64,000 nt of DNA from Fibrobacter sp. (GTDB lineage: Bacteria > Fibrobacterota > Fibrobacteria > Fibrobacterales > Fibrobacteraceae), in assembly GCA_024399015.1 (NCBI GenBank), contig JAKSIC010000003.1:124001-188000 (forward strand), read 5' to 3'. The position numbers were made by a program, and so were the translations under genes. Below, one piece after another: positions 1 through 64,000 of this stretch. Numbering within the stretch: position 1 is the stretch's first letter; each line of letters starts with the position of its first letter. The notes below the pieces were generated by a model, which was not told the origin of the DNA, did no database searches, and was given only the letters and a program-made list of their open reading frames with translations.

Positions 1-88
1 CGACTTCGTTGGGAGTTTGCCATGTTCCCAGAGCAATCTTGGGAATACGGACCTTATTGCTGAGTTTGTAAGTTTCTTCGATAATCAT
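1..88 (-). CDS. aldo/keto reductase, N-terminal fragment
   Basis: The gene runs off the left window edge; only the first 29 codons are visible, starting at the ATG whose complement is 86-88. The translation begins MIIEETYKLSNKVRIP and continues to KIALGTWQTPNEV, which is the typical first beta strand and GTW/GTWQ motif of NADPH-dependent aldo/keto reductases (TIM barrel oxidoreductases). It starts only 3 bases after the stop codon of the upstream CDF transporter, so the two genes are almost certainly co-transcribed. Substrate cannot be judged from the fragment. Confidence 0.75.
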   Translation of the reverse strand, partial: MIIEETYKLSNKVRIPKIALGTWQTPNEV

Positions 89-91
89 AAT

Positions 92-1000
92 TTATTTCGC
101 CTTGGCGGGATCATAGGGGTCCACATGGACCATGGCGTCTACTACATTCTCGCCCGCTTCCAGAATACGGCGTTCCACTTCTTCGGACAAGTCGTGAGCG
201 GCAAGGAGAGTCATGTCGGCTGCGACCACAATGTGCAAGTCCACATGAAGGTCACTACCAACAAAGCGGGTGCGGAAACCATGAATGCTAATTACCCCGG
301 GAGTGGCTTCTGCAATTTCGCGAAGCTTACGGGCAACTTCTTCGGAAGCTCCTTCGTCAGCCACCTGATGAATTCCCGGCCAAGCAATTTCATAACCGGA
401 ATGAAGAATGAAGCAAGCTACGATTACGGCACCCACAGAATCTGCAAACCAGAGGTCCGGCAGAACAATTCCAATGACAACTGCAATCAAAACAGGAATG
501 GAACTATAGGCGTCACTACGATGGTGCCAAGCATTGGCCACCAGCGCCTGGCTGCGGATCTTTCGGCCTTCCCGAGCTGTGTAGCGGAAAAGCCCTTCCT
601 TGATAGCGATAGACAGAGCCGCCATCACCGCAGCAATCCATTCCGGACGTGTGGCAGCCTCTTCACCTGCGAGCAGCGCCTGGATGGCATTGTAGCCGAG
701 TCCAACACCTACCACACAAACGGCGATTCCAATTCCAACGGAAATCAACGTTTCAAATCGGCGATGACCATAAGGATGATTTGCATCTGGAGGGCAGTTC
801 CACAACTTGGAACCGGCGATAACAGCAATATCCGTCAAAAAATCGGAAGCACTGTGAATGGCATCGGCAATCAAGGCCTGGGAACCGCCAAAGAAACCGG
901 CAAAAAACTTGCCCACAGACAAGGCAACGTTCCAAATGAGCCCCACCCAGGTAACATGGCGAACTTCAGAACTATCATCCTGTTTGGCGATTCGAGTCAT
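92..1000 (-). CDS. cation diffusion facilitator (CDF) family metal exporter
   Basis: A 302-residue inner-membrane protein of normal CDF length. Six hydrophobic segments fill residues 17-200, followed by a soluble C-terminal ferredoxin-like domain (about 205-302). The two intramembrane HxxxD metal-site motifs of the family are present: HSASD at 49-53 in TM2 and HHRSD at 158-162 in TM5. CDF proteins exchange protons for divalent cations such as Zn, Fe or Mn; the metal is not predictable here. It is the first gene of a pair with the aldo/keto reductase (3-bp gap). No Shine-Dalgarno precedes the ATG; instead a TAGATTTA box lies 5 bases upstream, suggesting a leaderless start. Confidence 0.93.
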   Translation of the reverse strand: MTRIAKQDDSSEVRHVTWVGLIWNVALSVGKFFAGFFGGSQALIADAIHSASDFLTDIAVIAGSKLWNCPPDANHPYGHRRFETLISVGIGIAVCVVGVGLGYNAIQALLAGEEAATRPEWIAAVMAALSIAIKEGLFRYTAREGRKIRSQALVANAWHHRSDAYSSIPVLIAVVIGIVLPDLWFADSVGAVIVACFILHSGYEIAWPGIHQVADEGASEEVARKLREIAEATPGVISIHGFRTRFVGSDLHVDLHIVVAADMTLLAAHDLSEEVERRILEAGENVVDAMVHVDPYDPAKAK

Positions 1001-1005
1001 AGCCG

Positions 1006-1013
1006 TAAATCTA
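1006..1013 (-). promoter_or_regulatory. TAnnTTTA box 5 nt before CDF start
   Basis: On the minus strand TAGATTTA is followed by CGGCT and the ATG of the CDF gene. This fits the TAnnTTTG/A -7 to -10 type box of Bacteroidetes-group promoters and would place the transcript start at or next to the start codon. The same spacing recurs at seven other genes in the window. No clear upstream -33/-35 box was seen. Confidence 0.45.
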
Positions 1014-1135
1014 CATAATCCACAAGGTTCTTGTAAGGGGCAAATAAATTTTTCATTTTATATGCAACCAAGAGCCCATTATATGCATCAAAACAAACGT
1101 AATTTGACCGGAACATTCTATTTTTGGCTTGCCAT

Positions 1136-2473
1136 ATGAAGAAATTCTTGAAATTTTTGCTTATTTTCGCCGTTTTAGGCGTCACAGCATTCGCTGTGAA
1201 GTTCTTTGTTTTTGACAAGAACGGCCAACCCAAGGAAGTTTCTTTGGTCACCGCAGACGTCGTTCAGGGCAATATTTCCACATCAATTTCAGCAACGGGC
1301 TCTCTAGAACCTGTTGACCAAGTCGAAATCGGCACCCAGGTCTCCGGCGACATCAGCAAAATCTATGCAGATTTTAATTCCAAGGTCAAAAAGGGCCAAG
1401 TCATAGCCGAGCTGGATAAGTCCAAGTTGAAAGCAACCCTGGATCAAGTTCAAATCGCCTACAAATCCGCAGAAAACGACTACAATTTCAAGAAATCCAC
1501 CTACGAGCGCGTAAAAAAATTGGCAGAATCCCATAGCGCCAGCGCCGTAGAACTGGAAACCGCCGAATACAACATGAATGCAGCCAAGCTTTCCATGGAA
1601 CGCAGCAAGAACGAAGTGGCCCAGGCAAAGCTGAATCTGAGTTACGCAACCATCAAGAGTCCCATTAACGGCGTTGTGTTGAAACGCGCTGTCGATGTTG
1701 GCCAGACGGTGGCAGCCTCCATGAGCACCCCCACCTTGTTCATCATCGCCAAGGACCTTTCCCAAATGAAGGTCATGGCTTCCGTAGATGAAGCTGATAT
1801 CGGTCAAGTCAAGGCTGACCAGAAAGTTGAATTTACTGTGGATGCTTTCCCCAACGACAAGTTCAGTGGCAAGGTCCAGGAAGTCCGTTTGAATCCCACC
1901 ACCACTTCCAATGTGGTGACCTACACAGTGGTAATTACTGCAGACAACCCGGACCAGAAACTGCTCCCCGGCATGACCGCCACCTGCACCATCGTCACCA
2001 AGGAAGTTACCGACGCCATTACCGTTCCCGTGAAAGCATTGAAGTTCACCCCCGACGAAAATACTCCCATGGCAAATCCCAGAGATACGCCTCGCCCTGA
2101 AGGTTTTGGTCCTCCGCCGGGATTCAAGGAAGGTGAAACGCCTCCTCCGCCTCCTGACATGGGCGCAGGCGGCCCTCCCCCAGGCATGGGTCCCCCCGGC
2201 GGTCCTGGTGGTTTCGGCAAAGGCCCCATGAAGAAGGGACGTCCTCCCAAACTTAAAGGCGATCACGTTTGGATCGATGTTGGCGGAAAAGTCGCACCGC
2301 GCCGTGTCAAGATTGGAATCAACGATGGCGTGAACGTGGAGATCCTTGAAGGCCTCAGCATCGGAGAAACAGTGGTAGTAGGCCAGGAAACCCCTGAAAT
2401 GAAAAAGACTGAAAAGAGCGAAGCCAGCAGTCCCTTTATGCCGGGCCCGCCAGGCAAAAAGAAGCGTAAATAA
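1136..2473 (+). CDS. periplasmic adaptor (MacA/HlyD family) of an efflux system
   Basis: A 445-residue membrane-fusion protein. Residues 5-25 form an N-terminal membrane anchor; then come a barrel-sandwich half (about 45-85), an alpha-helical hairpin rich in K/E/A (about 95-170), the second lipoyl half with the motif IKSPINGVVLKRAVDVG, and a beta-barrel (about 200-290). A stretch of about 60 residues (roughly 315-372) is extremely rich in Pro, Gly and Met, and is inserted before the last membrane-proximal strands; a Lys-rich tail follows. In MacAB/ABC or RND systems the adaptor links the inner-membrane pump to an outer-membrane channel, but no pump or channel gene is next to it. The ATG at 1136 was preferred over a TTG at 1124. 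Confidence 0.85.
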   Translation: MKKFLKFLLIFAVLGVTAFAVKFFVFDKNGQPKEVSLVTADVVQGNISTSISATGSLEPVDQVEIGTQVSGDISKIYADFNSKVKKGQVIAELDKSKLKATLDQVQIAYKSAENDYNFKKSTYERVKKLAESHSASAVELETAEYNMNAAKLSMERSKNEVAQAKLNLSYATIKSPINGVVLKRAVDVGQTVAASMSTPTLFIIAKDLSQMKVMASVDEADIGQVKADQKVEFTVDAFPNDKFSGKVQEVRLNPTTTSNVVTYTVVITADNPDQKLLPGMTATCTIVTKEVTDAITVPVKALKFTPDENTPMANPRDTPRPEGFGPPPGFKEGETPPPPPDMGAGGPPPGMGPPGGPGGFGKGPMKKGRPPKLKGDHVWIDVGGKVAPRRVKIGINDGVNVEILEGLSIGETVVVGQETPEMKKTEKSEASSPFMPGPPGKKKRK

Positions 2474-2486
2474 GATTATATCGACC

Positions 2487-2513
2487 AAACACCCGCAAGG
2501 CGGGTGTTTTTTG
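2487..2513 (+). terminator. rho-independent terminator
   Basis: The arms ACCCGC (2491-2496) and GCGGGT (2500-2505), extended by AAAC/GTTT, form a short-loop hairpin followed by T6. It lies 14 bases after the adaptor stop codon. Confidence 0.9.
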
Positions 2514-2693
2514 CGTTTTACACATTACAGAATAAATTTTTACACACATTTTAAACGATTTAACACGTAACAGCCATTATTAAACAATCTTTTACAAGGA
2601 ATTTTTACACACTGTACTTATATTTTGCCCAGGTGTTTGAATGATGTTGCTTGCAAAAAGCAACAAAAACAAAAAAAGTCAAACGGAGGTAGT

Positions 2694-4154
2694 ATGACTT
2701 TGAAATCAATTTTCGGCGGCATCCTTGCTACAGCAGTGATCGCATCCGCATGGACCATCGACGGCGTTGTCACAAACGCAAGTGGCAAGCCCCTGGCAAA
2801 CGTGGACATCAATTCCTTTAACTACGCAGGAATTTCCACAAAAACCGACACCCAAGGCAAGTTTATGCTCAGCAATGGCGACGATATGTCTATCGCTGGC
2901 GTTGCCGCCCAGGGCAAACTCTCCGTCAAGAGAGACGGTTTTATGCTGAACATCGCAAATCCCAGCGGAAACTCCTTTAAGGTTTCCCTCATGGACGCTC
3001 TTGGAAAGGTTCAGATGCAGAAGGAATTCAATTCCTCCACCGCATCCATCGACTTGAAGAAAGTTGCCGACCAGAAATTGATGATTTTGAAGATTTCCAG
3101 CAACAGCGCTAACGAAAACTACATCCTCTCCCGCGGCGCCCTGATGAAGGCCGGCGATCCTATGGCAACTTTGATGTTCGCTTTGGATGGTTATCAGCAG
3201 ACCGTTTACACCATGAAGGCCGAAGTTGAAACTAATGTAAAGATCGTTATGGAAAAGGCCGGTGCAACTCCTGCATCCAGCTCTAGCTCCAAGCCTATCG
3301 TCGCCTCCAGTTCTTCCGCAAAGCCGGTAGCAAGCAGCTCCAGCAAGGCAGAAGAATTTGTTAGCTGCGTCGGCAAGACCTATCAGGCCGGCGACCACAA
3401 GATGTCCGTAAACGTAGACGGAAAGAACCGTACTTACATTATGCACGTTCCCAGCTCCTACAAGGGCGACAAGGCTGTTCCGCTGGTTGTCGACTACCAT
3501 CCCATCGGAGGTTCCGGCCAGGGTCAGCTTAGCGGTACCACGTACAAGAGCTTGACCGACCAGGAAGGCGTCATTTCCTTGTACCCGGATGGCACCGGCG
3601 GAAAGTCCATGATGGGCGCAGGCTGGAACGTAGGCCCCTGCTGCTCCAATGACGACGACGTAAAGTTCTCTCGCGAAATGATCAAGGCTGTGGAAGAAAA
3701 GGTCTGCATTGACAAGAAGCGCGTTTATGCAACCGGCTTCTCCATGGGCGGCGGCATGAGCAACCACGTTGCTTGCTATATGTCCGACATTTACGCCGCA
3801 GTGGCTCCTGCAGCAATGGACTTGAACAAGACCAACAGCGCAACCTGCAATCCGGAACGTCCCATTTCCATCATCATGTTCCGCGGTACCGCCGATAACG
3901 TTTGCCGATACCAGGGTGGCGACAGCGGCTTCAACGACGGCTTGAACTTCCTGGGCGCTGAAGGCAACTTCAAGTTCTGGGCACAGAAGAACGGTTGCAC
4001 CGGTTCTCCCACCACCAACTCCAACGGTTGCCAGGAATACTCTAACTGCCAAGGCGGCACCAAGGTTGTGCTCTGCACCAAGCAGGGTGGCGGCCACGAA
4101 CAGGGCGATGGCAAGGTCGGTTGGCCGTTCCTGAAGTCCTTCACCATGCCGTAA
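2694..4154 (+). CDS. secreted CE1-type (feruloyl/acetyl xylan) esterase
   Basis: A 486-residue secreted protein. A signal peptide (1-20, ending ASA) is followed by a beta-rich domain (about 20-185) resembling a carboxypeptidase-regulatory-like module plus a sorting-like segment, then a Ser-rich linker (about 190-222) and an esterase domain (about 225-486) of the PHB-depolymerase/CE1 fold. The serine hydrolase triad can be read: nucleophile Ser in GFSMGGG (about 350), Asp in GTADN (about 401) and His in GGGHEQ (about 468). Several paired cysteines suggest disulfides. Such enzymes release acetyl or feruloyl groups from xylan; specificity is not decidable. The start is fixed by GGAGG 8 bases upstream of ATG 2694. 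Placing an accessory module with sorting-like features before the catalytic domain is unusual. Confidence 0.85.
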   Translation: MTLKSIFGGILATAVIASAWTIDGVVTNASGKPLANVDINSFNYAGISTKTDTQGKFMLSNGDDMSIAGVAAQGKLSVKRDGFMLNIANPSGNSFKVSLMDALGKVQMQKEFNSSTASIDLKKVADQKLMILKISSNSANENYILSRGALMKAGDPMATLMFALDGYQQTVYTMKAEVETNVKIVMEKAGATPASSSSSKPIVASSSSAKPVASSSSKAEEFVSCVGKTYQAGDHKMSVNVDGKNRTYIMHVPSSYKGDKAVPLVVDYHPIGGSGQGQLSGTTYKSLTDQEGVISLYPDGTGGKSMMGAGWNVGPCCSNDDDVKFSREMIKAVEEKVCIDKKRVYATGFSMGGGMSNHVACYMSDIYAAVAPAAMDLNKTNSATCNPERPISIIMFRGTADNVCRYQGGDSGFNDGLNFLGAEGNFKFWAQKNGCTGSPTTNSNGCQEYSNCQGGTKVVLCTKQGGGHEQGDGKVGWPFLKSFTMP

Positions 4155-4210
4155 TCAGGAAAAAGAAACTACTCCATTCCCCGATTTGTTTGGTTTAAAA
4201 GGGGAAAGAA

Positions 4211-4239
4211 GACCTCCGCGAACGCGGGGGTCTTTTTTT
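4211..4239 (+). terminator. rho-independent terminator of the esterase gene
   Basis: GACCTCCGCG and CGCGGGGGTC pair (one G-T wobble) around an AA loop, followed by T7. Confidence 0.88.
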
Positions 4240-4262
4240 GAGGTTTCCATTTTGAGAAAAGA

Positions 4263-4303
4263 AAAATCCCGAGACAGCGGAAAGCTGAACTCGGGATTTT
4301 TTT
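4263..4303. terminator. hairpin usable as bidirectional terminator
   Basis: AAAATCCCGAG (4263-4273) pairs with CTCGGGATTTT (4290-4300); T-runs follow on both strands, so it may serve both the esterase gene and the convergent aldolase gene. Confidence 0.7.
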
Positions 4304-4310
4304 GATGGGA

Positions 4311-4431
4311 TGCTAGTCGTTGTACTCGGTTTGCCAATCATGTTGGCCGGGGCTTCGCCCCGCCCCACGATTCGCTGCGCCTCGGCAATGCGTACGCAAG
4401 CGTCCGCGCAGCCCTCGGCTTGCTAGTCGTT
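4311..4431. repeat. GC-rich palindromic element bounded by an 11-bp direct repeat
   Basis: TGCTAGTCGTT occurs at 4311-4321 and again at 4421-4431, exactly 110 bp apart. The second copy contains the stop codon and last codons of the aldolase gene (NDstop), and the first copy would encode the same two residues and stop. The 99 bp between them are much more GC-rich than the surroundings and include a GGGGC-TTCG-CCCC hairpin. This looks like insertion of a small repeat element with target-site duplication. Confidence 0.6.
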
Positions 4432-5364
4432 CATCATATGATTATAGAACTTGCGGTAGTCATCCTTTTCTTCGGTCTTGCGGACGGCGATAGCGTCCTG
4501 CGGATGACGGTTGAGCATACCGGTGATCATCTGAGGAATGATGTAGCCCCATTCGTACTTGGCCTGGAGCGGAAGGAACAATTCCTGGTAAGCGTCGAGG
4601 ACCGGGCGGATATCGTACTTCGGATTCTTGAGGAAGCCGAGAAGGAGTTCGGTGGTGCAGTTGCCAGCGCCACGGCCCATACCGGAGACAGAACCGTCGA
4701 GGAAGTCAACGTGATTGATGATAGCCTGGATAGTATTGGAGAAAGCCAGCTGCTGGTTGTTGTGGCCATGGAAACCGAAACGTTTGTTCTTTACGATGCC
4801 CTTGTAACGATTGATTTCCTTATCGATGTCTTCCTGGTAGAATGCACCGAAGCTGTCAACCAAGTAAAGGACGTCAGCCTTACATTCTTCGTTAACCTGA
4901 TGAAGAGCTTCATCCAGTTCCGGACCACGGTCACGGCTAACAGCCATGATGTTCAAAGTGGTTTCGTAGCCCATTTCGTTGAAGGCATTCACCATTTCGA
5001 TACCCTTGTCGATGTTCTTCACGTAAGAAGCAACGCGGAACATCTGGTACGGGCTTTCGGAAGCAGGCTTCACAGCGTCCATGTTCACGCGGCCCACGTC
5101 AGCCATCACAGCCATCTTCATGTTGGATTCGATACCGTCCTTCACCTTCCACAGGAGATCGTCTTCACAGAACTTCCACGGACCGTATTCCTTGGGGTCG
5201 AAAAGTTCCGGAGAGTTCTTGTAACCCATTTCCATATAGTCAACGCCAGCGGCGGAGAGGAGGGTGTAAAGGCGACGGACGAATTCCAGGGAGAAGTCAT
5301 GCTTGTTGACGAGACCACCGTCACGGATGGTGCAGTCGAGAACCTTAATGCTTTCGTAGTACAT
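4423..5364 (-). CDS. DRE-TIM metallolyase-family aldolase (HMGL-like / 4-hydroxy-2-oxovalerate aldolase-like)
   Basis: A 313-residue cytosolic protein with the DRE-TIM signature near the N terminus (LDCTIRDGG, 9-17) and the metal-binding HxH strand GFHGHNN (about 199-205), followed by a Gly/Asn-rich loop (GMGRGAGN). This superfamily performs metal-dependent aldol condensation or cleavage with 2-oxo acids. The length and absence of a C-terminal regulatory domain fit 4-hydroxy-2-oxovalerate aldolase-like proteins rather than isopropylmalate synthase. No partner dehydrogenase is nearby, so the reaction is unknown; in envelope gene sets such proteins may act on sugar acids. The stop codon lies in the 11-bp repeat that bounds the adjacent element. 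Confidence 0.85.
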   Translation of the reverse strand: MYYESIKVLDCTIRDGGLVNKHDFSLEFVRRLYTLLSAAGVDYMEMGYKNSPELFDPKEYGPWKFCEDDLLWKVKDGIESNMKMAVMADVGRVNMDAVKPASESPYQMFRVASYVKNIDKGIEMVNAFNEMGYETTLNIMAVSRDRGPELDEALHQVNEECKADVLYLVDSFGAFYQEDIDKEINRYKGIVKNKRFGFHGHNNQQLAFSNTIQAIINHVDFLDGSVSGMGRGAGNCTTELLLGFLKNPKYDIRPVLDAYQELFLPLQAKYEWGYIIPQMITGMLNRHPQDAIAVRKTEEKDDYRKFYNHMMND

Positions 5365-5805
5365 ATGCTTCGCAGTTATGAATTATGAGTTACGAATTAC
5401 GAGTTTTTCCAAAAACGTAACCTTTTTTCACAACATCCTTTTAGTTAGGGTTTAGTTTTTTGTTTTATGGGGGCAAAGGTAGATTAAACATTGGCGCAAG
5501 TCAAGAGTATAGAGAGTTACCAATGAAAATTTATTCACATTCAACGCATTTATCGCGTTGTTTATAAAAATTCCCCCTATTTATCGTTGATATTCAACCT
5601 GTTACAAAGCGCAAGGACGATTTTTGCAGCATAAACAATAAACCGCAAGAAGCCTTTTTAGCAATATATCCTCATGTCACGTAAATATTTTAACGCAAAT
5701 ATTGCGTACATAAAGTCAATTCATTTCCGCACACCCGTTCGCCTTGCGAACCACTTCTAACGTCATTTTTCTCGCTTTTCACCGAGGGTTATTTAAATTT
5801 ATGGC
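5365..5805. other. 441-bp AT-rich intergenic region between divergent genes
   Basis: No gene seen. It should hold the promoters of the aldolase (minus) and GH9 (plus) genes. A short degenerate tandem repeat (units like GAATTATGAGTTAC / GAATTACGAG) lies at 5376-5404 beside the aldolase start. The rest is AT-rich with no recognisable operator. Confidence 0.6.
5794..5801 (+). promoter_or_regulatory. TAnnTTTA box 4 nt before GH9 start
   Basis: TAAATTTA is followed by TGGC and ATG 5806; no Shine-Dalgarno is present at a useful distance. It is the same arrangement as at seven other starts in this window and suggests a leaderless transcript. Confidence 0.4.
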
Positions 5806-7902
5806 ATGAGGACAAAGATTTTTTCATTAAGCACTTTTGCAGCACTGGCAACCATCGGCTCTGCCAACGCTGCCACATTTTACCATAACCAGGTGGGTTA
5901 CGACGCTTCCCAGCCAAAATCCGTAGTGGTCAAAGCTGCAGCGGGGCTCGACGGAGCAGACTTTACCGTGGAATCAAACGGCGTCGCTGTTTACACTGGC
6001 AAATTGAGCAAGGGTACAAATCCCGACAACTGGATCAGCGGAAGCGATGTATTCTACACCGCGGACTTTTCTAAGGTGACCGAACCAGGCACCTACACCA
6101 TCAAGCTTTCCGACGGTTCCTCTCTAGAGAAGATTGTCATCGCCGAGAACGCCTTGGCTGCCAACACCCTGAAGTCCGTGATGGACTATTTCTACAAGGA
6201 CCGCGCCGACAAGGACCCCATCATGGGCTGGGACAAGAAGGTTTCCGTCTATGGCAGCAGCGGCGTTACCCGCGACGTTCACGGCGGCTGGTACGACGCC
6301 AGCGGTGACGTGAGCAAGTACTTCAGCCATCTTTCATACGCCAACTACCTGAACCCGCAGCAGATTCCGCTGACCGTCTGGGCATTGGCATTTACCGCCG
6401 AAAAGATGCCCAGCACATTGACTGCAAACCCATCCACAGTTACCGCAATTGACGAAGCTATTTACGGCGCAGACTTTTTGATGCGCATGCAGGACGAGTC
6501 CGGATTCTTCTACATGACGGTATTCGACAACTGGGGACAGGGCAACCGTTATCTTTGTGCTTTCAGCGGAAGCGACGGTGTAAAAAGTGCCGACTATCAG
6601 GCAGCTTTCCGTGAAGGAGGCGGCATGGCCATCGCAGCTCTCGCCCGCGCATCCACCTTGAAAAAGAGCGGTGAATACACCAGCGAACAGTACCTAGCAG
6701 CCGCCGTAAAGGGTTTTGATCATTTGCAGGCAAAGCAATCCATTGACGGCAATTGCGCGTACTGTGACGATGGCAAGGAAAACATCATTGACGACTATAC
6801 CGCCTTGCTGGCTGCAACGGAATTGTACAAGGCTACCAACGAAAGCAAATACCTCTACGAAGCAGAATCAAGGGCAGACCAACTGATTAGCCGACTCAGC
6901 GAAGAAGGTTATTTCTGGAGCGACGACGCAAAGACTCGCCCCTTCTGGCACGCTAGCGACGCAGGGCTCCCCCTAGTCGCTCTCGTCAATTTCGCAGAAG
7001 TAGAAGACAAGGAAGGAAGGAACGATTGTCCCGATTGCATGGGTTGCTCTTGTCGCAACATCATGCTTGATTACGCAGTAAATGCCATAAAAAAACATTT
7101 GAAATGGCTCGTTTCTGTTACCAACGAGATTGACAATCCTTTTGGTTACGCACGACAAACTGCAAAGACTCAAGGTGCAATCAAGAATACTTTCTTTATT
7201 CCTCACGACAACGAAAGCAACTACTGGTGGCAGGGCGAAGACGCCCGTATCGCAAGCCTTTCCGCCGCCGTAATCTACGCCCAGAAATTCCTTGGGGAAT
7301 TAGCTGACAGTGAAATAAAAAATGACGTTGAAAAATACGCCACCGATCAGCTAGACTGGATTCTCGGAAAGAACCCCTATGGCATCTGCATGATGTACAA
7401 AAAAGGCATCAAGAACCCTCAGATTTACGATGGAACATCCAACTACGACGCTACCTTGGAAGGCGGCATCGCCAACGGCATTTCAGGTCTTAAGGAAGAT
7501 GGCAGCGGCATTGTCTGGGACGACGTGGCCGCCATCGGAAAGTCCGAAGAACCTTGGAACAACTGGCGTTGGATCGAGCAGTGGCTTCCCCACAGCACCT
7601 GGTATTTAATGGCTCTCGCTGCACGTTACGACGAAGTCACCGTTGGCCAGAAAGCTCCTGTAAGCGCCATTCCGAATTCTAGCGCAATAACAAAATTTGA
7701 TGTTAAGCTCCATGGCAGAATCCTGAACGTGACATTGCAGAATACAAACTCCGCAACGGTACAATTAATGGACTTGAATGGACGAAAGATTATGAGCCAG
7801 GCAATTTCCGGAAAACAGGCCGCTATGGATCTTTCTGCATTGAAGAGTGGTGTGTACATGGTGAAGTCTGATGGTCTGACCAAGAAGATCGCCGTGAAGT
7901 AA
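5806..7902 (+). CDS. secreted GH9 endoglucanase with C-terminal sorting-like domain
   Basis: A 698-residue secreted cellulase candidate. A signal peptide (1-22, ANA) is followed by an N-terminal Ig-like CelD_N domain (about 23-115, FYHNQVGYD), a GH9 (alpha/alpha)6 domain (about 120-610) and a C-terminal domain (about 630-698) ending in the pattern VQLMDLNGRK...LKSGVYMVK...KKIAVK, like type A sorting domains. The catalytic aspartates lie in GGWYDASGD (about 160-168), which has one residue more than the usual GGWYDAGD, and the likely general acid is Glu591 in WRWIEQW. An insert with four closely spaced cysteines (408-415, CPDCMGCSC) and CAYC further upstream may bind metal. GH9 enzymes cleave beta-1,4-glucan. 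It is flanked by its own terminator and lies alone. Confidence 0.92.
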   Translation: MRTKIFSLSTFAALATIGSANAATFYHNQVGYDASQPKSVVVKAAAGLDGADFTVESNGVAVYTGKLSKGTNPDNWISGSDVFYTADFSKVTEPGTYTIKLSDGSSLEKIVIAENALAANTLKSVMDYFYKDRADKDPIMGWDKKVSVYGSSGVTRDVHGGWYDASGDVSKYFSHLSYANYLNPQQIPLTVWALAFTAEKMPSTLTANPSTVTAIDEAIYGADFLMRMQDESGFFYMTVFDNWGQGNRYLCAFSGSDGVKSADYQAAFREGGGMAIAALARASTLKKSGEYTSEQYLAAAVKGFDHLQAKQSIDGNCAYCDDGKENIIDDYTALLAATELYKATNESKYLYEAESRADQLISRLSEEGYFWSDDAKTRPFWHASDAGLPLVALVNFAEVEDKEGRNDCPDCMGCSCRNIMLDYAVNAIKKHLKWLVSVTNEIDNPFGYARQTAKTQGAIKNTFFIPHDNESNYWWQGEDARIASLSAAVIYAQKFLGELADSEIKNDVEKYATDQLDWILGKNPYGICMMYKKGIKNPQIYDGTSNYDATLEGGIANGISGLKEDGSGIVWDDVAAIGKSEEPWNNWRWIEQWLPHSTWYLMALAARYDEVTVGQKAPVSAIPNSSAITKFDVKLHGRILNVTLQNTNSATVQLMDLNGRKIMSQAISGKQAAMDLSALKSGVYMVKSDGLTKKIAVK

Positions 7903-7940
7903 AAAACGCCCGATTCAATCGCCGGAAGAAAATTTCACAA

Positions 7941-7969
7941 AAAAAGACCGCCCCGAAGGCGGCCTTTTT
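7941..7969. terminator. hairpin terminator, probably bidirectional
   Basis: CCGCC-CCGAA-GGCGG core with AAAAAG/CTTTTT flanks between the convergent GH9 and sugar transporter genes. Confidence 0.8.
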
Positions 7970-7970
7970 C

Positions 7971-8010
7971 GTCATGGATTCTATCGGGCCTTCGGCCCTC
8001 CAGAATGACG
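7971..8010. repeat. dispersed palindrome of the GTCATTCTGGAG type
   Basis: A 40-bp imperfect palindrome: GTCATggATTCT, then GGGCC-TTC-GGCCC, then AGAATGAC. Its ends (TCATTCT/AGAATGA) match the repeat found in frame inside mnmE at 9292-9317. Confidence 0.65.
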
Positions 8011-8020
8011 CTAGTCAAAG

Positions 8021-8902
8021 TTAACCTTTGGAAAGAGTCAGCAGAACTGCACCGGCAAGGATAATGAAGGTGGCCAAAAGCAACTTGATTCGTTCCTTGG
8101 CGGTCTTGTATTCGCCAAAAATAAATACACCCCAGCAAAGGTTCACCAGAAGGTTGAGCTGAGTGAGAGGATAGCCTACGGCGTAACCCAAGGCGCCACC
8201 TGCGGCAATGGGCGCGATGGCCCAGAAGCAACCGTGCATACCAAAGACCCACAAGGCGCCGGTACCTACGCAGACAAGGCTTGGCACCATCGGGAACCCA
8301 AAGGATTTCTTACGCTTCAACGTAAGGATTCCAACCAGAATCTGGCTCCCCACAAAAATGCCAATGGATGCCGGGCACATGAATTCCAGGTCAGTGAGAT
8401 CAAGGCCATTGGCTGTAGCGATCTTAAAGGGAATGAGGTAGGTACCAAAGACAAAGCCGCCCAGGAAAGAGCGCCAGTTTTTAAATACGGAACCGCCGGT
8501 AGACGGAGTCAAGCGGGACAAACCCACCAGGAAGCAGATAATCGCCGGGATGGAAAACTTGAAATCGGAGGTTTCCCCAAAGAGCAAAACCCCCGTCAGG
8601 AATGACGATAGAATGCTCACGCCCATGGCACGAACGCCAGCGCCAGCCAGGTCTGCCTCGGCCTGTACCGCCCAGAAACTGAAGGCGCCACCTGCCACCC
8701 ACAGGACACCGCAAAGCAAGCCGATAGGATTCAAGTTAAAGGTTCCCGTCACAAAGGCGATCACCAGAGAGCAAAGAAGCGCACCCGTGGTCATCATGGA
8801 AAGGAAGGACCAGGAAGAGTAGGAGGACCACTTTTTCAAGGGCACCATGTAGGAGCCGAAAATGACGATGGCGAGCAAGGCGCCGAAATAGCTATTTCCC
8901 AA
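8021..8902 (-). CDS. GRP-family sugar transporter (GlcU/RhaT-like)
   Basis: A 293-residue inner-membrane protein with about ten hydrophobic segments in the drug/metabolite-transporter fold. It carries the GRP family features FGSYMVPLKKW near the N terminus, a mirrored FGTYLIPFKIA near the middle and YPLTQLNLLVNLCWGVFIFGE towards the end (two inverted halves). Members take up glucose, rhamnose or related sugars by proton symport. The best start is TTG at 8902, which overlaps the last 11 bases of mnmE; upstream in-frame codons would encode an unlikely polar extension. The coding frames of the two genes overlap, so translation is probably coupled. Confidence 0.85.
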   Translation of the reverse strand: MGNSYFGALLAIVIFGSYMVPLKKWSSYSSWSFLSMMTTGALLCSLVIAFVTGTFNLNPIGLLCGVLWVAGGAFSFWAVQAEADLAGAGVRAMGVSILSSFLTGVLLFGETSDFKFSIPAIICFLVGLSRLTPSTGGSVFKNWRSFLGGFVFGTYLIPFKIATANGLDLTDLEFMCPASIGIFVGSQILVGILTLKRKKSFGFPMVPSLVCVGTGALWVFGMHGCFWAIAPIAAGGALGYAVGYPLTQLNLLVNLCWGVFIFGEYKTAKERIKLLLATFIILAGAVLLTLSKG

Positions 8903-10292
8903 TGCAGAACCCCGCAAAGATGGATTGTAAAACGTCTTCGGACGAAATTTCGCCCGTGATACTCTGGAGGGAACGGCGAACCAGTTGCATTTCAAATGCC
9001 AATAATTCTACCGCCGGATTTGTCTTGAGTAAATTCAACACGCGATTAACGCCCACCGCAGCCTCTTCCAGACAAGCCTTTTCTCTTTCGCTGGTAATCC
9101 AGAGGTCTTCGGAATTTTCGCGATTCTTGAAAAGGCGGGCGTTAAGGACGGATTTAAGTTCAGCGAGGCCCACACCTGTTTTGGAAGAGATGGACAAGGA
9201 ATCCAGAGCGACGCTTTCTCGGGAACGGGAAGAGGGAGCAACATCCGCTTTAGTATGAAGAACCAAGTCCGGGCGAACACCAACGTCAGATAGATTCTTC
9301 GCTTCGCTCAGAATGACGGTTGCGGATACATTATCCGACAACAATTGTTCATTGGAAGAATCCACCAGCAGGATTTTCAAATCGGCTTCTGCAAGAATCT
9401 GCTTGCTCTTTTCCATACTCAAGGCATCCAAAGCGTCGGCAGCCTTTTCGGCAAGGCCCGCAGTATCCACCAGGCGGATTTCGCCACCGTCCAGGAAAAG
9501 GCGGACTTCCACGAAGTCGCGGGTAGTTCCCGCAATATCGCTCACAAGAATGCGGTCTTCGCCAAGCAGGGCATTTACCAAGCTGGACTTGCCCGCATTA
9601 GGGGCGCCGTATAAAACCACCAGAGGCAAGCGTCCTACTTCAGCCTTACCGCGGAAGCTATTCAAAATGTCCTGCACCGACTGACGGATTTTCACAAAAC
9701 GGGTTTCCCAGCCAGCATAATCCGGATCCGCTTCTTCTTCGGCAAAATCCACGTCCAGTTCAAGGCGGGCAGAAATATCCTTCACCTGTTCAGTTAGCGC
9801 AGCCACTTTTTTGGAAAGAGCGCCACCCAGCAAACGGCGCGCATTTTTAAGTTCAGAGGCATTGGCACTGTGGATAACGTCAGCCACAGATTCAGCCTGA
9901 ACCAGGTCCATTTTTCCGTTCAAGAAAGCACGGCGGGTATATTCACCCGGTTCTGCCAAACGGACACCAGCCACTTCACGGATTGCCTGCAACAAGTTAC
10001 GGACAATCAGCGGGTTTCCGTGGGGATAAAGTTCCAGGGTGTCCTCACCAGTGTAGGAATTGGGACCTTCAAAAAAGAGATAAAGCAAGGAATCGATATC
10101 GCGAGCGTTTCCCAACTTGGCCATTCTCGGAGTTAGGTTTTCACGAGCCTTTTCACCAAAGAGGTAAGCCACTACGTCACGGACCTTGGAACCGCTGACA
10201 CGGATTGCAGCAACGGCACTGACCCCGGCAGGAGTCATAGGAGCCACAATAGTCTGGTTCTCAAAAGGGATTTCTTTAGCCTTGCATTCCAT
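8892..10292 (-). CDS. mnmE: tRNA modification GTPase MnmE
   Basis: A 466-residue GTPase that, with MnmG, installs (carboxymethyl)aminomethyl groups on wobble uridine of tRNAs. It has the N-terminal tetrahydrofolate-binding domain (1-120), a helical domain and an inserted G domain with G1 GAPNAGKS, G3 DTAG and a G4-like TKAD (NKxD altered), and ends with the invariant CxGK motif (CIGK). Between G3 and G4, residues about 326-334 read VILSEAKNL, the translation of a dispersed DNA repeat; this loop is absent from typical MnmE. The start has no Shine-Dalgarno but a TATCTTTA box 5 bases upstream. It overlaps the GRP transporter gene downstream. Confidence 0.96.
   Translation of the reverse strand: MECKAKEIPFENQTIVAPMTPAGVSAVAAIRVSGSKVRDVVAYLFGEKARENLTPRMAKLGNARDIDSLLYLFFEGPNSYTGEDTLELYPHGNPLIVRNLLQAIREVAGVRLAEPGEYTRRAFLNGKMDLVQAESVADVIHSANASELKNARRLLGGALSKKVAALTEQVKDISARLELDVDFAEEEADPDYAGWETRFVKIRQSVQDILNSFRGKAEVGRLPLVVLYGAPNAGKSSLVNALLGEDRILVSDIAGTTRDFVEVRLFLDGGEIRLVDTAGLAEKAADALDALSMEKSKQILAEADLKILLVDSSNEQLLSDNVSATVILSEAKNLSDVGVRPDLVLHTKADVAPSSRSRESVALDSLSISSKTGVGLAELKSVLNARLFKNRENSEDLWITSEREKACLEEAAVGVNRVLNLLKTNPAVELLAFEMQLVRRSLQSITGEISSEDVLQSIFAGFCIGK
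9292..9317 (-). repeat. dispersed repeat inserted in frame within mnmE
   Basis: The minus strand reads GTCATTCTGAGCG then AAGCGAAGAATCT, a repeat of the TCATTCTGAGCGAAGC class. Translated in the mnmE frame it gives VILSEAKNL. Related palindromes lie at 7971-8010, 25984-26017, 45928-45955 and 46418-46451. Confidence 0.75.
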
Positions 10293-10297
10293 AACAA

Positions 10298-10305
10298 TAA
10301 AGATA
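10298..10305 (-). promoter_or_regulatory. TAnnTTTA box 5 nt before mnmE start
   Basis: TATCTTTA-TTGTT-ATG on the minus strand, with no Shine-Dalgarno. It mirrors the divergent box at 10339-10346. Confidence 0.45.
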
Positions 10306-10338
10306 GAAAATCCATTTTTTCTTTTTTTAATCTTTAAC

Positions 10339-10346
10339 TATCTTTA
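10339..10346 (+). promoter_or_regulatory. TAnnTTTA box 5 nt before aldose epimerase start
   Basis: TATCTTTA-GGCCT-ATG, with no Shine-Dalgarno. Together with the mnmE box it forms a compact divergent promoter of 59 bp. Confidence 0.45.
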
Positions 10347-10351
10347 GGCCT

Positions 10352-11341
10352 ATGAGTACTTTCAAGCTTATTACACGCCCCCTGGGCACCGTTCAATGTT
10401 ATGTTCTGCAGCGCGACGACGGCGCTGAATTCGAAATTCTCAACGGCTTCGGCGGCGGACTTAACGCATGGCGCATTCCCGCAAGCAAGAAGAACGGCGA
10501 ACTTCTGGACCTGCTCTTTGGTTACCGCGACGGATCCACCCTGCACCAGATCGCTCCCGACACCAACGCCGGTTGCAGACTCAGCCCCTTCCCGGGTCGT
10601 ACCGCTTACGCAAAGTTCACCTGGAACGGCGAAACCTACCAGCTGGTGAATAACGTGAGCTGGGCTCCCCACGCCCTCCATGGCTTCTTGCAGAATAAGG
10701 AATGGCTGTTCGAAAGTTTTGAAAGCGACAGCGAAAAAGCCGTAGCCGTGTTCAGCTGTGACTGGCCGGGCGCCTTCGCAGGCTTCCCCTTCCCCTACCG
10801 CGCTACAAATAAAGTAACATTCACTGGTGAAACCGTGACCGTTGAAGCCTCCGTCAAGAACGTGGGCAACAAGGACCTTCCCTACTCCGAAGGCTGGCAC
10901 CCCTACTTTATGCTGGGCGAAACCATCAACGACCTCACCATGACCTTGCCCAAGAGCGACTTGGCCCTGTTGGATTCCGCAGACCTCCCCACCGGCAATT
11001 TCAAGGACGACACCCGTTTTGTTGGCGGCCGCAAGATCAATGACGAATTCATCAACGACTGTTTCTGCTTGGGCGACGAATTCGCAAAGGCAGCTCCTTC
11101 CGAAAACAAGACCGCCTCGGTTACTCTGGATGGCCAATTCGGTTCCCTGGATATCTGGCAGCAGACTGGCAACGAACAGTACAATGCCATCCAGATTTAC
11201 ACTCCGCCTGACCGCATGAGCATCGCCATTGAGCCCATGACTTCCGAACCGGATGCACTGAACCACCATCGTGGCCTCATCGTGATCCCCCCGGGCGAAT
11301 CCAGGACCTTCAAGTTCGGATTCAAGTTCAGCGGAAAATAA
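10352..11341 (+). CDS. aldose 1-epimerase (galactose mutarotase family)
   Basis: A 329-residue cytosolic enzyme that interconverts alpha and beta anomers of hexoses before phosphorylation. Family hallmarks are LSPFPGRTAYAKF (about 76-88), the substrate-binding His in HALHGF (about 108-113), GWHPYF (about 183-188) with the catalytic His, and the C-terminal catalytic Glu in IEPMTSEPDALN. Length and motif order are normal and there is no signal peptide. It sits alone between mnmE and the mannanase block, with its own terminator; a role in handling released glucose, galactose or mannose is inferred. Confidence 0.92.
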   Translation: MSTFKLITRPLGTVQCYVLQRDDGAEFEILNGFGGGLNAWRIPASKKNGELLDLLFGYRDGSTLHQIAPDTNAGCRLSPFPGRTAYAKFTWNGETYQLVNNVSWAPHALHGFLQNKEWLFESFESDSEKAVAVFSCDWPGAFAGFPFPYRATNKVTFTGETVTVEASVKNVGNKDLPYSEGWHPYFMLGETINDLTMTLPKSDLALLDSADLPTGNFKDDTRFVGGRKINDEFINDCFCLGDEFAKAAPSENKTASVTLDGQFGSLDIWQQTGNEQYNAIQIYTPPDRMSIAIEPMTSEPDALNHHRGLIVIPPGESRTFKFGFKFSGK

Positions 11342-11413
11342 TTCGGTGCACAAAATTGGCACACCGGCATGGTACATTTTTAACCGAAAATTTTCAACAC
11401 TTTTACCAAAAAC

Positions 11414-11446
11414 GGCGTTTTTCGAAAGAAAACGCCATTTTTCTTT
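11414..11446 (+). terminator. rho-independent terminator after the epimerase gene
   Basis: GGCGTTTT (11414-11421) pairs with AAAACGCC (11429-11436), followed by ATTTTTC; 72 bases beyond the stop codon. Confidence 0.75.
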
Positions 11447-11517
11447 TTCCACACACGTTGAGTTTTTTTCAACGTTATTACAACATAGACCATAATAAAC
11501 TGAGCTGTCAGCCCCCA

Positions 11518-11542
11518 ACGAGTATAATTTATATGCCGTAAA
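11518..11542 (+). promoter_or_regulatory. promoter-like motif shared with the GH5 gene
   Basis: ACGAGTATA followed by an AT stretch and GCCGTAAA (11535-11542). The same ACGAGTATA ... GCCGTAAA arrangement precedes the GH5 gene at 13988-14014. TATAAT at 11523-11528 is a plausible -10 box; the conserved GCCGTAAA would be the start of the leader. Confidence 0.45.
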
Positions 11543-11566
11543 TCTCATTATTGTATGGAGTGGTTT

Positions 11567-13855
11567 ATGAGCTTAATGAAAAATCTCGCCATTTTTGGCT
11601 TGGCCGCAACGACCGTCTTTGCAGCAGACAAGTACGAAGCTGAAGACGCAACTTTCGGCGACGGCGTTAGCAAGCTTACCAGTGCAAATGCATCTGGTGG
11701 CGCATATCTCAAGATGGAATCCGGCGACATTGACTTTACCGTCACTGTCCCCAGCGCAGGAAACTACTCCATCGCAATTCATTACGCAGGTACCTACGGC
11801 GAAAAAATCAACAACCTTCTCGTTGATGGCAACAAGGTCGCAGAAATCACTTTCGCAAGTGGCAAGGCATTTACCGACGTGGTTTCCGTCGCAGCACTGA
11901 AGGCAGGCACCAACAAGATTTCCATTGGCAAAAGCTGGGGCTGGATCGACGTGGACTACATCACCGTTGAACCTTTCACTGTAGGTGAATTCAACCTCTG
12001 CAACGGCCCTGTTACCGCAAAGGCTACTGAAAGCGCCAAGAAGCTCTACAACTTCCTCGCCAGTAACTTCCAAAAGAAAACCATCTCCGGCTTCATGACC
12101 GGTAACATGGATAACTACACCGTAGGTGCAGATTTCACCACCCACGAAGATATCCAAGCCGTTTACACCCGCAGCGGCAAGTATCCCGCATTGGTAGGCA
12201 TCGACTTGATGAACGCAACCGGCGGCAATTCCGAAGGTTCCTGGTTTATCGAATACAATGACAAGGTTCTCTCCTTGGCTCGTAGCGCATGGAAGAATGG
12301 CGCAATTCCCGCCTTCACATGGCACTGGCGTCCGGGTGAGGAAACCGAATTCTACGTTGCAGGTGCCAACGCCAATTTCACAGACTTTGATTTTACCGAC
12401 GCCTTTATGACCGGCACAACCACTTGGGATACCCTTTCTACCACCTACCAGGCTTTGGTTGGCGACATTGACAAGGTTTCCAAGCACTTCCTCTCCCTCC
12501 AGGACGAAGGCATCGCCGCCATCTTCCGCCCCCTCCATGAATCTGGTGGCGATTGGTTCTGGTGGAGCACCCATACTGGCAAGCAGTTCGCAGCCCTCTA
12601 CCAGTTGGTTTACGAACGCATGGTCTTTAAGAATGGTGTAAATAACCTGGTTTGGGATTTCAACCCCCAGACCGCGGCTCGTACCGATTGGACTCCGGGA
12701 GAAAACTACTACGACGTTCTCTCCATTGACATTTACAACAACAAGGGCAACCACGCTAGCAATAGCTCCGCATTCTTCGACTTGATGAACAAGTTCAGTG
12801 CAAACAAGATTCTCGCCCTCTCCGAAAATGGCCCTATTCCTGACGTGACCAATATGCACGCAGACCAGGCTGTTTGGAGTTGGTGGATGCCATGGTATCA
12901 GTCTTGGAGCGGAGGCTACGCAGACTCTACCAGCAACAGCGTTTGGACAAGCAACATGGCCAGCGACAAGATCATCACTCTTGACGAAATGCCAGGTTGG
13001 GACAACTACACCATCGTTGCCGCAGGCAAGCAGCAGTGCCCCACTTCTACCGCCAACGCAAAATATAGCGGTGACGCAGACAAGGCTTCCGGTGCCGCCA
13101 AGGATTACAAGATGGCCGTCACCGTCAAGGAACTGGAAGAAAACGCCGGTGCAAACGTTCAATACGAAAAGGTTCCCAACTTGACCGGTTCCAAGAGTGC
13201 CTCCGTTGAAATAGAAAACACCGGTGCAACTGGCGTTTGGATTGGATTGGCATTCGTACGTAGAGGAGAAGGAAAAACCGGTTGGACCTGGGAAATGTCC
13301 AATTCCACCGACTGCTGGCTCGAAGCTGGTGTCAAGAAGACCTGCGAATTCGACATCACCACCTATACCGATGACGCTGGCACCGACCACCCCATCGATT
13401 TGGATAACTTGTTCTCTGTGACCCTCATGATTTCCACTCCGGGCTTCGAAGGAACCGTTATCTTCGACAACCTGGTCACCGATGATGGCAAGGTAATCAA
13501 CAACTTCAACAAGGCAACAAACCTCTTTGTTGCAAGTGAAGAAACAGCAGCCAAGGTTGCAAAGATCGAACTGGTTGATGAAACTGGCAAGCCCTCCGCA
13601 ATCAAGGCCGTCGCACAGGCTCTTGCAAGTTCCAAGATCAGCGTCGTTGGCAACAGCGTTCTGCTCAACGCAGCAAAGTCCGGCATGGTCAGCGTCGACG
13701 TGTTCGGCATGAACGGCAAGCGTGTTGCAACCCTCTTCCGCGGCATGCTCACCGCAGGCACCCACGCCTTCGACATGTCTGAACTTTCCAAGGGTCAGTA
13801 CATCATCCGCGTGAAGGGCGCAGGCTTCACCGCAACTCAGCCGATTCGCCGCTAA
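11567..13855 (+). CDS. secreted GH26 beta-mannanase with CBM35-like and C-terminal modules
   Basis: A 762-residue secreted enzyme. A signal peptide (1-20) is followed by a CBM35-like domain (about 21-140; KYEAEDATF ... WGWIDVDYI), a GH26 TIM barrel (about 155-480) with acid/base Glu325 in RPLHESGGDWFWW and nucleophile Glu420 in LSENGPIPD, a beta domain (about 495-680; ends GTVIFDNLVTDDG) and a C-terminal sorting-like domain (about 700-762; VDVFGMNGKR ... LSKGQYIIRVKG). GH26 enzymes mostly hydrolyse beta-1,4-mannan. The start ATG 11567 follows GGAG at a good distance; an in-frame ATG at 11555 overlaps that site. The last ~60 residues are almost identical to those of the GH5 protein. Confidence 0.92.
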   Translation: MSLMKNLAIFGLAATTVFAADKYEAEDATFGDGVSKLTSANASGGAYLKMESGDIDFTVTVPSAGNYSIAIHYAGTYGEKINNLLVDGNKVAEITFASGKAFTDVVSVAALKAGTNKISIGKSWGWIDVDYITVEPFTVGEFNLCNGPVTAKATESAKKLYNFLASNFQKKTISGFMTGNMDNYTVGADFTTHEDIQAVYTRSGKYPALVGIDLMNATGGNSEGSWFIEYNDKVLSLARSAWKNGAIPAFTWHWRPGEETEFYVAGANANFTDFDFTDAFMTGTTTWDTLSTTYQALVGDIDKVSKHFLSLQDEGIAAIFRPLHESGGDWFWWSTHTGKQFAALYQLVYERMVFKNGVNNLVWDFNPQTAARTDWTPGENYYDVLSIDIYNNKGNHASNSSAFFDLMNKFSANKILALSENGPIPDVTNMHADQAVWSWWMPWYQSWSGGYADSTSNSVWTSNMASDKIITLDEMPGWDNYTIVAAGKQQCPTSTANAKYSGDADKASGAAKDYKMAVTVKELEENAGANVQYEKVPNLTGSKSASVEIENTGATGVWIGLAFVRRGEGKTGWTWEMSNSTDCWLEAGVKKTCEFDITTYTDDAGTDHPIDLDNLFSVTLMISTPGFEGTVIFDNLVTDDGKVINNFNKATNLFVASEETAAKVAKIELVDETGKPSAIKAVAQALASSKISVVGNSVLLNAAKSGMVSVDVFGMNGKRVATLFRGMLTAGTHAFDMSELSKGQYIIRVKGAGFTATQPIRR

Positions 13856-13903
13856 AAAACACAAAAATTCGGGTACACTAAGGTAGATTTAGTGTTTGGG
13901 AAG

Positions 13904-13933
13904 AAACGCCGCGTTAATTCGCGGCGTTTTCTT
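13904..13933 (+). terminator. rho-independent terminator
   Basis: AAACGCCGCG and CGCGGCGTTT form a perfect 10-bp stem with loop TTAATT, followed by a T-rich run. Confidence 0.9.
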
Positions 13934-13987
13934 TGATTTGGCTCACAAAAATGTTTACGAATACCTTTCAAAATCGCCGTTTTCATG

Positions 13988-14014
13988 ACGAGTATATAGA
14001 TTTAAGGCCGTAAA
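13988..14014 (+). promoter_or_regulatory. promoter-like motif shared with the first GH26 gene
   Basis: ACGAGTATA, then TAGATTTA, then GCCGTAAA (14007-14014), 13-40 bases before the GH5 start codon. TAGATTTA fits the TAnnTTTA box, with the leader beginning near GCCG. Confidence 0.45.
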
Positions 14015-14027
14015 AAAGGAGACTTCA

Positions 14028-16022
14028 ATGAATATTGCGAAAATTGCATTAGCAGGCATGATTGCCGCAGGTACCGCCTTCGCCGCCAACGGTGATGGCT
14101 ACAAGATGAGCATTTGCTCCACCGATAAATCCAAGCTCTGCCATAACAATAAGGAAATCTTCCTCAATGGTATGAATATTGCCTGGTGGAATTTCAGCCA
14201 GGATGTCGGTAAAGACGCCAACGGCAAGCTCATGACCATCGATGAAAATGCAATCCGCAAAGACTTGAAGGACCTCCGTGCAGCAGGCGGCAATTCCATT
14301 CGTTGGTGGCTCTTTACCAACAACACCATGGATCCTAGCTTTGACCCCACCACTCATTATGCAACAGGCATCGAAGAACAGACCATCAAGAATGTAGGCA
14401 TGGTTCTGGATATTGCCGAAGAATACGGCATTGTAGTGGACCTCTGCCTTCTTTCCTTTGACATGATGAAGAAGGATTACGAAAGTACCCGCGAATGGGG
14501 TGGACGTTTTGACTTTACCGCCAACGAACTGATTTTGAAGGATGAAGCCGCCACCCAGGCATTCATCGACAAGGCAGTCCTCCCGCTGGTAAAGGCCTAC
14601 AAGAATCACCCGGCTCTTCTCGCCTGGGAAGTGTTTAATGAACCGGAAGGCATGACCAGCACCGAAAACTTCGGCAGCGGCTGGGGCACCACCTTGGTGG
14701 ATATCAAGTATATCCAGCGCGTCATCAACATGACCGCAGACGCAATCCATAAGGAAGCTCCCAACAACCTGGTTTCTAACGGTAGTGCACGTTTTACCAT
14801 GACCAGCGACAAGTGCGGTAAGAATTACTACACCGACGCCATGCTTCTCGCCGCCGGCGAAAACAAATACGCCAAGGGAACTCTGGACTTCTACCAAGTT
14901 CACTATTATCCTGAATGGAATCCCAACAACGCAAGTCCTTTCCATAACCCCTATAGCTACTATTTGCTGGACAAGCCTATGGTGGTCGGTGAACTCCCGG
15001 GCGCTGACTGGGATAACCTTAAGACAGGTGGCAATTTGAGTAGTGATCCGGCCGGTTCTCGTCTGATGACCATTGAACAGGCCTACACTTATGCCTTCAA
15101 GAACGGCTATGCCGGTGCATTGGGTTGGACACTCCACGAAGAAAATGGTGGCACTTTCTACCAGAATACCATTTGGAGTCTTGCAAATTCCTCCAAGGCA
15201 CTTACCGCTATCTACAACTTGGATTCTACCAAGGTAAAGATCAAGGACGCAGCAGCATCTGCAGGCGGACAAAACGGCTGGATGAAGGTGACCTACGCAA
15301 ACACTGATGCTAGCGAAGGAGCAAACCTTACTTACAACTTCACCACAAACCTTTCCACAAATAAGGCAATCACCTTTACCGTAGTGAACAAGTCTACATT
15401 GGACCTTCAGTACACCATGGCCTTGAAGACCAACGCAAAAGATAAGCACAAGGAATGGGGCTGGTACAACGGCAACAACTACTGCGACGTGGCTGCCGGT
15501 GAAACCGCAACTTGTTCCTTCCCCATTGCCGATTTCGCCTACTGGGAAGATGACTACCCCATTACCGAAAATCTCGGAAACCTGGCACAGGTCATTATCA
15601 AGCTCACTACCGGTGATTTCAGTGGTGAAGTGCTTATTGACAACGTTGTTGTAGATGGAGCCATCGTTATCAATAATTTTGATACCGAGTTCGATACCTT
15701 CTCCCCGGAACAGACAACCATTACTAAGGTGGAAACCTTCTTTGATGGAACTCCCGCAACTCCGCTGGCCATTAAGCCCGTAGCAGCAAGCTCCGCAAAG
15801 ATGTCCGTTGTCGGCAACCGCGTTATGCTTTCTACCGTTGCAACTGGCGAAACAAGCGTTGACGTATTCGGCATGAATGGCAAGCGCATCGCAACCCTCT
15901 ACCACGGAACACTGAAGGCCGGCACCCACGCCTTCGATATGTCTGAACTTTCCAAGGGTCAGTACATTATCCGCGTGAAGGGCGTTGGCATTATCGCTAC
16001 CCAGCCGGTAATCATCAAATAA
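14028..16022 (+). CDS. secreted GH5 (clan A) mannanase-like hydrolase with C-terminal modules
   Basis: A 664-residue secreted glycosidase. After a signal peptide (1-20, AFA) comes a GH5-like TIM barrel (about 24-395). Acid/base Glu205 lies in the strand-4 motif AWEVFNEPEG and the nucleophile Glu322 in VVGELPG. The N-terminal signature FLNGMNIAWWNF and the WTLHEENGG segment match mannanase-like GH5 subfamilies; the subfamily is not certain. A beta domain (about 410-565, ending GEVLIDNVVVDG) and a C-terminal sorting-like domain (about 605-664) are homologous to those of the GH26 protein before it. AAGGAG lies 8 bases before the ATG. Its position within a GH26 block supports mannan as substrate. 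Confidence 0.88.
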   Translation: MNIAKIALAGMIAAGTAFAANGDGYKMSICSTDKSKLCHNNKEIFLNGMNIAWWNFSQDVGKDANGKLMTIDENAIRKDLKDLRAAGGNSIRWWLFTNNTMDPSFDPTTHYATGIEEQTIKNVGMVLDIAEEYGIVVDLCLLSFDMMKKDYESTREWGGRFDFTANELILKDEAATQAFIDKAVLPLVKAYKNHPALLAWEVFNEPEGMTSTENFGSGWGTTLVDIKYIQRVINMTADAIHKEAPNNLVSNGSARFTMTSDKCGKNYYTDAMLLAAGENKYAKGTLDFYQVHYYPEWNPNNASPFHNPYSYYLLDKPMVVGELPGADWDNLKTGGNLSSDPAGSRLMTIEQAYTYAFKNGYAGALGWTLHEENGGTFYQNTIWSLANSSKALTAIYNLDSTKVKIKDAAASAGGQNGWMKVTYANTDASEGANLTYNFTTNLSTNKAITFTVVNKSTLDLQYTMALKTNAKDKHKEWGWYNGNNYCDVAAGETATCSFPIADFAYWEDDYPITENLGNLAQVIIKLTTGDFSGEVLIDNVVVDGAIVINNFDTEFDTFSPEQTTITKVETFFDGTPATPLAIKPVAASSAKMSVVGNRVMLSTVATGETSVDVFGMNGKRIATLYHGTLKAGTHAFDMSELSKGQYIIRVKGVGIIATQPVIIK

Positions 16023-16059
16023 TTTATAGTAGCCCAAACAGGTCTACGAAACTAACCAA

Positions 16060-16092
16060 AAGCGCCACGAGTAATCGCGGCGTTTTTTTTTG
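16060..16092 (+). terminator. rho-independent terminator
   Basis: CGCCACGA and TCGCGGCG pair with one mismatch across GTAA, followed by T9. Confidence 0.85.
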
Positions 16093-16232
16093 CATTTTGA
16101 GCATTCTCGTTGCGAACTATTCAACCTTTTTAACACAAAAAACTTTCATTTATTTCGGTCGAACCGAGCCGTATATATATTTCTATTTGGATTTATGTGT
16201 TCTTAGGAACATCGTGTTTTACAGGGGTCTAA

Positions 16233-17900
16233 ATGTTTGTATTCAACTCAAGCTCGTCGATTTTGGGCATTACCACAGGGCTACTCGCGATTTCTGCAAT
16301 TTCCGCACAAGCTGCGCCCATCCGTTTGGAAGCTGAAGACGCAGTCCTTGCCGACGACCACAAGGTGGAAGTGGTTTCCAACGCCGCCGTTTCGGGCGGT
16401 TCCTACGTCGCCATGAAGGAAGGCAACCTGGAATTCAAGATAACCGTTCCTGAAACAGGCTACTATACCCTCTGGGCAAACTACATGCTGCCCACCGACG
16501 GCACCGACAAGATTCAGAACCTGACCATCAACGGAGTTTCCGCGGGTCAAATTTCCTTTGGAATGAATGACGAATTCAGCACCATCAAGGGAGCCGGAAA
16601 AATCAAACTGACCAAGGGCGAAAACACCATCGGTATCGTTCATTCCTGGGGCTGGGTAAACCTGGACTACATCGAACTAACGGAATACGAAGCAACTCCG
16701 TTTGCCTTATCTGCCACCCCTGTAACACCCGAACCAACAGAAAGCGCCCAGAAGCTCTATAATTTTTTGCTGATGAACTTTGGCAAGCGAGTTATTAGCG
16801 GTGTCATGACGGAACGCCCCTTTGAAAACGATGGCCAGTACACTCCCCAGACTTACGAAACCCAGACAGAGCTGAAGTACATTGCAGACGCCAGCGGCAA
16901 GAATGTGGTGCTGGTGGGTTTCGACTTTATTCACGCCAGCGGCAGCGGCTCCGACGGCATGTGGCACCAGGGCTACACCCACGCCACATTGGAAATGGCC
17001 AAGTACGTTTGGAAGCAGGGAGGCATTCCACAATTCAACTGGCACTGGAAAGACCCCATGTGGGAAGTGGAAGCCTTTTATACGGAATCCAGCGGCAATA
17101 CTCCCTATACCGAATTCAGCATCGGCAAGGCATACGACATCGCCGGCAAAAAATGGAAGACAGAAAGTGCAGAATACAAGGCCATTGTCCGCGACCTGGA
17201 AATGATTGCCGACAGCCTCTTGACCTTGCAGGAAGCAGGGGTTGCCGCACTCTGGCGCCCTCTCCACGAAGCTAGCGGAAAGTGGTTCTGGTGGGGCACT
17301 GATGGTGCCGAAGCCTGCGTCGCCTTGTACCGTTTGATGTTCGACATCTTCGTCAATCAGAAAGGACTCCACAACTTGATTTGGGTTTGGACCACCGATG
17401 AAGCCAAGGACGCCATTGATTGGTATCCTGGGGATGAATACGTCGATGTGGTTGGCAGAGACTATTACTACTACCCTCGCGAAGCAAACCACTCAAGCCT
17501 TGTGGGCAGTTTCGAAACCGTGAAGGATATTTACGGTGGCAAGAAGATCATCGCCCTTAGCGAAAATGGTTCCGTGCCCTTCCCCGACGAAATGAAGGCC
17601 GATGGAGCCAACTGGAGCTGGTTCATGCCCTGGTACGGAGACTACGCCATGGCGGGTTGGGCAAACGACAACACCGCAGAAACATGGAAAACCGTCATGA
17701 ACAACGAATTCGTGATCACCCTCGAAGATATGCCCGGTTGGGACAAGTACATTATGGAAAAGCCTTTAAGCATTGGCAACAAAATGAACAGAGCTAAGAC
17801 TTATGACAATTCCTTAGTGAAGAAACAGCTGTTCGACTTAAACGGAAGGCATGTTAAGAGAAACAATCAAAATCGATTTAAGATGTTTATAACCAAGTAA
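16233..17900 (+). CDS. secreted GH26 beta-mannanase with CBM35 and rudimentary C terminus
   Basis: A 555-residue secreted protein. A signal peptide (about 1-27) is followed by a CBM35-like domain (about 28-155; RLEAEDAVL ... WGWVNLDYI) and a GH26 barrel (about 170-500) with acid/base Glu346 (RPLHEASGKWFWW) and nucleophile Glu444 (LSENGSVPF). The C terminus is short: only about 25 residues resemble the beginning of a sorting domain (QLFDLNGRHVKRNNQN, then KMFITK), whereas neighbours have 60-70 residues. AGGGG precedes the ATG. The gene is 16 bp from the next GH26 gene, so the two form an operon. Confidence 0.9.
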   Translation: MFVFNSSSSILGITTGLLAISAISAQAAPIRLEAEDAVLADDHKVEVVSNAAVSGGSYVAMKEGNLEFKITVPETGYYTLWANYMLPTDGTDKIQNLTINGVSAGQISFGMNDEFSTIKGAGKIKLTKGENTIGIVHSWGWVNLDYIELTEYEATPFALSATPVTPEPTESAQKLYNFLLMNFGKRVISGVMTERPFENDGQYTPQTYETQTELKYIADASGKNVVLVGFDFIHASGSGSDGMWHQGYTHATLEMAKYVWKQGGIPQFNWHWKDPMWEVEAFYTESSGNTPYTEFSIGKAYDIAGKKWKTESAEYKAIVRDLEMIADSLLTLQEAGVAALWRPLHEASGKWFWWGTDGAEACVALYRLMFDIFVNQKGLHNLIWVWTTDEAKDAIDWYPGDEYVDVVGRDYYYYPREANHSSLVGSFETVKDIYGGKKIIALSENGSVPFPDEMKADGANWSWFMPWYGDYAMAGWANDNTAETWKTVMNNEFVITLEDMPGWDKYIMEKPLSIGNKMNRAKTYDNSLVKKQLFDLNGRHVKRNNQNRFKMFITK

Positions 17901-17916
17901 TTTATTAGAGGTGTTT

Positions 17917-19872
17917 ATGGGTTACAAAAAATATATGTTGAGTGCCGTATTGGCGGCAGGCGTTTTCACCAACGCTCTTGCAACCATGTACGAAGCAGAA
18001 GACCAAGCTGGCGTAGATGCTGCAGCAATCCTTAGCGGCGCAGAATTTTCTGGAGGCAAATACGTAAAGCCGGGCTCTGATGCCATGACCTTTACCGTGT
18101 CGGTAGATGAAACCTCCATGTACGACATCGAAACCAAAGTGCTCATCAAGCAGTACGACTGGACAACTTCCAAAATCTTGGTGAACGGCGTAGAAGTAGG
18201 TTCTATGCTAACAACGCCCCGTAACTGCGACTCCGCATACGTGGTAACCGCTTCTGCAAAGATGAAGGCAGGCAAGAATACGGTGACCGTAGGTAACGGC
18301 GCCATTGGCGTAGACTACATTTCTGTAAACAAGCATCCGGATCCGGAATTCAAGATCAGCGCACTGCCTGTAACACCGGGCGCCACCGAAAGCGCCATGA
18401 AGGTAAAGACTTTCCTTCGTGATAATTTCATGAAGAAGACCATCAGTGGCATGATGATTAGCGACCAGAATTTCAATTACGACTACGGCAACATGAAGTT
18501 GCTCTCTGCCGCAGAATGCACCCCTCAGGATTCCTGCAAATTCTTGAATGGCGAAGATACCTGGAAGGGTCAGACTGACATCGCCGAATTCTACAAGCGT
18601 TCCGGCCACTACCCTGCTATTGGCGGTTTTGACATGCTGTTTGCCGCCGGCGGACATCATGAAGAAGGATGGTTCCGAGGCTATACCGAAAACAATTTGG
18701 TCATGACTGAAGACCTGTGGAAAATGGGCGGCATTCCCACTTATACCTGGCACTGGAAGGTTGGGCAGGACACTGTATTCTACACCCAGATGCAGGGTTT
18801 CAAGAATGCAGGCTGTACCGAAGACGTTGCTGGAACCGCAGAAAACAACACCTGTTTCAACTACACCAAGGCATTCAAGACAGAATCCGTATGTACGGAT
18901 ATGGACTCCACCAAAAACGAATGTAAAGTATCCAAGACAGTATGCCTTGACGCCGACCCGACTTCCAAGGTATACAAGGACATCGTCGCCGACGTAGATA
19001 TTGTTTCCGGCTACTTCAAGCAGCTTGAAGAAAAGGACATCGCCGTTGTATGGCGTCCGCTCCACGAAGCAAGCGGTGGCTGGTTCTGGTGGGGAGTTGC
19101 TTCTCCCGAATGCTACGTTCAGCTTTGGCGCCTTGTATTCGACCGCATGGTGAACGTGAACAAGAACAAGAACCTGATTTGGGTTTGGAACATCAATACC
19201 GACCCCAAGTTCGGTTACGATTACTCCGCCCTCAACGGCGCCTGGTATCCTGGCGATGAGTACGTAGACATTGTGGCCGTAGACATTTACGACCCGCTGA
19301 ACAACCACAATTCCGCAGCCAATTACTGGAACAAGATCATCGAGGAAGTAGGCACCAACAAGATGATTGCCCTCAGCGAAAACGGAGCCATTCCCGACAT
19401 AGACAGCATTGCCGAAGACAAGTCCTATTGGAGCTACTGGATGACTTGGAGCCAAACCTGGAGCGGAAACTTCCTGGAAAAGACTCCTACTGACATGTGG
19501 AAACGCAACCTGGATGATGAACGCATTATTGCCTTGGACGACATGCCTGGCTGGGACAAGGTTGTTGCAGACAAGTCTACGGAAGGCGCCATCATCGCCC
19601 CAAGCAAGGTCATTGCAAACCGTAGGCAGCTGATTGCAGGTTCCATGAACATTGACGTTATTGGAAACACTATCCAGTTAAATGTTCCTGAAGCAGGCCA
19701 TGGCGCCGTGGCGCTCTACGACCTTCGTGGAAAACTTGCCATGAGCATCGCTCGCGGAAACATCAGCGCAGGAACGCTATCCATAGGCACCAGCGTTCTT
19801 CCTCGCGGCAAGTACATTCTCCGAGCTATAGTGGGTAGCAACTCCTTAAACAAGGTTGTGAACGTTCAATAA
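17917..19872 (+). CDS. secreted GH26 beta-mannanase with CBM35 and sorting-like domain
   Basis: A 651-residue protein: signal peptide (1-20, ALA), CBM35-like domain (about 22-140; MYEAEDQAG ... IGVDYI), GH26 barrel (about 155-545) with acid/base Glu384 (RPLHEASGGWFWW) and nucleophile Glu488 (LSENGAIPD), and a C-terminal sorting-like domain (about 580-651; AVALYDLRGK ... LPRGKYILRA). Compared with the other two GH26 proteins it carries a Cys-rich insert (about 205-225 and 300-345) that could form extra disulfides near the active cleft. The ATG at 17917 is preferred because AGAGG lies 5 bases upstream. Second gene of the two-gene GH26 operon. Confidence 0.91.
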   Translation: MGYKKYMLSAVLAAGVFTNALATMYEAEDQAGVDAAAILSGAEFSGGKYVKPGSDAMTFTVSVDETSMYDIETKVLIKQYDWTTSKILVNGVEVGSMLTTPRNCDSAYVVTASAKMKAGKNTVTVGNGAIGVDYISVNKHPDPEFKISALPVTPGATESAMKVKTFLRDNFMKKTISGMMISDQNFNYDYGNMKLLSAAECTPQDSCKFLNGEDTWKGQTDIAEFYKRSGHYPAIGGFDMLFAAGGHHEEGWFRGYTENNLVMTEDLWKMGGIPTYTWHWKVGQDTVFYTQMQGFKNAGCTEDVAGTAENNTCFNYTKAFKTESVCTDMDSTKNECKVSKTVCLDADPTSKVYKDIVADVDIVSGYFKQLEEKDIAVVWRPLHEASGGWFWWGVASPECYVQLWRLVFDRMVNVNKNKNLIWVWNINTDPKFGYDYSALNGAWYPGDEYVDIVAVDIYDPLNNHNSAANYWNKIIEEVGTNKMIALSENGAIPDIDSIAEDKSYWSYWMTWSQTWSGNFLEKTPTDMWKRNLDDERIIALDDMPGWDKVVADKSTEGAIIAPSKVIANRRQLIAGSMNIDVIGNTIQLNVPEAGHGAVALYDLRGKLAMSIARGNISAGTLSIGTSVLPRGKYILRAIVGSNSLNKVVNVQ

Positions 19873-19911
19873 AGCCGCGCTGTTCGCAGTAGCAAATTAA
19901 CTATAAAAAAG

Positions 19912-19948
19912 AAAACTGCCGTTTGACGTAAGTCGCGGCAGTTTTTTT
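19912..19948. terminator. terminator between convergent GH26 and CE6 genes
   Basis: AAAACTGCCG (19912-19921) pairs with CGGCAGTTTT (19936-19945), T8 on the plus strand and T-run on the minus strand. Confidence 0.85.
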
Positions 19949-19969
19949 TGCAGTTTTTTTTGCGGTTCC

Positions 19970-21514
19970 TTACTTTTCCACGTTGCGAATCATCATCGTT
20001 TTTCCGTTACCTTTTAGTATGAACACGCCCTTGCCCAAATTACGGACTTTAGTACCTTCGCTTACACCTAGGTAATTTCCGTTAATGTCAAAGACCTTAT
20101 AAGTTGCGGACTTGTCAAGTTCCAGTCGTACACCTTTGTTGCCGATGGCTGCGGTAGTATCTGCACGACTTGCAAAATCCAGCCAGTCGACATTCACGTA
20201 GGAGCCGTCAATAACAAGCTTCAGTACGTGTTCGCCAGCAGCGATTTCCGAAGTCTTAAAGGTAATTTCCTTGTAATCACCCCAGCCGCCAATGCTATCC
20301 ACCTTGACGGTATCCGTAATGGGTTTGTCATCCATTTCCAAGTGGAAAGCACTACCCTTTGCGGCGCTGGCCACGCGAGCTACTACAGAGTAATCTACAG
20401 CGTCAGCAACTTTCACGGTATATTTAAGCCATTCGCCCTTTTCGGTGTAGCCAATCACATAAGAACCCGGTTCTGCAGTAAGTTCTTCAATGTCCACGCC
20501 ATCATTGCGGTAGGCCTTAGACTTGTTTTCGGAATCGTTATCCAAGTAGGATTTTCCGATGGAGCCAACACCGGGTTCATCATAGTTTTCCACCTGGAGC
20601 TTGCCCGGGATTTCCGCAACAACACCCTTGAAAGGAGTATGAGGAGACGGCGGAACAGAAACACGGTTCATATGTTCCAGCATCACCTTAGCGTAACGCT
20701 TACCAAATTCAATGTAACCGGCGCGGTTAAAATGATAACTATCGCCAGCACTTCCAAGACCAGATGAAGAAACCGGCCAAGCATTGTCCATCACCTTGGT
20801 AATGCGCTGCACCTGGCTTGTACTAAAACTCCTGCAGCAACCATCTTCACGCATTTCTCCAGCAAGCAGCGGAACCGTATCGGAGCTAAGCCCAAGATCC
20901 TTCAGCATGTCGTCGCGAATTTTCTTGAGGTCTTCGGCCCAATGATTATTGTTCCAGTCCGATTCGCCCTGGTGAACAATGATACCCTTGATGACGCCAT
21001 CCTTTTGGGCAATCTTTGCAAGGTCTATAATTCGTTTGTACAAATTGCTATCGTAAGCCTTTGCCCAGTTGATAATCCAGTTTTCCTTTTGACGGTCCGG
21101 ATCTTCGAGATAAGCTTGCCAATTGTCCTTATCGAACAACTTAAGTGCAGTGCCACCCACAGCAACAGAAATGATACCCACCGTTACGTCAGGTAGAGAA
21201 TCCACCAAGGTACGCCCAAAGTAATCAGCAACAGAAATGCTAGGAGGATTATCGCAATTTGCCAACTGTGAAGTAGCATCGGTCCAAACACCCAAAGTGC
21301 GTCCCTTGGCCGGGCAATCCATAGAAGGCAAAAGTTTAAATCGTGGATAAGGCTTTGTTTCTGGTTCTGCAGCACCTGCGGCACCCGCCATATTGGACTG
21401 ACCAAAGGCAATGTAGATGTGGAAATTCGGATCGGGCGCAGCATTTACATTAGATGCTGTTCCAAACAAAAATGCTCCAGCTACAGCCAAGACCTTAAAC
21501 AATTGTTTTTTCAT
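19970..21514 (-). CDS. secreted CE6 acetyl xylan esterase with CBM6
   Basis: A 514-residue secreted esterase. After a signal peptide (1-26, NAA) comes an SGNH-like CE6 domain (about 27-300): nucleophile Ser40 in the block-I motif FGQSNMAG, a conserved HQGESD block and the catalytic His in DSYHFNRAGY. A CBM6-type beta-jelly roll follows (about 318-455; KLQVENYDEPG ... GSYVNVDWLDF), and a C-terminal segment (about 465-514; ATYKVFDINGNYLG ... KGVFILKGNGK) like a sorting domain. CE6 enzymes deacetylate xylan. ATG 21514 is chosen over an upstream alternative because the signal peptide begins MKKQLF and GGGGT lies 6 bases before it. It is convergent with the mannanase operon. Confidence 0.9.
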   Translation of the reverse strand: MKKQLFKVLAVAGAFLFGTASNVNAAPDPNFHIYIAFGQSNMAGAAGAAEPETKPYPRFKLLPSMDCPAKGRTLGVWTDATSQLANCDNPPSISVADYFGRTLVDSLPDVTVGIISVAVGGTALKLFDKDNWQAYLEDPDRQKENWIINWAKAYDSNLYKRIIDLAKIAQKDGVIKGIIVHQGESDWNNNHWAEDLKKIRDDMLKDLGLSSDTVPLLAGEMREDGCCRSFSTSQVQRITKVMDNAWPVSSSGLGSAGDSYHFNRAGYIEFGKRYAKVMLEHMNRVSVPPSPHTPFKGVVAEIPGKLQVENYDEPGVGSIGKSYLDNDSENKSKAYRNDGVDIEELTAEPGSYVIGYTEKGEWLKYTVKVADAVDYSVVARVASAAKGSAFHLEMDDKPITDTVKVDSIGGWGDYKEITFKTSEIAAGEHVLKLVIDGSYVNVDWLDFASRADTTAAIGNKGVRLELDKSATYKVFDINGNYLGVSEGTKVRNLGKGVFILKGNGKTMMIRNVEK

Positions 21515-21747
21515 ATCAACCCCATAGCACCATATTGTGCAAAAAACTCTCAAAAACACCACTTCATGAGAGTTGAACTCAAGTCAATATGAATATAGGC
21601 GTATTTTTGTGATTTTAAACATATGCGACATAAATCCCCATGGAATATTTATCCACGAGGGTTGCAGCAAAGCCACGTAGTACAAGACTTTATGAAAAGT
21701 TTTCTAAACCAAATTTCTATCTTTTGCGAAAAATATTTGGTGTTAAT

Positions 21748-24165
21748 ATGTCTGAAAAGCATCCTTTGTACTTTACCATTCACGGCCATTTCTATCAGCC
21801 GCCCCGCGAAAATCCCTGGACCGGTGTTATTGAAAACCAGCCTAGCGCACGCCCCAACCACGACTGGAACGATCGTATCGCCAGCCAGTGCTATAGTCCC
21901 AATTCCGCTAGCCGAATTCTTTCCCCTAACGGCCGCATTGTGGACATCGTCAACAACTATGACTTTATGAGCTTCAATATGGGTCCCACCCTCATGGGTT
22001 GGATTCGTACCAACGCTCCCGCCACCTACAAGCGCATCCAGGAAGCAGACAAGCGCAGCATGGAACGTTTGAATGGTCACGGCAATGCCATTGCACAGGT
22101 CTACAACCACATCATCATGCCGCTGGCATCTGCAGAAGACAAGAAGACTCAGATTCACTGGGGCATCGAAGACTTCAAGAGCCATTTCGGCCGTATGCCG
22201 GAAGCAATGTGGTTGGCAGAAACCGCCATCAACTTCGAAACCGTTGTTGAACTCATCAAGGCCGGCATCAAGTACACCATCCTCTCCCCCACTCAGGCAG
22301 ATTCCTTCCGCAAGTTTGGCGACGTAGAATGGACCGGTTGCAGCAATACCGATATCGACACCACCCGTCCCTATCGCATCTACCCCCGCGATAAGGAAGG
22401 CAACCTGGTTTGCGACGGTTACCTGGATGTATTCTTCTACAACCCCTGGCTTTCTTCTGCTGTGGGCTTTGAACATTTGCTCCGCGATGCAGGCACTTTC
22501 GGCCGTCGCATCAAGGACGCCTGGGATGAAAACCGTGAAGACCCGCAGTTGGTCAGCATCGGTACCGATGGTGAATCCTACGGTCACCACGAACCCTTTG
22601 GCGACATGTGCGCCGCATGGCTCTACAACCACTACGCACCGGAAAACAACATGGTTCCCGTGAACTACGGTTGGTTCCTGGAACAGTTCCCGCCTGAACA
22701 CGAAGTTCTCCTGAAGAACTTCTACAGCGAAGGCTGTGCATGGAGCTGCGCCCACGGCGTTGGCCGCTGGTACCGCGACTGCGGTTGCTCCACCGGTGGT
22801 GGCCCCGATTGGAACCAAAAGTGGCGCGGTCCTCTCCGCGACGCATTCAACCATTTGAAGAAGTTGGCAGACGATGTATTCGTCCGCGAATTTGCAAAGA
22901 TTTCCAACGTGGATCCCTGGGATGCCCGTAACAACTACGTGCAGGCATTGGTGGTTCCCGAAGACAAGAGCCGCCTCAAGGCATTCCTGGATGCAACTGT
23001 CAAGGATCCGAAGAACGAAGCCCAGTGCGCTCGTGCCGTTCGCCTCCTTGAAATCCAGAAGTTCTGCATGTTCAGCTTTACCAGCTGCGGTTGGTTCTTC
23101 AACGATATCGAAGGCCTGGAACCGGTGCAGAACATGCGCTACGCCCTCCGCGCCATGGAACTCTTGGATCCGTTCCTGCCCCGCGACCACCACATTCGTA
23201 ACCAGGTGCTGAGCATCCTCGCCCGCGCCACCAGTAACGAACACAAGTGGAACGGCGCCGAAGTCTTTACCCGCTACGCCGAGGAACAGGTCCCGGTTGT
23301 GGTTAAGCAGATGGCAGAACGAGCCGCCATCTTCCACATGGGTCTTGAGGACAGCTACGAAAACAAGGACGAACGCATGGTGGCTTCCAAGATTGCAAGC
23401 CGCCGCCGTCAGACCTTGGTCCGTGCAGAATACAACGACAAGTTGATCGATGAAACCCGCATCGCAACCGCCTTGGTCATTACCGACCCCATGGGCCGCG
23501 TCAACATTGTGGTTGCCGATGGCGAAAACGAACAGAACGGTTTGAAGTTCGTCGAAAACCCCAGTATGACTACCGAGGAGCTTCAAAGCGAATACCCCAC
23601 TGCCTATGTGGTCCGCATGAAGGACTTGATGAGCGACTCTCTCAAGCGCATCAACCAGTTGTCCACCCGCAAGGACCTGACCGCCATTACGGAATCCTTC
23701 TGCGACATTGCAGCAAAGCTGAATCTTTCCATCGACAGCTTGGCCGACCCCGACCATACCCTGCCCGACACCTTGCGCAAGATTCTCTCCCTGGAAATCA
23801 ATTCCAAGATCCACCACCTTGCCCTGCAGTACATGGAAAAGAACGACCAGAATCTTTTCAACGAAATTCGCGTCCTCGTTGACGAAGCAATTTCCCTGGA
23901 AACCACATTCAGCTTCGGCGGTACCGGCAGAATGTTCTTCGCCAAGCTTTCTGAACTTATCGACGCCGTATCCGTCAAGTTCGACAAGGCTTCCGTGGAA
24001 CACATCACCGGCCTCATCACCGTGGCCGACTGGCTCGAACTCGGCATCGACAAGACCAGCCTTGAAAACAAGGTATTCCCCTTCTACAAGGAATACATCA
24101 AGGATCCGGATGGCAAGATGGCCGGCCTCAAGCCCATGTTCAGCTGGTTGAACTTCGAGGTTTAG
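21748..24165 (+). CDS. GH57-family glycoside hydrolase with DUF3536 domain
   Basis: An 805-residue protein without signal peptide, so probably cytosolic. The GH57 N-terminal signature appears as HGHFYQPPREN (12-22 in this numbering). The putative nucleophile Glu lies in MWLAETAIN and the acid/base Asp in GTDGESYGHHEP. The second half (about 420-805) matches the DUF3536 extension found with this GH57 subgroup. Known GH57 members act on alpha-glucans (amylase, branching, transglycosylation); this subgroup is uncharacterised to my knowledge, and a role in glycogen metabolism is only a guess. The stop codon is one base before hpt, indicating an operon. Confidence 0.85.
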   Translation: MSEKHPLYFTIHGHFYQPPRENPWTGVIENQPSARPNHDWNDRIASQCYSPNSASRILSPNGRIVDIVNNYDFMSFNMGPTLMGWIRTNAPATYKRIQEADKRSMERLNGHGNAIAQVYNHIIMPLASAEDKKTQIHWGIEDFKSHFGRMPEAMWLAETAINFETVVELIKAGIKYTILSPTQADSFRKFGDVEWTGCSNTDIDTTRPYRIYPRDKEGNLVCDGYLDVFFYNPWLSSAVGFEHLLRDAGTFGRRIKDAWDENREDPQLVSIGTDGESYGHHEPFGDMCAAWLYNHYAPENNMVPVNYGWFLEQFPPEHEVLLKNFYSEGCAWSCAHGVGRWYRDCGCSTGGGPDWNQKWRGPLRDAFNHLKKLADDVFVREFAKISNVDPWDARNNYVQALVVPEDKSRLKAFLDATVKDPKNEAQCARAVRLLEIQKFCMFSFTSCGWFFNDIEGLEPVQNMRYALRAMELLDPFLPRDHHIRNQVLSILARATSNEHKWNGAEVFTRYAEEQVPVVVKQMAERAAIFHMGLEDSYENKDERMVASKIASRRRQTLVRAEYNDKLIDETRIATALVITDPMGRVNIVVADGENEQNGLKFVENPSMTTEELQSEYPTAYVVRMKDLMSDSLKRINQLSTRKDLTAITESFCDIAAKLNLSIDSLADPDHTLPDTLRKILSLEINSKIHHLALQYMEKNDQNLFNEIRVLVDEAISLETTFSFGGTGRMFFAKLSELIDAVSVKFDKASVEHITGLITVADWLELGIDKTSLENKVFPFYKEYIKDPDGKMAGLKPMFSWLNFEV

Positions 24166-24166
24166 C

Positions 24167-24691
24167 ATGTACAAGATGTCCGAAAAGCCGATGATTACGG
24201 CAGAACAGATTCAAAAACGCGTAAGCGAGCTGGCAACAGAAATTGCCAAGTCCTTTGAATTTGACGTAATCCTTTCGGCTTTGACGGGCGCCTACATGTT
24301 CACTTCAGATCTTAGCAGAGCTTTAGCCAACACCAAGCACCGCATCGCTTTCATCAAGGCATCCAGCTACGGTTCCGGTATGGAATCCAGCGGAAAGCTG
24401 AAAGTCAGCGGCATGGAACATCTTGATCTCAAAGGCAAGAAAGTTCTTTTGGTGGATGACATTCTAGACACAGGAAACACCATGTGTACTTTGGTTTCCG
24501 TGCTGAAGGAATCTGGAGTTTCCGACGTTCGCACTTGCGTTTTGATGAACAAGGAAGAACGTCGCACAGTAGATTTCCATGCCGACTTCGTAGGCTTTGA
24601 AATCAAAAACGAATTTGTGGTTGGCTACGGATTGGACTTCAACGAAGACTACCGCACCCTTCCAGAAGTTTGGACTTTAATTGAAGCATAG
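24167..24691 (+). CDS. hpt: hypoxanthine phosphoribosyltransferase
   Basis: A 174-residue purine salvage enzyme transferring the ribose-5-phosphate of PRPP to hypoxanthine or guanine. The PRPP-binding signature VLLVDDILDTGNT (about 92-104) is intact, the SYGSGMESSG flexible loop is present and the C-terminal VGYGLDFNEDYR motif is typical. The start at 24167 is supported by GAGG 8 bases upstream inside the preceding gene; a second possible start is three codons later. Second gene in the operon with the GH57 gene. Confidence 0.93.
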   Translation: MYKMSEKPMITAEQIQKRVSELATEIAKSFEFDVILSALTGAYMFTSDLSRALANTKHRIAFIKASSYGSGMESSGKLKVSGMEHLDLKGKKVLLVDDILDTGNTMCTLVSVLKESGVSDVRTCVLMNKEERRTVDFHADFVGFEIKNEFVVGYGLDFNEDYRTLPEVWTLIEA

Positions 24692-24703
24692 AGTTGAGGA
24701 ATT

Positions 24704-25201
24704 ATGGCTAATAATGATTTTGATGACGTTAGGCTTCACGCCACCCAGACCATCGACGCTGTAGGCAGAAGCTATAGCAAAATCAGCCGTGGCAAACGTT
24801 TTATTATCAACCTCGTTGTTTACATGCTGTTCTTTGTTGGCGGCTTCATCACCTGCAGCGTTATGAATAACGTTCCCAGCGAAGGCACCATCGAACGCGT
24901 CGCCGCCCAGCCTGACTTGCCTAACAAATGCAAGTACCGTTACGACCGTGCCATGGAATACGCCATCATGCACGAATGCGTTTTCGCCAAGGGCACTCCC
25001 CGTAACGACGCCCAGCTAATCCAGCGAATCAACTACTGTACCTGCGCCCTTGAAGGTGTGCAGAAGAAGAAGCCCTACCAGAAGATGTTCGAAAACAACC
25101 TGGTGGACTTCACCTTCAAAATCCGCGAAGAAAACCTTTGCCAGGAAAACAAAGTTATCCCCACCCTCGAAAACGAAGAACCGGTTAAAGACAACAAATG
25201 A
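24704..25201 (+). CDS. hypothetical membrane-anchored protein
   Basis: A 165-residue protein of unknown function. A basic N-terminal part (about 1-32) precedes a single transmembrane segment (about 33-53), and the rest is soluble with four cysteines (around residues 66, 85, 107 and 109) that could form disulfides if exported. The C-terminal tail is acidic. It starts 12 bases after hpt and its stop overlaps the cysE start by 4 bases (ATGA), so it belongs to the hpt-cysE operon and is translationally coupled to cysE. No recognisable family. Confidence 0.75.
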   Translation: MANNDFDDVRLHATQTIDAVGRSYSKISRGKRFIINLVVYMLFFVGGFITCSVMNNVPSEGTIERVAAQPDLPNKCKYRYDRAMEYAIMHECVFAKGTPRNDAQLIQRINYCTCALEGVQKKKPYQKMFENNLVDFTFKIREENLCQENKVIPTLENEEPVKDNK

Positions 25202-25983
25202 CTTTAGAAGAACTTGAAAAGAACATCCGCGAAGAAGCTGATAAACTGTTGCAGCAGGAACCGCTGTCGGTTTTGATGATTAAGGAACAAGTTACTTCGA
25301 GAAAGAATTTCTCGGAAATGCTTTCGGTTACTTTGTCTTGTCAGCTGGCCGGTGAAGTTATCGACCGTGCAGAACTGGAAAGGATGTTCAACGCCATCTA
25401 CGCCAAGTATCCCGAACTTGTAATGAGCGCATGCAAGGACTTGCACGCAACTGTGATGCGTGACCCGGCTTGTACAAGTTATCTGGAACCGATGTTGTTC
25501 TTCAAGGGTTTCCAGGGTTTGCAGGCATACCGTGTGGCACACGTTCTTTGGGAAGAAAACCGTTCCTTCCCCGCCAAGATGCTTCAGAGCATTATCAGCC
25601 GCAAGTTCGGCATGGATATTCACCCGGCAGCAAAGATTGGCTACGGTCTTTTGATTGACCACGCCACCAACATTGTGATTGGCGAAACTGCAGTTATCGG
25701 CAACAACGTCTCCCTGCTTCACGGTGTCACCCTGGGTGGTACCGGTAACGAAGTCGGCGATCGTCACCCGAAGCTTGGCGCAGGCGTCATGGTGGGCGCA
25801 CACGCCCAGCTCCTTGGCAACATCCACATTGGCGATGGTGCAAAAATCGGAGCCGGCGCAGTGGTAGTCAGCGACGTTCCTGCACACACTACATACGCAG
25901 GCGTGCCCGCAGTTCAGGTGGGTCGTCCCCACGACGAAATGCCCAGCTTCAACATGCAGCAGGACTTCACCCGCGACGCGTAA
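25198..25983 (+). CDS. cysE: serine O-acetyltransferase
   Basis: A 261-residue enzyme that makes O-acetylserine from serine and acetyl-CoA, the first step of cysteine synthesis. It has an N-terminal helical domain (1-130) and a left-handed beta helix of hexapeptide repeats (about 140-235) with the catalytic block DHATNIVIGETAVIG and VTLGGTGNEVGDRHP. Usual bacterial CysE has DHGTG at the first position; here it is DHATN, a mild deviation. Start overlaps the preceding gene (ATGA). The C-terminal extension DFTRDA is short, with no classical EI(I/L) tail for CysK binding. Confidence 0.93.
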   Translation: MTLEELEKNIREEADKLLQQEPLSVLMIKEQVTSRKNFSEMLSVTLSCQLAGEVIDRAELERMFNAIYAKYPELVMSACKDLHATVMRDPACTSYLEPMLFFKGFQGLQAYRVAHVLWEENRSFPAKMLQSIISRKFGMDIHPAAKIGYGLLIDHATNIVIGETAVIGNNVSLLHGVTLGGTGNEVGDRHPKLGAGVMVGAHAQLLGNIHIGDGAKIGAGAVVVSDVPAHTTYAGVPAVQVGRPHDEMPSFNMQQDFTRDA

Positions 25984-26017
25984 TGTCATTGCGAGGAACG
26001 TAGTGACGAAGCAAACG
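25984..26017 (+). repeat. TGTCATTGCGAG dispersed repeat
   Basis: TGTCATTGCGAGGAACG followed by TAGTGACGAAGCAAACG, directly after the cysE stop codon. TTGC and GCAA at the ends and internal AACGTAGTGAC make it a weak hairpin. Same family as 45928-45955 and 46418-46451. Confidence 0.8.
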
Positions 26018-26054
26018 AAGTAGGCTCCACCCAACGTTCCAAAGCAGAAACTTC

Positions 26055-26690
26055 ATGAACAAGAAAGAACGTATCGCTTTCATCAACGAGAAGTTGGACG
26101 AGTTATTTCCCAACCCGCCCATTCCCTTGAACTTCAGCGATCCGTTTACCTTGCTTATTGCCGTAGCTCTCAGCGCCCAATGCACTGATGCCCGCGTAAA
26201 CCTGGTTACTGCAGAACTTTTCAAAGTCGCAAACACCCCCGCCAAGATGGAGGCCCTGGGAGTAGACAAGATTGCAGAATACATCAAGACCTGCGGCCTC
26301 TACCAGAACAAGAGCAAGAACATTTACAAGCTCTCCCAGATTCTCGTAGAAAAGTACAACGGCAAGGTTCCCCAGACTTTCGAAGAATTGGAGGCCCTTC
26401 CTGGCGTCGGCCACAAGACCGCCAGCGTCATGATGATTCACGCCTTCAAAACACCGGCCTTTCCTGTGGATACCCACATCCACCGCCTGGCCGCCCGCTG
26501 GGGTCTTTCCAACGGTTCCACCGTGGAGCGCACTGAAGCAGACCTGAAGAAAATCTTTCCTCCCGAAGATTGGGAAAAGAAGCACCTACAAATTATTTTG
26601 TTTGGAAGAACTTACTGCAAGGCAACAGGCCACAAGGTGGACCAATGCCCCATCTGCAGCGTCGTGGGCTGCAAACCTTTCTCAAAATAG
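26055..26690 (+). CDS. nth: endonuclease III (DNA glycosylase/AP lyase)
   Basis: A 211-residue base-excision-repair enzyme removing oxidised pyrimidines. The helix-hairpin-helix motif LPGVGHKTA with catalytic Lys and the catalytic Asp in FPVDTHIHR are present. A C-terminal cluster of four cysteines should bind a 4Fe-4S cluster, but the spacing is C-x9-C-x2-C-x4-C rather than the standard C-x6-C-x2-C-x5-C. Length is normal. It follows cysE after a repeat-containing gap of 71 bases. Confidence 0.93.
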   Translation: MNKKERIAFINEKLDELFPNPPIPLNFSDPFTLLIAVALSAQCTDARVNLVTAELFKVANTPAKMEALGVDKIAEYIKTCGLYQNKSKNIYKLSQILVEKYNGKVPQTFEELEALPGVGHKTASVMMIHAFKTPAFPVDTHIHRLAARWGLSNGSTVERTEADLKKIFPPEDWEKKHLQIILFGRTYCKATGHKVDQCPICSVVGCKPFSK

Positions 26691-26693
26691 ACT

Positions 26694-27395
26694 TTACGAG
26701 TTTCTCTGGTATTTCCAATAATACCAAAGGCTCCATAAGCCCCACAAACAGCACAAAGCCATTCCAATGTAGCCAGCCATATAAACGGCGTTGGCAATGC
26801 TATCGTACTTCAGCAGCAAACCTGTTTCAGACAAGATAAAATTCCAGTCATGGAATCCATAGGGAGCTTCGTTACCTGTATCGCCGCTGATAAGTGTCAA
26901 GCGCATATACAAGGCGTCGTTAATATAAACAGCCACATCAATAAAGTTTTCAAAAGCCCACCACAAGCCCACCGAGGCACCAAACAAATCTCGTGGTTTC
27001 AACCATAAGGCTAAACAGAAAACTAAGGGCATGATAATCTGGAACAGAGATCCACCCAAAGATGTAATCACGGGTCTAAAGAATCCAAACACGATGTGCC
27101 CCGTCTCATGAACAGGCAAATTCAAGTTGTGCAAGAATTGGGCAATCCAGGCATCATAACCATTCAGCAGCAACTGAACAGAAAAGAAAACCATGGCGAG
27201 CCAAATGACAATTCGTGCAGCAAAGAACTGTTCTCTGTTCAACGGCCTAGGATAAAGGAAAAATCTTGCCACAACAGGCCAGTCACCAGGATCATCTAAC
27301 CCACGTACAAAACGGCTGACAAAAGAAGGCTTCGCCTTTCGGGACGAAACCTTCACAAGATTCAATTGAACTTTATCTGTAGGCTTTTGTGCCAT
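26694..27395 (-). CDS. polytopic membrane protein with HExxH motif (putative membrane metallopeptidase)
   Basis: A 233-residue protein with about five hydrophobic segments. At the membrane boundary of the second segment lies HETGH (96-100) followed by a hydrophobic helix and the conserved-looking pattern FFRPVITSLGGSLFQIIMP; later HDWNF and a last hydrophobic hairpin. HExxH followed by such helices recalls M50/site-2-protease-like or other intramembrane metalloenzymes, but I do not see the NPDG-type motif of M50, so enzymatic activity is inference. It ends 3 bases from the convergent nth stop and lies 19 bases downstream of the SDR gene, probably in one transcript. Confidence 0.65.
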   Translation of the reverse strand: MAQKPTDKVQLNLVKVSSRKAKPSFVSRFVRGLDDPGDWPVVARFFLYPRPLNREQFFAARIVIWLAMVFFSVQLLLNGYDAWIAQFLHNLNLPVHETGHIVFGFFRPVITSLGGSLFQIIMPLVFCLALWLKPRDLFGASVGLWWAFENFIDVAVYINDALYMRLTLISGDTGNEAPYGFHDWNFILSETGLLLKYDSIANAVYMAGYIGMALCCLWGLWSLWYYWKYQRNS

Positions 27396-27414
27396 CTTAG
27401 ATATCCAACAAGCG

Positions 27415-28347
27415 CTACTTCTTCAGCAGTTCATCAAAGTAGCAGATGGTTTTTTCCAAACCCTTGCGCAGCGGGATGGTAGGTTCCCAACCCAGGGCAC
27501 TCTTTGCCAAATCAATGTTGGGGCGACGCATCTTGGGATCGTCACCCGGCAGCGGCTGGTAAATAATCTTGCTCTTGGAGCCGGTAAGATCCAGAACTTC
27601 CTTGGCCAATTCCAGCATGGTGAATTCACCCGGATTGCCGATGTTCACAGGACCAATAATCTTGTCCTGGTTCATCATGCGGACAAAGCCTTCGATAAGA
27701 TCGTCCACATAGCAGAAGCTGCGAGTCTGGGAACCGTCACCATAAATGGTGATGTCCTGGCCCTGCAAAGCCTGCACGATAAAGTTGGAGACCACACGGC
27801 CATCATTAGGCAACATGCGGGGGCCATAGGTATTGAAAATACGTACGATGCGGATATCAACTTTATTCTGGCGATGATAATCCATGAACAAGGTTTCAGC
27901 CACACGCTTGCCTTCGTCGTAGCAGCTACGGATACCGATGGGGTTCACATTTCCCCAGTAATCTTCGGTCTGCGGGTGAACAGCAGGATCACCGTAAACT
28001 TCGCTGGTACTTGCCTGGAGAATACGAGCGTGAACACGCTTTGCCATACCCAACATATTGATAGCGCCCATGACGCTGGTCTTGATGGTCTTTACCGGAT
28101 TGAACTGGTAATGTACCGGGCTTGCAGGGCATGCCAAGTTGAAAATGCGATCCACTTCCAAAAGGATGGGTTCAGTTACGTCGTGACGGATCAGTTCAAA
28201 ACTCTTATTGTCACGGAGGTGGGCCACGTTGGCCATGCGACCGGTGAAATAGTTATCCAAGCAAATAACTTCGTGACCATCATTCAAAAGACGTTCACAA
28301 AGATGGCTTCCTAAAAATCCTGCCCCACCAGTAACTAAACAGCGCAT
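27415..28347 (-). CDS. NAD-dependent epimerase/decarboxylase, UDP-glucuronate decarboxylase-like
   Basis: A 310-residue extended SDR. The Rossmann motif [10 protein letters not shown] (7-16), the catalytic YDEGKR (YxxxK, about 143-148), the preceding STSEVYGDP and the later [21 protein letters not shown] segment are those of UDP-xylose synthase (UXS), which decarboxylates UDP-glucuronate to UDP-xylose. dTDP-glucose dehydratase is a less likely alternative because of the [10 protein letters not shown] motif. It would supply nucleotide sugar for the surface glycans made by the sugar transferases nearby. GGAG lies upstream of the ATG. Confidence 0.88.
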
Positions 28348-28413
28348 ATAAACTCCAAAAATTTACAGCTATAATATAACTTTTTCTTGGAGTTGTTTTT
28401 CGGAAACTTTGGA

Positions 28414-29448
28414 CTAGTTGATTGTATTCACAATCTGGTTCTTGCCGTGATTTTTACCCCAATAGAGCATTTCATCCGCTTCACGAATATACTTTTCGTA
28501 GTCCGAGATATCATCACCTGTACGAATACCAATAGTCACCGTAACAGACAACTTCTGCCCCATACATTCCACATGCCTATTTTTCAGGCATGACCTAAGC
28601 CTTTCCATAATAAACATGGTTTCCTCGTTATCCATCAAGGGCAGGTAAAGGATGAATTCCTCACCACCCCAACGCACAGCAACCGCATTGGGAGGCAGGC
28701 ATTCCTTGATGCACCAGCTCACAAGTTCCAAAATCTTGTCGCCAGTTTCATGTCCGAAGGAATCATTAAAGTTCTTGAAGTTGTCCACATCAATCATCGC
28801 AACGGAGAAAACACTTTCCTTTTCCTCCTTGCTACGCTTCATGATTCCTTCAAAGAAGTGACGATTATAAAGGCCCGTAAGCATGTCGTGGTTACTGGTA
28901 AAAGTCAGCTTATCCCTCGTAGCCTTCAGCACCAGCAAGTACAAATTGGAGATATAGAACAGGGTGAACATGGTGATGACCAAGTTAATGATAGACACAA
29001 CATTCTTCCATTCAAGAACAACATCCTTGTACTCCGGGAACCAAAAGAACTGTACAACATCGATATAGCCAATACCGATTGCAAAAATCACACCTATAAA
29101 CTGATAAACATGTTTATACTTATTATCAGTGGGCAAAAGGAAAAAGACAACAGCCACCATGCCGACAACATAATAGATGTAGTCAAAATTACCACCGGAA
29201 ATACATTCGCTAATGAGGGAGAAGCCAACAATTTCAAAGTAGGCAAAGACAATCTGCAAGTCCTCGTTTTTTCTGAAAAACGTCAGGAACACCACATAAA
29301 GTGCGGCACTTACACAATTCAAGGTAACAAGGGGATCGATTCCAATTTTTGCAAAGAATACCGCATTAAATACATGCACCAGCAGGCACATCAACAAGAA
29401 CACAAAGGTCTTGTGCAGAGAAAGCTTCTTTAAACTCTTTTCAAACAT
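28414..29448 (-). CDS. membrane-bound diguanylate cyclase (GGDEF)
   Basis: A 344-residue signalling protein. Six or so hydrophobic segments occupy residues 15-165, followed by a GGDEF domain (about 180-344) with the intact signature RWGGEEF and the substrate loop HDMLTGLYNRHFF and GHETGDKIL. The inhibitory RxxD I-site normally found just upstream of GGEEF is absent, so product inhibition may be lacking. It makes cyclic di-GMP, which commonly controls surface polysaccharide or adhesion, consistent with the surrounding envelope genes. GGAG lies in front of the ATG. Confidence 0.92.
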   Translation of the reverse strand: MFEKSLKKLSLHKTFVFLLMCLLVHVFNAVFFAKIGIDPLVTLNCVSAALYVVFLTFFRKNEDLQIVFAYFEIVGFSLISECISGGNFDYIYYVVGMVAVVFFLLPTDNKYKHVYQFIGVIFAIGIGYIDVVQFFWFPEYKDVVLEWKNVVSIINLVITMFTLFYISNLYLLVLKATRDKLTFTSNHDMLTGLYNRHFFEGIMKRSKEEKESVFSVAMIDVDNFKNFNDSFGHETGDKILELVSWCIKECLPPNAVAVRWGGEEFILYLPLMDNEETMFIMERLRSCLKNRHVECMGQKLSVTVTIGIRTGDDISDYEKYIREADEMLYWGKNHGKNQIVNTIN

Positions 29449-29516
29449 CCAAAAACTCCTACAGCGGGGTTTACTGTAAGAATATAATAAGTTTTCGGAA
29501 TAAAGTAAAGAAAAAT

Positions 29517-30368
29517 TTAATCTTCTTCGCTGTCCTTGCCAGCTTCAGAAGCTCCGGCACCATTCAAGGCTACCAGGCGGATACCGCGAAGAGTCAGGAA
29601 GGGGTCATACTTGTCGATCAGGTTGGTACGGCGGGCAATGGTCTTGCCCCAACCACCGGTAGCATAAACCGGCATATCTTCGCAGCCCACTTCCTTCTTG
29701 ATCTTTCCGATCAGAACTTCAAGCTGAGCCAGGAAGCCGTACAAGAGGCCAGCACGGATAGCGTCGTCCGTATTGTCGGCCACCACATTTTCCGGCCATT
29801 CAATAGTCACAGGGAGCAAACGGGCGGCCTTTTCAGTCAAGGCGTCCAGGCTTGCATTAATACCCGGGATAATCACGCCGCCGGCAAAGGCGCCATTCTT
29901 CATGACATCGAATGTGGTTGCGGTACCCATGTCCACGATGACGGCATTTTCAAAACCGGCATCACGCATGGCGATTACGTTGCAGAGTCGGTCTGCACCC
30001 GCCATGGACGGGTTCTGGTAATCAATCTTGAGGCCCAGGCAGTTCTTGGAGTTCACTACCTGCACATGCTTCTTCAGCAAGGAATCCAAAGCCTTGATCC
30101 ACGGGCGCTCCAAAGCAGGCACCACCGTAGAAAGACCTACATGGGTGATTTCTTCGGGACTGATCTTGGAGAAACCAAGAAGGCCGCCCACCTTGTTCAT
30201 CACTTCGTCGGAAGTGGTTTCCTTGCGGGTAGTAAGGCGCCAGTAGTCCACCACCTTGGTGCCCTTGAAGATACCAAGTACGGTGTGGGAGTTACCTACG
30301 TCCACCACGCAGATTACCGGTTCCTTTTCGCGAGCCTTACGCACAACCTTTTTCTTCTCTGGAGACAT
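29517..30368 (-). CDS. coaX: type III pantothenate kinase
   Basis: A 283-residue ASKHA-fold kinase for the first step of coenzyme A synthesis. Motifs: phosphate-binding DVGNSHTVLGIF (about 22-33), GADRLCNV with catalytic Asp, and VDMGTATTFD. An N-terminal basic extension of about 18 residues (KKKVVRKAREK) and an acidic C-terminal tail are not usual. It follows nadC after 40 bases that contain a CCTCG-rich spacer, so co-transcription is likely. Confidence 0.92.
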   Translation of the reverse strand: MSPEKKKVVRKAREKEPVICVVDVGNSHTVLGIFKGTKVVDYWRLTTRKETTSDEVMNKVGGLLGFSKISPEEITHVGLSTVVPALERPWIKALDSLLKKHVQVVNSKNCLGLKIDYQNPSMAGADRLCNVIAMRDAGFENAVIVDMGTATTFDVMKNGAFAGGVIIPGINASLDALTEKAARLLPVTIEWPENVVADNTDDAIRAGLLYGFLAQLEVLIGKIKKEVGCEDMPVYATGGWGKTIARRTNLIDKYDPFLTLRGIRLVALNGAGASEAGKDSEED

Positions 30369-30408
30369 CTGAGCGATTACCTCGTTCCTCGAACCTGGAG
30401 CCTCGCGC

Positions 30409-31272
30409 CTAAATACGCATGGAGATGTCGAGAGCCTTCACGCTATGAGTGAGGGCGCCGACAGAAATGAAGTCCAGGCCGAGAGTTGCGATTTCCTTGG
30501 CGCGTTCCAGAGTCATATTGCCGGAACCTTCCACCAGGCACTTGTCGCCGCTTTCCTTGATGATCTTGAGAGCTTCGCCCATCATTTCATTGCTCATGTT
30601 GTCCAGCATGATAACATCCACACCCTTGTTCAGGAGTGCACGCAGCTGGTCAAAGTTTTCCACTTCCATTTCAACCATGAGGTTCTGGGTGTTGTTCTTC
30701 TTCACTACGGCGAGAGCTTCCAGCACGCCACCTGCTGCGGCAATGTGGTTGTCCTTCACCAGGACCATGTCGAAGAGGCCCATGCGATGGTTGGAACCGC
30801 CGCCTACGCGAACGGCATACTTCTGCAAAGTACGGAAACCGGGAACGGTCTTACGGGTATCGAGGACCTTGGTCTTGCCGCCCTTCAATGCTTCCTGGAA
30901 AGTGTGGGCAACAGTTGCCACACCAGAGAGCTGCTGAATGAAGTTGAGCAAGGTGCGTTCGCCAGTCAAAAGTTCGTGGGTGGTGCCATCAAGTTCGGCA
31001 ATCAGGTCACCCTTCTTCACCACGTCGCCGTCCTTCTTGTGGAGGGTCACGGTAGCGTTAGCCTTCATTTCTTGGAACACCAGTTCAATAATGGGAAGGC
31101 CAGCTACAACGCCGTCTTCCTTGGCAATGAGGCGAGCATGCTGCTTCTGGTCGGCGGGAATAGTCCACATGCTGGTCACATCACCAGTGCGAACATCTTC
31201 AGCCAAAGCCAAGCGGATCATGGTCAAAGCATCTTCTGTAGGAAATACCGGAGTGGAATTATCACCGTACAT
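30409..31272 (-). CDS. nadC: nicotinate-nucleotide pyrophosphorylase (carboxylating)
   Basis: A 287-residue enzyme of de novo NAD synthesis converting quinolinate and PRPP to nicotinate mononucleotide. The family signatures RKTVPGFRTLQKYAVRVGGG, NHRMGLFDMVLVKDNH and EVENFDQLRALL are all visible, and the C terminus carries GLDFISVGALTHS. AGGAG lies 7 bases before the ATG. It lies between a sugar transferase gene (35-base gap) and coaX, in a run of same-strand genes beginning with hom. Confidence 0.95.
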   Translation of the reverse strand: MYGDNSTPVFPTEDALTMIRLALAEDVRTGDVTSMWTIPADQKQHARLIAKEDGVVAGLPIIELVFQEMKANATVTLHKKDGDVVKKGDLIAELDGTTHELLTGERTLLNFIQQLSGVATVAHTFQEALKGGKTKVLDTRKTVPGFRTLQKYAVRVGGGSNHRMGLFDMVLVKDNHIAAAGGVLEALAVVKKNNTQNLMVEMEVENFDQLRALLNKGVDVIMLDNMSNEMMGEALKIIKESGDKCLVEGSGNMTLERAKEIATLGLDFISVGALTHSVKALDISMRI

Positions 31273-31307
31273 TTTTTATCTCCTGCGCTTGTCGCGCGAC
31301 GCTGCAG

Positions 31308-32759
31308 TTACTGCGCGCCCTTACCAGTTAAAACAACATAAACAGTACGAACGAGAATCTGGAAATCCAACAAGAGGCTCATGTTCTCGTAGTAATACAT
31401 ATCGTACTTAAGCTTGATCTTCACGTCTTCGGTGCTGGTATCGTAATGATGGCACACCTGAGCCCAGCCAGTAAGACCCGGCTTGATTTTAAGACGGCTA
31501 ATATAGAACGGAATTTCTTCACGAAGCTTTGCAATGAAAACAGCACGTTCAGGGCGGGGGCCCACCATGCTCATGTCACCTTTAAGTACGCACAAAATCT
31601 GAGGAAGTTCGTCAATACGGGTCTTGCGGAGGAACTTACCCACCTTGGTAATACGGGGGTCGTCCTTGGTTGCCCACTGGGCGCCAAACTTTTCTGCATC
31701 GGTGCGCATGGTACGGAACTTGTAGACCATGAAGGGCTTGCCGTACAAACCAATACGTTCCTGGGAATAGAAGATAGGACCGTGATCTTCCAGCTTGATA
31801 GCGATTGCAGCAAAGAGGCAAACCGGCAAGGAACAAATTCCGAGGAATGCTCCAAAGCAAATATCGACGATACGCTTGACGCGGACCTGCCAAGGCGGCA
31901 TGGTGAAGGGGAAAAGTTCCTGAAGTTCAAAACCGTAAACAAGGTTGGCCTTGAACTGGCCATGAATCACATCGTAAAGTTCGGGCACCAAATAAATATG
32001 CAGAGGACGTTCGCAGAGCCAAACCAGCACGCGCATGATTTCCTGGGGGGAATTACTTTCGTGGGCAATGACCACGCCGGAAATCTTCAAGTTCTTCACC
32101 AGGTTCGGGAGATCGGAATACTTGCCCAAAACGGGGAAACCAGCGAACTCGTGATCGATCACCTGGAAACGTTCGTCCACAAAGCCAACCACACGCTGAC
32201 CGCGGGCGGGAGTCTTGGCCAAGGCCTCGGCAATCTTACGGCCTGATTCCGTTGCACCAAGAACGAGAATGTTGTTGGCACCATAACCCAGGCGCAAAAA
32301 TCCGCGGAGGCAACCATAGACCAACAGACGCAGACAAACTACCAAGCTAAGTGCAAAACCGCCATAGATGAAAATCCAGGGGAAGCGAGAACCATAGAGG
32401 TAGCCACTGATCAAAGGTTCGTTGGAGAACACCTTGTTCATGAACTCGGCACCAAACAAGCCGATAATGATCAGCACAATGCCAAGGGCCACCGCGCGGA
32501 GCACTCGGAGAATCTGGTGAGTTCTGGACTGCAGCAACCAGGACCTGTAGAGGCCGGCACAGGTAAACAACACCAACCAGGCCACGTTAAGCACAAGACC
32601 CATGCGGTAGTATTCCACAAAGGACTTGCTGGGGTCGAACTTGTCTACAATCCAACCACTGTGAAATTGAACCCAAAACGCCAAGCCAAAGCAAATGGAC
32701 AGGGCCACGAAGTCCGACAGGACAACGAGAACTCTTTCCAATGTGGTAGCTCGAATCAT
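31308..32759 (-). CDS. polyprenyl-phosphate glycosyl-1-phosphate transferase (exopolysaccharide priming enzyme)
   Basis: A 483-residue membrane protein of the WbaP/CpsE type. Four or five N-terminal membrane segments (about 10-130) are followed by a nucleotide-binding-like domain with GATESGRKIAEAL (about 145-260) and a C-terminal sugar transferase domain (about 285-483): KRIVDICFGAFLG, VYKFRTMRTDAE, RKTRIDELPQ, GDMSMVGPRPE and LKPGLTGWAQV-like LKIKPGLTGWAQ. It transfers a sugar-1-phosphate to undecaprenyl phosphate to start repeat-unit synthesis. ATG 32759 was chosen because MIRATTLERV begins the conserved part and GGTG precedes it. Confidence 0.9.
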   Translation of the reverse strand: MIRATTLERVLVVLSDFVALSICFGLAFWVQFHSGWIVDKFDPSKSFVEYYRMGLVLNVAWLVLFTCAGLYRSWLLQSRTHQILRVLRAVALGIVLIIIGLFGAEFMNKVFSNEPLISGYLYGSRFPWIFIYGGFALSLVVCLRLLVYGCLRGFLRLGYGANNILVLGATESGRKIAEALAKTPARGQRVVGFVDERFQVIDHEFAGFPVLGKYSDLPNLVKNLKISGVVIAHESNSPQEIMRVLVWLCERPLHIYLVPELYDVIHGQFKANLVYGFELQELFPFTMPPWQVRVKRIVDICFGAFLGICSLPVCLFAAIAIKLEDHGPIFYSQERIGLYGKPFMVYKFRTMRTDAEKFGAQWATKDDPRITKVGKFLRKTRIDELPQILCVLKGDMSMVGPRPERAVFIAKLREEIPFYISRLKIKPGLTGWAQVCHHYDTSTEDVKIKLKYDMYYYENMSLLLDFQILVRTVYVVLTGKGAQ

Positions 32760-32833
32760 AATCACACCAATACTGAGAAAAACAAAAATCAGAGGGGCCG
32801 GGCGCACCCAAAAGCGAGCCCGACCCAAATCTC

Positions 32834-34123
32834 TTAAGCCAAGAAGCGGATGACCTGGCTCTTTTCCACGATTTCAGCGAGAGCGTCGATGGCGTCCACA
32901 GCCTTCTGAGCCTTGCTGTCCTGGGTGTTTTCGGTAATAACAACCACGGAAACCTTACCCGGATCCTTGACGTTCTTCTGGATGATGGTTTCGATGGAGA
33001 TGTTGTTATCGGCGAGGATCTTGGTGATCTTAGCGAGAACACCGCAAGCGTCGCGGGAAGTAAAGCGGAGGTAGTAGCGAGCGCTGGTTTCAGAAATGGG
33101 AACGAGCGTTGCAGAATTTTCCACGTTGAACCAGCCCATGGGGAGTGCCTTGCGGGAACCGCAGTCGGTGGAGCGGGCCAAGGATACGAGGTCGGCTACA
33201 ACGGCGGAAGCGGTGGGGAGACGGCCAGCACCAGCACCAGTCTGGAGGGTTTCGCCCAGGTTGTCGCACTGCAGGTAGACTGCGTTGAGAACGCGGTTTA
33301 CGCTGGAGAGCTGATGTTCCATGGGAACGAGGCACGGATGGACGCGGGCATCCACACGGTCTCCTTCGCGGCGATAGATACCGAGGAGCTTAACGCAGCA
33401 ACCAAGTTCCTTGGCGATTGCGATATCCTGGGCGGTAATCTTGGAAATACCGGTCACGTGAATCTTTTCGAAGTCAACGCGATGGCCGCTGCAGAGAGAT
33501 GCAAGGAGAGCGGTCTTGTGAGCGGAGTCGATACCTTCAATATCGAAGGTCGGATCAGCTTCGGCAAAGCCGAGACGCTGAGCGTCCTTAAGAACTACGT
33601 CGAAGTCCAGGCCTTCTTCAGCCATACGGGAAAGGATGTAGTTACAAGTTCCGTTAATGATGCAGCTCAGGTTTTCGACGGTAGAACCGAGGAGGCCTTC
33701 CTGGAGGCTACGGATAATAGGAATGCCACCGCCAACAGCAGCTTCGAACAAGACATGCAAGCCCTTCTTAGCAGCCAGCGGGAAAATTTCGTGACCGTAC
33801 TTGGCCAGGAGAGCCTTGTTAGCGGTAACCACGTGCTTGCCATTTTCGAGAGCAGCGAGGATCCACTTACGAGGCATGTTGTAGCCACCGGCAAGTTCAA
33901 CCAACACGTCGATATCGTTGGATGCGATCATTTCGTCAGCATTGGTAGAAGTCTTGTAGCCCTTAGCCTTGTAAGGAGCAACTTCTTCGTCGGACTTGGC
34001 GCAAATGCAGGCCAATTCCATTTCGACACCGAGCTTTTCCTTGTATTCTGCAATCTTCTGTTCGAGGATCTGAATAACACCGCCACCGACGGTACCTGTA
34101 CCAATAAGACCAATACGCAACAT
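32834..34123 (-). CDS. hom: homoserine dehydrogenase
   Basis: A 429-residue NAD(P)-dependent enzyme reducing aspartate semialdehyde to homoserine for Thr/Met synthesis. The N-terminal nucleotide-binding loop GTGTVGGG (8-15), the active-site segment INGTCNYILSRM, the family signature GFAEADPTFDIEGIDSAHK and a C-terminal ACT domain (about 350-429), which usually mediates threonine feedback, are present. It has normal length for the monofunctional ACT-containing type. First gene of a minus-strand run hom - sugar transferase - nadC - coaX; GGAG upstream of ATG. Confidence 0.95.
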   Translation of the reverse strand: MLRIGLIGTGTVGGGVIQILEQKIAEYKEKLGVEMELACICAKSDEEVAPYKAKGYKTSTNADEMIASNDIDVLVELAGGYNMPRKWILAALENGKHVVTANKALLAKYGHEIFPLAAKKGLHVLFEAAVGGGIPIIRSLQEGLLGSTVENLSCIINGTCNYILSRMAEEGLDFDVVLKDAQRLGFAEADPTFDIEGIDSAHKTALLASLCSGHRVDFEKIHVTGISKITAQDIAIAKELGCCVKLLGIYRREGDRVDARVHPCLVPMEHQLSSVNRVLNAVYLQCDNLGETLQTGAGAGRLPTASAVVADLVSLARSTDCGSRKALPMGWFNVENSATLVPISETSARYYLRFTSRDACGVLAKITKILADNNISIETIIQKNVKDPGKVSVVVITENTQDSKAQKAVDAIDALAEIVEKSQVIRFLA

Positions 34124-34242
34124 ATAGCGTCTCCATTTTTAAATTTTTACGGCTGAAAAATAGAAAAATCCCCAAAAATGGCATTTCCTAAAACGTCAAT
34201 AGGCACCATAAATCACACTACATACAACATCCAGAAAAGACA

Positions 34243-34273
34243 TTTGCAAGTAAATAAAAAGTTTGTATATTTG
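34243..34273 (+). promoter_or_regulatory. Bacteroidetes-like promoter TTTG-N19-TAnnTTTG, leaderless start
   Basis: TTTG at 34243-34246 and TATATTTG at 34266-34273, separated by 19 bases, match the known Bacteroidetes -33/-7 consensus. The ATG at 34279 begins 5 bases after the box, at the expected transcript start, and no Shine-Dalgarno is present. Confidence 0.6.
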
Positions 34274-34278
34274 AGCCC

Positions 34279-35451
34279 ATGGAACAGCAATCCGTAAATC
34301 CTGCGATCGGCTCCATCCTCGACGAACAAAAACTCAAAAACATCGTCTATCCGGCGAAGTTGTTTAGAGCTCGTCTAAACGAGGAATTCCTGAGAGCCAA
34401 CCGTAGCTGTAGACCTTTCATTTACATCAAGATTTACGCCCACCAGTACGACTTTTTTGGATGGGGCAGCCCCAGTTCCACCGTGGAAAAGACATGGAGA
34501 ATCAGTATTCTCACCATGTTCTCCCACCTCCGCTTTATCGATGTTCTCGGGTTCCTCCCCGATAGCAACGGTATCGGCATGATTTTGCTGAATTCCGACA
34601 TGAACAAGCTGGTGGCTATCCGTAAGGAAATCTTGCACAAGCTGAACGACGCAGGTCTTATCCAGTCCCTGCGTATCAAGCCCCGCAAGCCCATTTTCGA
34701 AGCATACCTTTACATGGGTTCCCAGGAAAAGACAAACCTGGAAATGCAGGCCAAGTTGGACGAATTCAATAGCACCAACGGTGCATTCTTCACCCTGCAG
34801 CGTTTGAACCTTGACCAGATTTGGCAGCATCCCCACAAGATCCGCTACCGCCATATCATCAAGCGCATTGTGGACCTGACCTGCACCAGCGCAGCAATCG
34901 TGGTATGTTCTCCCCTCTTGTTGTTCTGCGCTCTGGCTGTGAAGATCAGCGACCCCAAGGGTCCCATTATCTTTAAGCAAACCCGCGTTGGCAAGAACGG
35001 CAAGCTGTTCACCATGTACAAGTTCCGCAGCATGTACGCCGACGCCGAAGAACGTAAAAAGGCCCTTATGGCCCAGAACGAAACCGGTGGTAAGACCTTC
35101 AAGATGAAGAACGACCCCCGTATTTATCCGTTCGGTCGCGTCCTTCGTAAGTTCAGTTTGGATGAACTGCCTCAGTTCTTCAACATCATCAAGGGCGATA
35201 TGTCTATCGTAGGCCCCCGTCCGCCGATTCCGTCCGAAGTGGCCGAATACGAACCGTGGCACCGCATGCGTTTGTCTGTAACGCCGGGTCTCACCTGCAT
35301 TTGGCAGGTCAGTGGCCGAAGCAACATCAGTTTCGAAGGCCAGATGCGCTTGGATAACGACTACATCCGCCGCGACGGCAAGATTGGCGACGACTTCAAG
35401 CTCATCTTGAAAACATTTAAAGTTGTGTTCAAGGGCGAAGGCGCTTACTAA
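34279..35451 (+). CDS. sugar transferase with divergent N-terminal domain
   Basis: A 390-residue protein. The C-terminal half (about 190-390) is a bacterial sugar transferase domain with one hydrophobic hairpin (VDLTCTSAAIVVCSPLLLF) and the motifs TMYKFRSMYADAEERK, RKFSLDELPQFFNIIKGDMS and VGPRPP plus TPGLTCIWQVSGR. Instead of the usual multi-pass N terminus it has a soluble domain of about 170 residues (RPFIYIKIYAH ... IRKEILHKLNDAG) whose strand-helix pattern is vaguely like a degenerate GGDEF fold; this is only an impression. It probably primes a second surface glycan. Divergent from hom. Confidence 0.85.
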   Translation: MEQQSVNPAIGSILDEQKLKNIVYPAKLFRARLNEEFLRANRSCRPFIYIKIYAHQYDFFGWGSPSSTVEKTWRISILTMFSHLRFIDVLGFLPDSNGIGMILLNSDMNKLVAIRKEILHKLNDAGLIQSLRIKPRKPIFEAYLYMGSQEKTNLEMQAKLDEFNSTNGAFFTLQRLNLDQIWQHPHKIRYRHIIKRIVDLTCTSAAIVVCSPLLLFCALAVKISDPKGPIIFKQTRVGKNGKLFTMYKFRSMYADAEERKKALMAQNETGGKTFKMKNDPRIYPFGRVLRKFSLDELPQFFNIIKGDMSIVGPRPPIPSEVAEYEPWHRMRLSVTPGLTCIWQVSGRSNISFEGQMRLDNDYIRRDGKIGDDFKLILKTFKVVFKGEGAY

Positions 35452-35504
35452 GACCGTTCGTGCACAATGCACAAAAGTCCATTTGACAGCACTCACTCTC
35501 GCAA

Positions 35505-35533
35505 ACACCCCTGATTGATATCAGGGGCTTTTT
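35505..35533 (+). terminator. rho-independent terminator
   Basis: CCCCTGAT (35508-35515) and ATCAGGGG (35520-35527) with loop TGAT, followed by CTTTTT. Confidence 0.9.
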
Positions 35534-35678
35534 GCTCACGGTAATACCGCTTGGCTCGGGAAACCGGGCCATTTTTCATGCTACGAATATCTTCCAATTT
35601 TTTCCAGGGCCATTAATTTATTTAGATTGCGGTTTGGTCGTATGGGTATATCGAAATATATCCAATAAGGAGTTTTGG

Positions 35679-37820
35679 ATGAAAAAGATTCTTATTCCCG
35701 CAGCCCTTGCCTCTGCAATGGTCGCCTCTGCTGCTACGGTAACAGTAAATCCGACAGCAACAAAGCAGTCCGTTATCGGTTTCGGCGGCGGCAGCGTTTA
35801 TTACCAGAACTGGATTGCCAAGCTTCCCGCTGCAGACCAGCAAGAACTTTTCGATACAGCATTCGTTGGCTTGAACCTTTCCATTTTGCGTATCGGCAAC
35901 TGGCTTCAGGATGAATCCAAGGACCTTTCCGAAGACATCGCCATCATCAAGGCCGGCAAGGAACGCCTCGGCGACCATATGAAGATTGAAATGTCCAGCT
36001 GGAGCGCACCGGGCAACTTGAAGCCCAGTGGCAGCGTCAACGGTAATGCAGGTTCTTCCAAGTCCGATAAAACCTTGAAGAAAGCCTCTGGTGACAAGTA
36101 CGGCGCATACGCCTACACCGACTTCGCCAACTGGTGGAAGAAAAGCCTCCAGACCTACGCCGCAGCAGGCATCGTTCCGGATTACATCTCCCTGCAGAAC
36201 GAACCCGACATGGAAGCTTCTTACGAAGAAACCTTGTTCGAGCCTACAGAAACCAGCGAAATCGCAGGCTACAAGCAGGCCCTTAACGCCGTCTACGACG
36301 CATTGAACGGCATGGCCAACCATCCTAAAATTCTCGGTCCCGAGCCTCTGGGCATCGGCTACAATAATTTCCAGAAGTACACCGCGGAACTGGACCAGAG
36401 CAAACTGGACGGCTACGCCTACCACCTGTACCATAACGGAAACGGCAATACCGCCGGAAACAATTACCTGAGCCCGGAAAGCTTCCGTACCCCGATGAGC
36501 GAAGTTGCTACCAGCGTTAGCGCCAGCGGCAAGCCCATCATCATGACCGAGTTCTGCCCCATGGAAGACGAACCCCGCGAAGAAGACATGGTGGGGCTCG
36601 CCCACATCATGCAGATCGGCTTTACCGATGGTCTCCTGAACGGCTACATCGCCTGGGAACTTTTCTACGGATACCACAGCCAGATGATCGGCGTCTGCCC
36701 CGGTGCAGACTGGGACCTCGACGGCAGCGGCAAGTACGTTTGCGAAGACAAAGAAATCAAGATCTTCCCGGAATACCACGCTATGCGTCACTACTCCAAG
36801 TTCGTGAACCCGGGTTGGAAGGTGATTTCCACAACCACCGCAGAAGCAGACCTTAAGACCGTGGCATTCGCTAGCGCAAGCGGCGACTCCATTTCCGTCA
36901 TCATCATTAACACCGGCAAATCTGAAATCAAGTTGGACAACCCGACCATCTCCGGCTACAATGTCGGTACCGCCGTACAGTCCAAGGAAAACGGAGCCAA
37001 GAGCAAGAACATTACTGTTTCTTCCTGCACCGTGCTTCCGGCACGCTCCATCACCACCCTCGTTTACAAGAAGGGCGCCACAGCCCCCGCAGCAACCACC
37101 TGTAAGGATGAAACCACCGACGCAGGCTACGTAGCCCCCGTTGAAATTCCTATCGATGATATCGTTGTAATCGACTACTCCAAGACCAAGGACGTCACTA
37201 CCTGGGCCGCTATGAGCGATGATCTCACCCCGGTTACCTACTCCAACACCGCTCTCGATGGCGTTACCGGTTACGCAAGCGTTCCTCTGGCAGGTTGCGA
37301 ACAGGCTGTTTGTGGCTACAAGAGCCAGCTCCTGAACCTAAGCTCCGAAGGCGCCAAGGCTTTGCAGTCCTGCAGCAAGTTGGTCATTACCATGCGCAGC
37401 ACTACCACCGACAACGCCTATGTGAATGTGGGTGCAGCAAATGGTGGCGACTGGATCGACTACGAATACGGCAAGTTGGCCAGCGGAAGCAAGTGGAGCG
37501 AAACTGCAGTCAAGTTGGATAAGGAAGGTGGCAACAAGTCCACCGCCCTCACCTTCAACAGCGACGCCAGCGGCATCTACATTGCAAAGATCGTGGGCAC
37601 CGGTTGCACCACCAAGTCTACCGCAATCCAGCCCAGCATCAAGTATGCAGCTAACGACAGCCACATGGCCGCAAAGCTCTTCGACCTGAACGGCAACCTT
37701 CTCTGGAGCGGCATCAAGAGCCAGGCCTTGAACGACAACGGCACCCTCCGCCTGAACGTTCGCCAGGGCACCTACCTGCTGAAGACCAAGTCCAGCACCA
37801 TCAAGGCTATCAAGAAATAA
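35679..37820 (+). CDS. secreted GH30 xylanase/glucanase-type hydrolase
   Basis: A 713-residue secreted enzyme with signal peptide (1-18, ASA). The GH30 barrel plus side beta domain spans about 20-460: QSVIGFGGGSVYY at the N terminus, acid/base Glu175 in SLQNEPDM and nucleophile Glu291 in IIMTEFCP. The lack of typical glucocerebrosidase motifs and the context favour GH30 subfamilies acting on xylan, but this is not proven. A carbohydrate-binding-like beta domain (about 490-660) with paired cysteines and a C-terminal sorting-like segment (LFDLNGNLLWSG ... VRQGTYLLKTKS) follow. AAGGAG lies 7 bases upstream of ATG 35679. Monocistronic. Confidence 0.88.
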   Translation: MKKILIPAALASAMVASAATVTVNPTATKQSVIGFGGGSVYYQNWIAKLPAADQQELFDTAFVGLNLSILRIGNWLQDESKDLSEDIAIIKAGKERLGDHMKIEMSSWSAPGNLKPSGSVNGNAGSSKSDKTLKKASGDKYGAYAYTDFANWWKKSLQTYAAAGIVPDYISLQNEPDMEASYEETLFEPTETSEIAGYKQALNAVYDALNGMANHPKILGPEPLGIGYNNFQKYTAELDQSKLDGYAYHLYHNGNGNTAGNNYLSPESFRTPMSEVATSVSASGKPIIMTEFCPMEDEPREEDMVGLAHIMQIGFTDGLLNGYIAWELFYGYHSQMIGVCPGADWDLDGSGKYVCEDKEIKIFPEYHAMRHYSKFVNPGWKVISTTTAEADLKTVAFASASGDSISVIIINTGKSEIKLDNPTISGYNVGTAVQSKENGAKSKNITVSSCTVLPARSITTLVYKKGATAPAATTCKDETTDAGYVAPVEIPIDDIVVIDYSKTKDVTTWAAMSDDLTPVTYSNTALDGVTGYASVPLAGCEQAVCGYKSQLLNLSSEGAKALQSCSKLVITMRSTTTDNAYVNVGAANGGDWIDYEYGKLASGSKWSETAVKLDKEGGNKSTALTFNSDASGIYIAKIVGTGCTTKSTAIQPSIKYAANDSHMAAKLFDLNGNLLWSGIKSQALNDNGTLRLNVRQGTYLLKTKSSTIKAIKK

Positions 37821-37828
37821 CAAAAAAA

Positions 37829-37858
37829 AGGCCGCTTTTAAAGCGGTCCTTTCTTTTA
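37829..37858 (+). terminator. rho-independent terminator
   Basis: AGGCCGCTTT and AAAGCGGTCCT pair (one G-T wobble), followed by TTCTTTT. Confidence 0.85.
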
Positions 37859-37896
37859 GTCCAGAGGGCGGGGGAATCTCCTGCCCTTTGTTCATA

Positions 37897-38535
37897 TTAA
37901 CCTTCTTCCAAGGCTTCCTTGTATTCGTCGACGGTAGCGATGTATTCGTCGATCATGTCTTCCTTGGAATCCAGGTAGGCAAGAATCTGTTCCAGGTGTT
38001 CCTTCTGGAATACAGCCTTGAGCTGGCGGGAAGCGTGACCACGGTAGCCCCATTCCTTGAGGATTTCGTCGGTAACAACGAAGGAATCGTTCATGGAAAC
38101 AAAGCGCATGGGACCGTAGACAGCCCAGTTGTGTTCCATCTGCATGCATTCCGGTTCCTGAAGTTCCGGGTTAGCCATGAAGCGCTGGATGTGGCGGGTA
38201 CGGACGTCCTTGATCTTATCAATGCGCATGTAACCCATGATGAGGTACTTGTTGCGCATTTCGGAATCGCTCAAACCTTCGTAGCGGGTACCGAACAGGA
38301 TGTAGCGGCTCTTGGCCTTAAGGATGGCGTTCACTGCCTTCACATTATAGCAGCTCATGAGACCGTAGGTGCTGGTTTCATAGTTGGGTTCATAGAGGAA
38401 ACCCTTGCCATTTTCGTTCAACTGATCGCGTACAGGCATTTCGGATTGATGGCTAGTTTCAACATAGAGCAAGCTACCAGCTGCGTTACCGCGGTAGTCC
38501 TGCCAACCATCAAGATTAATCTGAGTCTTGGGCAT
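37897..38535 (-). CDS. hypothetical protein
   Basis: A 212-residue soluble protein without signal peptide or membrane segment; no family recognised. It has alternating alpha/beta character with segments YILFGTRYEGLSDSEMRNK, MGYMRIDKIKDV and a C-terminal acidic helix (EDMIDEYIATVDEYKEALEE). ATG 38535 is chosen over GTG 38550 because GGAAAG sits just upstream of it. It lies between the GH30 gene (convergent) and murI (same strand, 137-base gap containing a CGGACCG/CGGTCCG hairpin at 38620-38639). Codon usage matches neighbours. Confidence 0.7.
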   Translation of the reverse strand: MPKTQINLDGWQDYRGNAAGSLLYVETSHQSEMPVRDQLNENGKGFLYEPNYETSTYGLMSCYNVKAVNAILKAKSRYILFGTRYEGLSDSEMRNKYLIMGYMRIDKIKDVRTRHIQRFMANPELQEPECMQMEHNWAVYGPMRFVSMNDSFVVTDEILKEWGYRGHASRQLKAVFQKEHLEQILAYLDSKEDMIDEYIATVDEYKEALEEG

Positions 38536-38672
38536 TTTTTTACTTTCCACACAAATAAGTTAAACTTTGACAACCCCGAACCACCGCCCGGAGTCGCCCC
38601 TAGATATAAATGTTACAAGCGGACCGCGTTACCGGTCCGTCGTTTACCATATAGCAATTTACAATTTACTTA

Positions 38673-39482
38673 CTAAAAAGTCAACGACTCTGCGGAAATA
38701 TCCCGCATTCCAAACAGAAATGCGCCTTTTTCGAAGAATTTCGCGGTATCTGTGGTCAAAAAACTGGTCTTTCCATTTTTTGAAAGCCTAGCTTCAATCT
38801 CAGGATGCCTCTCCAGGTAGTCCACCGTCTTGGAGGCAACAATATCCCCCTGGAACACCAGACGGACATTTTCGGGCAGAGCCTTTCGGATGGCCTTTTC
38901 CAGAAGGGGGTAATGGGTGCAGGCCAAAAGGATGGTATCGATTTCGGGATCTTCCTTCAGCAGGGCATCCACTTCCTTTTGAACAAAGTAATCGGCGCCG
39001 GCGGACTCGCTTTCACCGTATTCCACCAACGGCACCCACATGGGGCAGGCATGCTGCGTCACCTTGAGGTTCGGGTAGAAATGGTTGATTTCAATCAGAT
39101 AGCTACCCGAAGAAACCGTACCGGCAGTAGCAAAAATCCCAATGTGGCCGCTCTTGCTAAAGGAGCCAATCTCTTCGGCGGTGGGGCGGATAATTCCCAG
39201 CACGCGACGGTCCGGGAATTCAAAAGGCAGAACCTGCTGCTGAATGCTGCGAAGGGCTCGGGCGGAAGCCGTATTGCAAGCAAGGATCACCAAAGGGCAG
39301 CCTCTCGCAAACAACTCACGGACACACTGCAACGTATAGCGGTAAATGGTTTCGTAGCTTCGGGATCCGTAGGGGGCACGGGCGTTATCGCCCAGGTACA
39401 GGTAGTCGTACTGGGGCAGGGACTTTTGCAAGTCCCTTAAAATGGTCATGCCGCCGAATCCGGAATCGAAGACGCCAATCAT
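38673..39482 (-). CDS. murI: glutamate racemase
   Basis: A 269-residue cofactor-independent racemase providing D-glutamate for peptidoglycan. Catalytic cysteines are in ACNTASA (about 70-76) and ACTHYPLL (about 180-187); the N-terminal GVFDSGFGGMTILRDL and LGDNARAPYGSRS signatures are intact. It starts 3 bases after the stop codon of the helicase/acyltransferase fusion gene, with an AAGGAAGG ribosome-binding site inside that gene, so it is co-transcribed with it. Confidence 0.95.
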   Translation of the reverse strand: MIGVFDSGFGGMTILRDLQKSLPQYDYLYLGDNARAPYGSRSYETIYRYTLQCVRELFARGCPLVILACNTASARALRSIQQQVLPFEFPDRRVLGIIRPTAEEIGSFSKSGHIGIFATAGTVSSGSYLIEINHFYPNLKVTQHACPMWVPLVEYGESESAGADYFVQKEVDALLKEDPEIDTILLACTHYPLLEKAIRKALPENVRLVFQGDIVASKTVDYLERHPEIEARLSKNGKTSFLTTDTAKFFEKGAFLFGMRDISAESLTF

Positions 39483-39485
39483 CGA

Positions 39486-41717
39486 CTATGCGCCTTCCTT
39501 TGCGGCTACAATTCTTTCACGAACCAGGTGGACCAAGTCATGCTTAGGATCCAGATTCGGGTTTTCCTTCATCATGGCGGCAACGTCAACCGGGTCAAGA
39601 ATCTTCACGTTCACCTTGAGGGGCTTGGTATCCTTACGGGCTTCCCAGACTGCAGCGGAACCGGTGATTACCAGCGGCAACAGAATGCCATTGTTTTCGT
39701 AGGCGAAACGGAATGCACCGCTCTTGAAGGGGCCAATTTGACCATTCTTGCTACGAGTACCTTCAGGGAAAATGAACACGCGAGGTGCAGTACCACATTC
39801 TGCGATAGCGGCACGGACACCAGCAGCGGCACCGCCCTTCTGACGGTCCACCAGAATGCAACCAATACGGTGCATCCAGAAATTCAAGAAGGGAATCTTG
39901 CCCAAAGACTTCTTGGCCACAAAGCCGATGGTCTTCTGGATAGAAAGGAACACGATAGGAATATCAGCAAAGGAGCTATGGTTACCCACCACGAAAACCG
40001 GGCGGCTCCAGTCCACCTTGCCCAACACAGCCTGATTTTCAATGGTCAAATCCACACGAAGCATCTTCATGCAGAAATCTGCGAAGAACTGAATGCGGTC
40101 ATCAACCCAGGCGTCAAAACCCTTCTTACCATGAAGCAACAGGCCGAAAGGCACGCGAAGCATCTGGAAACACATGTAGCCGAGAACAATGAGGCCAACT
40201 TTAAGCTTGAAAAGAATCAGCGGCATATAATATTCCGAATAAGGTTTGTCTTTTGGAAGGAACCGGGAGCGTTTAAAATTGCGCAAGACTCCTTTCCAGT
40301 ATCTTTGTTTGCAATATAGCAAAACCAGAAACGCCTCGGCCCGGGTGACCCCCACATAGTACAGCCTTCGTTCCTCTTCCAGCTGGCGCTTTCGTGCCGC
40401 ACGAGTTCCGGTGCATTCTCCCGGGGTCAGGCCCTCGGCCATACCCGCGTAATAAACCACTGCGTACTGAAGGCCTTTCGAGGCGTGGACAGTTTCCACA
40501 TGGACTCCGTTTTCCACTACAGCCTCTGCCGACTCGCCAGATTCAAGCCCCACCTCCCCTATGCTATCGCCAAACACGGGAATGCCATAATCCCGAAGGG
40601 CCATTTCATAATAGACGCGTTGGCGATTATAGCGGACCAAGATTGCAAAGTTTTTCCATTCCAAGTCGTACCCCAGGCGCAGTTCCTTAATGGAGGAAAC
40701 CACCTTTACCATTTCCTCCACAGGATTATCCGACGTCCAGACTTCCGGCTTGCGATTCTCCCGATAAAGCGGATTTCCGCCCGAGCCTTTTGAGTTCCCC
40801 GCCCGCAAGGTCTTTCGAAGATGTACCGGTTTGTTGGTAAAGATTTTGTTGGCCAGATGAAGAACGTTTGGCACCGAACGATAATTCCATTCCAGACGAA
40901 TCAGCGTACTTTGTTTAAAATCGTCCCGAAAGCGATTGATGTTCCCAATATCCGCCCCACGGAATCCATAAATAGCCTGGTCATCATCCCCCACTACAAA
41001 AAGTTGTTTTCTATCTCCCAAAAGATTTTTCACCAAGCGATACTGCGTCGGATTAATGTCCTGATATTCATCCACCAAAATTTCGTGCCACTGTTCCTGA
41101 AAATATTTTCGCGCTTCTTCAAACTTTTCCAGCAGTCGAATGGCCATATAAATCAAATCTTCGAAAACAACTTGACCCGATTCCAGAACCTCGCCACGCA
41201 ACACTTCCAGTTTCGCATTCACGGAAGACTTATAACCATCGGCGAAAAGGTCCTCTCGGGAAATTTTCATCTTCTTCAAATTCAGTTTTGCAAGTTTTTG
41301 CAGAAAGTCCTTGCCCGCACCTTCCGTAGGCACCGGCATCTTTTTGAAGCCGAGCAGTTCATAAGCGAAAACTTCCCGCAGTTCACCCGGCGCGCCATTC
41401 GGGCGACACGGTATCTTGCATTTCAGCATAAACAGCGCCAAGGAATGAAAGGTGCAAAGTCTCACCCCCGCATTAGGGAACAAAGCCTGCACGCGTTCAC
41501 GCATTTCCGCCGCAGCCTTCGCCGTAAAAGTCAATGCCAAAATTTTTTCCGGCTCCACCCCGCACAAAATCCTGTACTGGATTCGCTTTGTCAGAACCGA
41601 CGTTTTTCCGGAGCCAGCTCCCGCCAAAATTAAAAGTTGATAATCTTTTTCGTGGTCATGCAATACAGCAGCCCTCTGGTCCGGATTCAATCCGGCCAAA
41701 ATGCTTTCAGCATCCAT
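39486..41717 (-). CDS. UvrD/PcrA-like helicase (2B-less) fused to PlsC-like acyltransferase
   Basis: One uninterrupted 743-codon frame. Residues 1-497 form a superfamily 1A helicase: Q motif LNPDQRAAVL, Walker A AGAGSGKT (about 32-39), Ia LTFTAKAAAEMRER, II VDEYQD, III VVGDDDQAIYGFRGAD, IV-like EWNYRS, V VHASKGLQY and VI EEERRLYYVGVTRAE. The region between motifs IV and V is very short, so subdomain 2B is nearly absent. Residues 498-743 are a complete 1-acylglycerol-3-phosphate acyltransferase-like domain: two hydrophobic stretches, NHSSFAD (NHx4D, 579-585) and FPEGTRSK (about 650-657). An internal ATG at 40226 with GGAA 6 bases upstream could start a free 246-residue PlsC. Followed by murI after 3 bases. 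Confidence 0.85.
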   Translation of the reverse strand: MDAESILAGLNPDQRAAVLHDHEKDYQLLILAGAGSGKTSVLTKRIQYRILCGVEPEKILALTFTAKAAAEMRERVQALFPNAGVRLCTFHSLALFMLKCKIPCRPNGAPGELREVFAYELLGFKKMPVPTEGAGKDFLQKLAKLNLKKMKISREDLFADGYKSSVNAKLEVLRGEVLESGQVVFEDLIYMAIRLLEKFEEARKYFQEQWHEILVDEYQDINPTQYRLVKNLLGDRKQLFVVGDDDQAIYGFRGADIGNINRFRDDFKQSTLIRLEWNYRSVPNVLHLANKIFTNKPVHLRKTLRAGNSKGSGGNPLYRENRKPEVWTSDNPVEEMVKVVSSIKELRLGYDLEWKNFAILVRYNRQRVYYEMALRDYGIPVFGDSIGEVGLESGESAEAVVENGVHVETVHASKGLQYAVVYYAGMAEGLTPGECTGTRAARKRQLEEERRLYYVGVTRAEAFLVLLYCKQRYWKGVLRNFKRSRFLPKDKPYSEYYMPLILFKLKVGLIVLGYMCFQMLRVPFGLLLHGKKGFDAWVDDRIQFFADFCMKMLRVDLTIENQAVLGKVDWSRPVFVVGNHSSFADIPIVFLSIQKTIGFVAKKSLGKIPFLNFWMHRIGCILVDRQKGGAAAGVRAAIAECGTAPRVFIFPEGTRSKNGQIGPFKSGAFRFAYENNGILLPLVITGSAAVWEARKDTKPLKVNVKILDPVDVAAMMKENPNLDPKHDLVHLVRERIVAAKEGA

Positions 41718-41799
41718 AACGCCTCATAAGGAAAGGGGCATAGTCCCGTGGCACCTAGGCCGCGGCGAACTAGCCTCCGCTATCTAGAAAAGGAAGGAC

Positions 41800-42816
41800 T
41801 TACGCGTCCTTGCCATCAGCGTCGTTTGCTTCGGTTTTAGCCTTGGGCCCGCCATCCAGCAGGAACACAAATGCTCCGAACAAACTCAGAACAAGACTTA
41901 CAAAGTAAGCCAAAAGCTGGATCACTACAGATTCCAAGCTTGCAACGCCAGCCCTTGCGAACAAGGACTGTGCCAGCAATTCTCTGGGGCCGAAACCGCC
42001 AATGGAAATGGGCAGGGCACTGATAATTGCAACCAGCGGAATGTAGTAGAAATACCAGGATATAGAAAGGTCTACGCCTACGGCCATACCGCAGAAGTAG
42101 TGCACGAAAATTCTCAAGGCCTGCGTCACTGCAGAAAGGCAGCTAATGCAAATCCACAACTTCAAGGAACGGAACTTCTGGAAGCGGGAGAACATGTGAA
42201 TCAGGCGGCCGCTAATTTTTTCCGGCAGGAACTTCGCCATCATGGAACTGATGAAATTACCCAGGCGACGGCTGAACAAAGAAGCGAACAAGCCACAGAA
42301 GCCAACAAAGATCCAAATGGAAGGCCACATGAAGGCACGCTGCGCTTCGTCATGAACAAAGAACAAGGCGCCCATAGCGAGAGCAAACAACGTAATAAAG
42401 AAAAGTCCAAACAAACGATCGAAGAAGGTGGCGGTAAAACCTGCGCCCACAGAATCCTGACCACCCTGCATACGGATGTCGTAAATCTTCTTGGCATCAC
42501 CGCCCACATTACCCGGCATAAAGTTGTTGAAGAACAAGCCCACGTGGTAAAGTTTCAGCAAGTGGCCATAGGACAAATGAACGTCCTGCTTTTCCAGCAA
42601 CAGTTTCCACTGCATACAAGCGGTGAAGTTAGATGCAGCGAGGCAAAGCAATGCAATGACCAAAGGCAGCACGCTCTTGCCCGTGAACAAACGGTACAAG
42701 TCATCGATGCTCCAGTCCGGAGCCATCACGATGTTTCTGTACACGAAGTAGGCGGGAACAAGAGTTACCACCAACTTCAAGCAGAATACCAGGAATGACT
42801 TCAGCTGCTTATTCAT
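41800..42816 (-). CDS. lysylphosphatidylglycerol synthase TM region/YbhN-like membrane protein
   Basis: A 338-residue protein with about eight transmembrane segments of the UPF0104/AglD family. The motif FFNNFMPGNVGGDAKKIYD (about 100-118) and the later ALPISIGGFGPREL are family hallmarks. Members act as flippases or lipid/glycolipid transfer membrane proteins without the MprF synthase domain. The start ATG 42816 overlaps the stop codon of the GT4 gene (GATGAATAA), implying translational coupling. Likely works with the glycosyltransferase and methyltransferase in assembling a lipid-linked glycan. Confidence 0.87.
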   Translation of the reverse strand: MNKQLKSFLVFCLKLVVTLVPAYFVYRNIVMAPDWSIDDLYRLFTGKSVLPLVIALLCLAASNFTACMQWKLLLEKQDVHLSYGHLLKLYHVGLFFNNFMPGNVGGDAKKIYDIRMQGGQDSVGAGFTATFFDRLFGLFFITLFALAMGALFFVHDEAQRAFMWPSIWIFVGFCGLFASLFSRRLGNFISSMMAKFLPEKISGRLIHMFSRFQKFRSLKLWICISCLSAVTQALRIFVHYFCGMAVGVDLSISWYFYYIPLVAIISALPISIGGFGPRELLAQSLFARAGVASLESVVIQLLAYFVSLVLSLFGAFVFLLDGGPKAKTEANDADGKDA

Positions 42817-43951
42817 CGGCAACCTGCTCCACCTGATGTTCAATCAAAGCGTCCTGCAAAAGATTCAATGTCAGTTCTGCAGCAGTCTCCCAGCGGAACT
42901 CATCGGCATAGGACTTGGCTTCATCTTCAAGACGAGTGCGCAGATCATCATCACAATAGACGCGATCCATTTCAAAGGCGCAAGCGTCCTTGTCACCAGC
43001 AGGGAACAGCAAACCAGTTTCGCCGTTACGTACGCTATCACGAAGACCCGGAACGTCGCAAGCGATTGTGGTTGTGCCAAGCTTTGCTGCCTCCACCACT
43101 GTCAGGCCCCAGCCTTCCTTGTAGCTGGTTTGCAAAAGCGCAACGGCATTCTTCAAAAGCGCACGCTTACGTGCAGCAGACACAAAGCCCAAAAGTTCCA
43201 CACGATTCGTGAGGCCACGTTCTGCAAGCCATGCAGGAATCTGCTTCAGGAGCGGACCATCGCCAGCCACCACCAGTTTCACATCCTGATGTTGCTTGGC
43301 GAATTCTGCAAAACCTTCCAACGCAGTCCAGATACCTTTGTAACGATGCACGCGGGACAACCACAAGAAGTACGGGCAGTCAATGCCTTCGTCTTCCTCA
43401 GCCTCCACCACATCGGCAGCGCAATCATCGGAGCCGTTATAAATCACGGCAACGCGATCTTCCTCCACACCAATTTCGCAAAGTTCGCGCTTGGTGCTGG
43501 GGCTCACCACAATGAACGTCTCCTTGCGGTAGAACAGCGGAATGATTCGTTCAAAGAACCACACGCCAAAAGCCACCGGGAAAATTGCCTCGTGGAAAAT
43601 GGAACCACGCCACAGGTGATGCATCTGCACCACCACAGGTTTCTTCTGCAAGTAGGGAGTGAACAGCGGAAGCTTGTTCAAGTCCTCCACCACCACGTCA
43701 AAACCGAACTCACGATCCAGCTTGCGGATATTTGCAGCCACAGTAAGCTGGAAGAAAAGATCGCCACCCTTACGGACAACCTGAATACCATCCACCATTT
43801 CGCGAGGCTTAGCGCCAGGGAAACTTGTGGTGAACAGAACTACCTGATGGCCCATTTCGGCAATCAGGGAAAAGATTCGGTGAAGATGTTTTTCGGCACC
43901 GCCAGCGGCAGGGTGCAAACGATCTCGATAATTTACAACAAGGATTTTCAA
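42809..43951 (-). CDS. GT4-family glycosyltransferase
   Basis: A 380-residue GT-B fold enzyme. The N-terminal GGAEKHLHRIF (about 17-27), nucleotide-sugar-binding FLWLSRVHRYKGI, and the C-terminal EGWGLTVVEAAKLGT (EX7E type, about 280-294) are typical of GT4, which use UDP- or GDP-sugars with retention. The acceptor is unknown. It lies 10 bases after the methyltransferase gene and overlaps the YbhN-like gene by 8 bases, so the three genes form a tight operon. Confidence 0.92.
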   Translation of the reverse strand: MKILVVNYRDRLHPAAGGAEKHLHRIFSLIAEMGHQVVLFTTSFPGAKPREMVDGIQVVRKGGDLFFQLTVAANIRKLDREFGFDVVVEDLNKLPLFTPYLQKKPVVVQMHHLWRGSIFHEAIFPVAFGVWFFERIIPLFYRKETFIVVSPSTKRELCEIGVEEDRVAVIYNGSDDCAADVVEAEEDEGIDCPYFLWLSRVHRYKGIWTALEGFAEFAKQHQDVKLVVAGDGPLLKQIPAWLAERGLTNRVELLGFVSAARKRALLKNAVALLQTSYKEGWGLTVVEAAKLGTTTIACDVPGLRDSVRNGETGLLFPAGDKDACAFEMDRVYCDDDLRTRLEDEAKSYADEFRWETAAELTLNLLQDALIEHQVEQVADE

Positions 43952-43961
43952 GGTCTACGAC

Positions 43962-44741
43962 TTAGGGCTTACGACCCAAGACTCCAATGCAAAGCTGAGT
44001 GTAATGCATAACCGGATGTGTAGCCAAGGAATCCAAAAGACGATCCTTCAGCTTCTGATAAGCCGTACCCTGAAGGGGATACTTCGGCAACTCCACACCC
44101 ACCTTGAAACCCACTTCGCGAAGCATGCGATAGTAGAGGTTGGGGCGCATCCAGTCGCCGTATGCGTAAACGTTTTCGAAACCAGCATCGTTCATCAGCT
44201 TCTTGAGCTGAGGCATGGTGAACTGCTTTTCCCAACCGGCAAACCACTTGTCCATAGCAATCAAGATATGCTTGATTACGGTGTACGGGTGAATGGTCTG
44301 GGGAACATCGCAAAGGCAATGGCCACCATGCTTAAGGATGCGGTAGTTTTCCTTAATCAGGGGCAGAGAATCCTTGAAGTGTTCTGCAAGGCCCTGATGG
44401 AAAACCAGGTCGAAAGTACAGTCCGGGAAAGGAGCCTTGAATGCATCGCCACGAACCAGGTGGAGATTTTCCTGCAGGTTTTCCTTTTCACGGAGGGAAT
44501 TAACAATTTTCAGACTATTATCAGCAAAATCCAGGACGTAGACATCAGCACCAAGGCGGGCAAGTTCGGCACTATCGCGGCCGGTACCAGCACCAACTTC
44601 GAGAATTTTCATGCCTTCAAGCTTGAAATTCTTCTTGATAGCTTCCAAAACCGACGGAGACGAAGGATAAACCTTGTCCATATCGTTCTTTTTCTGCCAA
44701 AACTTATTCCAAACGGATTGATCGGGCTCTTTTATTGACAT
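43962..44741 (-). CDS. class I SAM-dependent methyltransferase
   Basis: A 259-residue Rossmann-fold methyltransferase with motif I ILEVGAGTGRDSAELA (about 44-59), the acidic end of strand 2 VYVLDFADN and motif IV-like FDLVFHQGLAEHF. The C-terminal half (WFAGWEKQFTMPQLKK) resembles proteins from polysaccharide clusters. Substrate unknown; context with GT4 and a flippase-like protein suggests glycan or glycolipid methylation. No Shine-Dalgarno; TATTTTTG lies 5 bases before the ATG at 44741. An upstream in-frame extension exists but is not supported. Confidence 0.88.
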   Translation of the reverse strand: MSIKEPDQSVWNKFWQKKNDMDKVYPSSPSVLEAIKKNFKLEGMKILEVGAGTGRDSAELARLGADVYVLDFADNSLKIVNSLREKENLQENLHLVRGDAFKAPFPDCTFDLVFHQGLAEHFKDSLPLIKENYRILKHGGHCLCDVPQTIHPYTVIKHILIAMDKWFAGWEKQFTMPQLKKLMNDAGFENVYAYGDWMRPNLYYRMLREVGFKVGVELPKYPLQGTAYQKLKDRLLDSLATHPVMHYTQLCIGVLGRKP

Positions 44742-44746
44742 AACGG

Positions 44747-44754
44747 CAAAAATA
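44747..44754 (-). promoter_or_regulatory. TAnnTTTG box 5 nt before methyltransferase start
   Basis: TATTTTTG-CCGTT-ATG on the minus strand, a full match to TAnnTTTG at leaderless spacing. Confidence 0.5.
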
Positions 44755-44832
44755 TACGAAAAAGAGATACCGTCCATAATCAAATAAAACAGTTAGAGGA
44801 GGCAAAATTCATGTTCAGAAGAGCAAACAGAT

Positions 44833-44902
44833 TAGTCACAAATAAATGACTATTCTATATTTTGTGACAAACATTAGTCATTGTTCACAAATTTATGACA
44901 AA
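44833..44902 (+). promoter_or_regulatory. cluster of dyad motifs (candidate enhancer-binding sites)
   Basis: TAGTCA-N8-TGACTA (44833-44852), TTTGTGACAA (44861-44870) mirrored by TTGTTCACAAA (44881-44891), a further TAGTCA (44875-44880) and TTTATGACAA. They lie about 75-145 bp upstream of the sigma-54 promoter, the normal position for binding of a sigma-54 activator. Confidence 0.6.
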
Positions 44903-44975
44903 TTACGTATCACAAATCACTAAAAAACGGCCAACCCGCACTTTAAACGCAAAACTATGCAAAATTTTACACTAT

Positions 44976-44990
44976 TGGCACGCAACTTGC
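44976..44990 (+). promoter_or_regulatory. sigma-54 (RpoN) promoter
   Basis: TGGCACGCAACTTGC followed by T: an exact match to the -24/-12 consensus TGGCACG-N4-TTGC(T/A). The -12 GC to start-codon distance is about 39 bases, with an AAGGAG ribosome-binding site at about 45010, giving a short normal leader. Confidence 0.85.
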
Positions 44991-45028
44991 TTTAAAAAAT
45001 GCGATATTAAAGGAGTAAGGTTCTAAAA

Positions 45029-45841
45029 ATGCATATTGATTCTACTGATACTACTCTTAAGAGATACCTAGAAGACATTCGTCGTACCGCACCTCTCTCC
45101 CGTGAAGAAGAACAGATTCTTTTCCAGAAAGCCAAGGAAGGCGACAAAATCGCCCGTAAGAAGCTGATTTCCGCCAACATGCGTTTCGTGTTGAAGGTGG
45201 CAATCCAGTACCGTGGCTGCCCCATTCCCCTGCCGGACCTGGTTAGCGAAGGCGCAATGGGCCTCGTGCGCGCTATCGAATCCTTCGAACACACCCGTGG
45301 TCTTAAGTTCATTTCCTACGGTGTTTGGTGGATCAAGGCATATATTACCCGCGCAATTAACGAACAGGGTAACCTCATCCGTTTGCCGGCAAACCAGCAC
45401 CTCCGCGTGCGTAAGGCTTTGCACGAACAGTCCCGTGGTAAGGAAATCAACGAAGAAATCCGTGAATTGATCCAGATTGGTCAGCGTGGCGTTTCTTTCG
45501 ACAGCCCGCTTAAGGCAGACTCCAAGGCAACCTACGCCGAAGTTCTCCCCGATGGTGGCGCATCCAACCCGGAAGCAGAATCCGAAATTCAGAGCGTCGA
45601 AGCTTTGGCTCGTGAACTTATGGAACAGTTGCCCGAAAGAGAAGCTCGTGTTATTACCGGCATCTTCGGCATCAACCAGGAAGCTCCCCAGACTCTCCGC
45701 GAAGTGGGCGAATCCATGAACATCTCCCACGAACGTGTACGTCAGCTCCGCGACCAGGCTCTCCGCCGTATCCGTAAGGTCAACAAGACCGAATACCTGA
45801 AGGAAAAGAAGGACGCTTTCCTCGCTGCGATTAACAAGTAA
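45029..45841 (+). CDS. short sigma-70 family factor (RpoD/RpoS-like, no region 1.1)
   Basis: A 270-residue sigma factor. Region 1.2 begins at about residue 10 (LKRYLEDIRRTAPLSREEE), region 2 follows with NMRFVLKVAIQY, LPDLVSEGAMGLVRAIESFEH and the -10 recognition segment FISYGVWWIKAYITRAI, then region 3 (PANQHLRVRKALHE) and region 4 with the -35 helix-turn-helix TLREVGESMNISHERVRQL. Region 1.1 is absent, as in Bacteroidetes-type RpoD and in stress sigma factors. The sigma-54 promoter in front suggests an alternative sigma rather than the housekeeping one. AAGGAG upstream of ATG. Monocistronic with its own terminator. Confidence 0.93.
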   Translation: MHIDSTDTTLKRYLEDIRRTAPLSREEEQILFQKAKEGDKIARKKLISANMRFVLKVAIQYRGCPIPLPDLVSEGAMGLVRAIESFEHTRGLKFISYGVWWIKAYITRAINEQGNLIRLPANQHLRVRKALHEQSRGKEINEEIRELIQIGQRGVSFDSPLKADSKATYAEVLPDGGASNPEAESEIQSVEALARELMEQLPEREARVITGIFGINQEAPQTLREVGESMNISHERVRQLRDQALRRIRKVNKTEYLKEKKDAFLAAINK

Positions 45842-45927
45842 TTTTCCCGCATGTCATGGGCACTACGTGCCTGACACGCTGCGATTTGCTAATACGTAAG
45901 CAAGCTTCCGTGCTATCAAATCTTGCA

Positions 45928-45955
45928 TGTCATTGCGAGCGAAGCGAAGCAATCG
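45928..45955 (+). repeat. TGTCATTGCGAG dispersed repeat, left of GIY-YIG gene
   Basis: TGTCATTGCGAGCG followed by AAGCGAAGCAATCG. It is inverted relative to the copy at 46418-46451; together they bracket the GIY-YIG gene. Confidence 0.85.
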
Positions 45956-45978
45956 AAGCTGGCTCTGCTAAATTTCAA

Positions 45979-46009
45979 AAGAAGACTCCCCAGGGAGTCT
46001 TCTTTTTTT
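45979..46009 (+). terminator. rho-independent terminator
   Basis: GAAGACTCCC and GGGAGTCTTC with a CA loop, followed by T7; probably ends the sigma factor transcript, 140 bases after its stop. Confidence 0.9.
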
Positions 46010-46040
46010 AGATTGTCATTTCTTGACGTTTCGCTCAATG

Positions 46041-46048
46041 TATTTTTT
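46041..46048 (+). promoter_or_regulatory. TAnnTTTT box 5 nt before GIY-YIG start
   Basis: TATTTTTT-CATCT-ATG without a Shine-Dalgarno; one mismatch to TAnnTTTG/A. Confidence 0.35.
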
Positions 46049-46053
46049 CATCT

Positions 46054-46362
46054 ATGAACGAAATCTCGAAAACATACTACACATATATCCTATTCAACAA
46101 AAGACAAGGATGTCTATACACAGGTGTTACGAACAATCTCGTCAAAAGAGTATTTGAGCACAAGTCAGGACTACACGAAGGCTTCACCAAGAAATATGAA
46201 GTCAACAAACTTGGCTATTACGAAGAATACAACGATATTAGACTAGCCATTTCAAGAGAAAAACAATTAAAAGCCGGAAACAGAAGCCAAAAGATTCATC
46301 TCATAGAATCAAAGAATCCTTTTTGGAATGATTTATACGAAGAATTAAAAAGAAATTGCTAA
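46054..46362 (+). CDS. small GIY-YIG nuclease family protein
   Basis: A 102-residue single-domain GIY-YIG protein of the YhbQ/URI type: YYTYILFNKRQGCLYTGVTN provides the GIY and YIG strands (YIL and YTG variants), followed by the catalytic Arg region NNLVKRVFEHK and YEEYNDIRLAISREKQLK with the metal-binding Glu. Such stand-alone domains are widespread and mostly uncharacterised; some cleave DNA. It sits alone between two terminators and between inverted copies of a dispersed repeat. A-rich codon usage differs from neighbouring genes, suggesting foreign origin. Confidence 0.9.
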   Translation: MNEISKTYYTYILFNKRQGCLYTGVTNNLVKRVFEHKSGLHEGFTKKYEVNKLGYYEEYNDIRLAISREKQLKAGNRSQKIHLIESKNPFWNDLYEELKRNC

Positions 46363-46367
46363 TAAAG

Positions 46368-46398
46368 AAAAGTCCTCGCAAGTGCGAGGACTTTCTTA
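46368..46398. terminator. bidirectional terminator
   Basis: AAAGTCCTCGC pairs with GCGAGGACTTT; T-rich on both strands. It serves the GIY-YIG gene and probably the convergent giant-protein operon. Confidence 0.88.
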
Positions 46399-46417
46399 AT
46401 TCAGGTTAACACCACTT

Positions 46418-46451
46418 CGATTGCTTCGTCGCTACGCGACTCGCAATGACA
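46418..46451 (-). repeat. TGTCATTGCGAG dispersed repeat, right of GIY-YIG gene
   Basis: On the minus strand TGTCATTGCGAGTCGC followed by GTAGCGACGAAGCAATCG, with an internal GTCGC/GCGAC hairpin. Inverted copy of 45928-45955. Confidence 0.85.
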
Positions 46452-46462
46452 AGCTAGCCGAG

Positions 46463-49400
46463 TTATTTCTTCTTATGCTTCTTGCGGCGGACGCCCCACT
46501 TGTCCTTCATTTCTTCTTCGATCTTCTTGTTTTCGTAGCGGACAACCATCTTGAACTGAACGGTATAAACGCCGTCACCGACGAAGCGGCCGTTGTGGTC
46601 CTTGAAGTTCCAGTTCACGAACACCTTCTTGTCGGTAGCCAAGCAGTTGCCACCAAACTTCGGGCTGTTACACGGAACGGAGATGATGGTATCGTTCACA
46701 TACTGACCGAGGTGATCGGAGAAGTTCACGATGAAGGAGATAAGAACATTTTCCGGCTTGAGGGAATCAAGTACGCTGGGGTCGAAGGAACCATCAGCAG
46801 AGACCTGAGCCTGATCCAAAAGCTGCGGCACGAAGCGTTCGCCAAGTTGGATCAAGTGACCCAAGGCCCCTTCCTTCTCCATGCTTTCCTTGGTAGCGGA
46901 GCTGGGGAGGTAGCGGATGTTCACGGAGCTTACGGTCTTCATGGTGTAGGTGGTATCTTCATCTTCCACAACACCGTTTGCATCGTAGGAACCCATGTTG
47001 GTGGATTCCACCAAGTGGTTCAGCAGGCCTCCGATAATCACAGGCTGCGGATGTTCACCGGCAATGTTGTCGTAGTTATCCCTGATAGTGTCGTCCTTGC
47101 CATGCTTAACCAGGAGAGAGTCGCCCGGCATAATCGTGGTTGCGGAGCCGTCAATGATCAAGGTTGCAGAGTAACCGTCTGCAGACCATACGATTTCCAT
47201 CGGGTTCAGGTCAATGGTTTCTTCACCATGGATGAAGGCGAAGAAGTCGTTGCCCTTCAGCTTGCTATGCTTAATCGGTTCAGAGAAGTGGACCACCAGG
47301 GTGTCAGCCTTCTTGCCGTAATTCAAGGTTGCGCCAGATACAATCGGGGACATCTTGTCTACCAGCGGTGCGGTAGCTTCGTTCACGAAGGTTTCACCGA
47401 AGATAGTGTAGTAGGTGTAGGCGGTTGCAGCAGGCAACTTGTCGCTAATGTCAGTTACACCCTTGGCAAGGCTTACAGAAGAAGCCACATCCCAGATAAC
47501 GCGGGTCGGGTCCTTCGGATCCACTCTCAAGCTAGCCGGGTATGCCTGCAGGTTGGTCAGCATGCCACGGCTGCTGAACCACGGGAAGGTCAGGTACAAG
47601 GTGTTGTCGATATCATCGGCGGTAAGGTCGCCATCGAACACAGAAACAATCTGGTCGAGAACGCCATCGCCATCGGTATCCCAGTATTCCACATTCACAA
47701 TAGACGGGAAGCGGTCAACCACAGTCACCGGCACTTCGCGGAGGTATTCGTCGGAAGTTACGTACTGGAGGTTATAGAAAGTCTTGCCTTCGAACAAGGA
47801 GACGCTATCCTTCATGTCGCCTTCCAACTGGAAGTCCTTAGCCACGAGGATCACGATGTCCTTTGTCGGCATATAAACCTTCTTGACCTGATCCAGCTTC
47901 AGAGCACAGAGGCTTGCAGCGGAATCATACTTGTCCTTACCGCGGCACACAGCTTCCTTGAAGAGAACCAACATTTCGGGTTCGCCAAGGTCAGCGGGCA
48001 CCAGGTCAATATTGAACTGGAGGAACAAGGAGTCAAGGCCATTGGTGTCGCGAATTGCGTATGCATCCTTGATCACGTTGCTACCCACTTCCAGAAGCGG
48101 AGCTTCACGGACATAGGTCATGGTCTTGGGAGTACCATCTTCCAAAGTGCCTCTGGTATACTTATAAGTCACGAGAACGGTAGCGTCCTTGGGGAATTCA
48201 CCAGCCAGCGGCAAATCCTTCAGGTCGTCCACGTCAACGATAATGCGGTCACGATCCTTGTTCAAGGAATCGTTGGAGCAAATGAGGGTATCCTTGCCCA
48301 CCACGATTCTCACGACGTCGATAACAGCGTTGGGATCCAGCGGTTCCTTCAGGAGGACTTCCACGTAATCCAAGGTATTGTTACCGTCGGAATCCTTGAT
48401 GTAACCGATGCGGGCATCCGGAGTGGGATCCACGAAGTTGATGTTATCCACAATGACTACGTTGCCGTTACCGTAAATCTTGATGGAGCCACCTTCCACA
48501 GCCTCTTCAGCAGTGATGAGAATGGTAACGCTGCCATCGTTGTTCACGAAGATGGTTTCATGCCTGGAATCATCCTTCGGGTCAACAATTTCAATATGGT
48601 TGGTACCCACGATCTTCAGAGAATCAATGGAACCGAAGTACTGGTCTACCCTATCCTTATCCAAGGTCACGGCCACCACTTCACCCACGGTTGCGCTGTT
48701 CAAGTCGGAGTTGTAATGGAAATCCAACATGTCAGCAGGATCGGTGCTGGGCAAGTAGGTCGTACCGCCAATCACGATAACATTCGGATCGGGGTTGCTA
48801 GGATCGGTAGGAACGAGGATAGTTGCAGAGGAAACGATGGAGTCACCATTATCGAATGCGTCGGCAGACGGATATGCGTCATAGCCATCATCATCGGTAT
48901 AGTCGTCTTCTGCATCGTAGTAGAGGTTCTTGGAGCTGGAGGACTGGTCGTCAAGTTCGCCATCGCCGCCAGCGTTACCCTTGGAGCTGCTGCTGCCGTT
49001 GGAGCCGGAGCTGCCCGGGACACCGCCGGAGGAACTGCTGTCGCCGGAACCGGAGCTGCCAGGTACACCAGTAGAGGAACTGCTGTCGCCGGAACCGGAG
49101 CTGCCCGGAACGCCAGTAGAGGAGCTGCTGTCATTGGAGCCGGAGCTGCCAGGTACGCCAGTAGAGGAGCTGCTGCCATTGGAGCCGGAGCTACCCGGAA
49201 CACCAATGGAGGAGCTGCTGCCATTAGAACCAGAGCTACCCGGATTTTCGCCGGAAGAGCTGCTATTGTTAGAATCAGAGCTGTCTTCATTCACGCTAGA
49301 GCTGGAGGAAGCCGGCTTGCTGGAGCTAGAGGACTTTGCGCTGCTGGAGTATTCAACCAGAGAAGAGCTACTTCTTGCGCGGCTGCTACTGGAAGCTTCG

Positions 49401-50728
49401 GTTTCAGTACCGATGGAACCCTGGTTAAGGTCCTTAGCAGCACGGGGAAGCGGAGCCAAGTCATCCAGGAAGGCGTCCATCCACTGCACGTGAACAAACA
49501 CATTCTGGGTAACAATTCTGGATGCAGCATAGTCCACAAAGATCATGTGGCCAGTGTTACTTGCAACGAACAAGTGGCCCTTGCCATCTACAGTACCCTG
49601 GTCAAGACGCCAGCCGTTCACGCCGTTGGTCTTGTTCTGGCCCTTGAAGCCATCGTCGTTAAAGAAGAATTCACGAAGGTCGAGAGTAGCGATAACTTCA
49701 GGGGCAAAGACAGTACCATTATTCTTATAAGGCTGAATCTGCACAATCTTGGAGCCACCGAAAACGAAAATGGAACCAGAGTACGGGTCATAGGTACCAC
49801 CATGGGCACCTTCCAAGGAGTCGATCAACACCTTCTTGGTCATCTGGGTAATAACGCTATCACCCACAAAACCACCGATATCCTTCTGGTTTTTTGATGT
49901 CACCTTAGTCCATACGGTATCAGTCAAAATACCGAAATAAGCATCGGCACGATTTCTATCGCGGTCGGCCTGGGTACAGCGGGTACCTTCGCAGCCACCA
50001 CCCAGGTAGCCGGAGCAGGTAAAGTAGGCTCTACCGAAGTCATCCCAGATAACAGTAGCCACAGTGGAGTCACCCCTATGCTTGTTTTTATCAGGAACGA
50101 GCTTAACCTTGTAGCCCTTATCTGCAAGGCCGTTCTTATTCAGCATAACGCCGTTGGCGTCGGCACGCATATCGGTGGAGAAGCGGTACAGCTTACCCGG
50201 AATGTTTGCGGCCCACACCCACTTCTGCTGCTGGGTGCTGGGGTCACCATCCATCATCAAGTGCCAGAAGCCGTCGCCGCCGTTGGGAGTAGCCTTCTTC
50301 ACATAGCAGGACTGGCCCGGATCGGGATTCTTGTCCACCATGTACACGCGCTGACCCTGACCAGCAATCAGCAAGTGCTTGCCATCAGGATGGTGCACAA
50401 TACCGTCGGCACCTTCAATACCATCGGCCTTGGAGCAAACCGTCTTACGGTCACTGGGCTTCATCAGCAAGTAACCTGCACCATTGTAGGTGTAGCTAAT
50501 GCTCTTCACACGGTCACCAATGGGCTTACCGTCCTTGTCGGTATCGTCTTCGTACTTGGTGTAGTACAACGTTGCGCTGGTCGGAGCGTGGGGAACAAGT
50601 TCGCCCACGGTCTGAAGCCAAATGCCGCTTGCAGCATTTACCGGATTTGCAAAACCCTCACCAGCGGCCATGGCAGAGGATGCCATGATCAGTGCGGAGA
50701 TAGAAACAATTTTAGTCATCGTTTTCAT
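46463..50728 (-). CDS. giant secreted/surface protein with propeller-like N terminus, Ser-rich repeats and Ca-loop beta domains
   Basis: A 1421-residue protein with signal peptide (1-22, AMA). Residues about 25-430 have the repeating pattern of a beta-propeller (GIVHHPDGKHLLIAGQG, GTVDGKGHLFVASNTGH). A low-complexity Ser/Gly-rich linker (about 435-600) contains six 15-residue tandem repeats (GVPGSSGSNGSSSST type) and an acidic stretch. The C-terminal part has repeated beta domains introduced by Ca-binding-like loops such as DTDGDGVLDQI and DSDGNNTLDYV. It ends with a FlgD-Ig-like strand set (VNWNFKDHNGRFVGDGVYTVQF) and a Lys-rich tail (RRKKHKKK). Function unknown; surface location inferred. 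It follows the 926-residue paralogue after 32 bases, one operon. Confidence 0.8.
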   Translation of the reverse strand: MKTMTKIVSISALIMASSAMAAGEGFANPVNAASGIWLQTVGELVPHAPTSATLYYTKYEDDTDKDGKPIGDRVKSISYTYNGAGYLLMKPSDRKTVCSKADGIEGADGIVHHPDGKHLLIAGQGQRVYMVDKNPDPGQSCYVKKATPNGGDGFWHLMMDGDPSTQQQKWVWAANIPGKLYRFSTDMRADANGVMLNKNGLADKGYKVKLVPDKNKHRGDSTVATVIWDDFGRAYFTCSGYLGGGCEGTRCTQADRDRNRADAYFGILTDTVWTKVTSKNQKDIGGFVGDSVITQMTKKVLIDSLEGAHGGTYDPYSGSIFVFGGSKIVQIQPYKNNGTVFAPEVIATLDLREFFFNDDGFKGQNKTNGVNGWRLDQGTVDGKGHLFVASNTGHMIFVDYAASRIVTQNVFVHVQWMDAFLDDLAPLPRAAKDLNQGSIGTETEASSSSRARSSSSLVEYSSSAKSSSSSKPASSSSSVNEDSSDSNNSSSSGENPGSSGSNGSSSSIGVPGSSGSNGSSSSTGVPGSSGSNDSSSSTGVPGSSGSGDSSSSTGVPGSSGSGDSSSSGGVPGSSGSNGSSSSKGNAGGDGELDDQSSSSKNLYYDAEDDYTDDDGYDAYPSADAFDNGDSIVSSATILVPTDPSNPDPNVIVIGGTTYLPSTDPADMLDFHYNSDLNSATVGEVVAVTLDKDRVDQYFGSIDSLKIVGTNHIEIVDPKDDSRHETIFVNNDGSVTILITAEEAVEGGSIKIYGNGNVVIVDNINFVDPTPDARIGYIKDSDGNNTLDYVEVLLKEPLDPNAVIDVVRIVVGKDTLICSNDSLNKDRDRIIVDVDDLKDLPLAGEFPKDATVLVTYKYTRGTLEDGTPKTMTYVREAPLLEVGSNVIKDAYAIRDTNGLDSLFLQFNIDLVPADLGEPEMLVLFKEAVCRGKDKYDSAASLCALKLDQVKKVYMPTKDIVILVAKDFQLEGDMKDSVSLFEGKTFYNLQYVTSDEYLREVPVTVVDRFPSIVNVEYWDTDGDGVLDQIVSVFDGDLTADDIDNTLYLTFPWFSSRGMLTNLQAYPASLRVDPKDPTRVIWDVASSVSLAKGVTDISDKLPAATAYTYYTIFGETFVNEATAPLVDKMSPIVSGATLNYGKKADTLVVHFSEPIKHSKLKGNDFFAFIHGEETIDLNPMEIVWSADGYSATLIIDGSATTIMPGDSLLVKHGKDDTIRDNYDNIAGEHPQPVIIGGLLNHLVESTNMGSYDANGVVEDEDTTYTMKTVSSVNIRYLPSSATKESMEKEGALGHLIQLGERFVPQLLDQAQVSADGSFDPSVLDSLKPENVLISFIVNFSDHLGQYVNDTIISVPCNSPKFGGNCLATDKKVFVNWNFKDHNGRFVGDGVYTVQFKMVVRYENKKIEEEMKDKWGVRRKKHKKK
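48980..49250 (-). repeat. 45-bp tandem repeat, six copies, in the giant surface protein gene
   Basis: Six in-frame units encoding the 15-residue pattern GVPGSSGS(N/G)(G/D)SSSS(T/I/G/K); the first unit has ENPG in place of GVPG. Units vary mainly at two residues. Likely prone to copy-number change. Confidence 0.85.
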
Positions 50729-50760
50729 CTTACTACCCTCTGAAAGTTCCTACAGCGAAA

Positions 50761-53541
50761 CTAGCGCTTAGACGCCGTAATGCCCCATCTGTAGATTCTT
50801 TCAATCTTAAAATCGCTCTGTGCGCCGAACACCTTGACCTTGAACTTAGCCAGATAAACCCCGACACCCACCTTGCGGCCATTGTCGGCACGCATATTCC
50901 AGCGGACATAAATCTTTTCAGGATTTTCAAGGCAGTTACCATCAAAGAAGTATTCGTCATTGCACAAAATCTTTTCCGAGGCGCCACCGACGTAGCCGCC
51001 CAGGTTGGTATAAACGTCAAGTTCGTAGACCAGGCCAATCTTCTCCAGGTCAGGAATGTCACCGCCAGCGGAATCCTTCTTCATGATGGTGGCAAAACCC
51101 ACATCCAGAAGCACGCCCAGGGAAGACATTTCCTTCTTGTCGAAGGAGCCCTTGATGGTATCGCTGGTGAAAGCCTTGGCGCGGCCACTGAGTTCCTCGG
51201 CCTTGTTCAGGTCGGCGAAGGAAGCGGTTTCGGTAATCACGCGAGGATCACCCATGACCATGACCGCGGGGGACTTTTCGGAAACGTTGTTGCCCTGCTT
51301 GTCGCAGAGGCCCGTGGTAAAGTTGTCGAAGCGGACGGAGTCAGCCGGATTCATGCGTTCGGTAAGCTGCACGCCGGTTTCCAGACGTACGGTAAGCTTG
51401 CGGTTGCCATCGCTCCATTCAGCGCTTTCGAAGGAGTAGTTCTTCCAGGCGCCATCCACCAGGAATGCAAAGCAATCTTCACGCAGGTCGAATGCGTTCA
51501 CGTCGATCGGTTCGGTAAAGGAAATGGTGAACTTGTCTGCTTCCATGTACTGGAAGGATTCCGGATAGAGGAAGGTCTTGGAGATGACAGGAGCAATGGA
51601 GTCATTCATTCCAAGAACGCTCTTTTCCACATCCTCCTTGCCGTCGATCTTTACCTTGTTCAAAATCACCGCGTAGCCGTAGTCCTCGGACTTCATGTAC
51701 TTCGGATTGATTTCGGTGAGCATCTTCTTGACGCCCAGGGAATCCTGGACCTTTTCGCTCAAGGCGTAGCCAAGTACAGAGCCGTCGGCGGAAAGAACGA
51801 TATCATCTTCAGCCGGTTCAAAGGCAAGGAGTTCGCCCTTCTCGTTGAGCCAGTAGAAGGTGATGGTCATGTTCTTCAAGTTCTCGCGGGTAATGGGATT
51901 GTCGAACCCCAGGGACACGCTATCCATGCGGCCATCGCCGTCGCGGTCAAAGAAGGCACTGTTGTCGTTGGCAAAAATTCGACCGAAGTTATCTACAGGA
52001 ACCTTCTGGTTGTTGGCTGCGGTAGGCACACCGTCGGCGGCAGTCAGAATGCCATCGGGGCACTTCTCGGACTTGCAGTTGGTGTTGATCTTGATGGAGT
52101 CGCCCACACTGATCTTGTCGGCTTCCACCGTGAATCTCCAAACGTTCTTTTCCTTCTTGACGGCTTCTACATCGATTGCCACCAGTTCGCCTACGGAAGC
52201 CTGATGCAGCAAGCCCTGACCGTGGGTCCAGGTTGTGTCTACAATCTTGTTGAAGCGGATTTCCAAAGTGTCGGTTTCAGATTCGGGACCGCCCTCGATG
52301 AGGGTGACGCTCTGGATAACAGCGCCGATGCTGTCCTTGAGGCTAGCCTTGGTAGAGGCGCAGCGCTTGCCGCCCAGCAGAGAGCATACGATAGCTTCCA
52401 CGAAACCGTCGGCGCTATCAGGATCCTGCAAGGTGGACTTTACATCCGGCAGAATAAATTCGGGCTTGCCCCTGTTGTCGGGAATGCGGCCGTCGTAGTT
52501 TCTCACCTTGCCGGTGGTGGGCCAGCTGTAGCTGAAGGTGTCCGCAACAACGGAATCCATGTTGCCCTTCATCCACACGCGGATGCTGTCGCCAACACCG
52601 TCGCCATTGTTGTCGAAGATGGCAGCATTGCCGATGTACGGAATGTCGCGGTCTACAAACTGCAAGTCACCCGGGAACGGGTCGCCGGCCAGGAATTCGC
52701 CAAAGTCCGGATCCTCGGGATCAACCTTGTTGGGGAAACCCACCAGGGAGAAACGGGAGTCGTCGGACTTTGCCTTATCGGCAACGATCATGAATGTGGT
52801 TTCGCCAGAAACGAAGTCCAGGCGGATATGGCCCTTGTCTTCCAGCAGGGGCTTGCCTGCGGAGCTCAGGAACCTGAGGTTTGCGGTTTCACCCGGAGTC
52901 AGGAAATAGAAAGGAACATTGATGGAATCAATCTGACCAGTCTTGGGGCCGATAGGAATGAACAGCTTTGCATCCACCACGATAGTGTCGCCCACCTCGG
53001 GAGAGAACTGGGATGCGCTGGTGACTTCCTCACCGCCAACGTAGTACTTGACCTGGGGAGCATAGAAGTTCAACACCAAGGAAACACCCGGATCCACATT
53101 TATGTCGTCGATAACACCAAGGTGGATGTTGTCCATGGGATAGAAGCTGTAGGCCATGAGCCTTACGTAACCGCTGTCGGCGCCAGTGGCGGCGGACTTG
53201 ACGGGGGTTGCATTTACAACTTCGGAGGAATCTGCGGAAAGGAGGATGTGCAGACCCTTGGCTCCGGCCTGGGGTGCGTAAATTTCGAAGGAGGCGTCGG
53301 CCACTCTGTAGTTCTTGCAGGACTTATGGTCCGGGGCGTCGGTGGCGCAAAGGCTGGGCTTGGCAAAACCGATGGACTTGGCATCGGCATTGGCGATACG
53401 ATGGTAGCTACAACGGGTATCGGTTTCCCCCTCCTTGTAGTTGGTGCAATCCACTTTTTCGGCTTCGGCAAAAACCCCCGTTGCCAAGAAAAGCAACGCG
53501 AGCAAAAGCTGAGAAACCATATGGGAATTACGCACACACAT
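50761..53541 (-). CDS. large secreted/surface protein with Ca-loop beta domains
   Basis: A 926-residue protein with signal peptide (MCVRNSHMVSQ followed by a hydrophobic stretch, cleavage near residue 25). Two D-rich loops introduce beta strands: DNNGDGVGDSIRVWM and DRDGDGRMDSVSLGF. Its C terminus (VRWNMRADNGRKVGVGVYLAKF ... IYRWG) is homologous to those of the giant proteins at 46463-50728 and 60083-64000. I find no catalytic motif. GGAGG lies 6 bases before ATG 53541, which decides the start over the later in-frame ATG. First gene of the two-gene operon. Confidence 0.8.
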   Translation of the reverse strand: MCVRNSHMVSQLLLALLFLATGVFAEAEKVDCTNYKEGETDTRCSYHRIANADAKSIGFAKPSLCATDAPDHKSCKNYRVADASFEIYAPQAGAKGLHILLSADSSEVVNATPVKSAATGADSGYVRLMAYSFYPMDNIHLGVIDDINVDPGVSLVLNFYAPQVKYYVGGEEVTSASQFSPEVGDTIVVDAKLFIPIGPKTGQIDSINVPFYFLTPGETANLRFLSSAGKPLLEDKGHIRLDFVSGETTFMIVADKAKSDDSRFSLVGFPNKVDPEDPDFGEFLAGDPFPGDLQFVDRDIPYIGNAAIFDNNGDGVGDSIRVWMKGNMDSVVADTFSYSWPTTGKVRNYDGRIPDNRGKPEFILPDVKSTLQDPDSADGFVEAIVCSLLGGKRCASTKASLKDSIGAVIQSVTLIEGGPESETDTLEIRFNKIVDTTWTHGQGLLHQASVGELVAIDVEAVKKEKNVWRFTVEADKISVGDSIKINTNCKSEKCPDGILTAADGVPTAANNQKVPVDNFGRIFANDNSAFFDRDGDGRMDSVSLGFDNPITRENLKNMTITFYWLNEKGELLAFEPAEDDIVLSADGSVLGYALSEKVQDSLGVKKMLTEINPKYMKSEDYGYAVILNKVKIDGKEDVEKSVLGMNDSIAPVISKTFLYPESFQYMEADKFTISFTEPIDVNAFDLREDCFAFLVDGAWKNYSFESAEWSDGNRKLTVRLETGVQLTERMNPADSVRFDNFTTGLCDKQGNNVSEKSPAVMVMGDPRVITETASFADLNKAEELSGRAKAFTSDTIKGSFDKKEMSSLGVLLDVGFATIMKKDSAGGDIPDLEKIGLVYELDVYTNLGGYVGGASEKILCNDEYFFDGNCLENPEKIYVRWNMRADNGRKVGVGVYLAKFKVKVFGAQSDFKIERIYRWGITASKR

Positions 53542-53642
53542 CTTTAGCCTCCATATCAGCTATAAATGTAATGTTTTTTTAATGTTTTGAAATTCCCTAT
53601 TTCGGTTCTGTGACTTAAATCTCTAGGTTTTGGCGGTTTGCC

Positions 53643-54800
53643 CTATTCCAAGTTGGAGGAAGCGTTCATCAGGTCGGTGACGATGTCGTCCATGAAAATC
53701 CAGCCGCGGCCGGCGAGACGCAGGAAATCGCTCTGATCATGAACAAGATACCCCTTGGAAAGCCACTTGGAGTAGCCGTTCTGCATCAGGCGATAACCGA
53801 GGGATTGGAGGCCGCAAAGGTCCAGGCCCCGGGCCTGGCGCATGGAAAGCCAGATGTATTCCGAAAGTATGTCGTCGGCGGTGAGGGCGTCTACGGTAAG
53901 GTCCTGAGGGTCGGCGCCAGCCCTTACGTAATCGCGCCAACGGGGGTAGATTTCCGGGGCGTAGAAACGCCTGGACCCTAGGAAACTATGGGCTCCGGGG
54001 CCGAAACCCGCATATTCCCCGCGGTCCCAGTAATTGCGGTTATGGGCACTTTCAAACCCAGGTTTTGCGAAGTTCGACACCTCGTAACGGCGGAACCCTT
54101 TGCTTTCCAGGAGCGACACTCCGCCTGTGTACATTTCCTCGTAAAGGTCCTCGTCTACCTTGAGCAGGCCCTTGGCGACCTTCTGGCCAAGAACCGTGCG
54201 GGGGTTCACCGTAAGGCCGTAGAAGCTGATATGGTTCAGGGGGTAATCCGAAAGGCGGTCCACGTCATCGAGGAAGCCCCGGACCGTTTGGCCCGGCAGA
54301 TCGAACATCAAGTCGCCGGAAACCTGAAGTCCGCCTTCGGCACTGATTTTCGTGAGGAGTTCCAGAGCCGAGAGGCCCTTCTCCACCGTGTGGGCGCGGC
54401 CGATGGTTTTCAGCAAATCCGGGTCAAAAGTCTGGAGCCCCAGGCTAATGCGGTTCACCCCGCAGGCCATGGCGTTGTAGACCGTTTCCTCGCTTACGGA
54501 TTCCGGGTTGAATTCCATGGAAATTTCGCGAAGTTCGCCGATTCGCACTCCCGTATCTCTAAGACAATCAAAGAGTTGCGTAACACAGGCCGGCGGGAGT
54601 ATGGATGGGGTGCCGCCTCCTAGGTAGAGGGTCTCGGCGGTGGCCAACAGCCCCGGATGGCGGCGGTCGAAGGCCCTGATTTCTTCGCAAAGCAAATCCG
54701 CATACTCCTGGAACAGGCTCTGGTGGGCCGGCAGCACCCTAAAGTCGCAGTAATCGCAGACCTTGGCGCAGAAGGGGATATGCAGATAGATGCCTAGCAT
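53643..54800 (-). CDS. hemW: HemW-like radical SAM protein (heme chaperone / coproporphyrinogen oxidase family)
   Basis: A 385-residue radical SAM protein. The cluster motif is CAKVCDYCDF (CxxxCxxC, about 11-20) directly after IYLHIPF, followed by YLGGGTPS, SMEFNPES, NRISLGLQTF and NHISFYGLTVNP, with the C-terminal HemW/HemN domain (YEVSNFAKPG, GFGPGAHSF). Such proteins were annotated as oxygen-independent coproporphyrinogen III oxidase, but HemW members act as heme chaperones and lack oxidase activity. It starts at the boundary with the divergent membrane protein/cyclase genes. Confidence 0.9.
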   Translation of the reverse strand: MLGIYLHIPFCAKVCDYCDFRVLPAHQSLFQEYADLLCEEIRAFDRRHPGLLATAETLYLGGGTPSILPPACVTQLFDCLRDTGVRIGELREISMEFNPESVSEETVYNAMACGVNRISLGLQTFDPDLLKTIGRAHTVEKGLSALELLTKISAEGGLQVSGDLMFDLPGQTVRGFLDDVDRLSDYPLNHISFYGLTVNPRTVLGQKVAKGLLKVDEDLYEEMYTGGVSLLESKGFRRYEVSNFAKPGFESAHNRNYWDRGEYAGFGPGAHSFLGSRRFYAPEIYPRWRDYVRAGADPQDLTVDALTADDILSEYIWLSMRQARGLDLCGLQSLGYRLMQNGYSKWLSKGYLVHDQSDFLRLAGRGWIFMDDIVTDLMNASSNLE

Positions 54801-54858
54801 TTTTTACACACAAAATCAAAAAGTTGTAGATTTTGAACTAAATTTAAATTATTATATA

Positions 54859-55044
54859 ATGACCATGGAAAACGAAGAAAAGATCACCTGGAAGAAAAAG
54901 CTGAAGAAGAAGCTGCCGCTTCTGATCTTTTTGACGCTGTCCACCATTATCTTCTTTTTCGCCTCCACCCTGCTTCTGGATGATTCCTACAAGGACATCA
55001 TTCTCATAGCCATGATCTGGGCCCTGCCCCTGTTTATCCACTAA
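54859..55044 (+). CDS. small membrane protein preceding the cyclase
   Basis: A 61-residue protein: a charged N terminus rich in Lys (KKKLKKKLP) and two hydrophobic segments (about 22-38 and 45-60). The stop codon is one base before the start of the cyclase gene, so the two are co-translated and probably interact in the membrane. The start may be ATG 54859 or 54865. No family recognised. Confidence 0.65.
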   Translation: MTMENEEKITWKKKLKKKLPLLIFLTLSTIIFFFASTLLLDDSYKDIILIAMIWALPLFIH

Positions 55045-55045
55045 T

Positions 55046-56134
55046 ATGGCTATCTCAAGACAAACAGAACGAAAGTTTAGAGGCATCTGCTACTATGTCG
55101 CCAGCTGGATGATCGCCTCCGTGGGCTTGTCCGCCCTGCAGAGCTATAGCATGACCGGCCACGTGGACCTGTTCTCCCTGTTGTTCATGCTGCAGTTCTC
55201 CCTGTTCATGGGATTCTCCCACGGTATCTACGACATCGTGATCCTGAAGGACGAAATGGACGGCCGCTCCGTATGGACCGCCATGTTCGTGCGCTCCATC
55301 TATTTCTTGAGCGCTATCAGCGCGAACCTGATCCTCTGCATTTTGCTGCTCCGCATCAAGGAGGGCGAAGGCATCATCAACGAGGAAGGCTTCCAGAGTG
55401 TCTTCGACATCTTCAAGACCACCGGATTCCAGGTGCAGCTGGCCGCATTCTTCATCACCGGCTATATCATCACCTTTATTCGTTCCGTGCACAAGAAGTT
55501 CGGACGCCGCGTTTTCTGGAACACCCTCATGGGCAAGACACAGGAACCTGTTGAAGAAGACCTGGTGTTCATGTTCATCGACCTGCGTTCCTCCACCAGC
55601 ATTTGCGAAGAGCTGGGCAACTACAAGTACAGTTGCTTTATCAAGGACTACTACCGCCTGCTTTCCAACTGCTGCGAAGAAAACCACGGCGAAATCTACC
55701 AGTTTGCAGGCGACGGCGTGTTCATCACCTGGAAGACCAACGACTGCCAGAAGAAGGCCCGCCCGCTGGACCTTTTCTTCGACTTCAAGGAAGCCTTGTT
55801 CCACACCCGCCGCAAGTTCCTGCGCAAGTACGGTGTGGCACCCGATTTCAAGGCTGCAGTCCACTGCGGTAAGGTGATTTCCACGGAAGTGGGCAACTTC
55901 GGTAGCGAAATGGCTTATCACGGCGACGTGCTGAACACTACCGCCCGAATCCAGAGCCTCTGCTCCAAGCTGGGTCAGGAATTCTTGATCTCCGAGGAGC
56001 TTTTCGGCAAGTTCCCCCTGCCTCTCCCCCACGGATTTTTGTGCAGCAAGGCGGGTTCCTTCGAACTTCGCGGAAAAAAGAACGCAATTTTGATTTTTTC
56101 TTTGCAAACACCCTTGACAGACTACGATGATTAA
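55046..56134 (+). CDS. membrane-anchored class III adenylate/guanylate cyclase
   Basis: A 362-residue protein with four hydrophobic segments in residues 10-155 and a class III cyclase homology domain (about 170-350). The metal-binding Asp residues are seen in VFMFIDLRSST and FAGDGVFITW, and the transition-state Asn/Arg pair in HGDVLNTTARIQS. The substrate-determining residues cannot be assigned reliably, so cAMP or cGMP remains open. The last 20 codons contain the -35 box of the following tRNA-Gly promoter. Coupled to the 61-residue membrane protein upstream. Confidence 0.9.
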   Translation: MAISRQTERKFRGICYYVASWMIASVGLSALQSYSMTGHVDLFSLLFMLQFSLFMGFSHGIYDIVILKDEMDGRSVWTAMFVRSIYFLSAISANLILCILLLRIKEGEGIINEEGFQSVFDIFKTTGFQVQLAAFFITGYIITFIRSVHKKFGRRVFWNTLMGKTQEPVEEDLVFMFIDLRSSTSICEELGNYKYSCFIKDYYRLLSNCCEENHGEIYQFAGDGVFITWKTNDCQKKARPLDLFFDFKEALFHTRRKFLRKYGVAPDFKAAVHCGKVISTEVGNFGSEMAYHGDVLNTTARIQSLCSKLGQEFLISEELFGKFPLPLPHGFLCSKAGSFELRGKKNAILIFSLQTPLTDYDD

Positions 56135-56142
56135 TCTATAAT
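56114..56142 (+). promoter_or_regulatory. consensus sigma-70 promoter of tRNA-Gly copy 1
   Basis: TTGACA (56114-56119), 17-base spacer, TATAAT (56137-56142); both boxes are perfect. The -35 box overlaps the cyclase coding end. Confidence 0.88.
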
Positions 56143-56153
56143 TGGGTCACCTC

Positions 56154-56226
<73 letters not shown>

Positions 56227-56238
56227 CTAAAACAAAAT

Positions 56239-56264
56239 AAGACGCTGCAAAGCGTCTTTTTTTG
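56239..56264 (+). terminator. terminator of tRNA-Gly copy 1
   Basis: GACGCT-GCAA-AGCGTC followed by T7. Confidence 0.88.
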
Positions 56265-56288
56265 TTTTAGAGTCTGAAAACAAGCATT

Positions 56289-56622
56289 CAGGGGGATAAT
56301 TTTCCGAAAACGCCATTTTTTACGGGAAAACCGGTCGTTTCGAGAGGCGTTTTCCCGTAAATTGTTAGCTTATCAGCAACGAACCCACCCGATTTCGTCA
56401 ATATTTGGGTTTGATCCGGGTAATTTTTCAACTTTTCCAACCCGACGCCCTACTTTTTAGCCCCGAGACCAGGCATTTTACCCCTGATTTTGAGTATTTC
56501 CTCCCCCACAACCAGCTTTTCGCCTCCGGAGGCGTTATGTTATACTGGATTTTACGGGAAAATGGAGCAATTTTCTGCGAGTTTTCCCGTAAAATCAGCA
56601 CTTTTTGCGAAATTATCTCCTG
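56289..56622. repeat. palindrome-rich ~330-bp element, copy A
   Basis: Fills the region between the tRNA-Gly terminator and the nuclease gene. Outer ends are CAGGGGGATAATTTTCCG and, inverted, CAGGAGATAATTTCG. Inside, TTTACGGGAAAA occurs twice, each followed by its inverse TTTTCCCGTAAA. A hairpin CGCCTC-CGGAGGCG and a highly conserved core (56399-56445) are also present. The right end includes the stop codon of the nuclease gene. About 330 bp match copy B (58032-58344), and similarity begins slightly earlier, at about 56264. Confidence 0.75.
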
Positions 56623-57452
56623 AGGGTGGCTAAATACCTATCGATGACAGCCTGAATTTTGCGGGAATTCAGCGGTTGCGCCTTCGTCTCCATAGTGAAC
56701 ACGAAGTTCTCCCCCAGCAAGAAGCCGTTTCTTTCGTACTCGTCGATCTTCTTGATGGCGTCCTCGGCGTATCCCGAGTCGTCCATCATTCCGAAATGCT
56801 CCCACACGACCTCCTGACGCGTACGCGTATTTAGGCAGGTGAAGTCCGGATGGACCTTGATCTGCCGGACGCGCCCAGAGTCATCCCGCCAGTTCATCTT
56901 GTAGGGAAACTCATATCTGTACGGGACCCCACTCCCCGATAAAGCGTCGGCGATCATCAGCTCCGACTTCGACCGCACTTTGACGCCATCTGCGGAAACC
57001 AGATTCGATCCCTCCAGACTCTTCCCGCGGAAACGGACACTTTTCCAGGCGGCAACAAATTCTTCTTGCGAAGGAAACAACGTGGAGACGACATCCCGGA
57101 ATTCAGGCTTCATGGAAGCATGAATTTTTCCAAGGTCACCGGGAACATAATCCCGAAAGAGGCTATCCAAGGCATCCCGCTGGCGCCGCAAGCAGTCAAG
57201 AACCAGCCCGAAGTACTTCCTTTGCGCAAGTCCTTCAATGCGGGCCAACGCCGAAGCGGGCAAAAACCTTTTGACTCCATTATCTAGACATTGCCATTGC
57301 ATTTTCCCATGACTTGTAGACGCGTAGAGCGAACCCCTCGGGAGCTTGGACAAGCGTTTTTCCAAGAAGTCTATTGCAACCTGAAGTTCATCGACGCGTT
57401 TGCTTGCGCACGGCAGCACACAGTCTGCGGGCAAATTGATTTCAGCATTCAT
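56613..57452 (-). CDS. PD-(D/E)XK nuclease-like protein
   Basis: A 279-residue protein. The N-terminal half (1-150) is helical with no recognised fold; the C-terminal half has the core of a PD-(D/E)XK nuclease: Glu164 in VRSKSELMIAD, Asp203 in HPDF and Glu218 in VVWEHFGMMDD (E-x-H in place of E-x-K), followed by a conserved-looking KKIDEYERNGFLLGENFVFT segment. Similar proteins occur scattered in other bacteria, without known role as far as I recall. Its last codons and stop lie in the end of the palindromic element A, and it is bracketed by tRNA-Gly genes. A defence or mobile-element function is a guess. Confidence 0.72.
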   Translation of the reverse strand: MNAEINLPADCVLPCASKRVDELQVAIDFLEKRLSKLPRGSLYASTSHGKMQWQCLDNGVKRFLPASALARIEGLAQRKYFGLVLDCLRRQRDALDSLFRDYVPGDLGKIHASMKPEFRDVVSTLFPSQEEFVAAWKSVRFRGKSLEGSNLVSADGVKVRSKSELMIADALSGSGVPYRYEFPYKMNWRDDSGRVRQIKVHPDFTCLNTRTRQEVVWEHFGMMDDSGYAEDAIKKIDEYERNGFLLGENFVFTMETKAQPLNSRKIQAVIDRYLATLRR

Positions 57453-57622
57453 TCAACACAATTCCTTTTAGCAGTAAAAAAAAGAACGCAGCACCCCCAC
57501 GGAGGCTGCTGCACAGACACGATATAAAAACGGATTTAAAAATGATTCCCGAAAGAATCTATAAATGAATTTATGAACGAAGGTAAACTACAAAAAAATT
57601 TCTTTTTTTTCTACCCAATCCC

Positions 57623-57651
57623 TTTACAACCCCAAATTATTTAGCTATATA
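57623..57651 (+). promoter_or_regulatory. sigma-70-type promoter of tRNA-Gly copy 2
   Basis: TTTACA (57623-57628), 17-base spacer, TATATA (57646-57651), then GGGTCACC shared with the copy-1 upstream region. Confidence 0.65.
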
Positions 57652-57662
57652 TGGGTCACCCC

Positions 57663-57735
<73 letters not shown>

Positions 57736-57745
57736 CTAAAAAAGA

Positions 57746-57779
57746 AAAAGCACCACTTAGTGGTGCTTTTCTTTTTTTT
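57746..57779 (+). terminator. terminator of tRNA-Gly copy 2
   Basis: AAAAGCACCAC pairs with GTGGTGCTTTT, followed by T8. Confidence 0.88.
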
Positions 57780-57950
57780 GTCGTGACAGTGGGATCTGGG
57801 AGCCGAAGACCCCTCGGGGTCGGGGGTGCGCCTACTTCGGCTTCGTAGGCGAAGCCTGTGGAAGACGAAGTAGAACTCGGGGCGACTCTGGAGCCACGAG
57901 CCCTTGTGGTGAGCACATGGCCTTGCGAAGCAAGGAGACCATGTGCGAAT
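57780..57950. other. GC-rich spacer with several hairpins between tRNA-Gly copy 2 and the tRNA remnant
   Basis: About 170 bp, richer in GC than the surroundings, with hairpins GACCCC-TCG-GGGTC, CTACTTCGG/CTTCGTAG and ACATGG ... CCATGT. No gene or integrase seen. Could be a small structured RNA or the remains of an inserted element replacing most of a third tRNA-Gly. Confidence 0.5.
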
Positions 57951-57972
57951 AGTCCCTTTTCCCGCTCTAAAA
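57951..57972 (+). pseudogene. 3' remnant of a third tRNA-Gly
   Basis: 22 bases identical to the 3' end of the two tRNA-Gly genes (T-arm 3' strand, acceptor strand, discriminator) and the first bases after them (copies at 56211-56232 and 57720-57741). The 5' part is missing. A direct repeat of a tRNA 3' end is the classical trace of site-specific insertion, though no integrase remains. Confidence 0.75.
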
Positions 57973-57975
57973 TGA

Positions 57976-58007
57976 AAAAGAACCACTTGAAAGTGGTTCT
58001 TTTTTTG
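57976..58007 (+). terminator. terminator after the tRNA remnant
   Basis: GAACCACTT-GA-AAGTGGTTC followed by T7; the same relative place as the terminators of the two intact copies, but with a different stem sequence. Confidence 0.85.
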
Positions 58008-58031
58008 TTTTAGAGCCTGAAAACAAGCATT

Positions 58032-58344
58032 CAGGAGATAATTTTCCGAAAACCCCGTTTTTTACGGGAAACCAGGTCGCAGAGAAAGGCGTTTTCCCGT
58101 AAAATATTAGTTTGTCAGCAACGACCCCACCCGATTTCGCCAATATTTGGGTTTGATCCGGGTAATTTTTCAACTTTTCCAACCCAACGCCAAGCTTTTT
58201 CCACCCGAAACCATACATTTAAGGCCCAGAATTCAGCATTCCGGGCCTAAAGTCATTATGTTGTTTGAAATTTTACGGGAATTCGGCGCAGTTTACCATG
58301 CTTTTTCCCGTAAAATTGCCACTTTTCCCAATTTTATCTCCTGG
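58032..58344. repeat. palindrome-rich ~310-bp element, copy B
   Basis: Second copy of the element at 56289-56622. Left end CAGGAGATAATTTTCCG, right end (inverted) CCAGGAGATAAAAT. The two TTTACGGGAA / TTTTCCCGTAAA pairs and the conserved core are retained; the central hairpin has a different sequence (AGGCCC/GGGCCT) but the same position, a covariation-like change. It lies between the tRNA remnant and the lipoprotein gene. Confidence 0.75.
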
Positions 58345-58373
58345 AGCGAGCAACACCCTCCCTATTGCAAGCA

Positions 58374-59231
58374 TTACTCCCCAGCTTCATTGGAGGAGAG
58401 GCCAAGAATATTGAAGCTGCCTGCCGTACCTGCTTTGCCCTGAACCTTAAAATGCAAGGAAACAAGCTTATCAGCAAACTCTGATCCATTATGACGATCG
58501 CCTGCGCCATACGAAAAGTTTCTCCATCTAAAGCATTTCGTTGTAGGAGACTCAGATTTCGGCAAAATCACGGAACGTCTTTCATAATTCATTTCCGCAT
58601 CAACATCACCTAAGCCCATTTCAAGATCCATAGGATCGTCAGATGTATAGGCTACGCAAATGCCATTCCACTTGGAGGCGTCCACCGGGGCGGCTGAATC
58701 ATCGTCTTCATCTTCATAGCCACCCACATAGAAAAACGTTGCGACATAGGGATTACCCTCGAGGTACTTTCCTCCCTTCAGATTGTAGGTTCCGCACAGA
58801 CCACCACAGTACTCGACAACAGGATCCTTGGAAAAAGAATCATCACCTTTGCCAAGTTCAACAGGCCATTCAAGAGTAGATTCTCCACCATCGTCGTCAT
58901 CCCGATACTCCCACCACAAACCGGAAGTATTCGTACCGACGTCGAGGCCGGTTTCAATTCGGGATCCATCCTCGGAAGCTACCCAATGCATAAGCTTACC
59001 ACTCAGGGCTGCAAGTGCGGAATCCAAGGCAGCCGAAGACCCGCTTTCTACAGAAGAACTGGACACTTCGGGCAACGTGCCCGCGTCGCTACTAGAAGAC
59101 AATGCGTTGCTGCTAGAAGAAACATCGCCACCGTTGCCACCGGTTGCATCCGGCGAAGTCGAAGTCTCACCACAAGCAAGAAGCAATGCAGGCACAACGA
59201 CTGCAGCTACCTTAGAAATTTTTCCGAACAT
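58374..59231 (-). CDS. lipoprotein with Ser-rich linker
   Basis: A 285-residue protein with lipoprotein signal peptide (lipobox LLLAC, Cys20) and a poly-Ser linker (about 38-65; VSSSSNALSSSSD), then a domain with acidic patches (YRDDDDGGES, YEDEDDDS) and four cysteines in two groups (CGGLCG and others). The overall pattern is that of Fibrobacter surface lipoproteins; the C-terminal domain might be carbohydrate-binding (WNGICVAYTSDD, LHFKVQGKAGTAGSFNI), but no family is certain. AGGAGG in front of the ATG. Confidence 0.78.
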   Translation of the reverse strand: MFGKISKVAAVVVPALLLACGETSTSPDATGGNGGDVSSSSNALSSSSDAGTLPEVSSSSVESGSSAALDSALAALSGKLMHWVASEDGSRIETGLDVGTNTSGLWWEYRDDDDGGESTLEWPVELGKGDDSFSKDPVVEYCGGLCGTYNLKGGKYLEGNPYVATFFYVGGYEDEDDDSAAPVDASKWNGICVAYTSDDPMDLEMGLGDVDAEMNYERRSVILPKSESPTTKCFRWRNFSYGAGDRHNGSEFADKLVSLHFKVQGKAGTAGSFNILGLSSNEAGE

Positions 59232-59301
59232 AAAACCTCCTAACGAATTTGGAACGACCTTGGTACAGGCGCACCCTTAATATACTCTTTTTTTTAAAAG
59301 C

Positions 59302-59309
59302 TATATTTG
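59302..59309 (+). promoter_or_regulatory. TAnnTTTG box 5 nt before OMP start
   Basis: TATATTTG-CCTCC-ATG, a full match at leaderless spacing; no Shine-Dalgarno. Confidence 0.5.
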
Positions 59310-59314
59310 CCTCC

Positions 59315-59989
59315 ATGAGAAAGATTTTGCCCACATTCGCCGCAGCACCTGCAGCTACAGTCTCTGCAGCACTCACTGCAATCGTTGCTCTGGCACCGCA
59401 GCCCACCCAGGCAATGGAATTGCGCGGCCATTTCGGGGTGCTGGCCCCGACGAGCACCACCCTGCAAAAAGAAGTGGGCAGTGTCGCCGAAGAAAAGAGC
59501 TACGACACGGACCTCTCCGTGGAAGCGTCTGCGGAACTTCTCTTTCCGACAAAGTTCACCCCGTTCCAGTTCGGCGCCGGCCTAGGTTATCTCAGCCAGG
59601 AAAAGAATGACAAGATCGTCGTCGCGCCCAACAGCATGCCGGTGTGGGCCACAATCGCCCTGAAGTCCCCTACCGAATTCATGGAGCTCATTCCCTTCGT
59701 CGAGGCACGCGTGGGCTGGGCCCTGCCGCTCACCACAGAAGGCGCCTGGTGGGAAAAGCCCGCGAACTTCCTCACGAAAATTTCCCTAGGCGCAGCCTTC
59801 CCGGGAAGCGTGGGCATTACATTCGACTACACCTACACTTCCTTCACCAAGAGCTACGACTACAAGAATATCAAGTACAAGACATCGGCCAACCACTTCG
59901 GCGCCAGCGTGTTCGTGTACTTTGATATTGTTCACGAGCAACCCTACACCCCGAACACAGAAGTCCACGAGGAAGAGGAAGACAAGTAA
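59315..59989 (+). CDS. outer-membrane beta-barrel protein candidate
   Basis: A 224-residue protein with signal peptide (1-34, TQA). The mature part has alternating hydrophobic strands with Gly and aromatic girdles (FQFGAGLGYLSQ, LIPFVEARVGWALPL, KISLGAAFPGSVGITFDYTYTSF, HFGASVFVYFDIV), typical of an eight-strand barrel like OmpA/OmpX-type porins. The C-terminal tail is acidic (EVHEEEEDK) and extends past the last strand. Function unknown. Its start codon lies 5 bases after a TATATTTG box, without Shine-Dalgarno. Confidence 0.75.
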   Translation: MRKILPTFAAAPAATVSAALTAIVALAPQPTQAMELRGHFGVLAPTSTTLQKEVGSVAEEKSYDTDLSVEASAELLFPTKFTPFQFGAGLGYLSQEKNDKIVVAPNSMPVWATIALKSPTEFMELIPFVEARVGWALPLTTEGAWWEKPANFLTKISLGAAFPGSVGITFDYTYTSFTKSYDYKNIKYKTSANHFGASVFVYFDIVHEQPYTPNTEVHEEEEDK

Positions 59990-59992
59990 AAA

Positions 59993-60020
59993 AAGAACCG
60001 CGCGAGCGGTTCCTTTTTTT
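59993..60020. terminator. terminator between convergent OMP and giant-protein genes
   Basis: GAACCGC-GCGA-GCGGTTC with A-run before and T8 after, usable in both directions. Confidence 0.85.
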
Positions 60021-60082
60021 TGCCGCGCGGTTAGCAGCGGCGCAATCTTCAATGGCGGCGCAGTCCGCAGCCCCACGGATCC

Positions 60083-63000
60083 TTATCTCTTGATACCTGT
60101 CTTGATGGTACGCCATTCCCTATGGCCATCATCGAACACAAACTGAATTTTCCAGATGTACACACCGGTGCCTGCCAGGCGGCCGTCGTCGGTGTACTGG
60201 TCCCATTCGACGAAACTTACCTGGGTGGCGTTGTCGGCATTGACGTCCTCGAACTTGGAGCGGCCACTAAACTGGGCGATGAAATTACCCATGTTATCGA
60301 AGATGGTCACGTAAGCCTTGTAGGACTTCTTGGTTTCTACCTTGATGCGGGCGCGGTTGCCAGCCTTCACTACCGGCGGGTGGGCCTTTACGGTGTAGAG
60401 GTACACTTCGCCTTCTTCGCCGGTGACGGTGACGCCGCCGATACCCGGGGCGTTGCCGGCCTTGTCAAAGGAGGAGGCGTCCGGATTCGTAGTGAGGGTG
60501 TCACCCACATGGATATCCACGGAACGGGCCAGCACCAAAGTCCACACCTTGCGGGACTCGTCGGCTGTAACCTTTCCGAATTTAACTCCCGGGAACAGAT
60601 TTGCGGCGGCAGAATCCACCGGCTCGGACATTGTCACCACCAAGGTGTCCGGCGGAAGCACTGCATCCACATCCATGTAGTCTTCGTCGCTGAGCTTACC
60701 CGGATGCTTTACGGCAGAAACCGCCACGGCACCCACACGGTCCTTCAAGGCGATCTTCTGAGCTGCGCTAGCAGTTTTTCTAGAAACAGCCAGATAGCCC
60801 TTACCAGCGCCCTTCTTATCCACAGCATCTTCAGTCACGCCGTAATCAAAGGCAGCCTTCAGGGGCGCCTCGATCCAGCGACCATCTGCGGAAACCACGA
60901 TCTCAGAAGCATCTACCCCGCGGCCCTTTCCTGCAGAACCCCAAACCACGGTATCAATGACGAAGTCTTCGCGGCGGACATCCCTTACGAAATGCACGCG
61001 CACAAAGTCAGCACGGCCATCCTGATCCTGGTCCAGGATTTCTGCGGAATCCGCCGGGATAAAGTCGTAGTAGACCACCAGGGAATCGCGACTTTCCAGT
61101 TCCGACTTGTCGCCATCCACCTGGGCATAAATCACGACACGGTTGGATTCCGCATCCAGATCCATGGCGGCATCCAGCAGGGTGTCGCGCATATCAGCAG
61201 CGTCCAGCACAAAGTCAAAACTTCCGCGCCCCACAAATTCGCCAGTGTAGGCGCCAGTCTCCACCGCCGTTGTCCACAGGGAATCGCCAGCGTCGTTGAA
61301 CATAAGCACCATGATGGTATCGGCCTTGTACAGCGTGGGGCTCACGGCAGTCACACGGAAACCGAATTCCGCATTCATCGTCTCCACAGAATCCAGGGCG
61401 GCGGAGCTTTCAACACCCGCGGCATTACCTGCGGCACCACCAACTTGAACAAACTGATATTCATTCTTCACCACGTCTTCAAAGCCCACAGCAGTGCGAG
61501 TTTCCCCGCCATAAACCGGGTCCACGAATCTTGCCACAACAGAATCCTTGGCGGCACAGTCCAGCACCCCGTCGCCACGAACAGCAGCGCCTTCTCGCTT
61601 AGCAATTGCGGCCGACTCATACTTACCGCCATCCACATGGTTCACGGTCACCGTTTCCTCGTCACCAGAAGCGACACAAGCCACCTTCACCGTCAGCGAT
61701 TCAATGGGATCCACAACATCGTCGGCGAAGTTCTGGGTATTCACAACCACTTTGAACTTATCTGTAGCGCGCACAACATCGCCCGAACCCGACGCGACCA
61801 CAATAGAGTCCGCGACATCCCTATCGCGCCATGCAGGTTCCGTCCACATCACGGAATCGGCGGCAAACTTGCCCGCAAAATTCACGCCCACCTTGATTTC
61901 GTAATCATCACCATTGAAGATCTTATCAGTAGGATCGAAGCAAAGAACGTAGCTCTGCTGACCTTCGCGCCAAACCGTATCGTAGCTAGCAGCCACCGTA
62001 TCGCCACCGATAGATACTACGAACCTGGAACTATCGATATACCAAATAGTGCCGTCTTGGCCATCAACCCCCACGCTCACATCGGCGCACAACCTAGGCA
62101 AATCTGATTCATCCAGAGAATTGATCTTTAGCGTGGGCACTATGGTGGTATCATCCGTAAAGTTCATACGGATACTGCACTTTCCGTCATTCATCAGTGC
62201 GTAATAATCGTAGTTCCAAGCATACTGAACGGAGCATCCGCCCTCCAGTACATCCCACGAATCCGGCATATACCCCAGATAAGGCACGGCCATATAAGGA
62301 ATATATGCTCCGACCGGTAAGATTTTGTACATACGATAAAGTTCGGACTCACCGATATAACCACCATCTCCAGCAACAATTTCCAAAGGATACGAAGGAA
62401 CAAGTTCAGCCCTAACAGAAACCTCATGATCGCAATAATACGAATTACTTTCGTTATGAGATATCGTGAAATAAGAGCCACTCGCGCTTGCAGGAATGAA
62501 AGTGGTAATCGTATCCCAACGCGTCACGTCAATCCAATAAATCGGAATCGAGTCAAAGCTCCCCTTATCAAAATAGTTGACCGTAAATACCTGAAAGCGG
62601 GGTAATCTTGTATAAAAGTCAACTCTATACCATTTCTCATCCGAGGGTTCAAGCATAAAACGGATTGATCCGTCGTATAAGCCTTGATGATTTTTCACAT
62701 AATCGTACTTTACAAATTCTTCTGTAACCCTGTAGGCCGGATCCGGAGCGTAATGGGCATAAAGAGTGCATTCCCCATTGGCAGTAATAGAAGTCGTCAT
62801 CCCATAATCTTCGCTAATGGAGCAGTTTTCCCTCCCCGACTTGATTAGCCAATAAGCAAATACAAAGCCGTCCTTTTCAACAGCAGTCACAGGAACGGAC
62901 ACACCCTCGTCAAGAGCTTTTTTTTCTTCGGCAAAAACACCCTCTAAATTAGAGGAGAAGGTCACCTCGTACTGTTTTACGATAAAAGGCTGAATAGAGC

Positions 63001-64000
63001 AATCACCATTCACCACCATCGTGGTTTTCATGACCGTTGAGTCGGCAATCTTGCAATTTTCTTTAGGCGAAACAACCCAATGGTCAAACCTAAAACCACT
63101 ATTTACATATCCATCAACATCTACGGTAGAGCCCGAATCATACGTGGCGGAGCCTCCTCGCACACAACCACCAACAGCACAGGAACGAGTAACCCTGGCC
63201 TGCTTAACAAATTTTGCCGTTACAGTGCAGCTCGCATTCACCGTAACCGAGGTAGCGTTTGAAGAGGGGTCTGCAATCGGGCATTTCGTGTCATGCGAAC
63301 TTACCCATTTGTCAAATCGATAGCCACTGCTAGCCGTTGCCGCGATTTTCGCCGACAACGAGGCCAAAACGGAGTTGTCACCATGCGGAGCCACAGTTCC
63401 TCCACCAGCACCAGCAGAAACTGTAAGGGTTTCAACTTTCAACATTACAGCATCGACATGGCAATTTCCGTTTACAAGAATTTCCGTAGTTGCTGCAGTC
63501 GTATCAGAGATTGAACAATTTTCTGCGCCATTCTCAAAGCGCCATCTATAAAAACGAAAACCTGAGTACGTTGGAGTTACCAGTGCAGCCTTGGTCCCGG
63601 CATCAACAAAAAACTCATTTCTCGCGGTTTCGTAATAGTATCCAACCGCATCCAGAGCAACATCAACTCTATAGTATCTTATAAACATTGCGGTGATCTG
63701 GCAGGGGCCCTTGACGGTCACCTTGGTTGAAGCGGATGCGGTATTTGCAACCACGCAGTTCTTGGTATCGGAGACTGTCCACTTGTCAAAGCGGTAGCCA
63801 GTACTGGGCGTTGCCGTAATAGCGTTCGAGGAACCCACGTCATAAGTCACGTAATCCTTGGGCGACACGGTACCGCCGGTACCTGCAGCAATGCCGATAG
63901 TAGTCGTCTGTATATAAGATGCGGTAATGGTGCAGCTACCATTCACCGTAACCGTGGTAGAAGCGGACGACGTGTTTGCCACCGTGCAACTGGAACTATT
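60083..64000 (-). CDS. giant surface protein with InlB-B-like repeats (5' end outside window)
   Basis: At least 1305 codons are open to the right window edge; the first visible residues (NSSSCTVANTSSAST) are clearly mid-repeat, so the start lies outside. The N-terminal visible part (about 430 residues) consists of five or more divergent InlB-B-type repeats (GYRFDKWTVSD, GFRFYRWRFEN, GYRFDKWVSSH, GFRFDHWVVSP), each with a cysteine pair. The middle and C-terminal parts have a Ca-loop/strand segment (DQDQDGRADFVRVHF) and an ending (VEWDQYTDDGRLAGTGVYIWKIQF) homologous to the giant proteins at 46-53.5 kb. Adhesin-like role inferred. Convergent with the OMP gene. Confidence 0.82.
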   Translation of the reverse strand, partial: NSSSCTVANTSSASTTVTVNGSCTITASYIQTTTIGIAAGTGGTVSPKDYVTYDVGSSNAITATPSTGYRFDKWTVSDTKNCVVANTASASTKVTVKGPCQITAMFIRYYRVDVALDAVGYYYETARNEFFVDAGTKAALVTPTYSGFRFYRWRFENGAENCSISDTTAATTEILVNGNCHVDAVMLKVETLTVSAGAGGGTVAPHGDNSVLASLSAKIAATASSGYRFDKWVSSHDTKCPIADPSSNATSVTVNASCTVTAKFVKQARVTRSCAVGGCVRGGSATYDSGSTVDVDGYVNSGFRFDHWVVSPKENCKIADSTVMKTTMVVNGDCSIQPFIVKQYEVTFSSNLEGVFAEEKKALDEGVSVPVTAVEKDGFVFAYWLIKSGRENCSISEDYGMTTSITANGECTLYAHYAPDPAYRVTEEFVKYDYVKNHQGLYDGSIRFMLEPSDEKWYRVDFYTRLPRFQVFTVNYFDKGSFDSIPIYWIDVTRWDTITTFIPASASGSYFTISHNESNSYYCDHEVSVRAELVPSYPLEIVAGDGGYIGESELYRMYKILPVGAYIPYMAVPYLGYMPDSWDVLEGGCSVQYAWNYDYYALMNDGKCSIRMNFTDDTTIVPTLKINSLDESDLPRLCADVSVGVDGQDGTIWYIDSSRFVVSIGGDTVAASYDTVWREGQQSYVLCFDPTDKIFNGDDYEIKVGVNFAGKFAADSVMWTEPAWRDRDVADSIVVASGSGDVVRATDKFKVVVNTQNFADDVVDPIESLTVKVACVASGDEETVTVNHVDGGKYESAAIAKREGAAVRGDGVLDCAAKDSVVARFVDPVYGGETRTAVGFEDVVKNEYQFVQVGGAAGNAAGVESSAALDSVETMNAEFGFRVTAVSPTLYKADTIMVLMFNDAGDSLWTTAVETGAYTGEFVGRGSFDFVLDAADMRDTLLDAAMDLDAESNRVVIYAQVDGDKSELESRDSLVVYYDFIPADSAEILDQDQDGRADFVRVHFVRDVRREDFVIDTVVWGSAGKGRGVDASEIVVSADGRWIEAPLKAAFDYGVTEDAVDKKGAGKGYLAVSRKTASAAQKIALKDRVGAVAVSAVKHPGKLSDEDYMDVDAVLPPDTLVVTMSEPVDSAAANLFPGVKFGKVTADESRKVWTLVLARSVDIHVGDTLTTNPDASSFDKAGNAPGIGGVTVTGEEGEVYLYTVKAHPPVVKAGNRARIKVETKKSYKAYVTIFDNMGNFIAQFSGRSKFEDVNADNATQVSFVEWDQYTDDGRLAGTGVYIWKIQFVFDDGHREWRTIKTGIKR

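Follow-up and report, generated by a model that had tools for sequence, protein, structure and literature searches.

A minimal UvrD/PcrA-like helicase joined to a PlsC-like acyltransferase in one reading frame that appears to be held by selection across the family of Fibrobacter

Introduction

DNA unwinding and phospholipid synthesis are pathways between which we know of no link. Why, then, would a bacterium encode an enzyme of each in one open reading frame? The question is raised by a locus of Fibrobacter sp. that lies in a stretch of 64,000 nucleotides (contig JAKSIC010000003.1, positions 124,001 to 188,000), referred to here as the window. On the minus strand, from 41717 to 39486, a joined frame of 743 codons encodes a helicase (residues 1-488) followed by a PlsC-like acyltransferase (residues 498-743). 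The original prediction, made from the DNA letters, had described a single open frame of this kind, and the open reading frame, the Pfam matches and the relatives confirmed both its coordinates and its description.

Architecture of the fusion gene

The locus comprises the following features, listed with the evidence for each.

41800..42843, minus strand: gene for a membrane protein of the LPG_synthase_TM family, the upstream neighbour (Pfam, synteny)
39486..41717, minus strand: whole fusion gene, 743 codons, 84.1 kDa (open reading frame, mass calculation)
40254..41717, minus strand: SF1A helicase half, residues 1-488, with subdomains 1A, 1B and 2A only (Pfam; fold Z of about 32 to PcrA/UvrD; spacing from NYRS to motif V)
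40227..40253, minus strand: variable linker, residues 489-497, never a stop (alignments of relatives)
40224..40226, minus strand: ATG codon of residue M498, a conserved internal start of the putative former separate plsC; its Shine-Dalgarno sequence (SD) is strong in sister genera and weak in this one
39486..40226, minus strand: PlsC-like 1-acyl-glycerol-3-phosphate acyltransferase half, residues 498-743 (Pfam; profile match to PDB 5kym; fold Z 24.9)
38673..39482, minus strand: glutamate racemase family (murI-like) gene, a neighbour outside the fusion, 3 bases downstream (Pfam, synteny)

Within the one protein, Pfam recognizes UvrD-helicase (residues 10-268, E 2.5e-62), UvrD_C (389-471, E 7.9e-28) and, in the C-terminal part, Acyltransferase (PF01553; 571-684, E 1.9e-22, with 79.9 bits against a cut-off of 23). 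The fusion has a calculated mass of 84.1 kDa, and a fragment that starts at M498 would have 27.3 kDa.

Distribution of the fusion

A profile of the fusion was searched in 168 genomes of the window's phylum. The window's family (f1) is represented by 111 genomes from 11 genera, and in 108 of them the frame runs without a stop across the junction; of the remaining three, two have a gene that is cut off by the end of its contig ahead of the junction (G155, G162) and one lacks it (G157). Every junction-spanning copy in the home phylum was found at a profile E of 1e-170 or below. The search of related genomes that the original prediction had proposed as a check thus recovered the joined architecture. 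The prediction had also considered that a sequencing error might have joined two genes, or that the helicase had recently lost its stop codon. Neither idea held: the same joined frame occurs in essentially every family relative, which excludes chance and sequencing error, and the fusion is family-wide and held by selection. With 108 of 111 genomes of 11 genera joined, and with strong purifying selection on both halves (see below), an error of sequencing or assembly or a recent stop loss is hardly credible as the source of this gene.

The fusion gene belongs to a same-strand cluster (window 38673-44783) of genes for a methyltransferase, a GT4 glycosyltransferase, the LPG_synthase_TM protein, the fusion and the murI-like racemase, and a gene for a sigma-70 type factor adjoins it. 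This order recurs throughout the window's genus and in several of its sister genera; around loci L110-L119 it differs, and the gene is still fused there. Close by, at window 37897-38550 on the minus strand, lies a gene for a 217-residue protein that has no Pfam match; in those relatives that were found to have it, identity is 68-95%.

At a profile E of 1e-80, none of 775 sampled genomes of three phyla contained the fusion (395 from the phylum of G168, with L203 as Bacteroidota record; 298 from that of G169, with L184 as Gemmatimonadaceae record; and 82 from that of G170, with L222, KSB1), a result that shows little because the search had no positive control there. A scan of genome contigs returned 80 UvrD/PcrA-like genes, none with a PlsC gene right beside it; PlsC matches were near any of these 80 genes at two loci only, at about 2.2 kb upstream and about 2.5 kb downstream. 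The open-access literature searched yielded no paper on a helicase-PlsC fusion. Both domain families are known, and as far as could be tested their combination and the dual-start arrangement are new.

Selection on the junction

In 11 close pairs of relatives dN/dS is 0.03-0.14 for both halves of the gene, values which indicate that both are under strong purifying selection. The linker between them (residues 488-497) is 10-25 codons long among relatives, and its dN/dS of about 0.5 or more in most pairs from the window's genus is near-neutral in amino acids. On a tree of 45 genomes it has undergone at least 408 substitutions. Stops make up 6.8% of its possible single changes, and by a parsimony estimate that treats all changes as equally likely about 28 would be expected if they were tolerated; none was seen. 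Divided by group, 12 stops are expected for the window's genus and 15 for the other genera, with zero seen in both. The free change of the linker, combined with the absence of about 28 expected stops, argues strongly that the joined frame is kept by selection. A stop might also be absent for a different reason, namely that it would lower PlsC output, the physical join being irrelevant.

Origin of the fusion

In genomes from outside the window's family the helicase stands alone, at a length of about 500 residues, and lacks the 2B subdomain as well. Such stand-alone, 2B-less UvrD-like helicases of ~500 residues are widespread in the phylum (e.g. L081-L099, L031, L035, L038), beside longer UvrD/PcrA-like genes. 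Next to the stand-alone short helicases lie genes for 4-alpha-glucanotransferase, AIR-synthase-like and SPOR proteins, and next to copies fused elsewhere an aconitase gene; no common theme emerges from these neighbours. One genus of the same class (g5) has the genes for the helicase and PlsC side by side: in six of its genomes they share a few bases, for example GTGA or ATGA. Stop/start overlaps of this type are typical of translational coupling.

In the trees, the fused PlsC groups with the PlsC of g5 and with some stand-alone ones, and it is separated with 100/100 support from the second PlsC that occurs in Fibrobacter genomes, the window's own included. The fused helicases form one clade (100/100), which the helicase of the sister family f2 adjoins on a long branch and with unsure placement. 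Only the other PlsC type was found in f2, and in f5 the matching type lies on another contig; the adjacency of helicase and plsC may thus be ancestral or may have arisen twice. Overlapping stop/start genes sit in different frames, and a fusion derived from such a pair would therefore need a frame change and not the loss of a stop alone.

An internal start at residue 498

All 25 aligned genomes from the window's genus have ATG as the codon of residue 498, although the preceding residues vary, and so do 30 loci from the profile search of the phylum, which partly come from the same genomes as the alignment. In 20 genomes of ten other genera, ATG, GTG or TTG lies within one codon of residue 498, so that a start codon is found at most one codon from this position in 45 of 45 aligned genomes. 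SD pairing of -5 kcal/mol or better precedes it in 20 of 20 genomes of these sister genera, versus 15% of the internal ATGs of the same genes; all of these figures refer to related genomes and are not independent trials. Eight of these genomes all form the SD core, GGAG, from a Glu codon and the G that ends the codon before it, as do only 2-9% of the Glu codons in those eight genes. The residue before this Glu varies (Pro, Ser, Leu) while GGAG is constant.

The window's genus presents a different picture. Here the SD at M498 is weak, with 20% at -5 or better against a background of 17%, and no SD above background was found at this site; the gene's own first start has an SD in 72%. On these sequence comparisons, the ten sister genera have a strong and selected internal SD. 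Since the SD is strong there and at background level here, free PlsC is likely made in most of the family, and in the window's genus its amount is probably small or nil. A Met-Pro at the head of a helix, kept for a structural reason, is a possible explanation for the conserved residue in that genus. The original prediction that the gene may yield both a fusion and a free enzyme from the ATG at 40226 has thus gained a conserved start and a selected SD in ten sister genera, but with a background-level SD it is least certain in the window's own genus.

These patterns bear on two rival explanations. According to the main one, the join serves expression only: PlsC would have lost an efficient start of its own and need translation through the helicase frame, the domains would work independently and the helicase would gain nothing from the membrane. 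The weak SD at M498 in the window's genus, which would make PlsC dependent on readthrough from the helicase, agrees with this, as does a linker that is short and variable. However, the ten genera with a strong, selected internal SD could make PlsC alone, and yet about 15 linker stops are expected and none is seen. The absence of stops in the genera with strong starts weakens this explanation, and we regard it as unlikely. According to the second rival, the fusion is cut after translation, or mostly free PlsC is made from the internal start, so that the joined protein hardly exists. The conserved internal start with its SD in the sister genera would fit such a scheme, but selection against linker stops is hard to explain by it, and in alignments of relatives the hypervariable linker shows no conserved motif for cleavage; we consider it very improbable.

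The helicase half

All SF1A motifs are present in the N-terminal half: Q (N11/Q14), I (GAGSGKT), Ia, II (DEYQD), III (GDDDQ), IV, V and VI. Like the motifs of the PlsC half, they are invariant or almost so in alignments of 25 same-genus and 30 family-wide sequences; the original prediction had likewise listed all motifs from Q to VI. A pseudogene or a decaying helicase half was rejected on account of the low dN/dS and these invariant motifs. The stretch from NYRS to the TVHASKG motif (motif V) measures only 105-131 residues, compared with 270-321 in PcrA/UvrD proteins, and the 2B subdomain, of which the prediction had seen hardly anything, is therefore missing; a short variable loop at about residues 381-404 takes its place. 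By its motifs and its matches to PF00580 and PF13361, this half is a minimal, 2B-less SF1A helicase of the UvrD/PcrA-like type. The hallmark of such helicases is ATP-driven 3'-5' translocation and unwinding.

The AlphaFold2 model of this half matches PcrA/UvrD with a Z of 31.9 over 435 residues. In comparison with PcrA, UvrD and Rep (PDB 1pjr, 2is1, 1uaa), subdomains 1A, 1B and 2A and all motifs are shared (Z about 30-32; 34-35% identity over 422-436 residues). The fusion differs from these enzymes in lacking 2B (roughly 150 residues fewer) and the C-terminal tail, and in the acyltransferase fused to it. An assignment to PcrA, UvrD or Rep proper was rejected, as the 2B insertion in 2A is missing and the scores are far below the respective NCBIfam cut-offs. 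Rep that lacks 2B is active as a monomeric helicase, and deletion of 2B activates the monomer (review PMC13238157). By analogy, the naturally 2B-less helicase is plausibly active as a monomer.

GajB of the Gabija defence system has a similarly short UvrD-like core, accounts for the best PADLOC matches and is also represented by matching chains in the PDB. Unlike in Gabija, however, no GajA occurs among the annotated neighbours of the fusion, and the gene is kept in every examined genome of the window's genus, which is not the pattern of a defence system. Gabija was rejected, the PADLOC matches to GajB reflecting the generic UvrD core.

At one spot of the 1B region, after about residue 103, four genomes from the genus have roughly 15-60 additional codons inserted in frame (L023:3380-3555 and the corresponding site of L012, L024 and L025). 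The insert in L023 holds a short repeat with a core of about 24 bases that has many dispersed copies in genomes G020 and G006 and fewer in G019 and G001, and was not found in the window's genome.

The PlsC half and the membrane

The acyltransferase half had been predicted to be complete, and the PF01553 match and the conserved catalytic motifs NHx4D (residues 579-585) and FPEGTR (650-655) bear this out. With 88.1 bits it stays below the curated cut-off of TIGR00530 (102.95), and for this reason it is called LPAAT-like. AlphaFold2, run on 30 family sequences, gave a model with a mean pLDDT of 83 and a long helix at residues 500-552. This coincides with the hydrophobic N-terminal helices of the PlsC half (about residues 499-552), where the most hydrophobic 19-residue window begins at 499. 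In the fold alignment of the predicted model, residues 495-743 align with chain residues 1-241 of 5kym, the PlsC of Thermotoga maritima, with a Z of 24.9 over 233 residues. The likeness to PlsC/LPAAT (PF01553) thus extends over the full length (233 of 241 residues), including both motifs and the N-terminal helices, which in this model have the membrane-dipping form of Thermotoga PlsC. What sets the protein apart from the Thermotoga enzyme is a whole helicase that extends the N-terminus and a start codon inside a larger frame.

The first helix of Thermotoga PlsC dips into the membrane and comes out again on the side where it went in (review PMC6688108), and a cytosolic helicase ahead of PlsC is thus topologically possible. 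The suggestion that the acyltransferase tethers the helicase to the membrane is plausible on the predicted fold and by analogy with the Thermotoga enzyme (PMC6688108). Among the proteins listed for the cell envelope of F. succinogenes S85 in a proteome study is the acyltransferase FSU_0064, which could be either the fused or the separate enzyme (PMC6851124). PlsC domains within larger proteins are also found in fusions of acyl-ACP synthetase and acyltransferase (NCBIfam PRK08633, PRK06814). In those, however, both partners are lipid enzymes, whereas the partner in Fibrobacter is a DNA motor.

A model for the helicase-PlsC protein

The reading that we favour, and consider probable, is that an overlapping gene pair gave rise to a selected fusion with a membrane-anchored helicase-PlsC protein as the main product and, in most genera, free PlsC from the old start as a second one. 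A gene for a minimal helicase and an overlapping plsC neighbour would have become one frame in the ancestor of the family, and selection would have held this frame ever since. The main product would be a bifunctional protein whose PlsC part may work at the inner membrane face and acylate lysophosphatidic acid there. The N-terminal helices of PlsC would dip into the membrane, and the helicase would stay cytosolic but anchored at the inner membrane, as the fold suggests. In most genera, ribosomes may also initiate inside the gene at the old plsC start with its SD and produce free PlsC.

The function of this coupling we can only infer. It is conceivable, and we propose it tentatively, that the protein is a membrane-anchored SF1A motor, free of autoinhibition and coupled to membrane synthesis, with the internal start setting the balance between anchored and free PlsC. 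Near the membrane, the anchored helicase might work on DNA that is nascent, damaged or incoming.

Significance

Two enzymes of separate pathways share one selected frame across a bacterial family and are overlapping neighbours in g5. The locus would illustrate clearly how two overlapping genes turn into a fusion in which the start signal of the second gene is retained; living relatives still show the unfused arrangement. It also offers a natural example of an SF1A helicase that lacks the autoinhibitory 2B subdomain, and with it a functional connection between the growth of the membrane and the processing of DNA can be tested directly. If the proposed reading is true, a family of bacteria physically ties a DNA helicase to phospholipid synthesis, and the activity or location of this helicase would be coupled to new membrane.
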